NCBI RefSeq assembly: GCF_018687715.1
Contig: NC_056757.1
Span: forward strand, 23,287,501 to 23,351,500
Direction: 5' to 3'
DNA: 64,000 bases
DNA from: Carya illinoinensis
Lineage: Eukaryota > Streptophyta > Magnoliopsida > Fagales > Juglandaceae
Below are positions 1 through 64,000 of this stretch, one piece after another. The notes under the pieces were generated by a model that worked only from the letters and a program-made list of their open reading frames with translations, did no database searches and had not been told where the DNA came from. The position numbers and the translations under genes are program-made. How positions within the stretch are numbered: position 1 is the first letter of the stretch; each line of letters begins with the position of its first letter.

Positions 1-114
1 AAAGTTTGGTGAATGATGATACTTCTCTTTGGGGTCGAGTTGATATTGCCTAAACTATCATTTGTTTTTCTTTTTTTGTTTGAGGACAAACAAAGTTGTA
101 AGTTTGGGGGTATT
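1..114 (+). mobile_element. Ty3/gypsy internal region, 3' end with polypurine tract
   Basis: The window opens inside an LTR retrotransposon. The last bases before the LTR (about 98-112) contain a purine-rich tract ending AAGTTTGGGGGTA, preceded by GAGGACAAACAAAG. This arrangement is characteristic of the polypurine tract in front of the 3' LTR of plant Ty3/gypsy elements (Tat/Athila group). No coding sequence is recognisable in this short piece. The rest of the element lies to the left of the window. Confidence 0.7.
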
Positions 115-1437
115 TGATGGCTTGCAAAATTTCATATTGCAGATTTTACAAGTTCGCTCGAGCGGAGGCTCTTGGCCGCTCGAGCGAATTCAGGCAGATT
201 CAAACGCTCGACTGCCGCTCGACAGGGAGCTCGAGCAGGTTGCTGAAAAACGAAGATCGCTCGAGCGGAGACATTGGCCGCTCGAGCGAAATCAGGCAGA
301 GTCGAACGCTCGATGTGCACTCGATAGGACGCTCGAGCGAAATCAGGCAGAGTCGAACGCTCGACGCGCGCTCGACACCCCGCTCGAGCGAACATCGTAT
401 TTTGACAGATTTTAGGTTTTCCGCCGTGGGACCATATAAAAGGCCATTCTTCACTCTAGAGCCGCGGTTTTTGACTGGAGAACACTCTTTGGGAGAAAAA
501 AACATAACTAGAGGGATTCAAATCATTTGTTTTGGAGACGGAATTCCAATTTATTGCACGTACGTTGGATTCATACACGAGCACGGACGGGAGAAAGGCG
601 TTGAATCGTTCCCTTGAGCTTTTGACGACCAGTTGAGGCTGCAAGGAGGATTTTTCAGTGTTTATTTTCTTCTTCCCATCTTCTCAGAACAATTATGGTG
701 AATTCGTTTATGTTGAATTCCAATTCTAGCATGAGCTAAATTTTCTTCTTTCTAGGAAAACGATGTAACCTAATTCCGAACTATGCTTGTTTGTCCATGC
801 TAATTTAATGCAATTCTCTATTTGTTTATCTGATTTATTCTGAGTTTAATGCTTCTAATTAACTGGCCATTGATTAGATGATTATTAATCTTGTGATTTG
901 CTATCGAAAGAGGGAATCATAGGGTAGATCTTGGACATTTCAGCATAGGTAAGTATAGAGATCGAAAGACTTGTATGAACCTGTGTAGTAATTAAATCAT
1001 TGGTCTTATTGCGTTCTTGATTATTTAATTTGCATACTCTTGTGTGAATTGATAAACTAGAATCACTTCCAATTGACTATCGAAAGAGGCTTTTGGATGA
1101 ATTAGAGATTTGCTAATAGACAAAAGAGGTTTAAGTTAAATTAGCTGGATGAGAAAAGCATAGTGAAGAATTATGGTGAAATCGATTTCCTAGAAGGTTT
1201 CTTCCCCATTGAATTTGATCTTTGAAAGTCAGTTTTATTTTCTTTACTTATTTCTCTTTGAGTTGATCTAAGTTTATTTGCAACTACAAAAACCTTAGCG
1301 ATTCCTCTAGATAAAATTGAGATTAGTAAAATTTTGGTATTTGGCAAGAGTAAGGTACCAATCCCTGAGGACGATACTCTACTTATTACTTTACTATAAA
1401 ACTACGATACTGTGCACTTGCAGTTTTGCACCGGTCA
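115..1437 (+). mobile_element. 3' LTR of a Ty3/gypsy element (plus strand)
   Basis: A 1.32-kb LTR begins with TGATGG directly after the polypurine tract and ends CCGGTCA, giving TGA...TCA termini. The end (AAACTACGATACTGTGCAC, then TTGCAG) matches the style of Tat/Athila LTR ends. A TATA-like box (CATATAAAAGG, about 435-445) follows the CTCGAG-rich array, so the array lies in U3. The right boundary coincides with the point where the copia reading frame on the minus strand is broken (after K-P-V-G-T). The Ty3 element therefore appears to have inserted into the copia element, and the remaining copia 3' part should lie left of the window beyond the 5' LTR. The expected 5-bp target duplication would be the GTGTG at 1438-1442; its partner is outside the window. 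Confidence 0.75.
149..393 (+). repeat. CTCGAG-rich palindromic repeat module in the Ty3 LTR
   Basis: Seven CTCGAG sites, mostly as GCTCGAGC, are interleaved with CGCTCGAC and the core AATCAGGCAGAGTCGAACG. They form two to three imperfect units of about 75-110 bp. The array is CpG-rich in an otherwise AT-rich LTR. The same module recurs in the copia LTR at 4921-5150 on the other strand. In both LTRs it lies upstream of the probable TATA box and is followed by GAGCGAACAT and then TTCCGCCG. Confidence 0.9.
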
Positions 1438-4400
1438 GTGTGCCAACTGGTTTGGCCTTGTCCATATTGAATCTGCTGAGTACCTTTTTCACATACTCAG
1501 CCTGTGAGAGTCTCAACGTACCTCTGACTCTGTCTCTGACAATTCTCATGCCAAGGATTTGCTTTGCAGCTCCCAAATCCTTCATTGCAAAGTGCTCTGA
1601 CATCTGCTTCTTCAGATTATTGATCTCATCAATACTAGCCCCTGCAATAAGCATGTCATCCACATACAACAGCAAAATAATGTAAGAATTGTCAAAATGC
1701 CTGACATAGCAGCAGTGATCTGCCTGACATCTAATATACCCTGCACTGTGCATGAAGTTGTCAAATTTCTTATACCACTGTCTAGGAGCTTGCTTCAGGC
1801 CATACAAGCTCTTCTTCAGTCTGCAAACTGAACCTTCCTTTCCCTATACCACAAACCCCTCAGGCTGGTGCATGTAGATGTCTTCTTCAAGGTCTCCATG
1901 AAGAAAAGCTGTCTTCACATCTAACTGCTCAAGAAATAGATCTTCAGTGGCAACCATAGCCAGTACCATCCTGATAGTTGTGATATTTATCACAGGAGAA
2001 AAGATCTCAGAGTAATCAATACCTTGCTTTTGCTGAAAGCCTTTTACAACAAGTCTAGCCTTGTACCTCTTACTGCCGTCATGCTCAGTTTTCACCCGGT
2101 ACACCCACTTGTTGTGTAATGCCTTCTTCCCTGATGGAAGTTCTGTCAACTCCCATGTCTGATTCCCTAGCAGGGAATCCATCTCGTCTTTCATGACCAG
2201 CTCCCACTTGCTAGAATTCTCATCTTGCAAAGTTTCTTCATAACTCTGCGGTTCTCCACCATTTGTCAACAAAATGTAATTCAAAGTAGGTGAGAAACAC
2301 TGTGGAGGACGTATAGTCCTAACTGACCTGCGAACTGCAACTGTAGGAGTAGACGGTTCTGAAATTGCCTGCGGAATAATAGGAATGGGTGCACTGGACC
2401 CACTCTCCCCGTCACTCACATCTCTACATTGCACTGTGACCTCTGGTAGGTCATCCAATCCTACAAACTCGGACTCCTGAGGAGCTACTGCAGAAGCTGT
2501 GCTCGACTTATCCTTGTACATCATTTTCTCATTGAAAATCACATTCCTGCTTCTTATGATTTTCCCACCCTGATCATCCCAGAAACGATAGCCAAATGCC
2601 TTGTCTCCATAGCCAATGAAATAGCATTTCTTTGACTTAGCCTCAAGCTTACTACGAGCATCAGAATCAACAAGCACATAAGAAAGACAACCAAAGGTTT
2701 TAAGGTGAGAAAACTTAACCTCTTTCCCGCTCCAAACCTCCTCAGGCAATCCACAATCCAGTGAAACTGATGGCCTTCTGTTTATCAAATAAACGGCAGT
2801 GCTGACTGCATCTGCCCAGAAAGTGGGTGGTAGTCCAGTGTGCAACCTCATGCTTCTAGCACGCTCATTAATAGTCCTGTTCATACGCTCAGCAACTCCA
2901 TTTTGCTGTGGTGTCTCAGGAATGATCTTCTTCATTCTGATACCCAGAGCTGCACAATACTCCTTGAACCCGCCATCAACATACTCACCACCATTGTCAG
3001 ACCTCAAACACTTCAGTTTCAAGCCTGTCTCTGTCTCAACCATGGCTTTCCAAATTTTGAAAACATTAAATACTTCAGATTTATGTTTCAAAAAATAAAT
3101 CCATACCTTCCTACTATGGTCATCAATGAACGTAACATAGTAGCGAGAACCTCCAAGAGATGCAACTGGGGAAGGACCCCACACATCTGTGTGCACAAGA
3201 TCAAGTCTTCCTGTCTTTGGCGTCCTGCCACTTTTCAAGAAGCTGACCTTCTTTTGTTTCCCCATAACACAACTCTCACACATACCGAGATCAACTGTCT
3301 TCAGTTCTGGTAGCTTGCCTCTAGACAGAAGTTCCGTCATGCCCTTCTGACTCATATGGCCAAGCCTACAATGCCACAAATCTGCTGTGCTCTCTGCAAC
3401 GGTAGTAGCAATAGTGTCAATTAAACCAGTAGTCATATATAGTGTACCAGTTTTCTTACCCCGAGCTAGTACCAATGCCCCTTTTGTGACCTTCCAGGTG
3501 CTATCTGAGAACACCACTGAATGATCACACTCATCAAGCTGCCCAACAGAAATGAGGTTCTTCTTCAACTCAGGAATGTGCCTGACCTTTTGCAAGGTCC
3601 ATTTGTTCTTGCCAGGGAGTGCAATGCCAATGTCTCCCATCCCCACTACGTTCAAAGCCTCACCATCAGCCAAATATACCTTCCCAAAATCACCTGTAAC
3701 ATAATTCCGCATTAGTTCCCGGTGGGAAGATGTATGGAAGAAAGCCTCTGAATCCAGTATCCAGTCATCAACTGGACTATGAACTGCAAGCAATAGTGCA
3801 TGCTGTACTTCTTCAGTTACCACATTAGCACTATCATTCTCCGTCTTCTTGGGGTTTTTGCAGTTTTTCTTTATGTGGCCAGTTTTGCCACAATTCCAGC
3901 AAGTTGCCTACTGACCAGGCCTCGACTTGCTCTTGCCCCTGTACTTTGATTTTGATCTTCCTCTGTTTGAGTTCCTGTCATGTGATCTCTCTCGAGAATC
4001 AACATTTAGGGCTAAACTCAAACCCGAGGTCTCACCTGAATCTTTCCTACGCACCTCCTTAGCCAAAATCAAATCACGAATATCATCATATTTCAGTTTA
4101 GTTTTACCAGCAGAATTACTAACAGCCATTCTCATGGCTTCCCAACTATTTGGCAATGAAGCCAATAGTATCAGTGCACGTATCTCAACATCAAATTCAA
4201 TTTCAACAGACGACAATTGATTTGTGATAGTATTAAAATCATTCAGATGTTGTGCAACAGACGTACCATCTGCCATTTTCAAATTGAATAACTTTTTCAT
4301 CAGATGTACCTTGTTATTCGCTGACGGCTTTTCATACATACCTGACAAAGCCGCCATGAGATCCGCAGTCGTCTTTTCCTTGATGACGTTGTGTGCAACG

Positions 4401-4609
4401 GATCTCGACAGGGTTAATCGAATAACCCCCAGAACCTGTCGATCCAACAGGTTCCAACTAGCATCATCCATCTTTTCCGGTTGCTGCCCCAATAGTGGAA
4501 GATGAAGTTTCTTCCCATAGAAGTAGTCCTCTATCTGCATCCTTGAGTATCCAAAATCCGTGCCATCAAACTTCTCGATCCCCGATACCTTCAATTCATC
4601 TCCAGCCAT
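1438..4609 (-). pseudogene. Ty1/copia gag-pol polyprotein, interrupted
   Basis: This is a single-frame copia polyprotein starting at ATG 4607-4609, right after the primer-binding site. Gag occupies 4609-3911. A CCHC zinc knuckle (CWNCGKTGHIKKNC) lies near 3855-3900. A degenerate protease motif follows (WILDSEAFFH, where DSG would be expected). The integrase zinc segment (HCRLGHMSQKG) and a DDE core come next: HTDVWG, SDNGGEY and an E in NGVAERMN. The reverse transcriptase has KARLVVKGF, LDVKTAFLHG and an intact YVDD. Two in-frame TAG codons break the frame, at 3908-3910 between gag and the zinc knuckle and at 1844-1846 inside RT. The frame otherwise stays open. RNase H and the 3' LTR are absent because the Ty3 LTR interrupts RT at 1437/1438. 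Superfamily assignment is secure; activity is very unlikely given the stops, the altered protease and the insertion. Confidence 0.95.
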
Positions 4610-4630
4610 CGTTTCTCCTCAGACCCGAAC

Positions 4631-4648
4631 CTTGGCTCTTGATACCAA
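4631..4648 (-). other. Copia primer-binding site
   Basis: On the minus strand, TTGGTATCAAGAGCCAAGG lies one base inside the 5' LTR. It is a near match to the TGGTATCAGAGC type site that pairs with the 3' end of initiator methionine tRNA, as is usual in plant copia elements. It fixes the inner boundary and the direction of the element. Confidence 0.85.
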
Positions 4649-4649
4649 T

Positions 4650-5174
4650 TGTTGTGAAAAACGATGACAAAGAATTGAGAGATAATAACGAACGAGAAAA
4701 ACAATCACACACGCAATCACATACGACACAAGATGTACGTGGTTCGGCAAATTGCCTACGTCCACGGGAGCTGCAGATGATTTTATTATTGAGGAATACA
4801 CACTACAAGATGGATCTCAACACTGTTCGTCCACGGTATTTTTCGTGTCTACAGTACCCAGACATAAGAGTCAAAAATCACATATATAGTTCAAACGGCG
4901 GAATCCCTAAAATTGTATGTTCGCTCGAGCGGCGTGTCGAGCACTCGTCGAGCGAACTTCCCTTCCGCGTCCTGCTCGAGCTCACTGTCGAGCTGATGTC
5001 GAGCGTTCGACTCTGCTTGACTTCGCTCGAGCGGCCAATGCCTCTGCTCGAGCGAACTCCTCCCGCTCGAGCTCACTGTCGAGCTGACGTCGAGCGTTCG
5101 ACTCTGCCTGACTTCGCTCGAGCGGCCAATGCCTCCGCTCGAGCGGTGTGGACCAGACTCCACAGTACTCAACA
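4650..5174 (-). mobile_element. 5' LTR of the copia element
   Basis: A 525-bp LTR with TGTTG...CAACA termini (TGTTGTG at the plus-strand left end, CTCAACA at the right end). It sits directly next to the primer-binding site. Its U3 half, on the right in plus coordinates, holds the CTCGAG-rich array. A TATA-like stretch (AACTATATATG) follows the array on the minus strand. Immediately outside, at 5175, the sequence becomes RING-H2 gene sequence, so the first bases there (CTTTT) are the expected target duplication. Its partner is out of the window. Confidence 0.85.
4921..5150 (-). repeat. CTCGAG-rich palindromic repeat module in the copia LTR
   Basis: Seven CTCGAG sites lie in two units about 91 bp apart. 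Each unit contains GGCATTGGCCGCTCGAGCG and the core GTCAGGCAGAGTCGAACG (minus-strand reading). The module has the same elements, order and orientation relative to its LTR as the array at 149-393, although that LTR belongs to a different retrotransposon superfamily. Confidence 0.9.
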
Positions 5175-5518
5175 CTTTTGAAGAACATGGTGAAATCTGT
5201 GCTCCAAGTGGTGGGTGCAACTGGGAACCCTGAAAATGTAGAAGAAGCAGGCGACCCAGAGAATATTGCAAGGGATCAGAGAAGAGTTTCAACAACACGG
5301 TTCAAGTCTTTGTGCCACAACTGCAACATTGCAGGTGTTGGTGCTAGTACTATTGGTAGCATAATTTCAATGGAGTGCTGTGTTTGTCTGTGTAGGTTTG
5401 AAGCAGATTAGGAGGTGAGTGAGTTATCCTGCAAGCATTTCTTTCACAAAGATTGCTTAGAGAAATGGTTTGAAAACAGGCATATTAATAACTGCCCTCT
5501 CTATCGCTCTTTGGACTA
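5175..5518 (+). pseudogene. XERICO/RHA2-like RING-H2 protein, 5'-truncated pseudogene
   Basis: The frame starting at the copia boundary reads LLKNMVKSVLQVVG, then TTRFKSLCHNC, then a RING-H2 domain. The zinc ligands begin CCVCLCRF and continue SCKHFFHKDCLEKW. This order (a short hydrophobic N-terminal segment, a T-x-R-F-x-S-L-C motif, then RING-H2) fits the XERICO-type plant E3 ubiquitin ligases involved in abscisic acid and stress responses. Three lesions are visible. The 5' end is removed by the copia LTR at 5174/5175. A TAG at about 5409-5411 falls inside the RING. The last cysteine pair reads CPLYRS instead of CPLCRS, losing a zinc ligand. The product would not be a working ligase. The missing first codons are predicted beyond the nested transposons to the left. 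Confidence 0.75.
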
Positions 5519-5731
5519 GATTTCCATGGTTTTAGTGGGTGGAAGAAGGAATGCTAGCTCTTGTCTTTCATTTTTCTCTGTTGCACTTTCTTCTCTCTGT
5601 TTCTTCTTTTTTTCTCTACCTTCATTATATATTTCGTCCTCGAAAATCTTGTCTTCTGAGAGTTTTGGGAGCAGGCGTCTTTGTCGACGTTTATTCTGTG
5701 ACGTAAGAAACGTATACGTTTTTTCCTTTCG

Positions 5732-5806
5732 TTCCTCCTGAGAAAGATGCTGAGCGCTTGCTCTGATGCAGCATCCGGTTTCGTTATAGAAGACCCGTGC
5801 ATGCGT
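5732..5806 (+). repeat. Duplicated segment, copy 1
   Basis: This ~75-bp stretch (CTCCTGAGAAAGATGCTGAG... TCTGATGCAGCATCCGGTTT) has a diverged copy at 8098-8166. Both copies carry an ATG opening a frame of similar length and composition: MLSACSDAASGF here, MPSSLSDAISGL at the other copy. Each closes with a TAA, after 20 codons here and 17 at the other. This may be a duplicated first exon or a small repeat. No family is recognised. Confidence 0.5.
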
Positions 5807-5817
5807 TAATTTAAGGG

Positions 5818-5863
5818 ACGGTGCTACAGGCACCGTTGGTGGCTCCCGCTGGGAGTCACCATT
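5818..5863. other. Two consecutive hairpins
   Basis: ACGGTGC-TACAG-GCACCGT forms a perfect 7-bp stem. It is followed at once by TGGTGGCTCCC-GCT-GGGAGTCACCA, an 11-bp stem with one G-T wobble. An AT-rich block with poly-A follows. This may be the end of a small non-autonomous element. No matching opposite terminus was found nearby. Confidence 0.5.
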
Positions 5864-8090
5864 AGGCAAAAAAAAAATTGTATTTTTGTTTATTTTTTAA
5901 ATCATTTTTTAATAATTTTAAATATTTAAAAAAAATAAAAAAATTTATAATAATATTAAAAAAAATTCTTAATCATTAAGGGAAAAAAAAAAAAAAAAAA
6001 AAAAAAAGAAGGAGGGATCCAGCATTTTCCTTAAGTTTTCTATGGATTACGTGGGGAAGGGTCAGATTGCCTGATGTATTATATTTTAAATGATTTTCTA
6101 AGTTAATTATTTTAATAAAAGTTCTTAAAATATTTATGAATATAAGAAACCGTCCATTCCGATTTTTCCATCCCTCAACGCTAAAATATTTTATCTCACA
6201 AAATTTCCTTTTAATTAAATTGTGTGTAAACGCAGGGATGAAAATACATTATCCATAAAATGAATATAAATACGATACGAAATAAGTAAATTTAAATTTT
6301 ATATAAATAAATTTAGGTAAAAAATAAGTTGATCCGCTAAAACATAACTAATAAACAGATGAATTGCGGGTAATCTACTAAACCCAAGTTAACTCCTGTA
6401 ACATAAATAAATTTTATTTTTAAATTTTATAAATGTTTGGTCTTAGCTAGACTCTTATAGGTTCTTTTGTTGTTGGGAATATGTGATATTAACATTTTTT
6501 TTTGGTTAATATGTAATTTTATGAAAATATTAATTTTTTTATATTATTAATTTGGATATTGATAATAAAATATTTTATAGTAAATTAAATTTTAATTATG
6601 AATTATTTATATAATTATCATTGTATATATGAAATTATATTAACTAAGCTAAAAAAATAAATATATAGTTCAACTTAATTCATTTATAAATGACTCGTGT
6701 CTAGATTAATTTATAAAAAATAAATTATTAAATAAATTAAACATGTTACGTCGTATCACCTATTAATTAAACCGATCAAGTTTTAAGTTGACTCACAATC
6801 TAATATTCATGATTATGAACATAATCCGTAAACAGGAATTCTCACATATGAACTATCGCAATTGTCATTTAATATTAAAAAATAAAAACTTGAGTGGCTT
6901 CATTAATCATTTGAAAACGATCGACAAAACACCACCAAACATAAAGGTTTCGTGATCAAGTTGTGAAAGCGAAACACCTGCACACAACAATACATCCAAA
7001 CGGGGCTGAAAGCGTGTAAGGCGGGCTTGGCTTCCAAAAAAAAAAATTAACGCTTCGTGAACCGATTGCATACCCATTTTTTTTAATAATTAAGTAGGTG
7101 AATATTATTAAGTTTATGTATTTTTTATAATAAAAAATATTTAATAATATTAAAAAAATAAATAAAAGAAAAGTTAAAAAAATTAAAAAAAATGTTTGAA
7201 ATGCACTAATGCTTTAAAAAATAATAATTCATTCAAATTTTAAAACAAAATTCGTATTATAAAATTATATTATAATAATATTTTAATTTTATAATATTTT
7301 TATTTAATTTTTTTTCTTTTCACAAAATTTAAAAAATAAATAAATCAAACTATCTTATTATTATTTATAAATTATTTTACTATTATTCGTACAATTCTTA
7401 TAAATTTTACCAATATTTACTAAGGATAGTAATACTCTACCGTCTAAGTAACATTATTTATAACTTTTCTTTTTCTATTTTTACATATTTTTTAATAAAT
7501 TTAAATATTTTTAAAAATTAAAAAAATAAAATAATATACTTAAAATTATTAAGTAAAAAAAAAAATTGATGAGCATTTCAAACGGTCAGGCATTCACTAA
7601 AGACCTCGCTGAATAATGCTGAATCAGTCCCATCAAGAAATAAAAAGCTAACAAGTCAACCGACAAAAAAGGAAAAATGGGAAGGAATCAATCTGCACAC
7701 TGCTGATGAGTCAGTCTCCATGATTTGTCATGCTAGCTGTTTTCTTCGTGTTGGCTTTCGTATAACTCGAATTTAGACAATAAATCGAGATATCTGCGTG
7801 TCAATCTTGCTCTGCTTTTACTTCTGTTTTTGTCTAATTATTACCTATTCTGGATATACAAACATGACTCTCGTTCTATTATAAGATGATGTCATGTTAA
7901 TTAAAATTATATTTTATATAAAATTTTAATTACATGATATATTGCGATAAGATTAGAAGAAAGTAATTGATAATTAATAATTTCGTTTCTTTTTTTGGGC
8001 TGAGATTTAAGTTGCAGAGGTTTTAGTATGCTCTTTTCTCTTTTCTTTCTTAAGAAAGAAATGCTAATTTATTATTATTATTATTATTTT
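5864..8090. other. AT-rich intergenic stretch with three related AT-rich blocks
   Basis: No gene was seen. A poly-A run lies at about 5982-6007. Three blocks of similar sequence (about 5870-5980, 7080-7190 and 7425-7560) share a core of TTTTTAATAATTTTAAATAT, then poly-AT, then a terminal ATTAAG or AGTAAAAA. They look like remnants of one short AT-rich MITE-like family. The rest is low complexity. Confidence 0.5.
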
Positions 8091-8097
8091 TTTGGGT

Positions 8098-8166
8098 TTC
8101 TCCTGAGGAAGATGCCGAGCTCATTGTCTGATGCAATATCTGGTTTAAACAAAAAAGACGCGTAAA
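8098..8166 (+). repeat. Duplicated segment, copy 2
   Basis: This is the diverged partner of 5732-5806 (TTTCTCCTGAGGAAGATGCC, then TCTGATGCAATATCTGGTTT). It lies 2.37 kb downstream of the first copy, in the same orientation. Confidence 0.5.
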
Positions 8167-8691
8167 AAACTATGGTTTTGTCACACTATAATAAATACAT
8201 TGGAAATATCGAAACAAAGTTATGGCTTATGAAACTCAGAAGGCCAAAAACTTTGCTCATGTTTGCATAAAACCATTTAGAACTGTTCCTAGGCAGGATT
8301 CAATCTAAATTGATGTTGGTGAGGAGGTTTTGCTGTTTAGGGGGATGTTTTTCTTCTCTTATTTCTTTTGATGTGCATTCAATTTCTTATGTAGAGGATG
8401 ATTCAGCTAAAGAAAAAAGGTAAAAGTTAACAAAGGTTACTGGTGTTGCCCCTAAAATAAAAACCCAGATTACTTTCTAAGGACCAGCCTTCTAGCATGG
8501 AAGATAAAGAGGTTTCTTTTAATAAAGCCAATGTATATTTTACAAATTGGGTCTTTCTTATGCTTTTTCAAATGAGTCATATTTTAGATCTCTTGCTATT
8601 TTTTTCATGATGTATGCTAAATGCAATCTTGTTGTTGGAAGAGAAGAGAGTTGTGGAATTCACTTTCCAATCTTGAAGTGAATGGACTGCA

Positions 8692-8898
8692 TGGATCTTG
8701 GTTTGTGATTTTAACATCGTCAAAATCTATTTTGAGAAATTAGGGATTGTAAATATTTTGACTAATAGGTTGCCCTTTTTGTTGCCTAAGCTTGTATCTA
8801 TTCAATAAGGTTCATTTGTAGAGGAGACGTTGATCTGTGAGTCAATTACACTTGCTCAAGAACTTACCACATAGCTTGGGATGAAAGACAAGTGGAGG
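8692..8898 (+). pseudogene. LINE (L1-type) reverse transcriptase fragment
   Basis: One frame reads VCDFNIVKIYFEKLG, then ILTNRLPFLLPKLVSIQ, a stop, GSFVEETLICESITLAQEL, another stop and LGMKDKW. This matches the fingers-palm part of plant L1-type LINE reverse transcriptase, where the usual form is (V)YKIxSKxLxNRLxxxLPxLIxxxQxxFVxGRxIxxNIxLAxEL. Two stops and the short length make it a dead relic. The plus-strand sequence before it (8200-8690) may belong to the same insertion, but no domain is recognisable there. Confidence 0.65.
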
Positions 8899-9539
8899 TG
8901 ATTTTATACTGAATCCAATAACATGAAGCAATTTGACATGAAAAAGAATTGGTTATTAACAATTTCTTGAATTAACAGGAAAATAATAGAACAAAAGACA
9001 GTCTTAGCGAATGCAGTACACGCAGAAGCAGCGCTCCAAATCCATGGAAACCTAAGTAGTAGTAACAACAAAATATTCAAAAACTGGAAGATGCAACAAA
9101 TCAAAGAGTTATAAAGAACGCATATGAATAAGTTTGTCTCATAAACAAAACTTACAAAAATTAGGAACAGTACATGCCCTCAAGTTATTTTCTATGTGGG
9201 GAAATCAGGACATATGAATATGCCAAATAAACACAAGCAACCTGTTTCATAACGAGCTCAGCGCTGAGTAAATGGGTATCCTCTGTCCTAAATGAATCTC
9301 AACTCCAGATAAGAGAACAAAAAGTTATGTACAGAATGTTGCCCAAAGAATCCCGGAATTTGTCTACTCTCCCAAACATTTCCCAAAGAATAATATAATG
9401 TAGCCAGACAAATGGCAAGGCTGGATCAGTATTGCACCAGTTAATAATTGTTCAATTAGAACCTCCATGAGAGAAGTCATGCAAACTGCAAGTCCCAGTA
9501 ACCTGTACAATAACAGACATCTTAACATGTTGATGATGA

Positions 9540-11580
9540 TCAGCCACTCTCTCTCTTGCAATTCCCAGGCAACAGAAACTTATACTTTTCTGCATTGTCC
9601 AAAAGATATGATGGAAGATGAACAGCTGAGAAGGAATGAGGAACGGGTCCCATTTTCCCTATGATATCTTTAAAGGTGTATGCCTCCGGAAGCATATCAA
9701 ATAAATCAGCCCCCTTGCAGATTACATCCTGGACTCTTTCTGGGTTCAAATAGTGGGAGAACCTAACTCTATCGTTATGGCTGTACGCTTTCATCTTAAA
9801 TATAAAATCACTGATCCGGCGGAAGCAAAAGCTACAATGCCAACCTGCATCTGCCAAGATGTCATCTGTCTGACGATAATGTGCATACCTTGTCTTAGCC
9901 CTTTGATACCTGTGGACTGAAGCTCTCCAGCTGTTATCATCCACATGGAACTCAAAAGAGTAAAGATAGTTCTTCAGCTGAAGATGAAGGATTGGAGGTA
10001 TATCATCACACCACCTCAAGAGATTGATAGTGTGTCTGCTTGGGATCTCATCAACATCAGACATTATCAACAAGTCATCATCATCAATACCTGCTTTTTT
10101 GAGAAGCACATCCAATGCCACTCGCTGATATGCCTCCTCAATAAATGGGTTTTCTCCTTTCTTAAATCTCCCCCCAATGTTCCCATAAGTCAATCGGGGC
10201 TCAGCAAATTTGAACTGATCTCGATGACTAGCAAAAAACAAAGGCTTTGGCAATCCAGTGAACGTTGAATTTGACTCGAGGAGAACAAATTGTGTCACAT
10301 AAGGATACAATTCTTTCCATCGTACTTCAAGGATTTCCTTCTCATTACTGTACAACACTGCATCAAAGACACGCCTTGGGAATTCACGCACTCCCCAACC
10401 GTGAAGCTTGCACTGGTTCTCCATCGACACATTCTCATTATAATAGTGAGGAAGTACATGAAATGGTTTGGGTGGTGATTCCCATAGTGGCCGCAGGAAG
10501 TACGAGATCTTCTGCCCATGCAAATAGATGAAAAAGATGCACGAGGGAACGAATGCGAAAAGAAATATTAAGGTTTTCACGTCCAAGCCACGCAGAACAC
10601 AGCGAAGTCTCGACATGCTTAAAAATCGAGTTGATTCCTGCCACATCAAATAAAAGAAAATTTCAAAAAATTAAAATGAGAAGAACAATGAAGCACATTG
10701 ACATGACAACAGTAAGCATCTCTATTTACAATAAGCAAAAGAAGAGAAATTTGCTTTTCTTTACTAATTATTTAACTGCTCGTTAACTTATCTCTCATAC
10801 CCACGAGACTGTATAGATACAAACATGACCATAACAACAATTAACCTGAAGCAACAAAAGATGTAATGCCTAAAATCAAAATAAAAAATTCTAATTTTGC
10901 TTCAGTTGAGCGACACCCAGTTCCATGGACCCAAAAGCAGCGAAAACTGAAGTAATAAAGTTCAATTTAGGCACTAGAGAAATATTCATTCGATATAATC
11001 AGCTGCTTTGAGTGAAAATATCAAAAATATTCTTATAAAACAAACAACGCCAACAGAATAAAAATAATATTGGAATTACTAACTCTAATTCTAAAATAAA
11101 TATCCAAAAAAAAAAGGAAAAAAACCTAAACCGCTAAAATATCCACAAGCGTAGCATAGCAGGGAACTTCTACAAAGTAGATCATGCCAAACCTCCGTTT
11201 GAAAAATGAGGAAAATCAAATCATATATAACAAAAATATTTGAACCTTATTTTTAACTCCAAAAAAAATGGAATTTGAATGGGTGAAAACAAAAAGTTCA
11301 TGGACTCTGATTTTCCTCGAAGATCCACTTCTTCGATTTTCCTCAGCAACCAAACATTCTCAGAAAGCAAAACCCAATCACATAACTATTTAAAATAAAT
11401 AAATTAAAAAACAGAAACCTTTACCGAACAAACAGATCAATGGTCTATATCAAACACTTAACCCTGATTTGAGAGAAGCATAAAGAGATAGGGAAATACC
11501 TGCCCACAAACATTGCCGCAAATATCATCAGTTTTCTTGTTGCAGTAATGGCCTCCGTTCTCACCCATCATCCACCACAT
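9540..11580 (-). CDS. GT17 family glycosyltransferase (MGAT3-like), two exons
   Basis: Coding exons are complement 11500-11580 (27 codons, starting ATG 11578-11580) and 9540-10637 (365 codons plus stop), giving 392 residues. The intron 10638-11499 has GT (CAG|GTATTT) and AG (TGTGGCAG|GAATCA) borders and falls between codons. The protein has a cysteine-containing N-terminal segment ([12 protein letters not shown]). A single membrane anchor follows at about residues 50-68 ([19 protein letters not shown]), consistent with a type II Golgi protein. The catalytic region contains [14 protein letters not shown], then [12 protein letters not shown], and a DVDEIPSR motif (DxD at about 221-223) that would bind the metal and nucleotide sugar. 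The family is annotated as beta-1,4-mannosyl-glycoprotein 4-beta-N-acetylglucosaminyltransferase. The plant enzymes' true acceptor is not evident from sequence. The frame is intact and of normal length. A TATA-like AAAATATAGAG lies upstream on the minus strand near 11784-11790. The substrate is uncertain; the family is secure. Confidence 0.93.
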
Positions 11581-13738
11581 TTTTCTCGTTCTGTCTCTCT
11601 CACTATCTCACAAAACCCTGTCGTTGCACTCTCTTAGCGATGAATAAACCGGATCGAAATTGGAGAAATTGACCCAAAATCCCGTCCCACACCACACCAC
11701 GATGCACCCAAAGCCGGAGGCAAAAAGGGGAACTTTCCAGATTCAGTTCAGTCCTCCGATCTATCTTCTCCCTTCCCCCCCTCTCTATATTTTCGATTCC
11801 CACAGATGTTCAATAATAAGATATTTCAAAACCCCCAGACCCAAGAATCGATGGACACTAATGTATTGAGGGAAAAAGAATAATGATGATAACAGCAACA
11901 AATGAGCTTCTGATCTGAATAAACAAAGAATATTTGGGAGAACTCTGAGGCCTGAGAAATGGGTGGCAGTTGTAAAAGACTACCCACAGATCACAATTAC
12001 AAATGGAGCCGTTTGCCTTTTTTTTTTTCTTGCCTTGTTCGCCTTTTAGCCTTTTGTCTTCTCTTTCGTTTTTCTCCCTTTCTTTATTATGTATTTATAT
12101 ATAGATTGTGCGCTACTCTGGTTTACGGAACTGACCACGTCTCGCGTGTTTTCATGACCGAGCAAATAAGGGTGCGAGGGTCATTTAATGAGGATGGAAT
12201 CCTCCTACGTTACACGCGGCAATTGACTGGCTCAACACAGCTAGCTGCTTGCTGGGTCGTGTTCTTTGTCGTGTCTCCTTCTCTAATCTTAATAATAATA
12301 ATAATAATAATTCTATTATCTATAATTATTTTTAAATATATTTTATATACTTTACTGATTATTTTAAATAATTATTTTATATTAAAAAAATATACAATCA
12401 ATTATATTAATAAAATATATAAAAAAATAATTACACATAAAATTTTAATGATAATAATAATAATAATGGAGAATATAATTAAAAAATTATATATATATAT
12501 ATATATTTATAAAAATCTTATATCACGCAATTCATGACTATAAATAATATTTTTTTAATTCAATAATACTAATTATACTTATAATTCAATTTGTAATTTT
12601 ATTTATAAGATTTATTTTATTAATTTTTAATTTTATAATTTTGAAGGTATCAATAATTGATATATGCTTTAAATATTTTTAGTATTTTTCTAACAATAAT
12701 AATAATTATACGAGTCAAGCGACGACACTTCATACAACTAGACCGTAATATAATATAGAAACCAAAAACAAAAACAGCGAGAGCGATGGCGACAGAATGA
12801 CTTTTTCGGCCAACTTAAGAAATTAAAGACACTTAACGCGCATAAGCTATCTTCAATTCAATTCGAGTTTTTCTGTATTTATTATTTTTATTATATTATC
12901 TTTAAGTTTATAATATACTTAAAAATATGCTTTTAATACAATACATCTTGCTTGATACAGTATATTATAAAGTATTTTTTATTATAAAGTAAATTTGATA
13001 TATTACATTATATGCTATGTCAGAGTTTTGTATAGATCTAATACTTCTCTTTTATTAAACATAATATTATTTGTTAAATTCATATATAAAGTTAAAGTTA
13101 AAAGATATAATATAAATAATTTATTTTTCTTTTTTTATTAAACATATTTAATTATTAAAAAAATAAGAATATATCTTTATTAATAATCAATTCTTAATTA
13201 TTAAAAAAATAATAAAATTTAAAATATATGAATCGAACAATACTAGATATTTCCCGTCAAGCAGTTGCGAGTCATGACGTGACTGCCGGGATGGGTTGGC
13301 TGTAATTAAGTCGTTATGCGGGTCCTACCACGAGACTCTCTACTGACATTTGGGCGCCTGTCGTTTGTTTGATAAAAGTCCGTCTAGGAGCCATGATCAT
13401 TTACCTCGATCAACGCCACATGGAATACTCATTGTCACTTCCAAACCCTCTTTATCTTTTCTTACATCTTAGGATATAAATAATTTTTAACTTATTATAT
13501 AAAACATGTTTAAATTTTATTAATTAAATAATGCTTTACACAGCAGCTGAAAATGAAATAACTCATAATTTTATATTTCAACTAAAATTATAAAATTTAG
13601 AACAAAAGATAGCACCAATCTTAATTATTATCTCTAATTATTTATAGTATAGGAGGAATAAGTCCTTGAGTAGGTGATCCTTCCTTCTCATCAAGTTGTT
13701 ACACATGCAATCTCATTACTGAACAGTTATAGGGTAGC
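11581..13738. other. Intergenic region upstream of the GT17 gene
   Basis: The first ~250 bp probably hold the GT17 5' UTR and promoter (minus strand). Beyond that the DNA is very AT-rich, with (TAA)n near 12292-12312 and (TA)n near 12488-12506. A less AT-rich patch at 13250-13460 shows no recognisable gene. The open frame at 11959-12537 is mostly simple sequence and is not supported. Confidence 0.5.
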
Positions 13739-13739
13739 T

Positions 13740-14282
13740 CAGAAAGCAAATGGGAGACATGTTTAAATGGAAGTCTTGTACATGCTCAAGTTGAACGTTG
13801 ATAGTACTATTTTTTCAAAGATGGAGAAAGCTGAGATGGGAGCAATTTTAAGAAATAGTTTGAGTAGTGTTCTCATGGCTGCTAGCGTTCCAGAGAGGGA
13901 TTTTGTTGAACCCAGAATACATTGAAGTGATTGCTTTATTTCGTAGCCTTCAGTTGTGTGCTAGTATGGGCATATAAAAGATTCAAGTGAAGAGTGATTG
14001 TCTCTTGAAGCAGTTCAAAAGGATGGCATGGCTAATTCATCATTGGATGGTTTTTATGCAGAGATTAAAAAGTTGTCATCTTATTTTAGAGAATGTGTTT
14101 TTCAACATGTTTATAGAGAAGCCACCTCATTGCCTTGCTCAACATGCAAGAAAGGTTGATAGAATTACTATGTGGGGGGAATTGTAGTCCAGATTTTTTT
14201 ATCTCAAACCTTGTAGTTTGATTCATGTCTGTAATTCTTTTTTTTGATTAATGAAGTTCATGGTTTGTCATTAAAAAAAAAA
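13740..14282 (+). mobile_element. LINE 3' end 1: RNase H relic plus poly-A tail
   Basis: Frameshifted segments read LNVDSTIFSK, GAILRNSLSSVLMAAS, VKSDCLL, FYAEIKKLSSYF and VFQHVYREAT. These follow the order of the RVT_3-type RNase H domain that ends many plant LINE polyproteins: NxDGA, GxGxxxRD, ExDS, then the HVxRxAN region. After the coding relic comes a short 3' UTR with TGATTAATGAAGTTCATGG and an A-run at 14273-14282, as expected for target-primed LINE insertion. It is 5'-truncated and broken by frameshifts and stops. Confidence 0.65.
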
Positions 14283-14499
14283 GTTCTCTTTGATTTTTGT
14301 CATTGATTATTAATTTGAGTAGCTATGCAATGTTTATCTGTGGGAGAAACAACTTCAGTTCCATCACTACCATCACTAATAAGTGATGCTTGTTTTAGAT
14401 TATTCCACAACGTGATTCTTTTATTATCTTTTTGAAAAAAGATGGATGCATGGGAGTTTGCACATACCCTTGTGCACGAAGAAGATCTGGCGTGGCTAA

Positions 14500-15165
14500 C
14501 TAAAAATTGATACGGTGCGTTTACATGATGGATGCATTTACATAAGATGTGTTAAATTGAAGAGTCAAACTTTGATAGGTTATCGTCTTCTCACATTTGA
14601 TGTTGCGGTTAGACAAGAGGGAAGCATCATTGCATCAGTTTACAGGAAAGATAATGGAGAAATTTTATTTGCCAAAACAGACCTTATAAGTAGCGTAAGT
14701 CCGAACCTAGGAGAAGGATCAGCAGCTTTAATGGCAATCTCAGAAGCAGCACTGTACGAACCGGCAAAAATCACTTTAGAAGCTGACTCTAGAGTGACCA
14801 TCCAAGCGATAAATCAGTCCTTCCCCATCCAAGAATGGATCCTAAGTCCGATTATTAGTGATATCCAACATCACCTCAACTCTTTCAAAGCTTAGACTGC
14901 AAGGAAAATTCATCAATCTCTAAATTGATGTGCGCACAACTTAGCGCAGTGGGCAACGGCAACGCAAGCGTTTGGAAACATTCCCTTAATCCAAATTCCT
15001 CCATCCTTATTGCAATTTCATAATAGGAAAGATCCCCCGTCCTCTTTTATATAATTATCTTTTGTTTCTTTTGTTTTTTAGTTGAACTCTGTAATTCTGG
15101 ACAATGGCTTCTTAATATACTATTCTCAACTTGCTTAAGAAAAAAAAAAAAGGAAAAAAAAAGGA
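14500..15165 (+). mobile_element. LINE 3' end 2: RNase H relic plus poly-A tail
   Basis: A frame open from about 14515 to 14895 reads LTFDVAVRQEGSIIASV, ALMAISEAALYEPAKIT and LEADSRVTIQAIN. After one stop and a frameshift, further RNase H-like sequence reads CAHNLAQWA. This is an RVT_3-type RNase H domain with FDVAV in place of the first catalytic motif and LEADS as the third. A 3' UTR ends in A-rich sequence at 15141-15163. It lies in the same orientation as the LINE end just upstream but is clearly a different family or age. Confidence 0.7.
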
Positions 15166-16297
15166 CTAAGCACAGGTAAATCTACATAAGAATAATCTTC
15201 TTCGTAAAATTTATTATAAAATTAGAATTTATACATGACATCAAATGTAATATTAAAATTTTAAAAATTAATTTTATATTATATTAAATATTATATTAAT
15301 TTTATGTTATAAGATTAAATATACGAATAATAAGATTGAGATTCCATATTATATTAATTAGCATATATATATTTTTTACCCGCAGTTCAAGCAACCGAAA
15401 GAGTGGTGATTTCTTCTCAAAATTTGCTTCTTTTTATGGTTGTCGACCCAAAAATGGGCTTCCAAATATGCTTGCGGACTCAATTAGAAACGTCAGAAAT
15501 TCTAACTCCCTTTTAAAGAAAATGCGTCATGAGTACTTTAATCCCATTCAAATACACTAAGGAATGTTTAGAATGATTTGAAATTGACGAGGTCAATGAA
15601 GGACTTGGTCTAGTTCCAACCTAAATTGAACCCAAATATATATGACCTATCAATGAATCAAACAAACAACCCCTCATGACCTCAAAAAATAGGCTTATAT
15701 AAGATTAAAAAAGAGTAATGTTTGGTTCATTAAGAAATTATTTGTAGAAGGAAAATCGATCATACAAAGATTTAAAAATTCAAATTAAAAAAAAAAAAAA
15801 CAAAACACAAACTTGAATAAAATGCCTGAGTCACATTTTAGTACTCAAAACAAGAAGGGTCATCGCTTCAGCTTGTAATCAGTCTTATCATCACATGGCA
15901 AAAAGAAATGGTCATGTTGATCAGTTTGTGAGTTAGCCAGGCCAAGTAGATGGATGGCTTGGGATGCGGCTGCGACCGCAACGCGCTGTGATCTCGCTAT
16001 AATTAGCTGGGGCCCGATTGAGTCTCCAGCCAGCCACGCTATTTCCTGTTGCTACTCGTTTCCTGCCTAAGTTCTGTGTCTCTTATATATATTCAACCTA
16101 CCCTAGTAAAACATGTACATGGTTGATTAGCAGGGTCGGCTTGATACGTTTAAGGGCATAAGGTGAAATTTTGAGTGAGGATTTTTTTATTTTAGAAAGT
16201 AAAATTTAATAAATTTATTTTTATTTTAATTTTTACATTATATTTTTATTTAAAAATCATTCCTATCGTTTTGTAAAGCAGAATTACCTAATTAAGA
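15166..16297. other. Intergenic, no gene seen
   Basis: AT-rich sequence with short poly-A runs. The frame at 15336-15560 has no recognisable domain. A GC-richer patch at 15950-16060 shows no structure that I can assign. Confidence 0.4.
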
Positions 16298-16305
16298 CTT
16301 TATAT

Positions 16306-16691
16306 CAAAGTTTTGAAATCCGTTCCGGAGACCATTCCGGTTGAGCCACTGGAACGGAATATTTCGGTACCGGTACGTTTCGGTGTACCGTTTCGGGATT
16401 AATTATATATTATATATAAATATTTATATGTATATATAAACTAACAATTAATAAAATAAATACATATATGTAAGTGTGTGATATGTATATGTGTATATAT
16501 ATAGAAGAATTAAAGATTTATAAAATGAATATATATTGAAAAAATTCACAAACTTGAGTTAAGACACAAAAATAAAGGAAAAAAATTAAAGAATAGAAAA
16601 ATTATTAAAAGTAACAATACTTCTAATGCACGGAAAGGGGTATTTGAATTCTTAAAGTACAATTTTATTCATTATTTTTTAACTTATTAAA

Positions 16692-16732
<41 letters not shown>

Positions 16733-16905
16733 CCGGACCGGAATTACTATTCCGGCCGGAATTCCGGCCAGAATTGACCGGAACGGCCGGAATTTGACCG
16801 GAATGGCCGGAATTTGACCCGGAACGGAACAGATACCTATCCCACTCCGGTTACTGTTCCGGCACGAAAAATTCCGGCCGAAACGGAACGAATTTTAAAA
16901 CTTTG
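16306..16905. mobile_element. Non-autonomous hAT element, 600 bp, with perfect 8-bp TSD
   Basis: The element starts CAAAGTTTTGAAATCCGTTC and its other end, read on the minus strand, starts CAAAGTTTTAAAATTCGTTC. These are terminal inverted repeats of over 20 bp with few mismatches. It is flanked on both sides by CTTTATAT (16298-16305 and 16906-16913), an exact 8-bp target duplication, which is the hAT signature. The inside has no transposase. It consists of CCGGAA-type repeats near both ends, an AT-rich middle and a poly-T run at about 16696-16731. The exact duplication suggests a fairly recent insertion. Confidence 0.88.
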
Positions 16906-16913
16906 CTTTATAT

Positions 16914-18798
16914 CATATTCTTAATTAATAACTGACTTAATTTTTATTAAAAAATTATCGGTTTAGAAAGAATTTTATCAAAATTAGTTTTATAACATGT
17001 GCTTTAGATTCTCAAAATCAATTAGATCCATTATTGTACATAAAGTTCTATAAATACATGCATTTGGAAAAAAAAAAAAAGGGTTTGTGTCTTCAAATGA
17101 TTATACTAAAACCCTGTATAAGCATTGAAAAGTAGATTTTTTTCTTATATTTTCCCTATTGTATATTAAACTAATAATGATAAAAGGCAAGTCTACTATA
17201 GAATGAGATTATGTGAAATAATTATTATGTGGAGATAAGATGAGAATATCACTTCATGTCTCAATACCAATACTAGAAATGAAAAGGAGATGGATAAGAG
17301 AAAAAGTTTCGTCATCATCAAGTGAACTCAAATACAATAAAATTCTAAAAAAAAAAAATTCAATATTTTTTTATTTTATTTTTTTAATTATTATTTTTTT
17401 TCTTTTAAAAAATTTTACTTCAATATTTTTGTGAGGCCTCTCTCCACTAGGGGCCTTGCAACTGCCCAAGTCACTCAATGGAAAAGCCGGCCGTGTTTAT
17501 TAGTCAATGAACATTTCCGTAGAAAAATTCAAAAGCGCACAATTTGGATCCATAAATGTCATAAGTATATGGTTGGGAATTTATGACTAGACAACGTCGA
17601 TGACCATCATAGATGGGATAGTGGACACTCCATTCCAATTATCCCCCACTCATAAATGGGGTGGTACCACTAGGTTGAAAGGAAATGGACAAGTAGAGTG
17701 ATTCCATATTTATGTGAAGTTAGGATTTGGATTTTTTTATTAATTTTTTATTTTTTCTTTCTAAGCATGCAAATATGTATTGGAACGGGAAGAATGATAC
17801 ATGAGAAGGAGTGAGGCTCTCCGATGAACGCCCCAAAATAAAAAAAAAAAAATAACTATGTAAAGAAGTAGAAAAAAAACTAGATTTTAGAACCAATTTC
17901 TTGATTATCACCTATGTCCTACAAAGAGGACATTGTTTTAAAAGATGGAATTTAGCAGTTCGTAAAGTTATGCGAACTATGGATTCACCACTAGCGGCGG
18001 AAGAACCTCCATTGGAAGCAGTGATGATAGTGCGTGCATTGCAGTTTGTTATCGTGATATGTATTTTGAAGAGATCCGTAATCTATTTTTCAAGATCATT
18101 AGTTAGGAAAAGTGATAATTAGGATTTGAATTGAAAATTAAGATAAAAATTTAAGGGTGAGTAGTTGAGTTTTTGTGTTTTTGCAATTCTATATTCAATT
18201 TTAACTTTTACAAAATTGATACTCGAACTAAAAAAAACTCAGCAATTAGATAACTTGATATGTAGAGCGCTACATATTGACTAACATGTGGCATCAGCCT
18301 CTGATTGGGTATCGTGAATAATTATACATGCCACGTGCCAGTCAATCATGTTAAATCATTAAGAATTTAAAAAAAACATAAATTGATGTGAAGAAGATAA
18401 TTTAATTATTTAATTCATATTAACCTAATTGACCAACAAAATTATTTCTCATTTCGGTGCTAACGTTGATTGATTGGATATTTAAAAGGGATGTTTCAAA
18501 ATAAAATAACCTAAAATTTTCGAGCTGGTATTCTAACGTCTTACACCCCATGCATCATGTTGACACCAAATTTAAGAATAACATATATGTATGGTAGAGA
18601 ATGCATTAATTAACAAATCTTTCATGGTTCAATGGATGTGAAATTGCTGATTATTAACTAAAAAGAGTCGTCCACTTAAAAAGTTTACTCTGAGTAATGG
18701 AGAAAATTAATCAAGTGATGCGTATTATTGGTTGACACGAAACGTACACTAAGTCAAGTAGCAACATAAATTATATATATGTATATATGAAGGGTCGC
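16914..18798. other. Intergenic with one possible RNase H relic
   Basis: Mostly AT-rich with no intact gene. At about 17925-18120 one plus-strand frame reads VRKVMRTMDSPLAAEEPPLE, then MIVRALQFV. This weakly resembles the middle of an RVT_3-type RNase H domain from a LINE or LTR element. The match is short and I hold it loosely. Confidence 0.35.
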
Positions 18799-19710
18799 GC
18801 TCCCAGCTGGTCGGGTGGAAAATTTATTTTTACACCAGCCAATCAGCAGCTGCCATGTAAGAGAGTCTCAACAATTTTCTATTTGCACCAACATACAAGT
18901 GATAAACTCAAGTTCTCTCTCTCTCTCTCTCTGCACTACTCTCTTGAAGTTAAAATCGATCATGATCTGATCTTGCCTCAAAAAAAAAAAAAAAAAAAAA
19001 AAATGAAAAGAGAACCCGAACTAGAGAGAGAACACCTGCATTGAATCGACGAAAACACCCACGTCTTTGCTCCCTTGAAGTTCAAATCGATCATCTAATC
19101 TCACCTCCAGAAAAAAGAAAAGAAGAAGAGAACCCAAACTAGAGAGAAAACCCATGTTATAACAGATTAGTTAGATAAAAATATCACGAGAATGCCAAAA
19201 ACTATCTTCTTAAGGAGTCAAATGGTCATCTTCATCGAGGGAAAGAGGTGCATCTCTATGTGATTGCTAGTACACAATGAAATTTATGTGTTGCATATAT
19301 TGCTTAGAAAAATCAGGATGAACTTTGAAGTAGTTGGCAGATGGGACAAAATATTGTCTTAATACATTCGCAATAGTTGCCACATTTCAACAAAAGTAGA
19401 AACCTAATTGCTTGGGGGCTTGGGTCACAAAGGTGAGGGAGGCTAATTGCTTGGAGGTGATGAAGTTGACTCTCTCTCTCTCCCCAATCGGTTTAAACTT
19501 AGCTGTGATTTTTGGCATTAATTTTCAAAATTTGTGGGAGAGAGGGGGAAGGAAGGGGGAAGAACTGAAAGGAGAGGAAGAAGAATTCGTGGGAGAGAGA
19601 GGGGAAGAGGAAATCTATGTGCGGGTGCATATGTTTGATTCCTGCATCTCCTATGTGGCGAATTTGTATTGACTGGTGTGAAAATAAATTCTCACTCGAC
19701 TGGCCTTGAG
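18799..19710. mobile_element. Inverted-repeat (MITE-like) element, ~0.9 kb
   Basis: The left arm (GCTCCCAGCTGGTCGGGTGG, then AATTTATTTTTACACCAGCC) and the right arm (ATTGACTGGTGTGAAAATAA, then CTCACTCGACTGGCC) are imperfect inverted repeats of about 55 bp. The interior holds a short CT repeat, a poly-A run at 18979-19002 and an internal tandem duplication. No transposase and no clear target duplication were found, so the superfamily (Mutator-like or other) is undetermined. Confidence 0.6.
18936..19160 (+). repeat. Tandem duplication inside the inverted-repeat element
   Basis: Two diverged copies, about 18936-19035 and 19068-19156, share CTTGAAGTTAAAATCGATCA / CTTGAAGTTCAAATCGATCA, then an A-rich run, then GAGAACCCGAACTAGAGAGA / GAGAACCCAAACTAGAGAGA. 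Confidence 0.75.
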
Positions 19711-21382
19711 TTTTTCTCTTTTTGTTTTCTTCTCATAATTTTACCGACCCTTTAGTTCGTTTATACAAAGATTCTCAAAGGCCATGTGATGATCTCTACC
19801 TAGCTAATTCCTAATCATTTTTAAAAGTCATCCCAACTAACACAACATACACTTGATCACGAGATTTGCGCATGATTATATAATATTACTTATTTTAAAG
19901 TTATAAATTTAAAAATAATATTACATCATCGCTGTGGGATATAAATATATGGATGATGATATAGTATATAACATTTTTCTAATCTTTCTTAACAAAGCTT
20001 GGACGTGCATGGCGGTCCCCCGGGACAGAAAAGAGACCATAAACAGTGCCATTGCTCGGCTTTCCATGAACCTCTCACGTGCTTTACATTCATTAGTTCC
20101 TTCCTTTCAAAGAATATGATAATGGGAGCTAGCCAGGGCCATGTACGGTGGGTTAAAGGGCATTTTCCCACCAGCTGGATGAAGAGCAATGAAAGCAACA
20201 ATCCCGACGATGCCGCTGGTGTAAAGACTTTCTTCGGGGTATACATGCATACATGCAATGCAACCTAAGGAGTTGCTGGTGGAACAAAGAAACCTTTTAT
20301 GGGTTGGCACGAGAGAATCCTTGTGCATTATTTTACTAGGTTTGACAATCAATTGCCAGATCATCTTAATCCCTATTTTTTGCATTATTTCTTTAAATAA
20401 TTTATGTCCCTTGAGTACCTTCCAAGAACTAATTAAAAACTATATTTTTCAATTAATCAAAAGTTGGACCCAAGAGATATTGGTGTCACCTCCAACTAAT
20501 TGGAGAAATGCTATAATGAAGAGCAAGACATGATGATTTAAGAATGGTGGATCGAATTTTCAGATAGAGTTGCATATTGTCCCACAAGAGAGATTAGAGG
20601 CATTTTGAGATTGGATAAAGCAAAGCTACCGATTATTAGTTGCAAATGAGTCTATAGTTTCTGTTATATGACTTGATCTGTACAGATTGTTATTGTTTAT
20701 ATAGTTACACTTTGTAACACTTTTTTTCTTTTTTGTTTCTTTTCTATGTTTGGTTATGATTAGCGTGTTTTTAGGGTTTTACTATTATCATGGTATTCTT
20801 CCACCAAACGCGCGAGAGGTTTATTTTTTCTTAATAAAATTATAAAATACCATCGTCTTTAAAAGAAATAATAAATGAAGGATTGCAAGCTTTATCAAAA
20901 TGAAAATAGGTTATGAAAACTTAATTATGTGTTTGTTTAGTTATTATTTATTAATACAGGATATGATTATGGTTCCTCTCTCTCCCTCCCTCCCTCCCTG
21001 GGCCTTGGTATACCCTAAATAATTAGAGTTTTGCTATCTAGCGGCCTACACCGCATAATACATTTGTTTTTATTTTTTTTTTAATTTTTGTTAAACTAAT
21101 TGAATTCTTCTACTCATTAACCTATACTACATACTTGTTAAGGAAAAAAATAAAAAGATAAAAAATAAAAATAAATATATAATGTAGAAATGATGAGTAA
21201 AATTTTTAAAATAATTATAGGCCCAAATCCTCCATTTGGCAAAAGAGATTGAGTTTGTTAGTTTAACACCAGCCGGCCTTTTTCTTGGCCCAGGTTTAAA
21301 CAACAACTGATGAAGCCCATGCATAATCATCAATCATTTTAGAAACCATTTATATGCTCCGGCCCCAATTAAGTCCTTCTAT
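19711..21382. other. Intergenic, no supported gene
   Basis: No domain is recognised. A less AT-rich patch at 19985-20260 is open in several frames on both strands, including a hydrophobic minus-strand frame. No family match came to mind and no start/stop/splice logic supports it. A short CT/CCCT run lies at 20977-20999. Confidence 0.35.
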
Positions 21383-21469
21383 TATCTAGTACAACATAAT
21401 ATTCTTTTTAAAGCATTTGGGCCCAATCTATCTAGTACAACATAATATTCTTTTTAAAGCATTTGGGCC

Positions 21470-21558
<89 letters not shown>
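21383..21558 (+). repeat. 46-bp direct duplication followed by a (CT)n microsatellite
   Basis: TATCTAGTACAACATAATAT and the following bases, up to GGGCCCAATC, occur twice with a 46-bp period (from 21383 and from 21429) and are nearly identical. The second copy runs straight into about 42 CT dinucleotides (21474-21558). The near identity suggests a recent duplication. Confidence 0.9.
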
Positions 21559-21560
<2 letters not shown>

Positions 21561-21720
21561 GATTTTGAACTAAATCATTATAAGATCTCCTTTCATTGTT
21601 GAAATTTGTTACCAAAAGTTTTGGATAAAGCTTGAAAAATTGTAAAAATCTATTTCAACGTTGATAAAAATGTATTAAAAATCAAATATAATGTATCCAA
21701 GTATTTAATATAATGTGTAA

Positions 21721-21757
<37 letters not shown>

Positions 21758-21884
21758 ATGTGTAAAAGAGTATATATAAAATAGAAATGTTTTTATTAGT
21801 TTCAATAAAAATATGATATGAATATAAGTTGTTTCAATAAACGTGTAACTCATATATTTAACTTCAATTGCCAACATTTTTAAG

Positions 21885-22055
21885 GATAAGTTTGAATAGT
21901 GAGATAAGAATTTTTAGTTTTAGATGAAAGTTTTAAATATTATTATTATTCTAGGATTTGAAAAAGTTGAATTGTTTATTATATTTTATGTGACAATTTG
22001 AAAAAATTGTAATGATTAAATGAGAATTTTGTATCTCATCTCACATGCCAAACCT
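21885..22055. mobile_element. AT-rich MITE relic, family copy 1
   Basis: This segment contains AGGATTTGAAAAAGTTGAAT and TTATATTTTATGTGACAATT, then TTGTAATGATTAAATGAGA. The same string of motifs occurs at 39404-39736. One end carries GTTTGAATAGTGAGATAAGA and the other CATCTCACATGCCAAAC, giving a degenerate inverted-repeat appearance. Confidence 0.6.
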
Positions 22056-22059
22056 GCCC

Positions 22060-25000
22060 AGTCTCATATACAAAGAAGATAAAAAACCAGCATAAATTTA
22101 ATACAAAATACTCATTTCTTTTTGTTAAAATAAAGAAAATAAATTACTACAAGCTTTATCTTTCAATTCTCTACAATTTTTATTGAATACAATGGCGGAA
22201 TAGTTAATATATGTTCAGTTCTAATTTTTTTTATTCTGTTTATGAATTTATTTTTATTAGATTGCTAATTTAATTTAGACAGAATATTTATCCGCACCAG
22301 GGTGCAGATTGATGAGCCTAAAATTTACGTCGTGATTTCCAACTTTTTTTTTTTTTTTTCCTTATTCCCTTGGTTTTTGGTGGAAAGAAAAGGTAGACAT
22401 TTCGTAAGACTCGCACCTTTCAAACAAAAAAGAAAAAGTCTTCATTTAGGTCCTGAGCGGGCCTTGGGACTGATGGATAGATCAAGAATGAGAGCCCAAC
22501 AATTGCCTAAGATCAGGTTAATCAGATTGGGAGTTGAAGGCCACTCAGGTTATTCTTGAATGGCCTATTCCAAAAAGTAACACCCAACGCTATCATTGCT
22601 AGCCCTAATGACACTAGTGGTAAAGAATAATGAGTTCCAATTGATAGAAAAAGGCAATAAGAAGCTCAAATCCAAGCTAGTTGTGCTTGTCTTTGCCACC
22701 TTCTCCATGCCCTTTCAATATTTTAGTGCATTGCCAAGATAAGCTTAAACTTGAGAAAATCAGTGCTAGGGTGTGCTAGCCCGCATAGTCATTTTGAACA
22801 AAAAAAAAAAAAGGAAGTAAAAATATAATATTTATATAAAAAAAAATCACTTTCTTTATAGTGACCGTCACATATTTTACAATGATTATGTGAAGACAAC
22901 ACATCTTAAAACTATATGTAGTGTTATTTTAGAAAGGATTGAGCACTGCAAGTTGAGTCCAAGATGTTTCGAAAAAGGTTGCATAATTGAGAAGGTGGCA
23001 ACATGCATGCTGGCAGACAAATTCTTTAATTATGCTTGTCGTGTTTAATTTTCAAGATGCAATTATCCTCTCTAACGTGGTGTGATTAGGGAATTTTTAT
23101 GTCTTTATAATTAATTTTTAACTATTGACATGATCAGGAAATGCTTTGTATTTATTCTACTTTTTCCTATGTCTGGGCCGTTAATGGGATGTTGGTGGTT
23201 GAAGGCCTTAATGACGTATTTGGAAAATGATAGTCAGTTGTCAGGCTTATACCTTGGGTTTGACCGTTTGTCTTTTTTTTTTTAATTAATTAATGGCTAA
23301 AGTAATTGAATATAAATAAATTTGTGTAATTTTTTTATGGTTAAAAATGCTAAAAATATATTTTAAAATAATAATTTTGGATTAGCGGTACAACAACAAT
23401 AAATCATGCTAGGTGACTGACTAGTACCATCCATTTCATATATATATATATATATGTATTAGTAATGTTATACACATTCATTTTTGCTTACTTTCTATCA
23501 ATTCTACTGATATGATTCGCTATATTAAGTTTTTTATTACACAACCAATCATATCAATAGAATATGAAAAAAATACGCAAAAATGACTTACATAAAATTT
23601 TTATATATGTATATATCAACATAAAAGTGGCGTGAACACTAGCTTTGGCCTAAAAAACAAAGAGAAATTATATTTGCAGTTGTAGAGTGTGTAAGCATCA
23701 TACAATTATTTTGAAAAAAGTAAATAAATACGATTGTGTATTGCTTGCGCGCACACTCTACGACTTTATGTAGCATTACTCATTTGAACTAAAAAACAAA
23801 TCTAACAATTCTTGCTTCTTCAAAGTTAAGGTTATATCCTTCTCTATTCAAGCATGTGGCTTGGTCGTGTGAAAGGCACCCATGATTGGATGGTATTGAG
23901 TGAAATCCAAGGTTCTCTTCATTTCATCTCCATTTTTTGAACCACTTCATTTCCTCTTTTAGAGTTTCGGATCCACATGTTTAACCCAACTGATCTAGCT
24001 ATATATTTATCACCTAATTCATTCGCCCAGTTGTTTGTCATTTCTATTACCTTTGATCTTTAAACCTCTGTTGCAAGTTGCGTCCTAGATAGCTCCATTT
24101 GTTCTTGCTCCCCCCGTGGTCTTCATTAGTCTTCTACCATGGAAGGAGACCCTTGACTCCTTCTTTCCATCTCCTCCGATCCATGCAAGGACATCCACGA
24201 CTTATTCTTAGGTCTCCTCCATGGAAGGAGATTTGCCACTTTTTCTTAGGTAGAGACTCATTATATCTAGCTAACTAACAATGACTAGTACCTTAATCCC
24301 ATCGTAGAGGAGCTACATGGAGACATGCCAGCTCCCACAAGAAAGAGAGGAAGGAGAGAGAGTCTTAAGGAAAAGTTAGAAAAATACTACTTTTTATATT
24401 TCCTATGATTAACTTTCCTTGCCTTAAATAATAATTGATATGATAAAAAAATTGAAACTCCTCCCTACGAGGGCAAACTGTTTCTTTGATTCACAACTCC
24501 ATGGGTATGTATGAGAGTAACTTTGTAAATCAATGTGCTAAGCAAATCGCCTTCAATTTCTTGATGTTGTTGATTGGAGCATAGAGATACTTGATTATAG
24601 TCTGAAGTTAAGCGATCAGTAGACAATGGGCATCCCTTTATCACTACTAGCTGGAATGCATGCATGCTCTTTAGCAAACTTTTCTAGAGTTGACAAATCT
24701 GATTCGCAAGTTAGCCCTCACTACCATAAGGATTCATAAACAATTCTCAACATGGAAAAAATCTTAACAAGTCTGATCACAATTTAGACAACAATTGAAC
24801 AGATGAATTGATAATAGACTCAAGCACGTAGGAAAGAAGAGGAAGAGGAATCCATCAAGGCTTTTGGCTTGAAATAAAGCCAAGGCCCTGATCAAGCAAA
24901 TACTAGTCCTATCTATCCACCTCATTGGACACAATATTTTGAGTACCTATTATGACAACCACATCTATTGGCACATGACATTTAATTATAGAATCGAGTC

Positions 25001-25165
25001 CCCATGAATGGGTAGAGCTAGGTGCTCTTATTTTATGATGATAGGGCCAACTGCGACCTTATGTATAAGGTTCAAAATCGTGTGAGTGTGTGTGGTTGAT
25101 TATTGTGTTTTTGCATTTATTTCACTATCTCATTATCATTGTTAGTAGGTGTGGAATTTTTCTTA
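22060..25165. other. Intergenic, no supported gene; the last part may be copia LTR
   Basis: AT-rich with (TA)n at about 23439-23454. No intact gene was seen. The last several hundred bases before 25169 precede a degenerate copia primer-binding site and so probably include a decayed copia LTR. Its left border could not be placed. Confidence 0.4.
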
Positions 25166-25168
25166 GAA

Positions 25169-25345
25169 CTAGTATCAAAGATCCAAAGCTTTGGGGTTCA
25201 GGGCTGCACGATGGAAGGAGAAAAAGTGAAAGTTGAAATTGAGAAGTTTAATGGCACAAATTTTGGCTATTGGCGAATGTAGATCAAAGATTATTTCTAC
25301 AGAAGAGGCTTCATCTTCCTCTATTGGGAAAGAAGATAGACAATA
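25169..25345 (+). pseudogene. Copia primer-binding site and start of gag, truncated
   Basis: CTAGTATCAAAGATCC (from 25169) is a degenerate TGGTATCAGAGCC primer site. Forty-odd bases later an ATG (25211) opens a frame reading KVEIEKFNGTNFGYWRM, a stop, then IKDYFYRRGF. This is the start of a copia Gag, resembling the gag of the copia element at 4609 (IEKFDGTDFGY...QIEDYFYG). Similarity fades after about 25345, where Ty3 gag-like sequence follows. Confidence 0.7.
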
Positions 25346-25439
25346 TGGATGATGCTACATCAGTATACATTTCATATGCCAACCATGATGTGTTCCCAAG
25401 TGAGTAGGAAGCTACATTGACAAACATGAAGTGTGGAGT

Positions 25440-27214
25440 TGCAAAAATGGAAGAACAAATAAAGAAAATGGCCTCAAATATGAATGCCCTCCAATGGGTG
25501 AATGAGGTCCTAAAATAGAGAATTATTGAATTAAGACAAGCGGCGAACAAATTCAAACTGAACGGATGGAGGGGTGGCATAGAAAGCTAGCTGGGTACCA
25601 CCCGAAGATGAGGACAACATGAGGATGAGGCTAAGTAGCTTCCTGGGAAAATATGAGGAAGTGGCAAAAATAATAGAGGGATCATCCTCCATGGACCAAC
25701 TGCTCAGTAGCACAGACCTCCCTTACAATATCGAAGTGATGGTTGACCCACTTCCACCTAAGTTCAAAGCTCCCCAAATAGATATTTACGATGGGACCCC
25801 ACTGAACATTTGGAACCATTCAAGATCTACATGATGCTACATAGTTTCCTTAGGAAAATTATGTGCCAAGGGTTCCCCTTGACATTGAAAGGGTTTGCCT
25901 TGGCATGGTTCAAAACCCTACAGCAAGGTACCATCCACATTTTTGAGGAGTTAGGCTAGCAATTCCTAATGGAGTTCATGGCCAACAAAAAGAGAAGGTG
26001 ACTGGCCACCTATTTCCTCAGTGTGAAACAGAGGAAAGAAGAAAGTTTGAAAGCGTATTTGTACTGGTTCAATAGAGAGCGAATGGCCACGAATGATCAA
26101 GACAGGAAGATCATGCTGGCTGTGCTCTTAGGCAACATCTAGCCCCAAAGCCCCATCATGGCAGAAATAGTGCGAAGGACCTTAGCCACCCTGTGGGATT
26201 CCATGGATTTAGCGTAGTACTTTTTCAATGTCGAGGATACCCTCATAGGCTTGACCACCCCAAGACGCACAGGAGCAAAGTAGCCAACGTGTGGATCCAA
26301 AGGGGGCACTAGTAGAAAAACCCATGAGAAGGAACCCAAGGTGTAGAAGGGGCAACAAGAGAGAGGAAGCGATGGTGGCACTACCCCCAAAAAGTGCACT
26401 TAAACATGAACTTGCAAGCGGGATAAGGAACACCCGCGGGAAGACAATGATTGTGGCCAGAGGGCACAAAAGTACTGCACCCATCACAATGTGGAAGGCC
26501 ACTGGACTGAAGATTGCCGTCACCTGAGGAAGAAGATGGCAAAGATATGAGAAGAGGCCTGTGAAGAGATGCTCGAACATTTGGGCGCCTGCAGGTTGTC
26601 ATCCCCGAGGTGATCAATTAGAGAAAGGCAGGAATCCAGGTGAGATGATTGTCAAAGTTAGAGCCCGAGGAGGAGGAAGAAAGTGATGAGAATAGAATAA
26701 AGTCCTCCGCAATGGAACCATAACAACGTGCCTTTAGGGAAGATCCATACTGTAGCCGGGGGACTCTCCAAAGGAGGCGCGTCCACATCCGATATGAAAG
26801 CATAAGCCCGAAGGGCAAGATACGAGGAAGTCTTTAGCATCGAGAGGATGCTCAAGCAAGCCTGAACTCAAAAGACCCCAACAATTTCCTTTAATTACGC
26901 CGACTCCAAGGGAATGATTTACCAGCATGATGAAGCCCTGGTAGTAATGATGTTGGTGGCCAACTTCAATACTAGGAGGATATTGATATACAATAGTAGT
27001 GCAATTGGCATCCTCTTTTGGGAGGCCTTTATCAAAATGGGGATCAGCTAGGATCGACTATGGCTATCACCCATGTCACTTAGGGGATTTTCTGGAGAGA
27101 CAGTACAACCGATGGGGGTCCCATAACCCTTCTTGTGATTGTTGGAAAGACTCACGACAACCACCAAGGCAGACTTCCTCATGTTCAAAGTCCACTCCTC
27201 ATACAACGCCATAA
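25440..27214 (+). pseudogene. Ty3/gypsy (Tat-like) gag-protease relic
   Basis: Disrupted plus-strand frames carry a Retrotrans_gag-type sequence: PLPPKFKAPQIDIYDG, FPLTLKGFALAWFKTLQ, LKAYLYWFNRE and IMLAVLLGN. Further on is a protease-region match: RILIYNSSAIGILFWEAFIK in place of an expected VDNGS-type site, then LRGFSGETVQPMG. The order and wording match plant Tat-lineage Ty3 elements. Many stops and frameshifts are present, and reverse transcriptase, RNase H and integrase are missing. The element is an old deletion derivative. Sequence from about 27225 on is noncoding tandem repeats. Confidence 0.8.
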
Positions 27215-27224
27215 TTGGGAGGCC

Positions 27225-28425
27225 AAGTCCATCTCCCTCCTGGCTATTTAAGCCAATGCTCCATGCTCACACCCTAGTGATTATTTAAGGGAATACCTCT
27301 CCTAAGTGTCCCAATCTCTCCTTGCAACCCAGCATGGTCAAGTCCATCTCCCTTTTGGCTATTTAAGCCGATGCTCCACACTCAAATGCCAATGATAAGG
27401 GTGGGCGGACGGGATACCCCGCACCGCACATGCCGGGGTGGGGTCCCCTGCCCAGCATGAAATACACTAAGCGGGGGCAGGGGCGGGCAGGGCTCAACCC
27501 CGCCCCGCATTTTATATTTATATTTATAAATATATATTTATATTTTACAAACTGTATATATATATATATATTACAATTTGTTAAAATTGTTCACAAGAGT
27601 CACAAGAGAGTATGACTTATTCATCACAAGATTGCATATGGCATGGGCACCCTATGTCTCCTTTATATAGAACTCTAAGGCTATATAAGAGTCTTACTTG
27701 AGCAATGTGGGACTTAACAGTCTTGTGACTCTTGTGAACAAGTCTAATAAATTTAAAAATTAGTAACATAATTTTTATGTTATTAGTTTTTAAATTATTA
27801 TTATATATATAAATTTTAATTTACGATTTAATTATATAATAATTTGGGTCTAAAAATAATATTTTTAGACACAAAAATTCTTTTTAAGCCCATTGATATA
27901 TGATATTTTTGAAGTGGGCGGGGGGCTGGGCGGATGGGGTGTTCGCCCCCCCCCCCCCCCGGCATCGGAGCGGGGGGCCTCGCCCCCGCCTCACGGGGGC
28001 GGGGTGTGGGATGTAATTTTCATCCCCCGCCCCCGCATATGCGGGGGATGAAAATAGCACCCCTACCCAATGATTATAGGAGGAAACACCTCTCCCAAGT
28101 GTCACAATCTCTCCTCACCACCTAGCACGGCCGAGTGCATCTCCTACCTGGCTATCTAAACCGATGCTCGAAGGTTGCACCCTAACGATTATAAGAGGAC
28201 ACATTTTCTAAGTGTCCCAGTTTCTCCTTACCACCCAGCGTGATTGAGTCCATATCCTGCCTGGATATCTTAGCCAAAGCTTGTACCCCACGATTATAGA
28301 AGGGAACACCTCTCCCAAGTGTCCTAGTCTCTCCTCACCACCTAACACACTGAGTCTTTTCTTGCCTAGCTATTTAAGTCAAAGCTCCGCAATTACACCC
28401 TGATAGATATTTGACACATGTCTAG
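27225..28425 (+). repeat. ~110-bp tandem repeat array, split by a hAT insertion
   Basis: About five diverged units share AGTCCATCTCCYGCCTGGCT, ATTTAAGCC, a CACCCTA-type spacer, then ACACCTCTCCCAAGTGTC and CTCTCCTCACCACC. Units begin near 27228, 27343, 28134, 28244 and 28352. The second unit is interrupted by the hAT element at 27396-28065. Tandem arrays of this kind are common in the 3' noncoding part of Tat-lineage Ty3 elements, which fits the flanking gag and LTR relics. Confidence 0.85.
27396..28065. mobile_element. Non-autonomous hAT element, 670 bp, GC-rich ends
   Basis: The ends are TAAGGGTGGGCGG and, read on the minus strand, TAGGGGTGCTATTTTC. Flanking 8-bp duplications are GCCAATGA (27388-27395) and CCCAATGA (28066-28073), seven of eight identical. 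Short TARGGGTG ends with 8-bp duplications are hAT-like. Both ends are rich in CCCCGC/GCGGGG and form strong hairpins, including a run of C at about 27944-27960. The middle is AT-rich and noncoding. Removing it restores one continuous unit of the tandem array, which independently supports the borders. Confidence 0.85.
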
Positions 28426-28429
28426 CGTT

Positions 28430-28782
28430 CATGACTTGCATGGCCGAGGGTCCAAATACATTTTAGGCCCTGATAGGTGGGACACACTCTTACAAAAAGC
28501 TTTGTGGTGAGAAAGGCTCAACAAATCCTAAGTTCAATGAGGGGGTAAGAAGTCAAACCAACGAAGGCGGCAAACATAGAAAATGAAAGCACAAATATAT
28601 AAGAGGAAAGGACACCGAGGACCGCATTTATTATATACTTGCAAAGGTTATAAAGTGCAAAATCCCTCATGAGCAAGTCGGGTGAAAAAGATCAAAATTA
28701 CATTAAAAAAATAAAGAAAGCAGGAAGCTATCTACACTCAAGGGTGGGAAGCCAGGGTAGAGAAGACATTGAGTATTAAATC
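28430..28782. other. Noncoding stretch beside the antisense ORF
   Basis: No gene was seen. It lies between the tandem array and the 3' end of the minus-strand ORF and is probably untranslated sequence of the same Ty3 element. Confidence 0.4.
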
Positions 28783-30095
28783 TCATCCTAGGGAGTTTAG
28801 GGAAGCAAGATCTTCCCGGTCAGGTGTAAAAGTGCCCAGATCCAAAGCCTCAGGATCATCTTGAGGGTTCACTGCCATATGGCCTCTCATCCTCTCCAAT
28901 CTTTGGGTATACCCATCACTCCAGGCTTGATTACATAGCTGCTTGGCCGCTGCTAACTGAAAAGAGAGCTTGGTGAGTTTTTCATTGGCGACAGTGAGCT
29001 CAGCCCCTCGTCCCCTCACCCTTTTCTCATAAAACCTTAGCTCCTTCTTGAGTCACGAGTGGGATTTGCCTAGCTCCACATACAAGTCCTCTACTTTGTC
29101 CTTGTCCTTATGGAGCACCACGTTCTTCACTATGAGCGCCTCCATCTTGAACTGAAGCTCATCTATACGCTTCTTCAAGCCACTCAATGGCCTAAGGGAA
29201 AAGGGTCAGGGGGGTGTCCAATGCTCACGATGTTGAGGGGCCCTTGGGAGCGGGCTCAATGACAACCCCACCCTCCAGTTGCAAAGGAGGGCTAACATGC
29301 GCATAATCAACTTGTGGTGAAACCGCCTCGAATATGGTTGCATCCTCACTTAGCATTATGGGGTCTTCACAAGAAAAGCCCTTGGGGGCAGCAGGCTCGG
29401 GAGGCACCTTACCATCAAAAGTTGTAGCATGGCTAGGGCTTGAAGGATGTGAGCTGTCATCAACATCGCTCTTGACTGTCCCTTCTCTCTGGTAGGAAGG
29501 ATCCTTAGGAATCATCGGTCCCCTAGCAGGTAGTACCTGATGCGATGGGAGCGACGTTAGTCTCTTCAAAACCCTTCACAATAGTGGGCTCTATGGGCAC
29601 GCCAGGTGTCTAGTGTTGCAGGTCTTTAAGAAACGCCGCTAGAACTTGAATTGCATGGGTAAACATGAACTCCATGGTGGTCAAGTCCAGATACTCCTCC
29701 CTAGAGGCTTCTAAGCGCCATGCCACACAACTTGATGTTAAGATCCTCTAGGCTTTGGGATGTATCTGAGCCTGGAGCTAGACCCAAGTAGTCTTGTACA
29801 TTGAGGATCGAGCAGCAGAACATAAACCTTAGCCCGTGGGAAAAAACACTGGCGTGTAGTGCAACCTTCTCTAATTTTCCCTTTGGGTCAACAACCCCTT
29901 AATGAGGCCTTGGGATCTTTAGAACAATGGAATTTGGGACTCCATACATACTACAAAGTGTACTAATAGCTGGAGGGTCCATGATGGTAGATCAACCATA
30001 TCAGTCAAAGAAAGGAAGCTTATGAGGGAGAGGAAGGGACCTGATTCAGGTCCCTTCTGGGACTCACCATGACGAGATGAGCTATTAGGAGCCAT
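28783..30095 (-). pseudogene. Antisense additional ORF of a Tat-like Ty3 element, decayed
   Basis: On the minus strand an ATG at 30093-30095 opens MAPNSSSRHGESQKG. A little further on come ISTLCSMYGVPNSIVLKIP and SVFSHGLRFMFCCSILN, then LGLAP. These resemble the domain found in extra ORFs of plant Ty3 elements (usually a YxIPxxVxLRxP...FxxGLRxPLHPFF...LGLxPxQL pattern). The C-terminal part (28783-29019) is a predicted coiled coil (ANEKLTKLSFQLAAAKQL) ending with an acidic tail. Several frameshifts and stops break it. It runs opposite to the gag relic, as described for some Tat elements. Function is unknown even for intact copies. Confidence 0.6.
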
Positions 30096-30499
30096 TGAAG
30101 GTAAATCTAAAGTGTAGAGAAGAGGAAAGGGTCAAACTCGATGAAAAGGGTGTCAGTTAAGAGAAGTAGATGCTGGAAATGAGATAGAAGTCGTTTAGGG
30201 AACAAGGTGATAACTTAAATAGGAGGAATGCATTCAACGGGAAGTTGAGAAGATGTGTAGACATGAACATTGCGCTCGTTTATGAGATGTGGGAATATGC
30301 AGCAACGCATTGAATTTAAGGAAGGGAAGCTGAAACATGCTAAGGGATAAAATTCTTGCCATGTCCATTTGGCAGAAATTTGTGAGGTAACTGGAAGGGT
30401 GTTTTTGTACCCAATCGAGCCAAACCTGGTCCACTTTGCCTAAACATGAGGCCCATGACTTGGTGGGTTAGGAAATGAAAGGGAGGCAACTAATAAGGC

Positions 30500-30920
30500 C
30501 TAGTGAGGAAGAAGCACACAATATACTCTCATACGAGCTGCATTAGTGAGGAAAAGGTTAGTCAGGATCCTGCCCCCGATAGGATCAGCTGCATTAAATG
30601 CGATGTCGAATAGCCAGCACTAGGGGTCGAATTTCTGTCACTGACATAAACGTCAACATTAACTAAGACGCCACATTAAATATGACGACATGCCATCGGA
30701 AACAGGAGGTGATCACTATAGTGATAGAGAAGCAAAAGATCTCTCAAGAGATGAGACTATAGATAGGGACCAAGAAAATGAGACATGTTAATCACTTTGA
30801 ACAAAATCTTAGCTCTTTCTCTCTTTTCTCCAGTGAAAATATATTCTGATTTTGGCATCAGAGGTATCACAGAGACACACCTGACTACCCCATTCTCTTC
30901 TTTTACAGGCCCTCCATGCA
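30500..30920 (+). mobile_element. End of a Ty3/gypsy LTR (plus strand)
   Basis: The tail (CTGATTTTGGCATCAGAGGT, then ACCCCATTCTCTTCTTTTAC and AGGCC) matches the conserved R-U5 end of Tat-group LTRs, where CTGACTTGGGCATCGGAGNG and a CAGG end are typical. The start of the LTR could not be placed. If it is the 3' LTR of the relic at 25440-30095, the order gag-protease, tandem array, antisense ORF, LTR is as expected with pol deleted. Confidence 0.6.
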
Positions 30921-31969
30921 GTTTGTAGCTAGTGGTTGCAAAACATGCCTTGACACGAGGGCTACTATTTGCTAAGAGAAGTCCCTAGCCACGAATAAAT
31001 CACTTACCACTACAACAAATTTGATTTTTAGGGACGAAATTTGTTAGGGACAAAATTTATTTCATCTCTAAAAGTACTTTTTAGAGACAACATTTAAATT
31101 TCATCTCCAAACATGAAAAAGCTTATAAATCCATTCGAACGAATACATATTAGTTCGGATCGAGAATTTTGAGACGAATTAGATCTTCTCCAAAAGTCTA
31201 AACCGTTCGAATTAATAAAAGTTTGTTCGAACATATAATTAATCCTATTCGAATGCAATATAATATGTTCGAATGGTTATTACCTTTTTCAAACGAGATT
31301 ATTTAATTGTAATAATACATTGTTAAACAGGTCCAAAATATTAAAGTAATACGTATTTTTTCTATTAATTTGTTATCATTTTCAAAGTAAATAAAAGTGT
31401 GTATATATTATATATTATGATTTACAATGAATTAAAATATTTGCGAATTCATAAATTAATTTAAAAATATTTTAGTTAAATTAATATTATTTTAAACATA
31501 GTGTCATTTTTTCTATTATCCTGAACATTAAGTATAATGAAAAGACAACATAATTAACAATAAAGAAGCTAGTAAACACTAAAAATAAAAACTATACATT
31601 AATTACATCCTAAAAGGAGTTAGATGTTCTATACAACATAAAAAATGTAAAATAATAACTAATAATATCTATTTCTTAAGTAAATCAAAATCATCCAGTA
31701 AGGTATATAAGCGTTCAACTAGGTCCTTAAGCTTTTCCATGATGGGCTCAATAAACTCCTGCTTCATAATTTGGGGTGCTTTGCCAATAAAACTCGTACC
31801 TTATCCAAAATAGCTTCAGCAAGCTGTCTCTCAATATCAGCAGTAGTAGTAGAAGCTAGATCAGTAGGCGGAAGCAAATCCTATACTGCATGAGCCTTCG
31901 GCAAGTGACCATTGCTCTTACTGAATGTGATCTTGTTAACGGGTCTTATTTGTGGTGACCTCCGCTCAC

Positions 31970-32818
31970 TCAAAGTCACTGTAACCCTCGATTAAAGTAG
32001 GAGGTTAGATATCAGCAGTGCAAATGGTAGACTACCTCCACTCGAATAGCGTGACTTTGTTTGAATGTGGAGGAAGAATATAATGCCAGATCAATCGACT
32101 CCCCCTGTGCTATTCGTAAAAAAAATTTGGCTCGCTCGACTTTGAAATCAGTCTAGTGTTTTTTTGGATTAATGTTGTACCCTACAATCAGATTAAAAAT
32201 TTTGAAAAATACTATACAGTCAGCCAGTCGGATCACTTTACTGCCATCATATGGAGGAGCTGAAGGGTCTCGCACTAGCTCACGAACCTAATTGTCTATG
32301 AGACTATCATCAGGTACCTCATTGTCGCTCTTACTATCATTCGAGCCAGCATCCAGTTCAGCAGTTTCTACACCTAGCATTGGGGATGAGGATACGGCTG
32401 TTTTGTCCTCATCAGATGGTGTAATCGCTGCTCTTGGTGCTGCTGCTACTGCAGGATATGCACCAAGATTTAGCCGTAGATCAAGAAACTCAGCAATAAT
32501 GCGAAAAGAGAAGATAATACTCACTCCTCAGACTACTAAGTTGTAGCACAGAGCCTCACTAGACTGCTCTCATATGGCATGGTAAAACTCACTTACCATC
32601 TCAGGATATGCTGTGCCCCTCTGTCGACAGATCGGTGTCCATCTACGATTGGTGATGATGTCATGTATGCTCCGTCCCTCCCAGGTAAGATCGCGGAAGT
32701 TATCCAGAATGATCTCCCGCTCAACTAGTATAGGCCTCATGGCCTGCTGAGAAGCAGCTGCTCCGCTACTTTGGCCTGTCTGGGGTCAGGAACGTTTTCT
32801 TTCGCTGTTGCTTGCCAT
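31970..32818 (-). pseudogene. Transposase_32-like (plant mobile-element ORF) relic within the CACTA
   Basis: An ATG at 32816-32818 opens MASNSERKRS. Broken frames then read ILVEREIILDNFRDLTWEGR, RRWTPICRQRGTAYPEMVSE (FYHAI follows) and DGSKVIRLADCIVFFKIF. The pattern fits the putative plant transposon protein family that I know as Transposase_32: a redefined-boundary segment, then a W-x-x-xC...YPxxVxEFY block, then a hydrophobic stretch. Stops and frameshifts make it non-functional. It points opposite to the Transposase_24 relic. Family assignment is by memory of the pattern and is moderate at best. Confidence 0.45.
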
Positions 32819-33639
32819 TAATATACTGTTGATCTACAAAATAATTATATAATCTAATTAAAGTGAAGAAGTTTGAAATATTGAAATGAATGGAAATAAT
32901 TCGTTTGAACATAACATATTATTCGAAGATTAGTTATCCTGTTCATTCGAACAGGACATAGCCATATTCAAAGACTTATTTGAACAAAATATAATCTATT
33001 CAAATGGATATAATGCTATTTGTCAAGTGTTTGGCAACTGCTTATTTAAATGGATTCCAACCCATCCGAATAAGTGCTTGCAGATAGCATCTTTAGCTCG
33101 AATGACCTTAAATTTCATTTGAATGACCTTAAATACCATTCAAATGAGCTTAAATTCAATTTGAATGATCTTAAATTTCATTTGAATGACCTTAAATTCT
33201 ATTCGAATGAAATTGAGCCAAACAACCATGTCTGAGTCGACTCAGTCCCGAATTTAAAAACCAAAGATTCTTGATAATCCTTGATTTTAATCGGTAGAAA
33301 TGATGGTAAACGATTTAGGAGTGAAGCCCCATCATTTCTACCGATTACTTTTGCATCATTTGGCCCCAAAACAACAAAATGGGGTTGGATTAATTCAAAA
33401 TCTGACCCCTTCAAAACCTAAGTTTATTTTCAAAAAACAACAAAATATCGAATAAGATGAGGACCCATACCTCTTGTTCTTGGAGATTTGAGGACTTGGT
33501 AGGAGTTGGTGGCGGCGTTGTGGCTGCGAACAACGGAGGAGATGGTCCTTGGTTCGAATGAGAGAGCATGAAATGACTGGAGAAGAAACTGTATCTCAAC
33601 TTATATAACGTCATTTCGCTCGAACGAAAAGGGTATCAG

Positions 33640-34290
33640 TTCGTATGGTAAGGGTGTTCGTTCGAATGAAATATATAATAATGAGAATATATATATATAT
33701 ATATAAGTACAACAGGTAAAAGAAATACGTTTTATATTACTAATACTAGTATATAATATATATTAGATAACTATATATAGTATAGAGTATAGAGTATTAT
33801 ATATCTATCCTATATATATATATAATATAGTATATATATTATGCATTAGATGAGTATAAAATAGTATATAGTAAAACATACTTAACTAGTATATATAGAA
33901 TATACTTATAAGTGTATTCTATAGTGATACTTAGTATACTTATATTTAATATACTTATATTGTATATTAGTAATATACTAAGTACTTAGAATATATTATA
34001 AAGTATTATAATACTATTAGTTTTCATATATTTATACTATTTGTACTATAATATCACTTAGTATTATACTATTAGTGATACTTATTATTATATTTATAGT
34101 GATACTAATAAGTATAATACTATTAGTGATACTAAATAAAATATTATACTATTAGTGATAGTTAATGTTATAGATTTATAAGTAATTTAGTATTATACTA
34201 TTAGTGACAATTATATAGTGTATATAGTTTTAATATATACTAATAATAATATTGGGTGTATTATGTATACTTATATATTGTTATAATTAT
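33640..34290. repeat. AT-rich simple-sequence stretch with TAGTGATACT repeats
   Basis: Dense (TA)n and repeated ATACTATTAGTGATACTTA-like strings recur several times between 34030 and 34210. This is low-complexity expansion inside the CACTA, with no coding content. Confidence 0.7.
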
Positions 34291-35127
34291 CTGTTTGAAC
34301 TAACTTCAAATAAGTCTGAATGGAGATAAAGTCTGTTCGAAAGACTTTTTTTTTTTTTTGGAGGGAAATTTCACGCCAAATTATAAGTATATGCTAAAGA
34401 ATATTCCATTTTGTTGGTTTGAACGCTAATATTATCTGTTTGAAAGGTAACATATTGAGGGAAAACTTCGTGGTTTTTTGATTTTCATGTTTGAACTGCT
34501 AAAAACTACGTTCAAACAGAAATTCACATATTATTAACCCAGTTCTTTCATTTTATTTTCACTCAGATTGAAGTTTGAGAGAGAGAGAGAGTGTGTGGTA
34601 GACAATTTTGAGAGAGTGTTGTGGAGAGCGAAAGCTTGAAAGAAGTGAGAGAGAAGAGATTCTTGAGAGAGAAAAGATGTGCACCGAGAGGTAATATGTT
34701 TTTATTTGTTATTTTTCGTTTCAATTTTCAAGTACACATTTATTGATATTTGTTGCATTTATTCTTGATATAGAACAGAAGTGTAATGTGTTTTATGCAT
34801 ATATAGGTATTGTAGATTGGTATTTTTATTGGATTGCAAAAATTAGAGGTAAGTTTTTATAGTTTTCTAAGTTATTTAATAATCATATTTAGGTATAATC
34901 ATTTAGTTTTCAATGTATTGTATTGAAATATGCCATCATGTATGTGAAAATTGGGTTTTGTGATTAAGTTTTTTACTCTGTTTCATAACTGGTTTTTGGG
35001 TTACTCCCATTCGAACACTTTGAATCCTATTCAAATTGAATTTACCTAGTTCTAACGGAATCTTACTCGAACAAAATTGAGTTTGAACATTTGGATAATT
35101 TGTTTGAACAAAATCAAACCCTTTAAA

Positions 35128-35425
35128 CACTCTAATTAAAGTGATTAATACTTATATATATTTATAAAATATTTAATTAAAAAACTATAATGTATAATTA
35201 AAATATTTAAGCACTCTAATTAAAATGATTAATATTTAAAATATACTTACAAAATATTTAATTAAAAAACTATAAAGTATAATTAAAAATCTTTAATCAC
35301 TCTAATTAAAACCATTTGTAATACTTAAAATATACTTATAAAATATTTAATTAAAAAACTATAATGTATAATTAAAAATCTTTAAGCACTCTAATTAAAA
35401 CCATTTTTAATACTTAATTGTATGT
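35128..35425. repeat. Tandem repeat, ~86-bp period, about 3.4 copies
   Basis: Units beginning CACTCTAATTAAA at 35128, 35212, 35298 and 35387 also share AAAATATTTAATTAAAAAAC and TATAATGTATAATTAAAA. They are spaced 84-89 bp. The array lies just upstream of the Transposase_24 relic exons. Confidence 0.9.
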
Positions 35426-35429
35426 TAAA

Positions 35430-35920
35430 GTACATAAAAATCGTAATGGTGTTTGGAATAATCATGAGGCAGAGGCAAATTGTGTAAGTTTAAGCTTTTT
35501 TAATTCCATTTTCTAAAAATACTTTTGTTACCTATACTAATTTTAATGTTTGTTTGTAGGACAAGATGATATCTCTTAAGGAAACTGCTGCGGATCCATC
35601 TGATGAATTATCTGTCAACGATGCACAAATCTTTTCTTAAATTCTTGGATCACGTTCTGGATATTTGAGGGGTTTAGAATGTTACGTGAAGCCATCATCA
35701 ACATCATCATCCTCTTCTAAAGCAAGATCGAATGACGATAAGACTAAAGAATTAGAGGAAATTGCACTTGAGATAGGACAATTGAGATCGAAAGAAAAGC
35801 AGCAGATTTAGAGGCACGATTAGAAGAGAGACTACAATTAAATAACCAAAAAAGTTTGAACAATTCAAGTCAATGATGTCCGAAAACTCTATACCACCAC
35901 CACCACCACTACAATCATAA
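35430..35920 (+). pseudogene. Transposase_24 (En/Spm ORF, TNPA-type) last exons, decayed
   Basis: An exon ending at 35483 reads VHKNRNGVWNNHEAEANC and is followed by a consistent intron (GTAAGTT at 35484, TTTGTAG ending 35559). The next exon reads DKMISLKETAADPSDELS, then DAQIFS, a stop (TAA), ILGSRSGYLRGLECYVKP, a serine-rich stretch and an E/K-rich helix. It ends SIPPPPPLQS and a stop at 35918-35920. This order (xHKxxxGxxxxxEA, VLGxRxGYxRGxG, Ser-rich, coiled coil, proline tail) is that of the C-terminal half of plant Ptta/En/Spm Transposase_24 proteins encoded by CACTA elements. It supports the element's superfamily. The internal stop and frameshift near 35811 make it a relic. Confidence 0.75.
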
Positions 35921-36671
35921 TTCATTTAATTTTTTTAATTGCTTTTATTTATGATGTTTGTAAACACTTGAACAATTGATGTATATATGATTACAATTTG
36001 TGTAATATTAGTATGTTCTTTTTAATTAAATTTTGATTTTTTTGACTAATACTATTCGAACGTTAAATAACGAACCCGTTCGAATGGTGAATTAACATTT
36101 ATGCATCAATTCGAATAAAAATAGACTCATTTGAACAAAAACAACCCACTCGAACGGTATCGAGAAATACATTCCGTACGTTTGTTCGAACAATAAAATA
36201 TTCGAATAATATTATTTTTCAAAACTCCATTTGAACATAAGATTTCCAAAAATAGATTGTCTGTTCAAACGGTTAATATTTATCTTCGAACAAAAGTCAA
36301 TTGAAAAATATGTTGGTTCAAATGAACAGAATCAAATATAGTTATTGGTACGAATAAATATTTTATATTGTTCAAACAGAAGTGTAAGTTCGAACAAAAA
36401 TTTTTTCATTTGAACTTAATTCTGAGACGACATTTTGTTGTCTAAAAAAATAAATCCGTTCTAACAGTTTCGACTGGTTTTACTCAATTTTGTCCATAAA
36501 AGTATTTTTTAGAACGAAAATCAATTTTTATCTCTAAATACTTTTTGAGATGGTCTTTTTGTGATAAAATAGAGATAGAAAATTTTCATCTCTAAAAATT
36601 TTTAAAAATAAAATTTAAATTTTTTGAGTTAAAATTTTTTATCTCTAAAAAGTAATTCTCTTGTAGTCTAC

Positions 36672-39400
36672 AAAAGATCACCATATTTCTCTTAGCAAGG
36701 ATGGTGGAACTCATTTTCCAACGTGGGGTTTTCAACGTGTACAGCGCAATAATCCTATTTCACAGGGCATGCATTGGGCAATTTCATTTGTCTTTCTTAT
36801 AAGTGAATGGATTTAGTAGCAGGTTCATTTCATCTGCTACTCCTTTGATGTCACATAATCTTTTAAAGCTAGCAATCCCCATTACTTTAAAAAAATGCTG
36901 CAAAATTAGACCTGCCAAGGACAAGCCCATCATGATGATCTGTACCAGATTACTTACACAAAAAAGGCTAACCCTAAACCTAAGGGAAAGAAGTACTACG
37001 TACTTAGAACGGTTGCAATTTTTTTATTTTTTATTATCAAGTAAAAGGGAGTTAAGAGAGAACATGCCCTTCCACTAAAGGAATAATTGAAGAGAGATAC
37101 ACTCACAATTACAGTCCCATCAGTTCTTGCTTTCCTCCCCCACTACTTTAGAATTGACCGACACTTAAAAGGGTCTCTAGCATGGTTTGGAAGGTCCAAT
37201 GATTACTTTTTTTTTCCTTTTATTTATTTAGTTATTTATTTCTTTGCAATGTTGATATATGTTTGGCCTGTTATATATGATAGCAATTCAAACCCAGTAA
37301 TGCAGTCAGAACTCGAAATTTCCGTTTGTTCTGAGTTGGGTAGAAAGCTGAAGAATTGGAACAAATCGGGTCAGGGCCAGCGTGGGTTTAATTGGAAAGT
37401 ATTTAATTTGGAGAGTAATAAGATATATAATTTCAGAATATGTAAATTTTGAATACTCTATTTAATTTTTTTTTATTATTAAAAAGATAATTTTTTCATA
37501 TAAATTTTAAATTTAGTAACTCTCTTTTTAAAAAATACACAGAACTTACTGTAATTACAAATATTACTTATCTAATATACCTAATCCACTGAATATTCAG
37601 AAAGGGTGTTTGAAACACAAGAAGGGATTGAGACAGTAAAAGTAGTAGAGAGTAGGGTTAATATATGTTTAGGGTTAGGTGGGTTGATTAGTAGGGATCT
37701 TAGGCTCAAATTTCATGCTTCTAACTTTAGTTGATATAAAAAGAATGCCTCTTTATCGGGATTATGAACCATATTTGAATAAGAATCATGTAATGATGAA
37801 AACATGGAGTCAGAAAAGCTTAGGGGCCGGCAGGGATCGAGAGTTGAACGACAGATATGCTTCATCTCATCATCATCATCGCCAAGCTCAAGTTTATCTA
37901 ATTAATTAACCCACCACTGAATAGTGAAAAGAAACTGCTTTTTAGTACATATTATTATCATCTCTCATACCTTTAATAAAAATAACGTACATGAGTTGAA
38001 TCCGTGAATAGAAAAAGAATCATATATAGGTCAAGATCATGATCTTGGTACCCTTGTTTCCAAACCTCTAAAATACGAATACAATATACATAAAAATGGA
38101 TTTGAATATTCTAAAATTTCTTTCCAACCATAAAGTTACGAGTGTAGAAAAATAGACACATTAAGTAGGTCTCATAATATTTATGATTTTCTATATAAAC
38201 TTCTCGTACATTATTAAATGTTCGATAAATACATGTAAGACTCATTTTATATATCTATATTTAAGAATGTCGGTGTTGAAATTAATTGGAATAATATTGT
38301 AAATTGGGGTTGACAGAGAACTAGTGTGCCACTTGATATAACCTTTCCCTGTATAAAATGATGACATTTATAATTATAATACATTCCTGTTTATTTAGGC
38401 ATGCAATTACCATCGTTATGCATGCTCTCTCATTTTCAAGTATATATTTGGGTATAGTTTGCAGACCGGACAATTAATTGAAAGTGGAAGATGCCGGGAC
38501 AGTTAGTCAAAATGAAGAGATAGAAGCTTGAAAATTACAGTAGTAGTTTTACCTGCATGGGTAAATTAATATTGATCATGAATGTAATTAATAGCTATCT
38601 ATGACTTTTTCTACGTTGGTCAGACGAAACTCCCAAAATTACCCAACATTGTTACTTTTATTTTGTCAAAGATTCGCGTGCAATGCATGGATGGACACCA
38701 TGAATGAATGTGACGCGACAAAATGGGAATTCAACTTTAGCTTATTATTGACTGTGAGAAAAAAAAGAAAAGAAAAGATGGGCACCATTGAGATATATAT
38801 ACTTATTTGAATGATTAATAAGTGTACCCCAATATGATCTTTTCGTAAGTGTTACTTACTTTCACATGAAAACTACACATCATGCTTTTAATTTATTATT
38901 TGGCGGAGTGAAATTCATGTTTTTTCGTTGTTATTATTCTCTCAACATTTCATGATATATTATCAAATAATTGGCCTACAAGTTAGACATACAAAATAAT
39001 TTCCAATCATCTATTAATATTACTTAATGACCAGATAGTGGAAAATGGTGATAAAAGGCCGATAATTGGTGGATATATAGCATTACTGATCTCTATGAAT
39101 GCATCTCACAAATAAATTTACCATTAATGTGATTGGTTGTGATACATCAAATTGTAAAACTTATTTTTTTCATATGAAAGAAATTTTACGTATTGTATTT
39201 AACCATATTAATTTGTAAACTTTAGTTATCATTCATCTTATAATAAAAATGACAATAATTTCGATAATCAGTGGAAGCTGGCAGGGGATGGTAAATTTAT
39301 GTATATTTACCTCCCCTAGTTTATGTATATGATGTTGGCGGAAGCAAATATTCATGTGCACATGACGTCATTTCAAGATGTGTTATGTCGATCTTAGGTT
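36672..39400. other. Intergenic, no supported gene
   Basis: Small frames at 36803-37078, 37087-37452 and 38601-38810 show no recognisable domain. There is no repeat structure beyond AT-rich runs and a short (ATC)n at 37867-37879. Confidence 0.4.
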
Positions 39401-39403
39401 TTA

Positions 39404-39736
39404 TTTGGTTACACAGAAAAGATGAGATGAGAAATCTATGAATAGCAGTGATATAATTTGTGAATAGCACTAGGAAAATTGTTTGAGCTAACCTTTCATT
39501 AAGTTTTGGAAAATGAAAAAAATGTTGAATAAAAAAAATTATAAAGTTAAAAGATGGTTATAATAAAATTTTTATTTTAGGATTTGAAAAATTTGATTTA
39601 TTTATTTATTTTACATTATGTTTAAAAAAATTATAATGATTAAATAAAAAATTTAAATTTAAAATTAAAAAATATTTATATTTAAATAGTGTTTAAATAA
39701 TGAAATAAAATAATTTTAAAAATTTGTGAAACCAAA
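39404..39736. mobile_element. AT-rich MITE, family copy 2, 333 bp
   Basis: Ends TTTGGTTACACA and, on the minus strand, TTTGGTTTCACA form inverted repeats. Just inside the left end is AGATGAGATGAGAAATC. The interior shares AGGATTTGAAAAATTTGATT and TAATGATTAAAT with the copy at 21885-22055. No transposase is present. The target duplication is not obvious. Confidence 0.7.
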
Positions 39737-40062
39737 CTAATTCTTAAAATACGTGTCACGACTTTTTGTCGTGCTTTTATATGGCATATATAAGGGATAG
39801 CCGTGGAGAACTTGAAAACCATAAAGTAATTAGCAACTTGTTTTTATAATGGGCGGCCAAAACCCATCAACCAATGAGTTGTTTAGTTCTAAAAGAAAGA
39901 GTTATCCTATTTTTAGTGTGTGAAACCAATGGTGGTGTTTGACACCACCAACCAAGGATCTTGTGATGAACAAAGGGCCTGTTGCCTTTTTGTAGGTTAC
40001 TTATAGAGGTTATTTTTATAGAGTAGTAGGAGTCTAATTAGCCTTGTAAATCTTTTTCTTTC

Positions 40063-40195
40063 TAGGAGTTTGAGTCTCTCTCCTATTAGAAACCATCTCT
40101 TTTCTCTTAGGAGTCTGAGTTTATCTCTTGTTAAGAGTGTGAATCCATCTATTGCTAGAAGTGTAAGTCATCTCCCTCCTAAGAGTTTGAGTCCC
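40063..40195. repeat. 24-bp tandem repeat, about five copies
   Basis: Units of the type AGGAGTYTGAGTYYATCTCY start at about 40064, 40109, 40133, 40157 and 40181, so spacing is 24 bp apart from one longer gap. It lies in sequence that resembles a retroelement LTR but has no identifiable ends. Confidence 0.75.
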
Positions 40196-41034
40196 TTATT
40201 GACTTTATCTCTTAGCTAAAATTGTGGGAGTTCAAATATCATTTGTAGCTACCCTGCTAATTTTCTTTGTGCTGGCACATGGAAAATTAAATACTTTGCA
40301 TTCTTTGTACCTGCCTTTTACCCTGCTGGCTCGTGGGTGTCTGCTTGCTTTTGTTTTTCCCTACCCCACCGAGGATCCATGCTAGTTAGTGCGTGTGGGT
40401 GTCTTCACTTCCTTTTGGTTAGCTACCAGTTGGCTGTACCGTGAACGAGGCTTGACCTTTGGTGGCTCGGCCTTTTGGTTGTCTTGGGAATCTTCAAGTC
40501 AACCGGGATGAAGGTAACTTGCAGAAAAAGCAATTCTGGTAGTTGTGAAGCCTTAGAAGGTCTTGAGAATCTTCAAGTCAATAATGTACAAAATAAATTT
40601 AGAAACTTGGTAATTGGTTTCCTGTTTGGTCCCTGGTTTGTTGTTGGTGTTCGCTGGTAATAACCTGCACTTAAGTGATTAGGGAGCTGGTCGACTCACT
40701 CTCAAAGGAAACTAGCGCAAGACGGTTGTGAAGCTTGGTAGCTAATTCCAAAAGGTAACTCTCTCTCAAGAGCTTGGTGGGTCGCTCCTGAAGGTAACGA
40801 GCTTGAGGCAGTTGTGGCATGAGCATAGACGCTTGACGTTTGCTGGAGAAGATTTTGTGCTCATATTATAGTCTAGGTGAAAGAGGTCAAGCAATCCAGA
40901 GAGTTGCCCGCCTATTAAGGGCCTGGGAGGTCGGGTGGTCATTGGCCTTTCCCGCTTGTTTGCTCGTCAAGAGGGAGGCCTGGTAGTCTGATAACTTGTC
41001 CCACCTATTGACTCTCTATGAGGTGGGAGTGGTG

Positions 41035-41425
41035 TCGGGCAGTCCTTGACCTTTCCCTTTTTCATGGGAACCTCGAGTCGTTTAGGCTCGTCATTGGTAT
41101 TTTAGGGTGGTGTGGTCTAATGACTTCCGTGCCCTTTTTACATGGCACTGCGAGTCGTTTAGACTCATCATAGGTTTTTAAGGGTGGCATGATCTGATGA
41201 CTTTCGTGCCCTTTTTACATGGCACCATAAGTCGTTTAAGCTCGGCATAGGTGTTTAAGGATGATGTGGTCTGATGATTTTCGCACCCTTTTTATACAGC
41301 ACCGCGAATTGTTTGGACTTGTCATAAGTGTTTAAGGGTGGTGTGGTCTGATGATCTCCACGCCCTTTTTACATGGCACTGTGAGCTACTAAGGCTCGTC
41401 ATTGGTGTATGGAGGGATACTTGAC
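41035..41425. repeat. 77-bp tandem repeat, about five copies
   Basis: GCCCTTTTTACATGGCAC and its variants recur at about 41054, 41131, 41208, 41285 and 41362, an exact 77-bp step. Each is followed by a GAGTCGTTTAGACTC-like block and GGTGTTTAAGGGTGGTGTGG. The array abuts the truncated integrase end of the Ty3 element at about 41525. The 39.75-41.03 kb and 41.43-41.52 kb flanks hold no recognisable coding sequence and may be noncoding retroelement DNA. Confidence 0.9.
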
Positions 41426-41524
41426 TGCACTGTTGTGGCAGGACGCTGAGTTCAATCGTCACGATAAATTTTCACTAAAAACCAAATAGGCTAGTGTAAT
41501 ACAAATGACAAGTTTAAGATTTGT

Positions 41525-44500
41525 AAACTTGAGCTATTCCACTAGAGTGTGGAGAAGCCTACCAATGTCCCTCTTCAATTGTGGCCAATAATATCGCTTG
41601 GCAACCAAAGCAATAGTCTTGTCTCACCCCACATGACCTCCCAAACCTTCACCATGTAACTCACGTATCATATGTTCATGTAGAGAAATCCGTGGGATGC
41701 ACAGTTGGTTGCCATGAAATAGACAGTCATCTTGAATACGGAAATCTGCCATAGGTAACTTGAGTTTGCACTTCTTCCAAGTCTCGGGAAAGTCATCATC
41801 TTCAACATAGAGATCTTTGAGTTGCTCAAAGCCAATAATTTCAGTCTATAGGGTGGCCAAATGTTCCCCCCATCGGCTGAGGGTGTCTACAACCTTGTTG
41901 TGCTGACCTGACCTATACTTAAGGACCATAGTGAATTTTTGTATTGCATTCGGTTTATGTGGATTTGAGTATTAATTAACTTCAACGCATGGTGGTCACT
42001 ATACAGCACGAACTCACTTTGGACCAAATAGTGCTCCCAATGTTTTAAAGACCTAATTATCACGTAGAACTCAAACTCGTAGATAGTCCCCTTGCACCTT
42101 GCTTTGTTTAATTTTTCTATGAAAAATTCAACAAGTGAGCCTTCTCGTGAGAGAACGGCCCCAATGTCAATAGTGGAAGTATCGCACTCTACTTCAAATA
42201 ATTTTTCAAAGCTGGGCAGTGCAAGAACTGGGGCTGTAGATAACTTCTCTTTAATGACAGCAAAGCTCATGTCTTGTTCATCACCCCACTGAAATCTACC
42301 CTTCTTCATGCATTCATTAATTGGTGCCGCTAGAGTGCTAAAATTTTGAATAAACCGCTGGTAGGAAGTGGCTAGTCCATGGAAGCTTCGAACTTGCCTA
42401 AGGGATGATGGGCGTGGCCACTCTCGGATAGCTTGAACCTTTGCTTCATCCACATGAATTCCATCTGCACCAACAAAGAAAACTAGAAATAGTAATCTGT
42501 TGGTGATAAAATTGCACTTCTTTATATTGATGTACAACTTGCTCTCCCTTAGAACTAAGAGCATTTCGCGTAAATGCACCATGTGTTGTTGTTTATCTTG
42601 GTTGTACAGGAGAATAGCATCAAAATATACAACAATGAACTTGCTAATGAAAGGCTTGAGAGTTTGGTGCATGACCCTTATAAAGGTGCTGGGTGCGTTG
42701 GACAAGTCAAATGGCATGACCAGCCACTCGTAAAGTCCTTCCTTTGTCTTGAAAGTTGTTTTCCACTCGTCGCCTAGTCAAATTCTTATTTGATAGCCAC
42801 TCCTTAAATCAAGTTTCGAAAAAATTCTTGAGCCTGCAAGCATGCCTAGCATGTCATTTAATCACAGTATATGAAATCTATATTTTATCATGATTTTATT
42901 AATGGCACGACTGTCCACGCACATCCTCCAACTACTATCCTTATTTGGAGTGAGTAAGGCTAGAATAGCATAGGGTCTCATACTCTCACGAATCAGCTCC
43001 TTGCAAATGAGGTCCTCGACTTGATCTTGAAGAATTTTGTGCTCATTAGGACTCATTCAGTAATGTGGCAAGTTGGGGAGACTAGCGCCTGGTACCAAGT
43101 CAATGCAGTGTTATATGTCTCGCATGGGGGTAGACCAGTCGGCAATTCATTAGGAGTAATGTCCGAAAATTCTTCAAGTAGTTGTTGAACATGGGGAGAA
43201 AATTCGGGAACAACCTCTTCAGTCCTCCCTTTCACCACCAATGTTAAAATTTCTCCATTCTCTTTTGCATCCATCAGGAATTGATCTTTGGTTACTATAA
43301 GAAAATTATTCTTCTTCTCAAGCACTGCTACTTCATTGGACTTCTCTCTCGTGGGCAACAACACCACATTCTTTTCCTACCACCAAAACGATTAAGTGTT
43401 GTCATGCCCCTTATATGTGGCGTCCACATCAAATTGCCACTACCTTCCGAGCAACACGTGACACGCGTCCATCTCCACCACGTCATAGTCTGCTACATTG
43501 TTATAGAATTTTTCAATTGAAAATGGAACTCGACAAGTAGTGGTTACCTTAGTCTCGGCACCCTTCTTTATCCAATTGATCTTGTATGGCCTGGGATGCT
43601 TCTCTGTGCTTAGTTGTAATGTAGAAACCAACGCCTTTGACACAATAGTTTCACAACTCGTACTGTCAATACTCAAATTGTAAACTTTTTGATTAATGGT
43701 GCAATGGGTTTTGAAAATAATGTGCCTCTGGGTATGATCCACAAGCTTCAGCGTTAGGAGGAGTCTTTGAATAACGCAATTCACTAGGTCACCCTCATCA
43801 CCTTCAACGAGTTTGTCTTCTTCCACTGACTCCTCTTCATTCTCCTTGGTTGAATCCTCACCATCCACCATGTTAATGGCTCTTCGAGTAGGATATTCGT
43901 TGGAGTGATGTCTTAGCTGATTGCAGTGAAAACACTTGCCACTAATAGGCTTGTTATCAGGGTTTTGGTTTAGGCTTCCCCTGCTCCCAGTTGGAGTGGC
44001 ATTGGATTTAGGAATCTAGTGAATACTTTGCATCCTTTGGTCACGACTGGAGGAAGGGACGTGTGGTGGATTTCATTGAGTTGGTGGTTCAGTTCCTCTG
44101 TTTGCCTTGCATTGCTTGGTGACCTAGTTGGGGGGCGGGTAAGTTATTAACTCAATTTTCATAGCCAAACTGCTTCTGATAAGGTCCATATAGTATGCAA
44201 GGTGACCTTGTCCTGGATGGCAACATGTAGTCCCCCAATGTACCTTGTCACTTGCTTCCCATCAGTCTCTGAGAATTCAATTGATAAAATTCTTCAGTAT
44301 ATTCATTGATAGTCCTTTCTACCTGCTTGCAATTCTGGCATTCTTGGTACAAGAGTTGTTCATAGTTTGGTGGAAGGAATTGTTCCCTCATCAACCTCTT
44401 CATTTTGGACCATACACAGACGGGTTGCTTACCTTGGCGTCTTCAGTTGTTATGCGTTTGTTCCCCCCAAGCTGATGCTCCACCCCGTAGCTTGTAGGCT

Positions 44501-44960
44501 ACTAACTTAACTTGTTGATTTTCTTGTATTTGCATGTAGTCAAAGAATTTTTCCACTTCCAATAGCCAATCAAGAAAACTCTCAGCTGAAGATGACTGTT
44601 GAAACATGGCAAATCAATTTTGATTTTGAAGTTGGTATTGCCATCACAACCCCTTTGATTTCCTCCTTCCGCCAAGTCTTCGAATTCTTCATCGTTAGAG
44701 GAGTTGTCTCCACCAAGGTTTAGTGGTGGTCGTCTGGGTTCCCTTCCTCCACCTGGATGAGCCCCATCTCCTTGCCTTCCGTTTTGGTCCCCATTGCCCT
44801 CCACATGGACATTGGTGATGGAGCTTTTAATTTCTTGTAAAATGCGTTCAATCCCCTCAAACCACTGCTGGTTTTGTTGGTTTTGGGTTTGGATAGAGTT
44901 CCAAAGGGCTTGCGTGCTAAGGTCCTCATTCCTGTGTTGGTTGCCTTCGTTTCTTGCCAT
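41525..44960 (-). pseudogene. Ty3/gypsy gag-pol (chromovirus-like), 3'-truncated and mutated
   Basis: In minus-strand order there is a gag start (MARNEGNQHRNEDLSTQ) at 44960. A zinc knuckle reading CFHCNQLRHHSNEY has tyrosine in place of the last cysteine. The protease site is NLSIDSTSCETIV (DST for DSG). RT begins [12 protein letters not shown] and has an FDA motif ([10 protein letters not shown]) where YxDD is catalytic. RNase H reads [12 protein letters not shown]. The integrase zinc-binding part reads IRELHGEGLGGHVG, then YYWPQLKRDIGRL. Integrase stops at about 41525, so the DDE core and 3' LTR are lost. Stops and frameshifts divide it into several open pieces (44502-44960, 43440-43871, 43053-43367, 42862-43056, 41887-42717). 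Wording of RT and the primer site suggest a chromovirus, but the chromodomain end is missing. Confidence 0.9.
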
Positions 44961-44969
44961 TGATTCAGG

Positions 44970-44991
44970 CGAAACCTTGCTCCGATGCCAA
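44970..44991 (-). other. Ty3 primer-binding site
   Basis: On the minus strand, TTGGCATCGGAGCAAGG immediately follows the LTR end. It is a degenerate match to the initiator-methionine-tRNA site TGGTATCAGAGCAAGG. Confidence 0.75.
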
Positions 44992-44992
44992 T

Positions 44993-45365
44993 TGACGTAG
45001 CTGAAACGTACAAAGAATAAGAAAATTCAAAAAGAGCTATGTCTTCCCAAATAACTAGTCACAAGTTTTATTGATAAAACTTTGCAATGCTTACAATATT
45101 CAAAGATGATTGCTGACTATCTATCCCATATTCGGTCCTCTCATATAGAAGAAACCAAACTAAGGAAACTTATTTGGAAAGGAAAGATATTGCTAGCACA
45201 ATAACAATTAAAGAAACTTTATTAAAAGGAAATTAAAACATGATCCTTTTAGGAAGCTGTCAAACACCTCATTTGTTCACGGCTACATTTCCTGATTCAT
45301 TTTTGGAAAGTCACATGCTGCCCCAATCTCGCCTGCTGCATCAGTCAGGTCCACGGGTCATGTCA
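44993..45365 (-). mobile_element. 5' LTR of the minus-strand Ty3 element
   Basis: A 373-bp LTR bounded by TGACGTAGC on the left and GGGTCATGTCA on the right (inverted TGACRT termini), next to the primer-binding site. The matching 3' LTR was not found in the window, consistent with loss of everything beyond the start of integrase. Confidence 0.7.
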
Positions 45366-47134
45366 CATATATATTGTCACTCTTATCCTATGTAAAAGCC
45401 ATAAATTGTATTTAAACTCATAGAATCATTTTAAAAAAAATCATATATATTTTTAGGTAAATTGTTTAAACGTCCTGTTTATCGCGCGTAGGACTGTTCA
45501 TCCGGGTTCCGGACCGGGAATCCGGGTATACCCGGCTCGGAACTCGGGTCTCAAATCCGGGTCGGAATCCGAACTGACTTAACACGGGTCAGACCCAGTC
45601 CGGAACCCGGATGGATCCGGATTTTTCAAAACCCGTATTCCGGGTTGAACCCAGATTTATTTTATTTTATTTTTTAAATCAGAAACCTCAAGCATTTGGT
45701 TAAATTTTTCTCTAATAAAAAAATAATGTCAAAAACATTTTTTTTTTTTTACCTAAAAGTCTATATTTCAAGAAATTATATTGAAAAGCATAATAGCATC
45801 GAACATTGTTCAATTTTTACCAAAAAAGACTTTTTTTTGTTTAAAAACATATATTTCAGAAAATCATGTAAAAGAAACTAAAGTTAGAAACTAATTACCT
45901 TTCTAACTAAATGTATGTAAAAGAAAATATATCCATATTACATGCAACATACAATGCAAACTACATATTAGATTATTTAGTATTTATACATTACATTACA
46001 TTAACAAACACAAAATTACAACATATGAATTACAAAACACAACTTTGAAAAATCTTCTAGACCTCCTTCCTCTTTGATGATGCTGCAAATCTTCTCGAAT
46101 GCACCTTCAAAGACCACAATTTTTTTAATCTCCTAAAATCACAAAACCATATTACCTCGCAAGGAAAATAATATATATATATATATATATATATTTTGGA
46201 AGTGCAAATTTTCTGACATCTTCAAATATATATATAATTTATTTTCTTTTCTATCAAATAAATTAGAAACATATATGAACACAAATATACATTCAGTGAA
46301 TATATTACCTGACATCTTCTATTTGAGCTGGGAGATGCAACCAACAGTCTCAGGTGTTGGTAGTCCTAATGCTTTCATTCATATTAAGTACAGAAAAATA
46401 AACAAAAACCTAGTGCTTCCATGCTTTCTAATTCATAACATATTCATGTCAATGGTAGAGATGACATGAATATGTATAGGTAAATAGGCCTAAAGCCTTG
46501 ATTGATTGTGGTTGGTTTGTTGCCATAGCTACTTCATTCCAAGTTATTTTTTTTACCTCATTAAGCTACCTCTTACACAAAAACCAACCCTTTGAATCTG
46601 AATAGAAAACATAACAAGTCACACAAAAACCAATTCCAGAAAATGCAATTTTCACAATAAAGTTTCATTGTTAGAAATTCAGCTATGGGCCAATTCACTC
46701 TGATTGATTCCCAGATTTCATTCTAAGTCTACAAAATCCCCATATCTTGAAAGCCCAAAGACTAAATATCAAAACATCAGGATATGAAATGTTAGAAGGT
46801 TATAAGCCTTTAACATTAATATATAGAATATATTATGAGTGCATAAAAATGAATCTAAATATTCTTGTATTAGTTGAAATGCAACTCTGTTTGATATGAC
46901 ACTCACAAGGCATGAAATTTTTGTGTCTAAAGCCAAAGCAAAGTGATTAACTTTAATTTGATGGAGATGGGCATCATGATCATCAAAAGCATGAACAGGC
47001 AAGGTAGGTCACATGAAAAAGAGCAAAATAATGAAACATTTATTTGTTTGTTAATCATGAGACCCATCAAGCAAACGATTTTCCTTTTTTTTTTTCAAAA
47101 ATATCTTGATTTGTTCATTTAGATAGAGCTAGCA

Positions 47135-47262
47135 TATATGCTGGAGAAAGCAGATGGAGTGGTTTGTATATGCTGGATTAAAAATCAAATGCCTGTTTGT
47201 ATATGCTAGAGAAAGCAGATGGAGTGGTTTGTATATGCTGGATTAAAAATCAAATGCCTATT
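47135..47262. repeat. 65-bp tandem duplication within the hAT element
   Basis: Two nearly identical copies start at 47135 and 47200. Each contains TATATGCTGGAGAAAGCAGA (one base differs), then GGAGTGGTTTGTATATGCTG and GATTAAAAATCAAATGCCT. Confidence 0.95.
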
Positions 47263-48011
47263 TTCCTATCAGTGGAAAAGATTTTTTGAAAGAAATAATG
47301 GCTGAAAACCTGTTGCTGAGTTAAATTAATACTGACTGGAGCTCTGATATTTGACCTTTGTTCTATATATAGCAGTCGAACTCATATTATTTATCCTATC
47401 ATCCCAGAACTCTTTGACACAAATTATGGTTCAAGTTATTCTTCTTCTTCCTTTTTTATTTTTTAAACATTTTTTTTTTGCAGAAAGACGTTTACTAAGG
47501 TGGTGAAGAGGAAATAAACTGAAAATTACAAAGGAATTCCATACATAACAAACGGACCAACCCAAAAAATCCACTACATGCCCAAATCATCACATACCCA
47601 CTCAAAGTCACCAAAGAGAGAACAAAAAAATAGAGAAAAAAAAAAACGTACCCACCGATGAAGAAAACCCAGACAGAGCACCCAACACTTCTGCATCCCT
47701 AGACAGAAATCGAAGGATTTCCCCCTTTGTTAGATCTCCCCGATAGCCACCAGCATCTACTAGTTTGGGACCCTCTGCAAATCTGGAAAAAGAAAAAAAA
47801 AAACGCTGGAGTGATGGTGAAGAATCCCAAAATATGACACCAAAATTTTCGAACAATCCCAAAATATCACTACATCGGAGATCTTTTTTTTTTCTGGTTC
47901 AAAGAGTTTCTTACCTTTTTCTTTTCTTCGATCGGCATTGAGGGAGGATTGAGAGGCCATCTTGATTCTTGTATTCGATCGGCAGTGAGGGAGGGAGGCT
48001 AGGGTTTCTTC

Positions 48012-48014
<3 letters not shown>

Positions 48015-48097
<83 letters not shown>
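48015..48097. repeat. (GA)n microsatellite
   Basis: About 41 GA dinucleotides without interruption. It lies near the right end of the hAT element, in the would-be 5' leader of the minus-strand exon at 47960. Confidence 0.97.
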
Positions 48098-48100
<3 letters not shown>

Positions 48101-48341
48101 CACGGAAATGAGAATGGGTTCGGCTAGGTTTCTTTTTCATTTTGTGCAAAACTGGTACCCGGTCTCTTAAAACATAAACCGTATTTCATACCGGATCTGG
48201 ACCGCATATACCCGATTTTTCAGAATACGGGTTTCAGTCCGGATTTCATTCGGGCCGGAACCCGTAACCGGATATCCGGTTACTTGGGTTTCGGACTGAG
48301 CCGGGTTTTACCCGGTCCATGTGAACATCCCTAATCGCGTG

Positions 48342-49238
48342 GGTTTGGGACTATTTTTAAAATAATTACTAGAGAAGCTATGACATAAGCAAATAATTAA
48401 GTACGTCTAGTACTCCAACAGAATTTGAATTTCTAAAAAGCTAGTCATGTGGATCACAATGAAACCAGCTCCTTGAAATCATTATAAAAACAATAAGCCT
48501 TTTTGATGGACAAATTATTTTCGTGAGGGGGGTCCTGATGATGATGATGATGTGTTGAAAATGTTTGCGGAGAAAATTTTTGGTAATGGTATTTTTTCCA
48601 AAGATATGTGAAAAACGTTTTTAGTACCGTTTGTGCTGCTGAGTTTTATTACAAAGATACTGCTTTTGAGATTGTCTTTTTTAGAGTGTTAAAAAGATGT
48701 TTGGATTAAAAGTAAATGAAAAGAAAGAATTAAGTATAAAAGGTTTACAAACACCATTTTGAATCCAAACATGGCCTTAATAACTGGATCTGTGGTGATC
48801 CTGCATGTCCAACGTGTGTCGGCCGGTGGGGTATTCATTCAGTGTTTTTATAAATTCCATCAACATGGAAGTGACCAGAAACACAGGGTCCCCACGAGGT
48901 CGATCATGAATAGATGAGGATGTTGTTGGAAAGTAGAAATAAATGGGGGTGGTGGGGGAAGGCTCCCCCACATTGGAAAAACTGACGAAAGTGACGTATA
49001 ATTCATGCGATTCATCGATGGCCACAGGAATTAAAGTCAGTACTGCAAATGTGAATGGCACAATTCAGGGATCTCGAACGCTACAACAAGATACCCGGCC
49101 ACCATGTAATATGCACCACCACCACCACCACTACCATTAATCCATTATATATATGGCTTAGTCGTACGTGGAGGTGTTATTCCTCTTATATGCATGCTCT
49201 ATATGGTACGTACAAAATCTGAAGCCCTAGACAGCGAT

Positions 49239-49311
<73 letters not shown>

Positions 49312-52300
49312 ACATTTCATACCTCTTGCTCCTAATACTAATTAAGACAGTAGTACGTACAAATAAAAGTATCATGCATTTCTTTACGCAAGATATTGTC
49401 ATCAGACTTTTGTTTCAACTACTGGCTAGAATAGACATGATATTGCTTAATTAATGAGACCTACTACGTATAGCTTATCTATAAATTGAAATGCTTTCGT
49501 AAGATTCGTTAAATCCTATTTTATAGTAAAAATAATTTTAGAATCTGACGAATTACATCCAACCATGTTAGTTTATAGATTTATTTTTATGTAATCTTTT
49601 TATAGTTAAAATATTTTCTTTAATAAATATTAATATAGAGTTAATTTCACATATCTATTTAGCGATATCACATAATTTAATGTTATAGAATAACACTACA
49701 TATAGTCTTAGAATGCGTAAATGCTGCATAATTTTTTTGAAAAAGAATGAGGTCTATTATTAAAAAATTAGTCTTTTTTACGTGGATCCTATATTTACTT
49801 ACTTTTTTTAAAAATTGCATACACTTCACGATTGTAAATAGAATATATTGGGTATATATTCATGCTTCTAGCTAGCTAGGTAGCTACCTAGGTAGCTAGC
49901 TACCATTCAAATTAATATTTTAATATTTTTTCCATGCGAGCTGTTTTCAACTTTTCACATGCAGGGATATTTGATTAGCGCAATAATCGTAATTCTAAGA
50001 AATTGCGTGCTTCTTTTTATGTATGACTTTTACTTTTCAAGCTCCTGCATATATGCAGGTATATAAATGATCAACAATGAACAGCCAAAGCAGATTACTG
50101 AATCATTCGGTCTGATCTACCTATCTTTATTGTTTTTACATATGTGGTTGAAACCTTTATGAAAATCGGTCCCGGAATCTATCTCATGACTTTTGTTCTG
50201 CCCTATCAGATCATCAATTGTGGTCACCATATATGACGTAAAACCTTGCCATGCCAAAAGAAGTTACATTCCAAATTGAACAGTTAACGCCTTTGGAAGA
50301 GATATATCCCACAAGCTGCATGCAGCTAGCTGGCTGCCATGCACCAATCGCCAATTATATAATTCTTATTAGATCCTTGAGATGTCTTTTTCAGACAAAA
50401 TTTGGAAGAGATGAAGTACTTTCATAGACCAGTTTTACAGCTGGTGAGTGATCATCGAGAACTGTTATATATCATGTATTACTGCAACTTTATCTCATTT
50501 GATCAATTACAATTTTCTTATGTTCTCGAAAGAGGTGAGCTAAATCCTTTTTAGACTTTGTGCGAGATTCCGCTACTATGTGCAAACTGTAAATTAAGGT
50601 ACAAGTCTATATATATACACACACACACACAAGGAGGGACACAACTCCCATGTTGTCGGTTGGCCACCCAGTTGGGTGGCACACAACATAACCATTATGG
50701 CAAATGTGTCTCACCCTTTCTCTCCCTTATTGTGGACATTGATGTAGATGTCCTTAGGCTTCGAAACCTGTATCCAACACTACCCATTTTGCAATTTACC
50801 CTGATATTTCTGGAAATATATGGATCAGAAATCCCAACTTCCTAGATTTGGGTTTGGAACTGGTCGAGCCAAGACAGGGCTAGGTCTTGGTATCTGGTGG
50901 ACATTGGTCGAGCCAACACGTACAGAAGTAATTGGGTGACACTCTCCCCAAGATTTTCCTTAATTTGGTGCAACATTATTTATGTCAGCATCCCTTCGAT
51001 ATATATATATATAGATAGAAGTATTCGCTGATTTGTCTATAGGTCTCTAGCTAATGTTAATTTTGCCCATTCTTTCTATGATTTCCTCACATATTTCTGG
51101 TCCTTATTTACATCCCTTTCCAACCAGATCGATTAATTGATTTGCATGCTTTCTTGGGAATCTGACTGCAATCCCCACAGAATGTAGTTGAACACCTGTG
51201 ACAACTCAAAATCCAACGGACTAAAATTGCTCCTTAATTTGAAAAATCATATATATCGAAAACAATCGGCCACAAGAGCAAACATTTTCTAATGCAATAC
51301 GGGAAACCTTAGAGGTATACTGTTTGGTTTGTAATCACGGTTTTCTTCCCACACAAGTGAGGGTAATCAATAAACTTGCCACTTTTATATAAAAATAAAT
51401 AGAATACGGAAAACCATAGAGCATTTTTTTAGCGGCTCATCCTCTCACTGTCTCACATCATATTGCGATCGAGAATGACCTTGGACCATAAAGCTTAGAT
51501 ATCTCCAAATCTCGCAACTAAACATTGCACCGATTAAATCCATACAACCAAATTATAGTACTCACAGAAGGACTTCAAGATCCCAGCAGGTCAATCCATT
51601 GACTTCATGTTGTTTGCTATATATCTTAGCTCTAGATATGAACTTGACATGATCACAGGAAATAAATTGCTAAAAATGAAGCCCTTGCCCTAATTAATTC
51701 GATTCAAACCGTCTCGATCACTTAAACGTCGAGACAGATTTGGAACAAATTAATCTCAGAAAGCTCTCTGGCCTCACACAGATCATTTGGAAACTAATTA
51801 GGACCATTTCATGATCAATTATGATCGATGTGGGCATACAAAAGTAGTTGCGAATCAATATGTGGACCATGAGGACAGGCATTTTGCGAAGGGTAATAAT
51901 TATAATTTATATTTGGGACTTCCCTAGTATACATTATTGCTATAAATTGATTAAAGATCTTGCTTCTAGTTCTTACAGCTTTTTGACTTATAATATACGT
52001 AAATCCAGTGAGTAAAAATGATTCTTTGAATATTAATTATAAGCTGGAATGCATAGAAACCTGGCCTCTCCTGTTTCTTTCTTGATCATTAGCATATCTC
52101 TTATCAAATCTTCATGTTATAATCCCATTGTACGTAAGAACATAGAGAACAAATTTCCTTTCCCTGTTCACTTCCATGCTATAAAAGGGTGTAAGCCTGC
52201 CATGCAACAGCCACATGACAAAACCCTATGTTAAATCACTCCTTTTATGACTGTGTTTCTTTATCAACCAGAAGTAGTACCACTTGAGCTGGACAATTTG

Positions 52301-54257
52301 ATTTTGCTCTCAAATCAAGCAGAATTTGAGCTGGAAATTTTGATTTTGCTCTCAAATCATGTAGGGTTACGTAGTACCCTAGGTAGCTAGCTAGCTTGGT
52401 TAAGAACTGATCACATAATTAGAATCTGCCCCCACTTTCAGTGACATAAACTACTTTATTTCTTATATTTATATAAACAACCCCAAAACTATTAATTGGT
52501 AATTGGTATGAATGCAATTCTCTTTCTGGGACCGATCGATTGATTATGTATAAGCATCATAGGCTCATAACTTGAAAGTTTGTTTTTCCACCAACTGGGG
52601 CCCCATTCCAGTCAATCTCATTTCGCATGTCTGCTTTCATCAAAGTCTCTCTGAAAAGAAAAAAAAAAAAAAAAAAACATTAATGAATTGGGAAAAAGAA
52701 AAAAAAGAATCAATAATATCACAACCTAGCTATATATAAAAAAAACCGATGAAGCAAGTTGAACATGATCATGAGTAGCCTTTCTAGCTCTGAGAAGTCG
52801 ATCGAGGATGACCCTCAACTGCTAGATTAAAACATTTTGAGCATTTCATTAATGAGACTTTAGGACCTCAAAAGATAGTAACACACCACCTCATCCAAAC
52901 GTCATGCATATTACACTAGTAATATACAATGCTTTCATGCAGGTCATGGACCATATGCCATAAATGCCAAAAAACAGATAATTAGAAGATACTTTATTTC
53001 TGTTATTTTAGTAAAACACAAATGTAAATGATCTTGGTTTCAGCATGACGCCTATATATATATTTCTAATATTTTTTATTATTCTGTGAAGGCTATCATG
53101 TAACTAGCCTGGCGTTGTCAAAAGTTATATATCCTATGGCGCTCTGACCTTGCTTTTTTGTACTCTTTGGTTTTTTTTTGTCCTTCTTTCAACTATAATG
53201 CGAATAAGATTTACGTTAAATTCTTTAACTACTTTTATTCTAATTTTGAACTGATATTCCCTTTTTGAAATTAATAATGCAATGGAGAGGTGTACGATGT
53301 TGCGTATAAAATTGTATTTGACTAAAGTAATCCCAGGGATGTACAGTGAAAAAAAAAAAAAAAAAAGAAGCTATGGCAATGATGAGAGGGAGGGGCAAAG
53401 TGGGCGCAGGATAAGCATGTGGACATTGCCTTTAGAATGCACGCTGGCTTGCCCATTCTAAAGTGCCTTAAAACATATTCTTCTTAAAGTTGCAAAAAAT
53501 AAAAAATCTTACATGGTTAGTCACATTTTACAGATAGAATTTACAGTGAATGAATATCACTTTCTTTTTTGTTGTTGTGGAGAATATCAAAAGCCACAAA
53601 CGTCCTGAGGTTGTAGTTATGGCATTCTTTGATATATTCACTCTTCCTAATTTGACTGCTGTTTTTGTCATATTATTTGAGATGTATATCGATTATGGAG
53701 CTACCTTTTTCTGAGCTTTTGTTTGGTTGACTCCGGGTGAATGTGTTTTATGTGGATTTGATGGGATTACAGTGTCTTGATTTTTTGTTTGTCTGTCCAA
53801 ATCACATCGTGTATGAACTTTGACTGAAAGGCAGACTTTGGACGACTGTCGATCTTCTGAGTTTCTGTTACTTTAAGATTATATATGTGAAACTCGGATA
53901 GCTTCCACCCACAGCAAAAGCTCTTGGTTTTCTTGCATTCTTGAATATCCTCTCCCCATGTTTTTTTTTTTTTTTTTTTTATCTGCTTTCTTCTTTACTT
54001 CTCTATGTATGTTTATGAGTTAGTTTGCGAGGTTGAGACTGGCTGGGTATATCTATAGTTGGGGGTACTGAGTTGGGAAAATTTAATTTAGGAAATAGGT
54101 TGTCTTGATTGTGTTCTTGCCTGACAACTTTGCCTGCTGTTGGATGAGGAAGGTCTTATAATCTAGGCGCGCTCTCAAAGAATCTCTCTTTTCGGTCAAG
54201 AAGGTGTATGTTAAGGAGCATCTGATGAACACATAGAGCCAAATAAAAGGATTAGTC
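48342..54257. other. Intergenic region upstream of the NPH3 gene
   Basis: No supported gene. It holds a (CT)n-(TA)n microsatellite (49241-49310) and a cluster of CTAG/GCTA palindromes (49868-49904). An imperfect 44-bp direct duplication with TTTTGATTTTGCTCTCAAAT lies at about 52275-52362. A short (AC)n lies at 50619-50632, with poly-A/poly-T runs at 52659-52677 and 53961-53980. The last ~400 bp should contain the promoter and 5' UTR of the NPH3 gene. A TATA-like ATTATATATG is at about 53878-53887. Confidence 0.5.
49241..49310. repeat. (CT)n(TA)n microsatellite
   Basis: About 29 CT repeats run directly into (TA)6. It encodes an artefactual Ser-Leu open frame and has no gene meaning. Confidence 0.97.
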
Positions 54258-56943
54258 ATGAAGTTTATGAAACTCGGATCTCGTCCAGATACTTTCTATA
54301 CTACTGAGGCTGTAAGGTAAGAGTACCTCCGCTTGAACAAGTGGTTACATTTTAACTCAAGGAATATACTATACGAGTTTCTTTTTTCTTAATTCAGGTC
54401 AGTCTCCTCTGAAGTCTCTAGTGATCTTATAATTCAGGTGAATGGAAGCAAATACTTGCTTCACAAGGTAAAGTTAGAAACCTTTCATGAGAACTTTTAA
54501 TCTTTGTGTTTAGTTTAGGATAATTTAGTTTGATAAATGATGCTATTCAGTTAAAAAATAATCTGTGTTCTCTTAAAAGTGACTCATATGCGTTCATGGC
54601 ACAGTTTCCTGTTTTGTCCAAGTGTTTGCGCCTGCAGAGGCTGTGCTCTGAATCTCCCGAATCCTCACAAAATCAAATATTCCAACTTCCCGATTTCCCT
54701 GGTGGCGTTGAAGCATTTGAATTATGTGCAAAGTTTTGCTATGGTATTACAATTACACTCAGTGCCTACAACATTGTATCTGCTCGGTGTGCCGCTGAGT
54801 ATCTGCAGATGACAGAGGATGTTGAGAAGGGGAACCTAATATACAAGCTGGAAGTTTTCTTCAATTCCTGCATTCTTCACGGGTGGAAGGATTCCATTGT
54901 GACATTACAAAGCGCCAAAGCCTTTTATTTGTGGTCAGAAGACCTTGCAATAACAAGCAGATGCATTGAAGCAATTGCTTCAAAAGTCTTAAGTCACCCC
55001 TCAAAGGTTAGTTTGTCACATAGCTATTCCCGGCGGGGGAGGGACGATATATCATGCAACGGTGCAGAGAGTCAGAGATATAAACCAGAAACGATGGGTT
55101 GGTGGGCAGAAGATATAGCAGAATTGGGCATAGACCTTTATTGGAGAACCATGATAGCAATTAAATCTTGTGGAAAGGTACCGTCTAATCTTCTGGGAGA
55201 TGCATTGAGAATCTATGCCTCCAAATGGCTGCCCAACATATCAAGGGATGGATTTGTGAATAAGGAAGCAGCATCAGACTCTGATTCAGACTCAATTGTT
55301 GGGGTAACATCAAAGCATAAGCTGATCTTGGAATCAATAGTAAGCTTACTCCCAGCAGAAAAGGGTGCTGCTTCTTCTGGTTTCCTACTTAAACTCTTGA
55401 AGGCAGCCAACATCCTAAATGCTTCTTCTTCTTTAAAGATGGAATTGGCCAGAAGAGTGGGTCTTCAGTTAGATGAAGCAAGAGTCAGTGATCTGTTAAT
55501 ACCCTCTCTATCATATTCGAATGACACACTATATGATGTAGACATAGTCATGACCATATTGGAGCAGTTCAAGTTACAAGGACAGAGCCCCCCAACTAGT
55601 CCTCCAAGATCAAAGCTGAAAATTGAAAGGAGAAGGTCTCGGTCTGCAGAAAATATTGAATTTGAGTTCCAGGAGAGTAGGAGGTCCTCTTCAGCTTCTC
55701 ATAGCTCAAAACTGAAGGTGGCAAAGCTTGTAGATGGGTATCTTCAAGAGATTGCTCGGGATGTGAGTTTGCCTTTATCAAAGTTTATTGCAATATCTGA
55801 AGCCATTCCCCACTTTGCAAGGCTGGACCATGATGATCTCTACAGAGCAATTGACATTTATCTCAAGGTAAATTAACATGATGGCCACCTGATTTTTCAG
55901 ATTGTCCATAATTCACAGTAATAGATCAAAATTTTTCAGGACACATATCACTGTCACATAGTGGAATGTGGATCACTATTTCCAGTAGATAACCAACTCT
56001 TATGACCTTGAAGTCTTGTCGCCTCACAATTTGTTTGCAGTTAGGATTAGGCTGAACGAGCCAAATTTTGGCATATGTGGAATTTTGTTTTGGATGGTAG
56101 TACCAGAATTTCTGTAACTAAGGGTCTGTGGTTTGATGTGATTCAGATTTCATTTGCTGACCTATAAATATTTCCCAAAAACATGCCTAGATAATAAATA
56201 GGATTTATAATTGCACATCTTATATTATTTCCTAGGCAGGTGAAAAAGTTGAAAAATCGTGTCTGCAATCTTATTTGGCTTACTGTCAATTTTCTTTGAT
56301 TTAGACTTCTACTTCATAGGAACAATTGAAAATCAGCAGGATTTGACTGGTGTGTCTTCCTTATTTTTCTTTGAATTAAAGAAATGGAAAACAAACTATA
56401 TGCGTGTGTGTGCGTGTGTGAATTTCAGATCACTATTGTTCTTATCCCTGAAAAATCCAGGCTCATCCAGATCTCAACAAGAGCGACAGGAAAAGGTTGT
56501 GTCGAATCCTAGACTGCAAAAAGCTATCAATGGAGGCGTGCATGCACGCTGCACAAAATGAGTTACTCCCCTTGAGAGTGATAGTGCAAGTTCTTTTCTT
56601 TGAGCAAGCGCGGGCCGCCATGACTGGTGGTAAAGTGACTGAGCTGCCTAGCAATATTAAGGCACTCTTGGCCACACAAGGAATTGATCCATCAAGGCCT
56701 CCAGCACCATTAAGTACCACTACCACCATTCTAGCTGAGGACCAGTGGAGCGTCTCTGGCCTTAAATCACCAAAGTCAAGCATGTCAACTTTAAGGATGA
56801 AGCTGGCCGAGGATGATGACTTGGATGACCATGACATTAGCAGACATGCTAGGCTTAAGACTCCCTCTGCTCTTCCTAACAGACCCAAAAGGATGTTCAG
56901 TAAGTTGTGGTCCATCAACAAAAGTGCCAGTGAAAAGAACTGA
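54258..56943 (+). CDS. BTB-NPH3 domain protein (NPH3/RPT2-like, NPY-type start), four exons
   Basis: Exons are 54258-54316, 54398-54467, 54605-55867 and 56461-56943, giving 624 residues. All introns have GT-AG borders (AAG|GTAAGA / TTCAG|G; AAG|GTAAAG / GCACAG|T; AAG|GTAAAT / TCCAG|G) and phases agree. The protein starts MKFMKLGSRPDTFYTTEAVR, a form shared with the NPY/NPH3 clade. A BTB domain follows at about residues 28-130 (DLIIQVNGSKYLLHKFPVLS is its start). The NPH3 domain starts near residue 205 (GWWAEDIAELGIDLYWR). An Arg/Ser-rich linker at about 380-405 follows, then a conserved C-terminal part of the domain (DGYLQEIARDVSLPLSKF, HPDLNKSDRKRLCRILDCKK). The family acts as substrate adaptors of CUL3 ubiquitin ligases at the plasma membrane in phototropism and auxin-linked organ development. 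The specific role here is not deducible. The gene appears intact and of usual length. Confidence 0.95.
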
Positions 56944-57933
56944 GTGATTTTTGTTTATTTTGCGCTTGGAGATGGTTAATTTTAAGGAGGTAACATATAC
57001 TCTAGTTCTTCTTTTGTTCTGCACAATGCCTAGTAATTTTGAGGGAAAACCACTTGAGATTCTTCATGGGCATTGTAATCTATTGGAATAAGAAACAGTA
57101 TTATCAAGATGTGAGAGATATCACTTGATGGCTGCAACTATTCTATGCTAGCACATTCCAAATTCAGCAAGCTCAATCAGTGGGATGTGCCCAGAGCTTC
57201 TTAGTCAATAGAATATGATATGGGTCTTCTTTTTATACAACCACTCAATATGTTTGTTAGTGATATTTACTCAATATGTTTATTAGAACTTGGGAAGTAT
57301 TCAAATCTACATATGCAATCCTTAGCCACATGCGTATTCAATCTATTCAGCTGTCCATAACAAAACTTACAGGTTGGACAATAAAGAAAAAAGTACAAAT
57401 ATAAAAATTAGATGCTAGATGGTTGTTGCCATATAATTTCCAGTCATATTATCTTTAAAGCAGGTGCCCTTTCAATCAAAAAAATGGAACAAATAGTGTC
57501 CAAATACAGTATCCAATAAACGGAAAAGTGCATGCGCCTTGAGGGCTGAGGTACCATATATTATGGTTCGACCCGGATGGTAGCTCATATAGATATCTTC
57601 AAGCTAAAGTTCGACGGCTACTAAAATTGTTGCAGATTATGAATCAACCCTCCCTTAGATACCACTAAATTCTAATCGATGGGAGGGGATTCAGAACTTC
57701 GCCCATCGGATCTTAATTCTCATGCACCTAACACTGCTCTACATAAAATGCCAACGTTTCTTATTACATTCCAGACCAGAGAAGCAAAAACACTGCTTTT
57801 CAGACTAGAGAACACAGTACAGTACAGCCAAGGCTGAGACATTCATTGAAAATTAGAAAAGCCATAAACCAAGAATACAGTGGATACCACAAAAACAAGC
57901 AAATAACATGCACTTAATTAGCTATGAGAATCA
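56944..57933. other. 3' flank between two convergent genes
   Basis: This contains the NPH3 3' UTR (plus strand) and the 3' UTR of the minus-strand small gene. No other coding sequence was seen. The genes are convergent, about 1 kb apart. Confidence 0.5.
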
Positions 57934-58209
57934 CTAAGTCTCTACTGTGTTCTCTTTGCTAGCAGCATCAGCAGTAGTGGTAGTACAAGCCTTGGAGGTT
58001 GACTCCCGAAGGGATGTAGAGTCCATGCTTCTGGTTCGCTGGAGGCTCGGGGAGCGGTGATGCCTGCACCGGAAGGAACCTGCATGGGTGGTTGGAGAGC
58101 ACAGACAATTGCTCTTGGTAGAACTTGGCTGTCTTGTAAGCCCAGTCAGGCCTGACATGAGTTCATGATTGTCTGATGGAATCTCTACCTTCATCTCCTT
58201 GTTGGCCAT
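57934..58209 (-). CDS. Small serine-rich protein with a CLCSPTTHxGSFRC motif
   Basis: A single-exon frame of 91 codons starts at ATG 58207-58209 in a good plant context (AAAAGATGGCC). The frame runs further upstream without an ATG, so this is the chosen start. The protein has an acidic N-terminal part (MANKEMKVEIPSDNHELM), then the hallmark NCLCSPTTHAGSFRCRHHR, then a Ser/Arg/Thr-rich stretch (SLQRTRSMDSTSLRE) and a tail ending ENTVET. This motif marks a plant family annotated only as serine-rich protein-like or uncharacterised. No catalytic domain, signal peptide or membrane segment is visible. The regular Cys/His spacing (CxC...H...C...HH) could bind metal, but that is speculation. The gene looks intact. 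Confidence 0.8.
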   Translation of the reverse strand: MANKEMKVEIPSDNHELMSGLTGLTRQPSSTKSNCLCSPTTHAGSFRCRHHRSPSLQRTRSMDSTSLRESTSKACTTTTADAASKENTVET

Positions 58210-58264
58210 CTTTTCACCCTCAATTGTGTCGGTCTCCTTATTTCTTCTGGATTTTCTCAATGCT

Positions 58265-59280
58265 TCACAAATACCAAATATGAGATGAACTTTTGCTAGT
58301 CATATAAAACTTCAGTGACAGAAAAACTGATTAACTAGTGAGAAGAAAGTGGGAAAGGACTCAGTTCTTGTAACTTTGGAAAGCTCTTGAATGGCCTGAA
58401 TCTCACAAAGAACTTGTCTGCATATTATCTACATGGTTTTAAATTTGGATGCCATAAAGGAACAGATGGATTTGGCTTTGGCTAAAGATAGAAACGTGAC
58501 GGGCGTGAACTTTACTTAGCTCTGGAAGATGGAACTATCTTAATGTCCTCTTTTCACGGGTGTCATAATCGACTCCATTAAAATCCACCTACATTTGTCA
58601 CTTTTGCTAATGCTTCAACCACTCATCCAAAAATCCACCATTGATGATACAACACCTTCCAGCCCCACCCAAAAAGAAAAGAAGCTTTCATAATATCCAT
58701 TTCTCCTTTATGCAATGTGTATTGAGTTACCTAAAAATCTTTAGGAGGAGGTCCCACAATGGCCAGACATTCTCATGCTTGCCAATTAGTACATTATATT
58801 ACATGTGGGGTCACTTATATCCCTTAATTTTAAGATGTGATCCCCATTTGAATCTTTTATAGATCAATTGCCATGATGCGGAAGATATCTCTTGTATACC
58901 TATTTCGGTGGTTGGCTTTGCCTTTCGGGGATCTGTTTGGCTGCATTTTTAGTATAGGGAAGAAAGTGTCTGGTGTCTAGGATGTTAAGTTAACCGTACA
59001 ACGAACGCATCAGATAATACATGACACAAATCAAAGGTGCAGCACACATCTCGGCAATTAAGACAATCAGATCACTAGTTTCTGATATCAAGCAATTTCC
59101 CAGCTTCATCCATAGGCAGATTATCCCAAAATCAAAACATAACAGTTGATGAAGCCCATATATAGAAGATACAATATAGTGACAACAGTTGTCATTTATA
59201 TTTTTCATTTTCTATTTATCTGCTATAAATGCAATAGTATAAAGACAGTTGAATATGAACTGTTCGACACAATGTCTCAC
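58265..59280. other. Intergenic, no gene seen
   Basis: The first part is the likely promoter of the small minus-strand gene. Short frames here have no recognisable domains. Confidence 0.4.
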
Positions 59281-59289
59281 AAAGCGTGA

Positions 59290-59640
59290 GAGCATTTTAG
59301 AGAGCCATTTCATATATATAGTCAAAGTCAATGTACAAAGGTGTAAGAAAAGACTAAACGTTATACAAGTGAAGAAAAATCGGGAATTAGAAAGGAAATT
59401 AGGTCTCTGTTTCCATATTAGTATTGTAGCCGTTGAGAGTTGTTTCCTTGTATAGCTTTGTGTCCGTTGGGGTGATCTGCTGTCTTTGGTCTTGGTAAGG
59501 TTGAGGTTGAGTTGCCTTAGTTTCCATGTTTGGCTTTGTAGCCGTTGGTGTAAAGGTTTAATTATTGTCAGTATAGTACTCTGCTACTTCGGTATAGAGT
59601 ACTATCATTGTACATGTGTTGGGCATATGACTTAGTTCAT
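59290..59640 (+). mobile_element. Copia LTR relic, left border approximate
   Basis: A copia primer-binding-like site, ATGTTACCAGAGCCTCGAGG, sits at 59643-59662. It corresponds to TGGTATCAGAGCC. The sequence before it contains duplicated TTTGTAGCCGTTGG / TTGTAGCCGTTGAG and TAGAGTACTAT / TAGTACTCT motifs typical of a small LTR. The right border is set by the primer site; the left is not clear. Confidence 0.55.
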
Positions 59641-59920
59641 TCATGTTACCAGAGCCTCGAGGTTCACATCTTATCAAACAATATTCCCAAATGGCTGAAT
59701 CTTTCCTTTGCAAACGCTACCACTACCATATATTGTCTTTTATAATATCTGTTGTCTTATATTTGTTAAACTTGATTGGACCAATTACCTCATGTGGGTT
59801 TCTCAGTTCCTACATATCGATGCTTTGCAGCTACGATCGATCTACTTGCAACTGTGGACGTAAGTCTCAGATACCCACATTTGTATGAAACAGTGAAGGG
59901 AAGGACACAACTGATCTCAT
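59641..59920 (+). pseudogene. Copia gag N-terminal fragment
   Basis: Directly after the primer-like site an ATG opens MAESFLCKRYHYH. In shifted frames the sequence continues with KLDWTNYLMWVSQFL, then TIDLLATVDVSLRYPHLYET. This is the conserved N-terminal part of plant copia Gag (KLxxxNYLxWxxQFLPxLRxxDLLxxVDGSxxCP). At least two frameshifts are present. Nothing recognisable follows, so the element is truncated here. Confidence 0.7.
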
Positions 59921-60145
59921 ATGTCAAAATGAAGCAACTACGTACCACATCCAGCGTCTACAAAGAGTATCATATTTCATCAATGTCACGCTTCAAATTT
60001 TCATGTTTTGGAGGAGAATATTTTTCCATAAATTCCACAAAATAAATCTTGATCGAAGAACTTTTCACTATATTTGTTTTACAATATTCATAAGATAAAG
60101 TCCAAACATGATCATTACGAAAAGACTATTCTGATATCACTTAAT

Positions 60146-61079
60146 GTAACACCCTGGTCCCAGAGGTCGGAGAGTTAGCTCTTATTATATAATATTAACT
60201 CCAATATCACAACTATAAAATTCAGAAAACTACATAAAATACTAATTTGTTTGCTCAACCCAAATATATATCCATGTTCCTTCATAGGGACAAAAATGAA
60301 ATTTTCAATAAAATAAATTAAAAACTCTCCAATGACTCGAAAATATCCTTGACTCAATATATCAAAATAATTGAAAATAAACAATTTACTAACTCAGACT
60401 CTCAAATAAGTACTTGTGTCCTCGGACACTTATTCCTCTACAATCATCAAAGCTATGTAACACTACCTATTATTGCTCTTCAGTTGAACCATTAAGATTA
60501 TCTGAAAAATATTATGGAGATAAGGAGGTGAGTTATCATTAACTCAATAAGCAGAGAACATATACTATTATGCAAACATGAACATTTGCAGAGTTCAGAA
60601 TGCAGAACAAAACACTTTTTATTTTCAAAATGTAGAGTTAGAACATGTTATCAAAAATATCATAGTGAAAATAAAAAATATTCTTATTCAAAATTCATTT
60701 GGCACAGCATAACTGAAACATCACATCAGAAAATAATTCTATATTTAACTCCTGTGGTAGGGTTGTGAATCTTCTCCTTAGTATTATCGGAACCCCGAAT
60801 ATGTACACAGGAAAGACCAAGCAAAAAACCACTTTGCTTTAAAAGTGGATGCGTTGGAAATAGAAAAGTTGGTATCAACCCGAATGGAGGCCACAGTTTC
60901 ACACTCGTGGTAAGGTCAGAACAGAATAGAAATAGACTGTCATGCTAGAGGTTTTCATAGATCATATCACATCATATTAGAGTCAGAACATATTTAGAAC
61001 ATAACAAAACCATATCATCGTCAAATAATTATGAACAAAATTTTATATTTGCTTTTTTTGCACAGTTCAGAAACAAAAT

Positions 61080-61119
<40 letters not shown>

Positions 61120-62990
61120 CACATGTGTAGACCAGTTGTGACAAAAATACTATTCTCTTTCATATAGATTTCATGAGTCATGCAGAACAAATAACTGAGG
61201 TTGTGTCAAATTTCTTTTCATTATAACAAAAATATGTAATTTTTTCCAAAATTGACCTCAATTCATTTATTTTATGCAAAATCTAGCATAGGAGCTCTGC
61301 TTACCTGAACTTTTTAGTTTTTTAAAATTTCTCCACAGTAGTTCTAAACGAAAATCAATCGTCATCTATAAAATAGTCACATACATAAACTTCCAATCGA
61401 ACACATATATCAATGCTTAAACCTGAAGTACTAAGTAACCTACTATCCTAAAAATCTAACATTCTCGAAACCCTAAGATGTCAACAATTCTTGAATACAT
61501 CAATTTTCACTTAATTTCACCTCCTAATTGATTAAATTCTTAAACTATTCTCTGCTGCCACTCAACTTGTAAAGCCCTAGTCCCACATGGGTCAGAAAGT
61601 TATTCCTGTAACTTAAAACTCACATTTCATCAAGATATTTACAGACTTCAAAATATAAAATCATCAGAATACCACAAAATCTCTTAATAAAATCTGTCAA
61701 TCCTCAGAAATCTTCTATGAGTAATCCACTATGCTTAAATAATCATCTCACTCATACTCTAAAATCTTGATCCTTAGTTGAAATATTCCAAATATCATCT
61801 GAAATATGTTGTACGTGGAGATAAGGGGTGAGTTATCAACAACTTAATAAGTAGAAAACATATACTAGTATGCAAACATGAGCATTTACATAGTTCAAAA
61901 TGTAGAACAAAATATTTTTACTTTCAGAATGCAAAATCAAAACATGTTATCAAAAATATCAGGGTGAAAGTTTTAGAAAATGTTCTTATTCAAAATCCTT
62001 TTAGCATAACATAACTGACTACAATCATATCAGAACATCGTATCACATTAGAGGCTATGTTTAACCCCTGTGGTAGGGTTGTGCAAACTCTGATAGCTAG
62101 CCGAGTAGAAACAAAATGTGAATCTTCTCCTTATGATTCTCCAATCCCCGAGTGTGCACACAAGAAAGAGCACCAGAAAACCACTTTGTTTCCAAAGTGG
62201 GTGAACTAGAAACAGAATGGTTGGTACCAACCTAAACAGAAGCCACTGTTAGCACTCATGGTAGGTCAAACAGATCACCATCCACAAACCACATCCCACA
62301 TTCAGAAAGTCACGCCAAAAATTTTCAGAAATCACATCATATCATATTAGAGTTCAGAACATGTTCAGAACAAAATAGAATCAGATAAAAAAAAAGAGCA
62401 TTTATGCACAAAATTACATATTTGCTCTCTTTTACACAGTTTAGAAACAAAATGCAAGAAAATAAGCTCATATCTACACCAATCATAACAAAAATATTTT
62501 CGCTTTCATACAAAGTTCATGAGTAATGCTGAAACAAACAATTGAGGATGTTTTTCATGTTTCTTTTCAAAAAACCAAAAGATACATATTTTAAAAGTCA
62601 ACCTCGTTGTATTTTCATTTTATGCAAAGTTTAGCATAGGAACCCTACTTACTTGAACTTCTTAATCTTTAAAAAAAATTTCCCACAAAAATGCTCAACA
62701 AATCATCAATCTTCACCTATAGAAAATCATATAACTTGAATAAATCTCCAATTGAACAATTATCACGTAATTCTCATAAATTTCTGGCCAAGCACATATT
62801 TTGATATTTAAACTTGAAATGCTAAATTAACCTATTTTAAATCTTCATAATTCCTAAAATACCATTAATTATCCCCTTAATTTACTTAACCTAATGCCAA
62901 CTCAAATACGGGTCTATTTAAGAAATCAAAACCCAACCCTCTTAAAAAATATTATACTAATTTTATTGCAAACAACCCCTAGTTACAAAA
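60146..62990. repeat. Large tandem duplication, ~1.3-1.4-kb unit, two copies
   Basis: Unit 1 begins TGTAACACCCTGGTCCCAGA (60146) and unit 2 begins TGTAAAGCCCTAGTCCCACA (61569). Collinear matches include GGAGATAAGGAGGTGAGTTA (60515) against GGAGATAAGGGGTGAGTTAT (61818), CCTGTGGTAGGGTTGTG (60750 against 62068), and AAACCACTTTG followed by AAAGTGG (60827 against 62178). An AGTTTAGCATAGGA-like string near the end occurs at 61280 and 62628. Core spacing is about 1296 bp, with indels elsewhere. Unit 1 has a 38-base poly-A run at 61081-61118. The TGTAACACCC...GGTCGGAGAGTTA start resembles the end of a Ty3 LTR, so this may be two adjacent diverged LTRs. No coding domain was found. Confidence 0.85.
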
Positions 62991-64000
62991 TAAGATAATA
63001 AATAAATAAATAAATAAATACACACTCAAACTGTTAAAAATAATTTCTTACTAAACAATATAATTTAAAACTCCTTTATTTTCTTTATAAAAATGTTTAT
63101 TTAACACAAGGTCTTGTATGGATTTAACATAAAAGGGAAATAGGCCACGTAAAAGTTGGAAAGTTCTACTCAGAAGGCTAATCGAAAACGTAAAGGTTTT
63201 ATGGGCATTTTAGTAATTGAAGAAAAACTTTCATGCACTTTGGAAAAACCGAAAACATAACGATCGAGTAAAACAAAGTAGGCTTACAGAGGATATACGC
63301 CGTGTGGTTTTGGGATGAAAATCTGGAAGTCACCGAGAGTAGAGGTTGTGCTCGAAGGAGGCAGTTGTGCGTGGAGGAGGCAGGAGCTAGGCAACAGTCA
63401 TGTGCTGTGAGGTTGGGAGAGAGAGAGACATTGGAGAGAGAAGACGAGAGAGAAAGAGAGTGCAAACGGAGGGAGACAGAGTGAGAGGAACCGAAAGGAA
63501 CTTAAGGCATTGACGGTTAGAGATGCGGTGGAATTTTTCGGCGTCGCTAGCTTCACCAAACCGAGACTGGCGGCAACAACGAAGGTGGAATCTAGGAGGA
63601 AAATATGTTTTGTTTTGGTGTTTGAAAACAGGGGCTGCTTGCGTGCATTGAGCCGTGCATCTGGGCTGTTTCCATGGAGGAGGGAGGTGATGCTTAGGGT
63701 CGTTCGTGCGGAGGGCTTGGCAGCGGCTTGAAGTGTCTTGGGTGCATCATCAGCGGTTAATGTTGTCGACTAAGGAAGGGCACGCAACGGTTGGTTTTGG
63801 ACTTTGATGCTTTTCTATGTTGGATGGCTGAGGAAAACCGATGTGAGCTAAAGTCGTGGTGTTGGTAGCACATTGTTTTACCATGGATTGAGGGGGTGTA
63901 CATGGGTAGGTGGTAGAAGGAGCTGTGGGGGAGGGCTGTGCGGCGGTTTTCCTGTGATACGATGGTGGCTCACGGTGGAAAAACATTGCTATGATCTTCT
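62991..64000. other. End of window, no supported gene
   Basis: A short (AATA)n run at 62997-63020 is followed by AT-rich and then GC-richer sequence from 63300 on. There is a purine-rich GAGA block at 63417-63485. Several short frames exist on both strands, but none carries a recognisable domain. It may be the continuation of the repeat to the left or the start of a gene beyond the window. Confidence 0.35.

Follow-up and report, generated by a model that had tools for sequence, protein, structure and literature searches.

The window analysed here, a stretch of 64,000 nucleotides of contig NC_056757.1 of Carya illinoinensis, contains two long terminal repeats (LTRs) with closely similar arrays of CTCGAG sites, one in a Ty3/gypsy element and the other in a Ty1/copia element. 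The question is how elements of different superfamilies came to carry the same array, and how much of the LTR they share. The parts of the two elements, in window coordinates, are the following.

1..114, plus strand: last part of the Ty3/gypsy internal region, whose polypurine tract AAGTTTGGGGG adjoins the LTR (from sequence; like context in L033, L072, L073, L075, L076 and L078)
115..1437, plus strand: Ty3/gypsy 3' LTR, TGATGG...GGTCA, 1323 bp (right border from GTGTG on both sides, left border at 115)
149..403, plus strand: gypsy U3 CTCGAG array, three copies of the TCAGGCAGA unit (alignment and shuffle controls)
404..480, plus strand: putative gypsy core promoter portion of the shared cassette, with TTTTAGGTTTTCCGCCGT and with ATATAAAA at 434-441, to about +40 (sequence; homology in diverged copies)
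1438..1442, unstranded: GTGTG, the target site duplicated when the gypsy element entered the copia element, flanking both outer LTR ends
1438..4649, minus strand: Ty1/copia internal region (gag, integrase, RT), with broken frames and an RT region split by the gypsy element; it continues beyond the gypsy element in L037
4650..5174, minus strand: Ty1/copia 5' LTR, TGTTGAG...ACAACA, 525 bp (partner 3' LTR at L037:7316-7826)
4845..4920, minus strand: putative copia core promoter portion of the shared cassette, GAACAT..TTTTAGGGATTCCGCCGT, with TATATAT at 4882-4888 (sequence; homology in diverged copies)
4921..5150, minus strand: copia U3 CTCGAG array, two 91-bp units and an end unit (alignment and shuffle controls)
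5175..5180, unstranded: CTTTTG direct repeat abutting both outer copia ends, a likely target-site duplication

Two nested elements of different superfamilies

The right element has the gag/pol order, the two LTRs and the target-site duplication of Ty1/copia. Its body matches Retrotran_gag_2 (2e-27), rve, SH3_retrovirus and RVT_2 (1.3e-34), and in its frame rve (236-332) precedes RVT_2 (582-686), which places integrase before reverse transcriptase. The CTTTTG repeat is 6 bp long; copia target-site duplications usually measure 5 bp. The left element takes its Ty3/gypsy class from its family and not from its own copy, because the interior of the window copy reads N. Copies of this family at L032/L033 match Retrotrans_gag (1.2e-22) and an aspartyl protease, and L036, which belongs to the same LTR family, has RVT_1 and RT_RNaseH followed by rve, the gag/pol order of Ty3/gypsy; the two LTRs and the 5-bp target-site duplication (GTGTG) are seen in the window element. 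Copia domains on the right and Ty3-type domains in copies of the left family agree with the two superfamilies assigned in the first-pass annotation. The gypsy family is presumably Athila-like and the copia family Tork-like, names that were taken from motifs and the primer site.

The 5' LTR of the window gypsy element lies outside the window, from L031:659, and the pair is identical at 341 of 342 visible bases. The copia LTR pair (4650-5174 and L037:7316-7826) is 94% identical over 523 columns. The gypsy element is a young insertion within an older Ty1/copia element, and the array of one points in the direction opposite to that of the other.

Similarity of the arrays and extent of the shared cassette

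Each array contains the seven CTCGAG sites first counted, at 157-383 (gypsy) and 4924-5138 (copia). TCAGGCAGAGTCGAACG, with at most three mismatches, occurs five times in the 64-kb window and GGCATTGGCCGCTCGAGCG four times, all of them inside the two arrays, while the shuffle means are 0.05 and 0.00; GGCATTGGCCGCTCGAGCG is exact in the right array and has one and three mismatches in the left. When each is read in the direction of its own LTR, the arrays align colinearly and share the compound unit that had been proposed, with a local score of 241 and 197 of 226 aligned columns identical. The maximum score was 54 for dinucleotide shuffles (n=300), 119 when spacer letters were shuffled with the motifs kept (n=1000) and 191 when unit blocks were permuted (n=1000). 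GCTCGA columns of the window pair, which anchor the alignment, are identical in 77 of 77 cases, against 120 of 149 spacer columns. GAGCGAACAT and TTCCGCCG come after the array in both LTRs, also as first described. Two outcomes had been fixed beforehand as counting against a shared module, a copia origin of the left LTR and a similarity no better than that of shuffled controls, and neither was found. RNA folding of the arrays gave z-scores of -4.5 and -5.8 with no palindrome-keeping control, values that are due to the palindromes.

The shared cassette is wider than the array with its following motifs that the first-pass annotation had claimed: it also covers the putative core promoter, as far as about 40 nt past the beginning of the TATA box, and it has a limit on each side. 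Ten gypsy and 16 diverged copia LTRs were compared with shuffles in 160 pairs, which share ancestry and are not independent. From the array end to TATA, 122 of the 160 pairs score above the shuffled 99th percentile and 38 at or below it; from TATA+7 to +46, where the box itself is excluded, the numbers are 101 and 59. Against the shuffled maximum, 65/160 and 50/160 pairs pass in these two segments. No pair of the 160 exceeds the 99th percentile at TATA+40 to +80, and none exceeds the shuffled maximum at TATA+46 to +146 or from the LTR start to the array. The best pair, L072/L002, scores 70 in the core promoter, where neither of two sets of 1000 shuffles goes above 39. Of four comparisons made downstream, one (L072/L054) is borderline, with 26 of 1000 shuffles as high. 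In diverged copies the homology starts 30-41 nt inside the LTR, crosses the TATA box and ends about 40 nt past the TATA start. These limits, near the LTR tip and at about +40, mean that the shared piece is close to a whole U3, an enhancer-like array with a core promoter.

A likeness of the gypsy and copia R-U5 was also considered and rejected. Gap-tolerant alignment gave identities between 0.73 and 0.82 over a small number of columns rich in gaps, percentages that come from free gaps, and the shuffle tests on the 160 pairs decide against it. A homologous U3 is joined here to non-homologous R-U5 and internal regions, the arrangement by which U3 exchange, or LTR swapping, is recognised. The cassette would be a nearly complete U3 promoter, in which palindromic GCTCGAGC sites and their GCTCGAC relatives form an array ahead of a TATA core and which runs to about the predicted transcription start; its putative promoter or enhancer role is read from its position upstream of a TATA-like box.

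Tandem repeats in U3 are common in LTRs, among them Tnt1-type elements, where they have a possible role in transcription, and the passages available on these elements mention neither a CTCGAG unit nor sharing with Ty3/gypsy (PMC3601003). Convergent growth of CTCGAG-rich simple repeats, with no common ancestry, might be proposed on this ground, but its probability is practically nil. The spacers agree as described above, the unit order is kept, all three controls stay below the observed score, and the homology runs on into the non-repetitive core promoter; the array shuffles and the 160-pair test refute it.

Recurrence in the genome, CpG content and cassette trees

Sharing of the module, which had been described for the window pair, recurs genome-wide. 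Loci were gathered by similarity-ranked searches with the array or the array-bearing LTR, and therefore presence in every copy of either family is not implied. All loci found by array similarity lie within one of the two LTR types, one being partly masked: the 30 copia loci are all flanked on both sides by copia LTR sequence, and of the 30 gypsy loci 29 are flanked by gypsy LTR sequence, while the flank of the remaining one reads N. L040 and L067 are the window element's own LTRs. Among CTCGAG clusters in L001-L038 and the window, the sole one outside both LTR types is L029:233-394, which has two sites in unrelated sequence. L002:94-466, considered as a possible third family, is a diverged copy of the window copia family, 86% identical to the window copy in the array and 84% in R-U5 by gap-tolerant alignment. 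Exact module patterns had no match in viral_contigs and genome_contigs, and the copia array frame, as a protein query, had no match among 10 candidates.

The cassette types recur at dozens of places spread over contigs. A local artefact, either a misassembly or a left LTR that also belongs to copia, is refuted by this recurrence, by the direct repeats at the outer ends, and by the proteins, polypurine tracts and LTRs of the two elements, the LTRs differing in both length and ends; its probability is negligible.

Unit variants keep their positions in both LTR types. The first unit is of the ATT form in 10/10 gypsy and 13/16 copia LTRs, and second units, which were found by pattern in the same proportions (10/10 and 13/16), are all of the AGT form. 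Five of ten gypsy LTRs have two TCAGGCAGA units and five have three; a tie between unit number and LTR age was rejected, old and young LTRs being mixed in both groups.

The observed/expected ratio of CpG is 0.59 for the window and reaches 1.55 and 1.42 in the arrays. Where the two copia LTRs differ, CpG transitions account for 9 of 14 changes within the array stretch and for none of the 5 outside it, a decay that is compatible with methylation. The suggestion that methylation controls the arrays gains indirect support from this CpG enrichment and from the transitions in the copia array.

In cassette trees of 38 and 37 rows, without an outgroup, one 100/100 branch splits gypsy from copia, and a single old transfer therefore suffices. 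The 38-row tree leaves out nine of 47 cassettes that the start or end pattern did not cut (window gypsy, L033, L021, L042, L043, L044, L049, L059 and L060), and L040 and L067, as copies from the window element itself, were not re-added. The 37-row tree leaves out two of 39 (window gypsy and L033), and of the copia loci L041-L069 it uses seven. Gypsy LTR slices began at 117 in the trees, the flank comparisons and the gap-tolerant alignment. Neither recombinant intermediates nor a donor were seen among the loci read.

Origin of the cassette and related systems

Homology and recurrence across the genome support the earlier reading of a regulatory-looking U3 cassette shared between superfamilies, which one may have captured from the other or both from a third source. 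The explanation favoured here, with moderate confidence, is that a single ancient transfer carried it between the Athila-like Ty3/gypsy and Tork-like Ty1/copia families in the course of reverse transcription. RNAs of both families would have shared one particle, and the polymerase would have changed template twice, at R or close to it and then close to the 5' end of U3. LTR tips, polypurine tract, R-U5 and primer site would remain those of each element, while the recipient would gain the promoter of the donor; after this single transfer in one host lineage, both families would have multiplied with the cassette, whose array may bind a host activator that serves both. A transfer is favoured by the colinear array homology, which exceeds the motif-preserving and block-permuting controls, and the cassette borders agree best with a polymerase that changed template between two RNAs packaged together. 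Against it stands the need for two switches between RNAs of different superfamilies, and no report of cross-packaging between superfamilies was found in the literature looked at.

Gene conversion or recombination between nested elements could have moved U3 at the DNA level, which is rather unlikely. Where one family is nested in the other, arrays come to lie no more than a few kb apart, as in the window and at L002, where a gypsy copy lies inside a diverged copia LTR; palindromic repeats recombine readily, and the LTR of L076 contains, downstream, a stray GCTCGACAGTGAGCTCGAG patch. However, the window arrays are inverted relative to each other, and the exchanged tracts would have to end just within both functional LTR borders. 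The window nest itself is not the cause, since its gypsy element is young and the cassette split is deep. A common third source, from which each family separately captured the cassette (a further element, satellite DNA or a promoter of the host), is given a similarly low probability. Similarity-ranked searches could miss such a carrier, and the trees have no outgroup to reveal one, but identical unit order, end unit and extent would be needed twice, and the only CTCGAG cluster outside both LTR types in the loci covered is the one at L029, in unrelated sequence.

Beyond a single transfer by template switching, the cassette might be a promoter module open to free exchange and the mark of a regulatory guild across superfamilies of one host lineage, with a network for U3 and a tree for the proteins. 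In this quite improbable extension, exchange may even be helped by the palindromic array itself: U3, which is 3'-terminal in both genomic RNAs, offers identical self-complementary GCTCGAGC for pairing between RNAs.

A control region of about 300 letters inside otherwise unrelated LTRs suggests that mobile elements can pass on-switches to each other. If so, promoters cross between Ty1/copia and Ty3/gypsy, the deepest split among LTR elements of plants, while both LTR borders stay element-specific, LTR trees and protein trees need not agree, and one host factor could awaken two superfamilies together. Particle sharing between Ty1/copia and Ty3/gypsy elements becomes a testable question.

LTR swapping between soybean retrotransposon partners was reportedly described by Du et al. 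in 2010. As in the pecan case, LTR sequence was exchanged between distinct elements that later amplified; there the partners are said to be related, whereas here U3 alone is common and the partners belong to different superfamilies.

In the parts of the literature consulted, switches of template among RNAs packaged together have been documented or inferred for members of one family (PMC5668417, PMC1950507), and recombination of retrotransposons is described inside families or between close partners. LTR recombination in Onsen/Copia78 bursts is consistent with template switching in R, with one event in U3 (PMC5668417), but that is a single family, while here there are two with no other LTR similarity above shuffles. 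Chimeric LTRs of Triticeae elements were modelled from co-packaged RNAs switching at R (PMC1950507); those are Angela-like copia complexes with three LTRs and, as far as the source excerpts go, no exchanged U3. A U3 common to copia and gypsy does not appear among the literature matches listed, to judge from titles and the starts of abstracts. Pararetroviruses in partnership, as partly described, likewise show a region-specific exchange of regulatory DNA between reverse-transcribing entities of one host, whereas here the entities are two LTR-retrotransposon superfamilies. Swapping of LTRs and of U3 is already known, and what is unusual in this case is that it crosses superfamilies.

Nested elements and their superfamilies

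The genome searched is a 674-Mb assembly of 17 contigs, in which the window is C6:23287501-23351500.

Features of the window and the partner LTR
115-1437, plus strand: gypsy 3' LTR (TGATGG...GGTCA)
4650-5174, minus strand: copia 5' LTR
L037:7316-7826 (a separately cut locus): copia 3' LTR, partner of the window 5' LTR
9540-10670: host gene, glycosyltransferase family 17
41055-45026, minus strand: second Ty3/gypsy remnant, RVT_1 and RT_RNaseH at 41887-42777
54524-55876: host gene, NPH3-family protein

The gypsy 5' LTR is outside the window, on its upstream side. Both outer gypsy ends are bordered by GTGTG and copia sequence starts immediately after the right-hand one, which places the gypsy insertion within the RT region of the copia element, whose own outer ends are both adjoined by CTTTTG. 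Of the 342 bases that can be read in both gypsy LTRs, 341 agree, and the copia LTRs are identical at 94% of 523 columns, which makes the copia element the older and the gypsy insertion the younger. Just outside the copia 5' LTR, at 5175-5520, there is a broken frame (..MECCVCLCRF..CKHFFHKDCLEKWF..) that we take to be RING-finger-like, so this element may have inserted in or beside a RING gene or pseudogene. The second gypsy remnant has next to it a 77-bp tandem array (41055-41408), a different repeat from the CTCGAG arrays.

The first-pass annotation placed the two LTRs in different superfamilies, and the domains bear this out. The right element has Retrotran_gag_2, gag_pre-integrs, rve, SH3_retrovirus and RVT_2, in copia order. 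The interior of the window gypsy copy is mostly N, so its family is classed by copies elsewhere that share its LTR: loci L032 and L033 have Retrotrans_gag and an aspartyl protease, and L036 has RVT_1, RT_RNaseH and rve. The two LTRs of L036 are 99.9% identical to each other and 97-98% identical to the window gypsy LTR downstream of the array. The lineages are presumably Athila (gypsy) and Tork (copia). LTR starts are about 5.5 kb apart in L032 and L033 versus 8.5 kb in L036; in the shorter form gag-protease alone is recognised and the LTRs are similar to those of the pol-bearing form. Since L033 has no frame longer than 120 aa from the gag-protease frame to the 3' LTR, the family includes a shorter, probably non-autonomous form.

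The array and the extent of the shared cassette

Seven CTCGAG sites were counted in each window array, as first proposed, and the arrays align end to end in LTR orientation with 197 of 226 columns identical (120 of 149 in the spacers). The score of 241 exceeds the maxima of three control sets (54, 119 and 191), which upholds the claim of a common module. The best blastn match between the window LTRs joins 155-427 to 4895-5145, and outside the array stretch they have no blastn match at E <0.1. The last array unit ends GCTCGACAC.CCGCTCGAGCGAACAT in both. Among diverged copies, the ATT form (CAGATT or CAAATT) occurs in the first unit of 10/10 gypsy and 13/16 copia LTRs, and the second unit has the AGT form in 10/10 gypsy LTRs and in all 13 of the 16 copia LTRs where the pattern located it. 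The TCAGGCAGA unit is present twice in five of the ten gypsy LTRs and three times in the other five.

The extent of the similarity was examined against shuffles in 160 pairs, non-independent because of common ancestry, formed by 10 diverged gypsy LTRs (taken from 232 places) and 16 diverged copia LTRs (from 40 scored matches). The shuffled 99th percentile is exceeded by 122 pairs from array end to TATA, 101 from TATA+7 to +46 (box excluded), 88 from TATA+7 to +30, and none from TATA+40 to +80 or in a mismatched control region. The stricter shuffled maximum is exceeded by 65 pairs from array end to TATA, 50 over the 46 nt from TATA (box included), and none from TATA+46 to +146 or from LTR start to array. 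In the clearest pair, L072 (gypsy) and L002 (copia), both LTRs have TTTAGGGTTTTCCACCGT, TATA and then TATGGCCGTA, with a score of 70 versus at most 39 in shuffles; the downstream comparison of L072 with L054, one of four such comparisons, is borderline (26 of 1000 shuffles score as high). These tests delimit a cassette with its 5' border 30-41 nt in from the LTR start and its 3' border about 40 nt past the TATA start; by usual TATA spacing, the 3' border would be near the expected transcription start.

An enhancer role for the array is suggested by where it lies, by its repeat structure and by the identical motif columns. The array is CpG-dense relative to the window. The window copia LTR pair has 14 differences in the 251-bp array stretch, nine of them CpG transitions, and five, none a CpG transition, in the other 271 bp; such an excess would be expected if the array were methylated, and CpG sites are also far commoner there. 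As RNA in LTR orientation, both arrays (149-403 and 4911-5150) have more stable folds than their dinucleotide shuffles, with z -4.5 and -5.8, as expected from their palindromes. Three matches were obtained for an ORF that spans the left array, among them a hypothetical protein of Carya illinoinensis (85% identity, 68% covered, E 8e-50) and, at 97%, an unnamed ENA protein.

Distribution and origin of the cassette

All genome searches began from an array or array-bearing LTR and were ranked by similarity. The 40 matches scored for the gypsy array (2078 first-look candidates) are all 99-100% identical, and the 40 for the copia array (2708 candidates) 95-100%. The gypsy LTR flank is present at 29 of 30 gypsy loci cut, L009 reading N there, and copia LTR sequence is on both array sides at 30/30 copia loci. 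A diverged gypsy frame matched 232 places (150 scored of 6337 candidates), those listed being 70-90% identical, with at least 13 pairs spaced 8.3 to 8.6 kb; the 40 matches scored of 1855 for a diverged copia LTR have 69-87% identity once the query and short end pieces are set aside. At the loci read, the arrays fall within these two LTR types, a result that applies to arrays sampled in this way and not to every copy or to the number of families with an array.

The superfamilies split far before a noncoding stretch this similar could survive, so vertical descent of the U3 is not a serious option. In both cassette trees (13 gypsy and 25 copia rows; 11 and 26), one branch with 100/100 support parts all gypsy rows from all copia rows, and a single transfer suffices for this split. 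The window gypsy array is in neither tree; of its close relatives, L036 is in both, and L015 and L029 are in the 38-row tree. The copia side has many poorly resolved old lineages and the gypsy side is shallower, which hints at copia as donor, a hint tempered by the sampling by similarity and the midpoint root. That a common third source supplied both families seems improbable.

LTR-element reverse transcription passes between the R regions of the RNA ends. In the proposed transfer it would switch at R onto the 3' U3 of the other element and return to its own template before the polypurine tract, which would install a foreign U3 and retain the LTR tips, R-U5 and primer site. This double switch predicts the pattern observed, and we lean, at somewhat better than even chances, towards template switching as the process that moved the cassette. 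Two papers are pertinent: one documents recombinant LTRs consistent with R-to-R transfer within a family (PMC5668417) and the other models chimeric LTRs (PMC1950507). Exchange of the U3 at the DNA level could give identical borders through selection, because LTR tips must suit the integrase, and we consider it unlikely, about as much so as the third source.

Two other gypsy loci are of note. The LTR at L076 has a stray GCTCGACAGTGAGCTCGAG patch downstream of the core promoter, at a place taken up in the other LTRs by some 26 bases of unrelated sequence; the patch is a piece of the array in ectopic copy within the same LTR. At L074 (1-191), a gypsy LTR starting at 192 is inserted directly in the CTCGAG array of another gypsy LTR of opposite orientation. 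Nested elements have been reported to target palindromes (PMC6911290), and this insertion recalls that.
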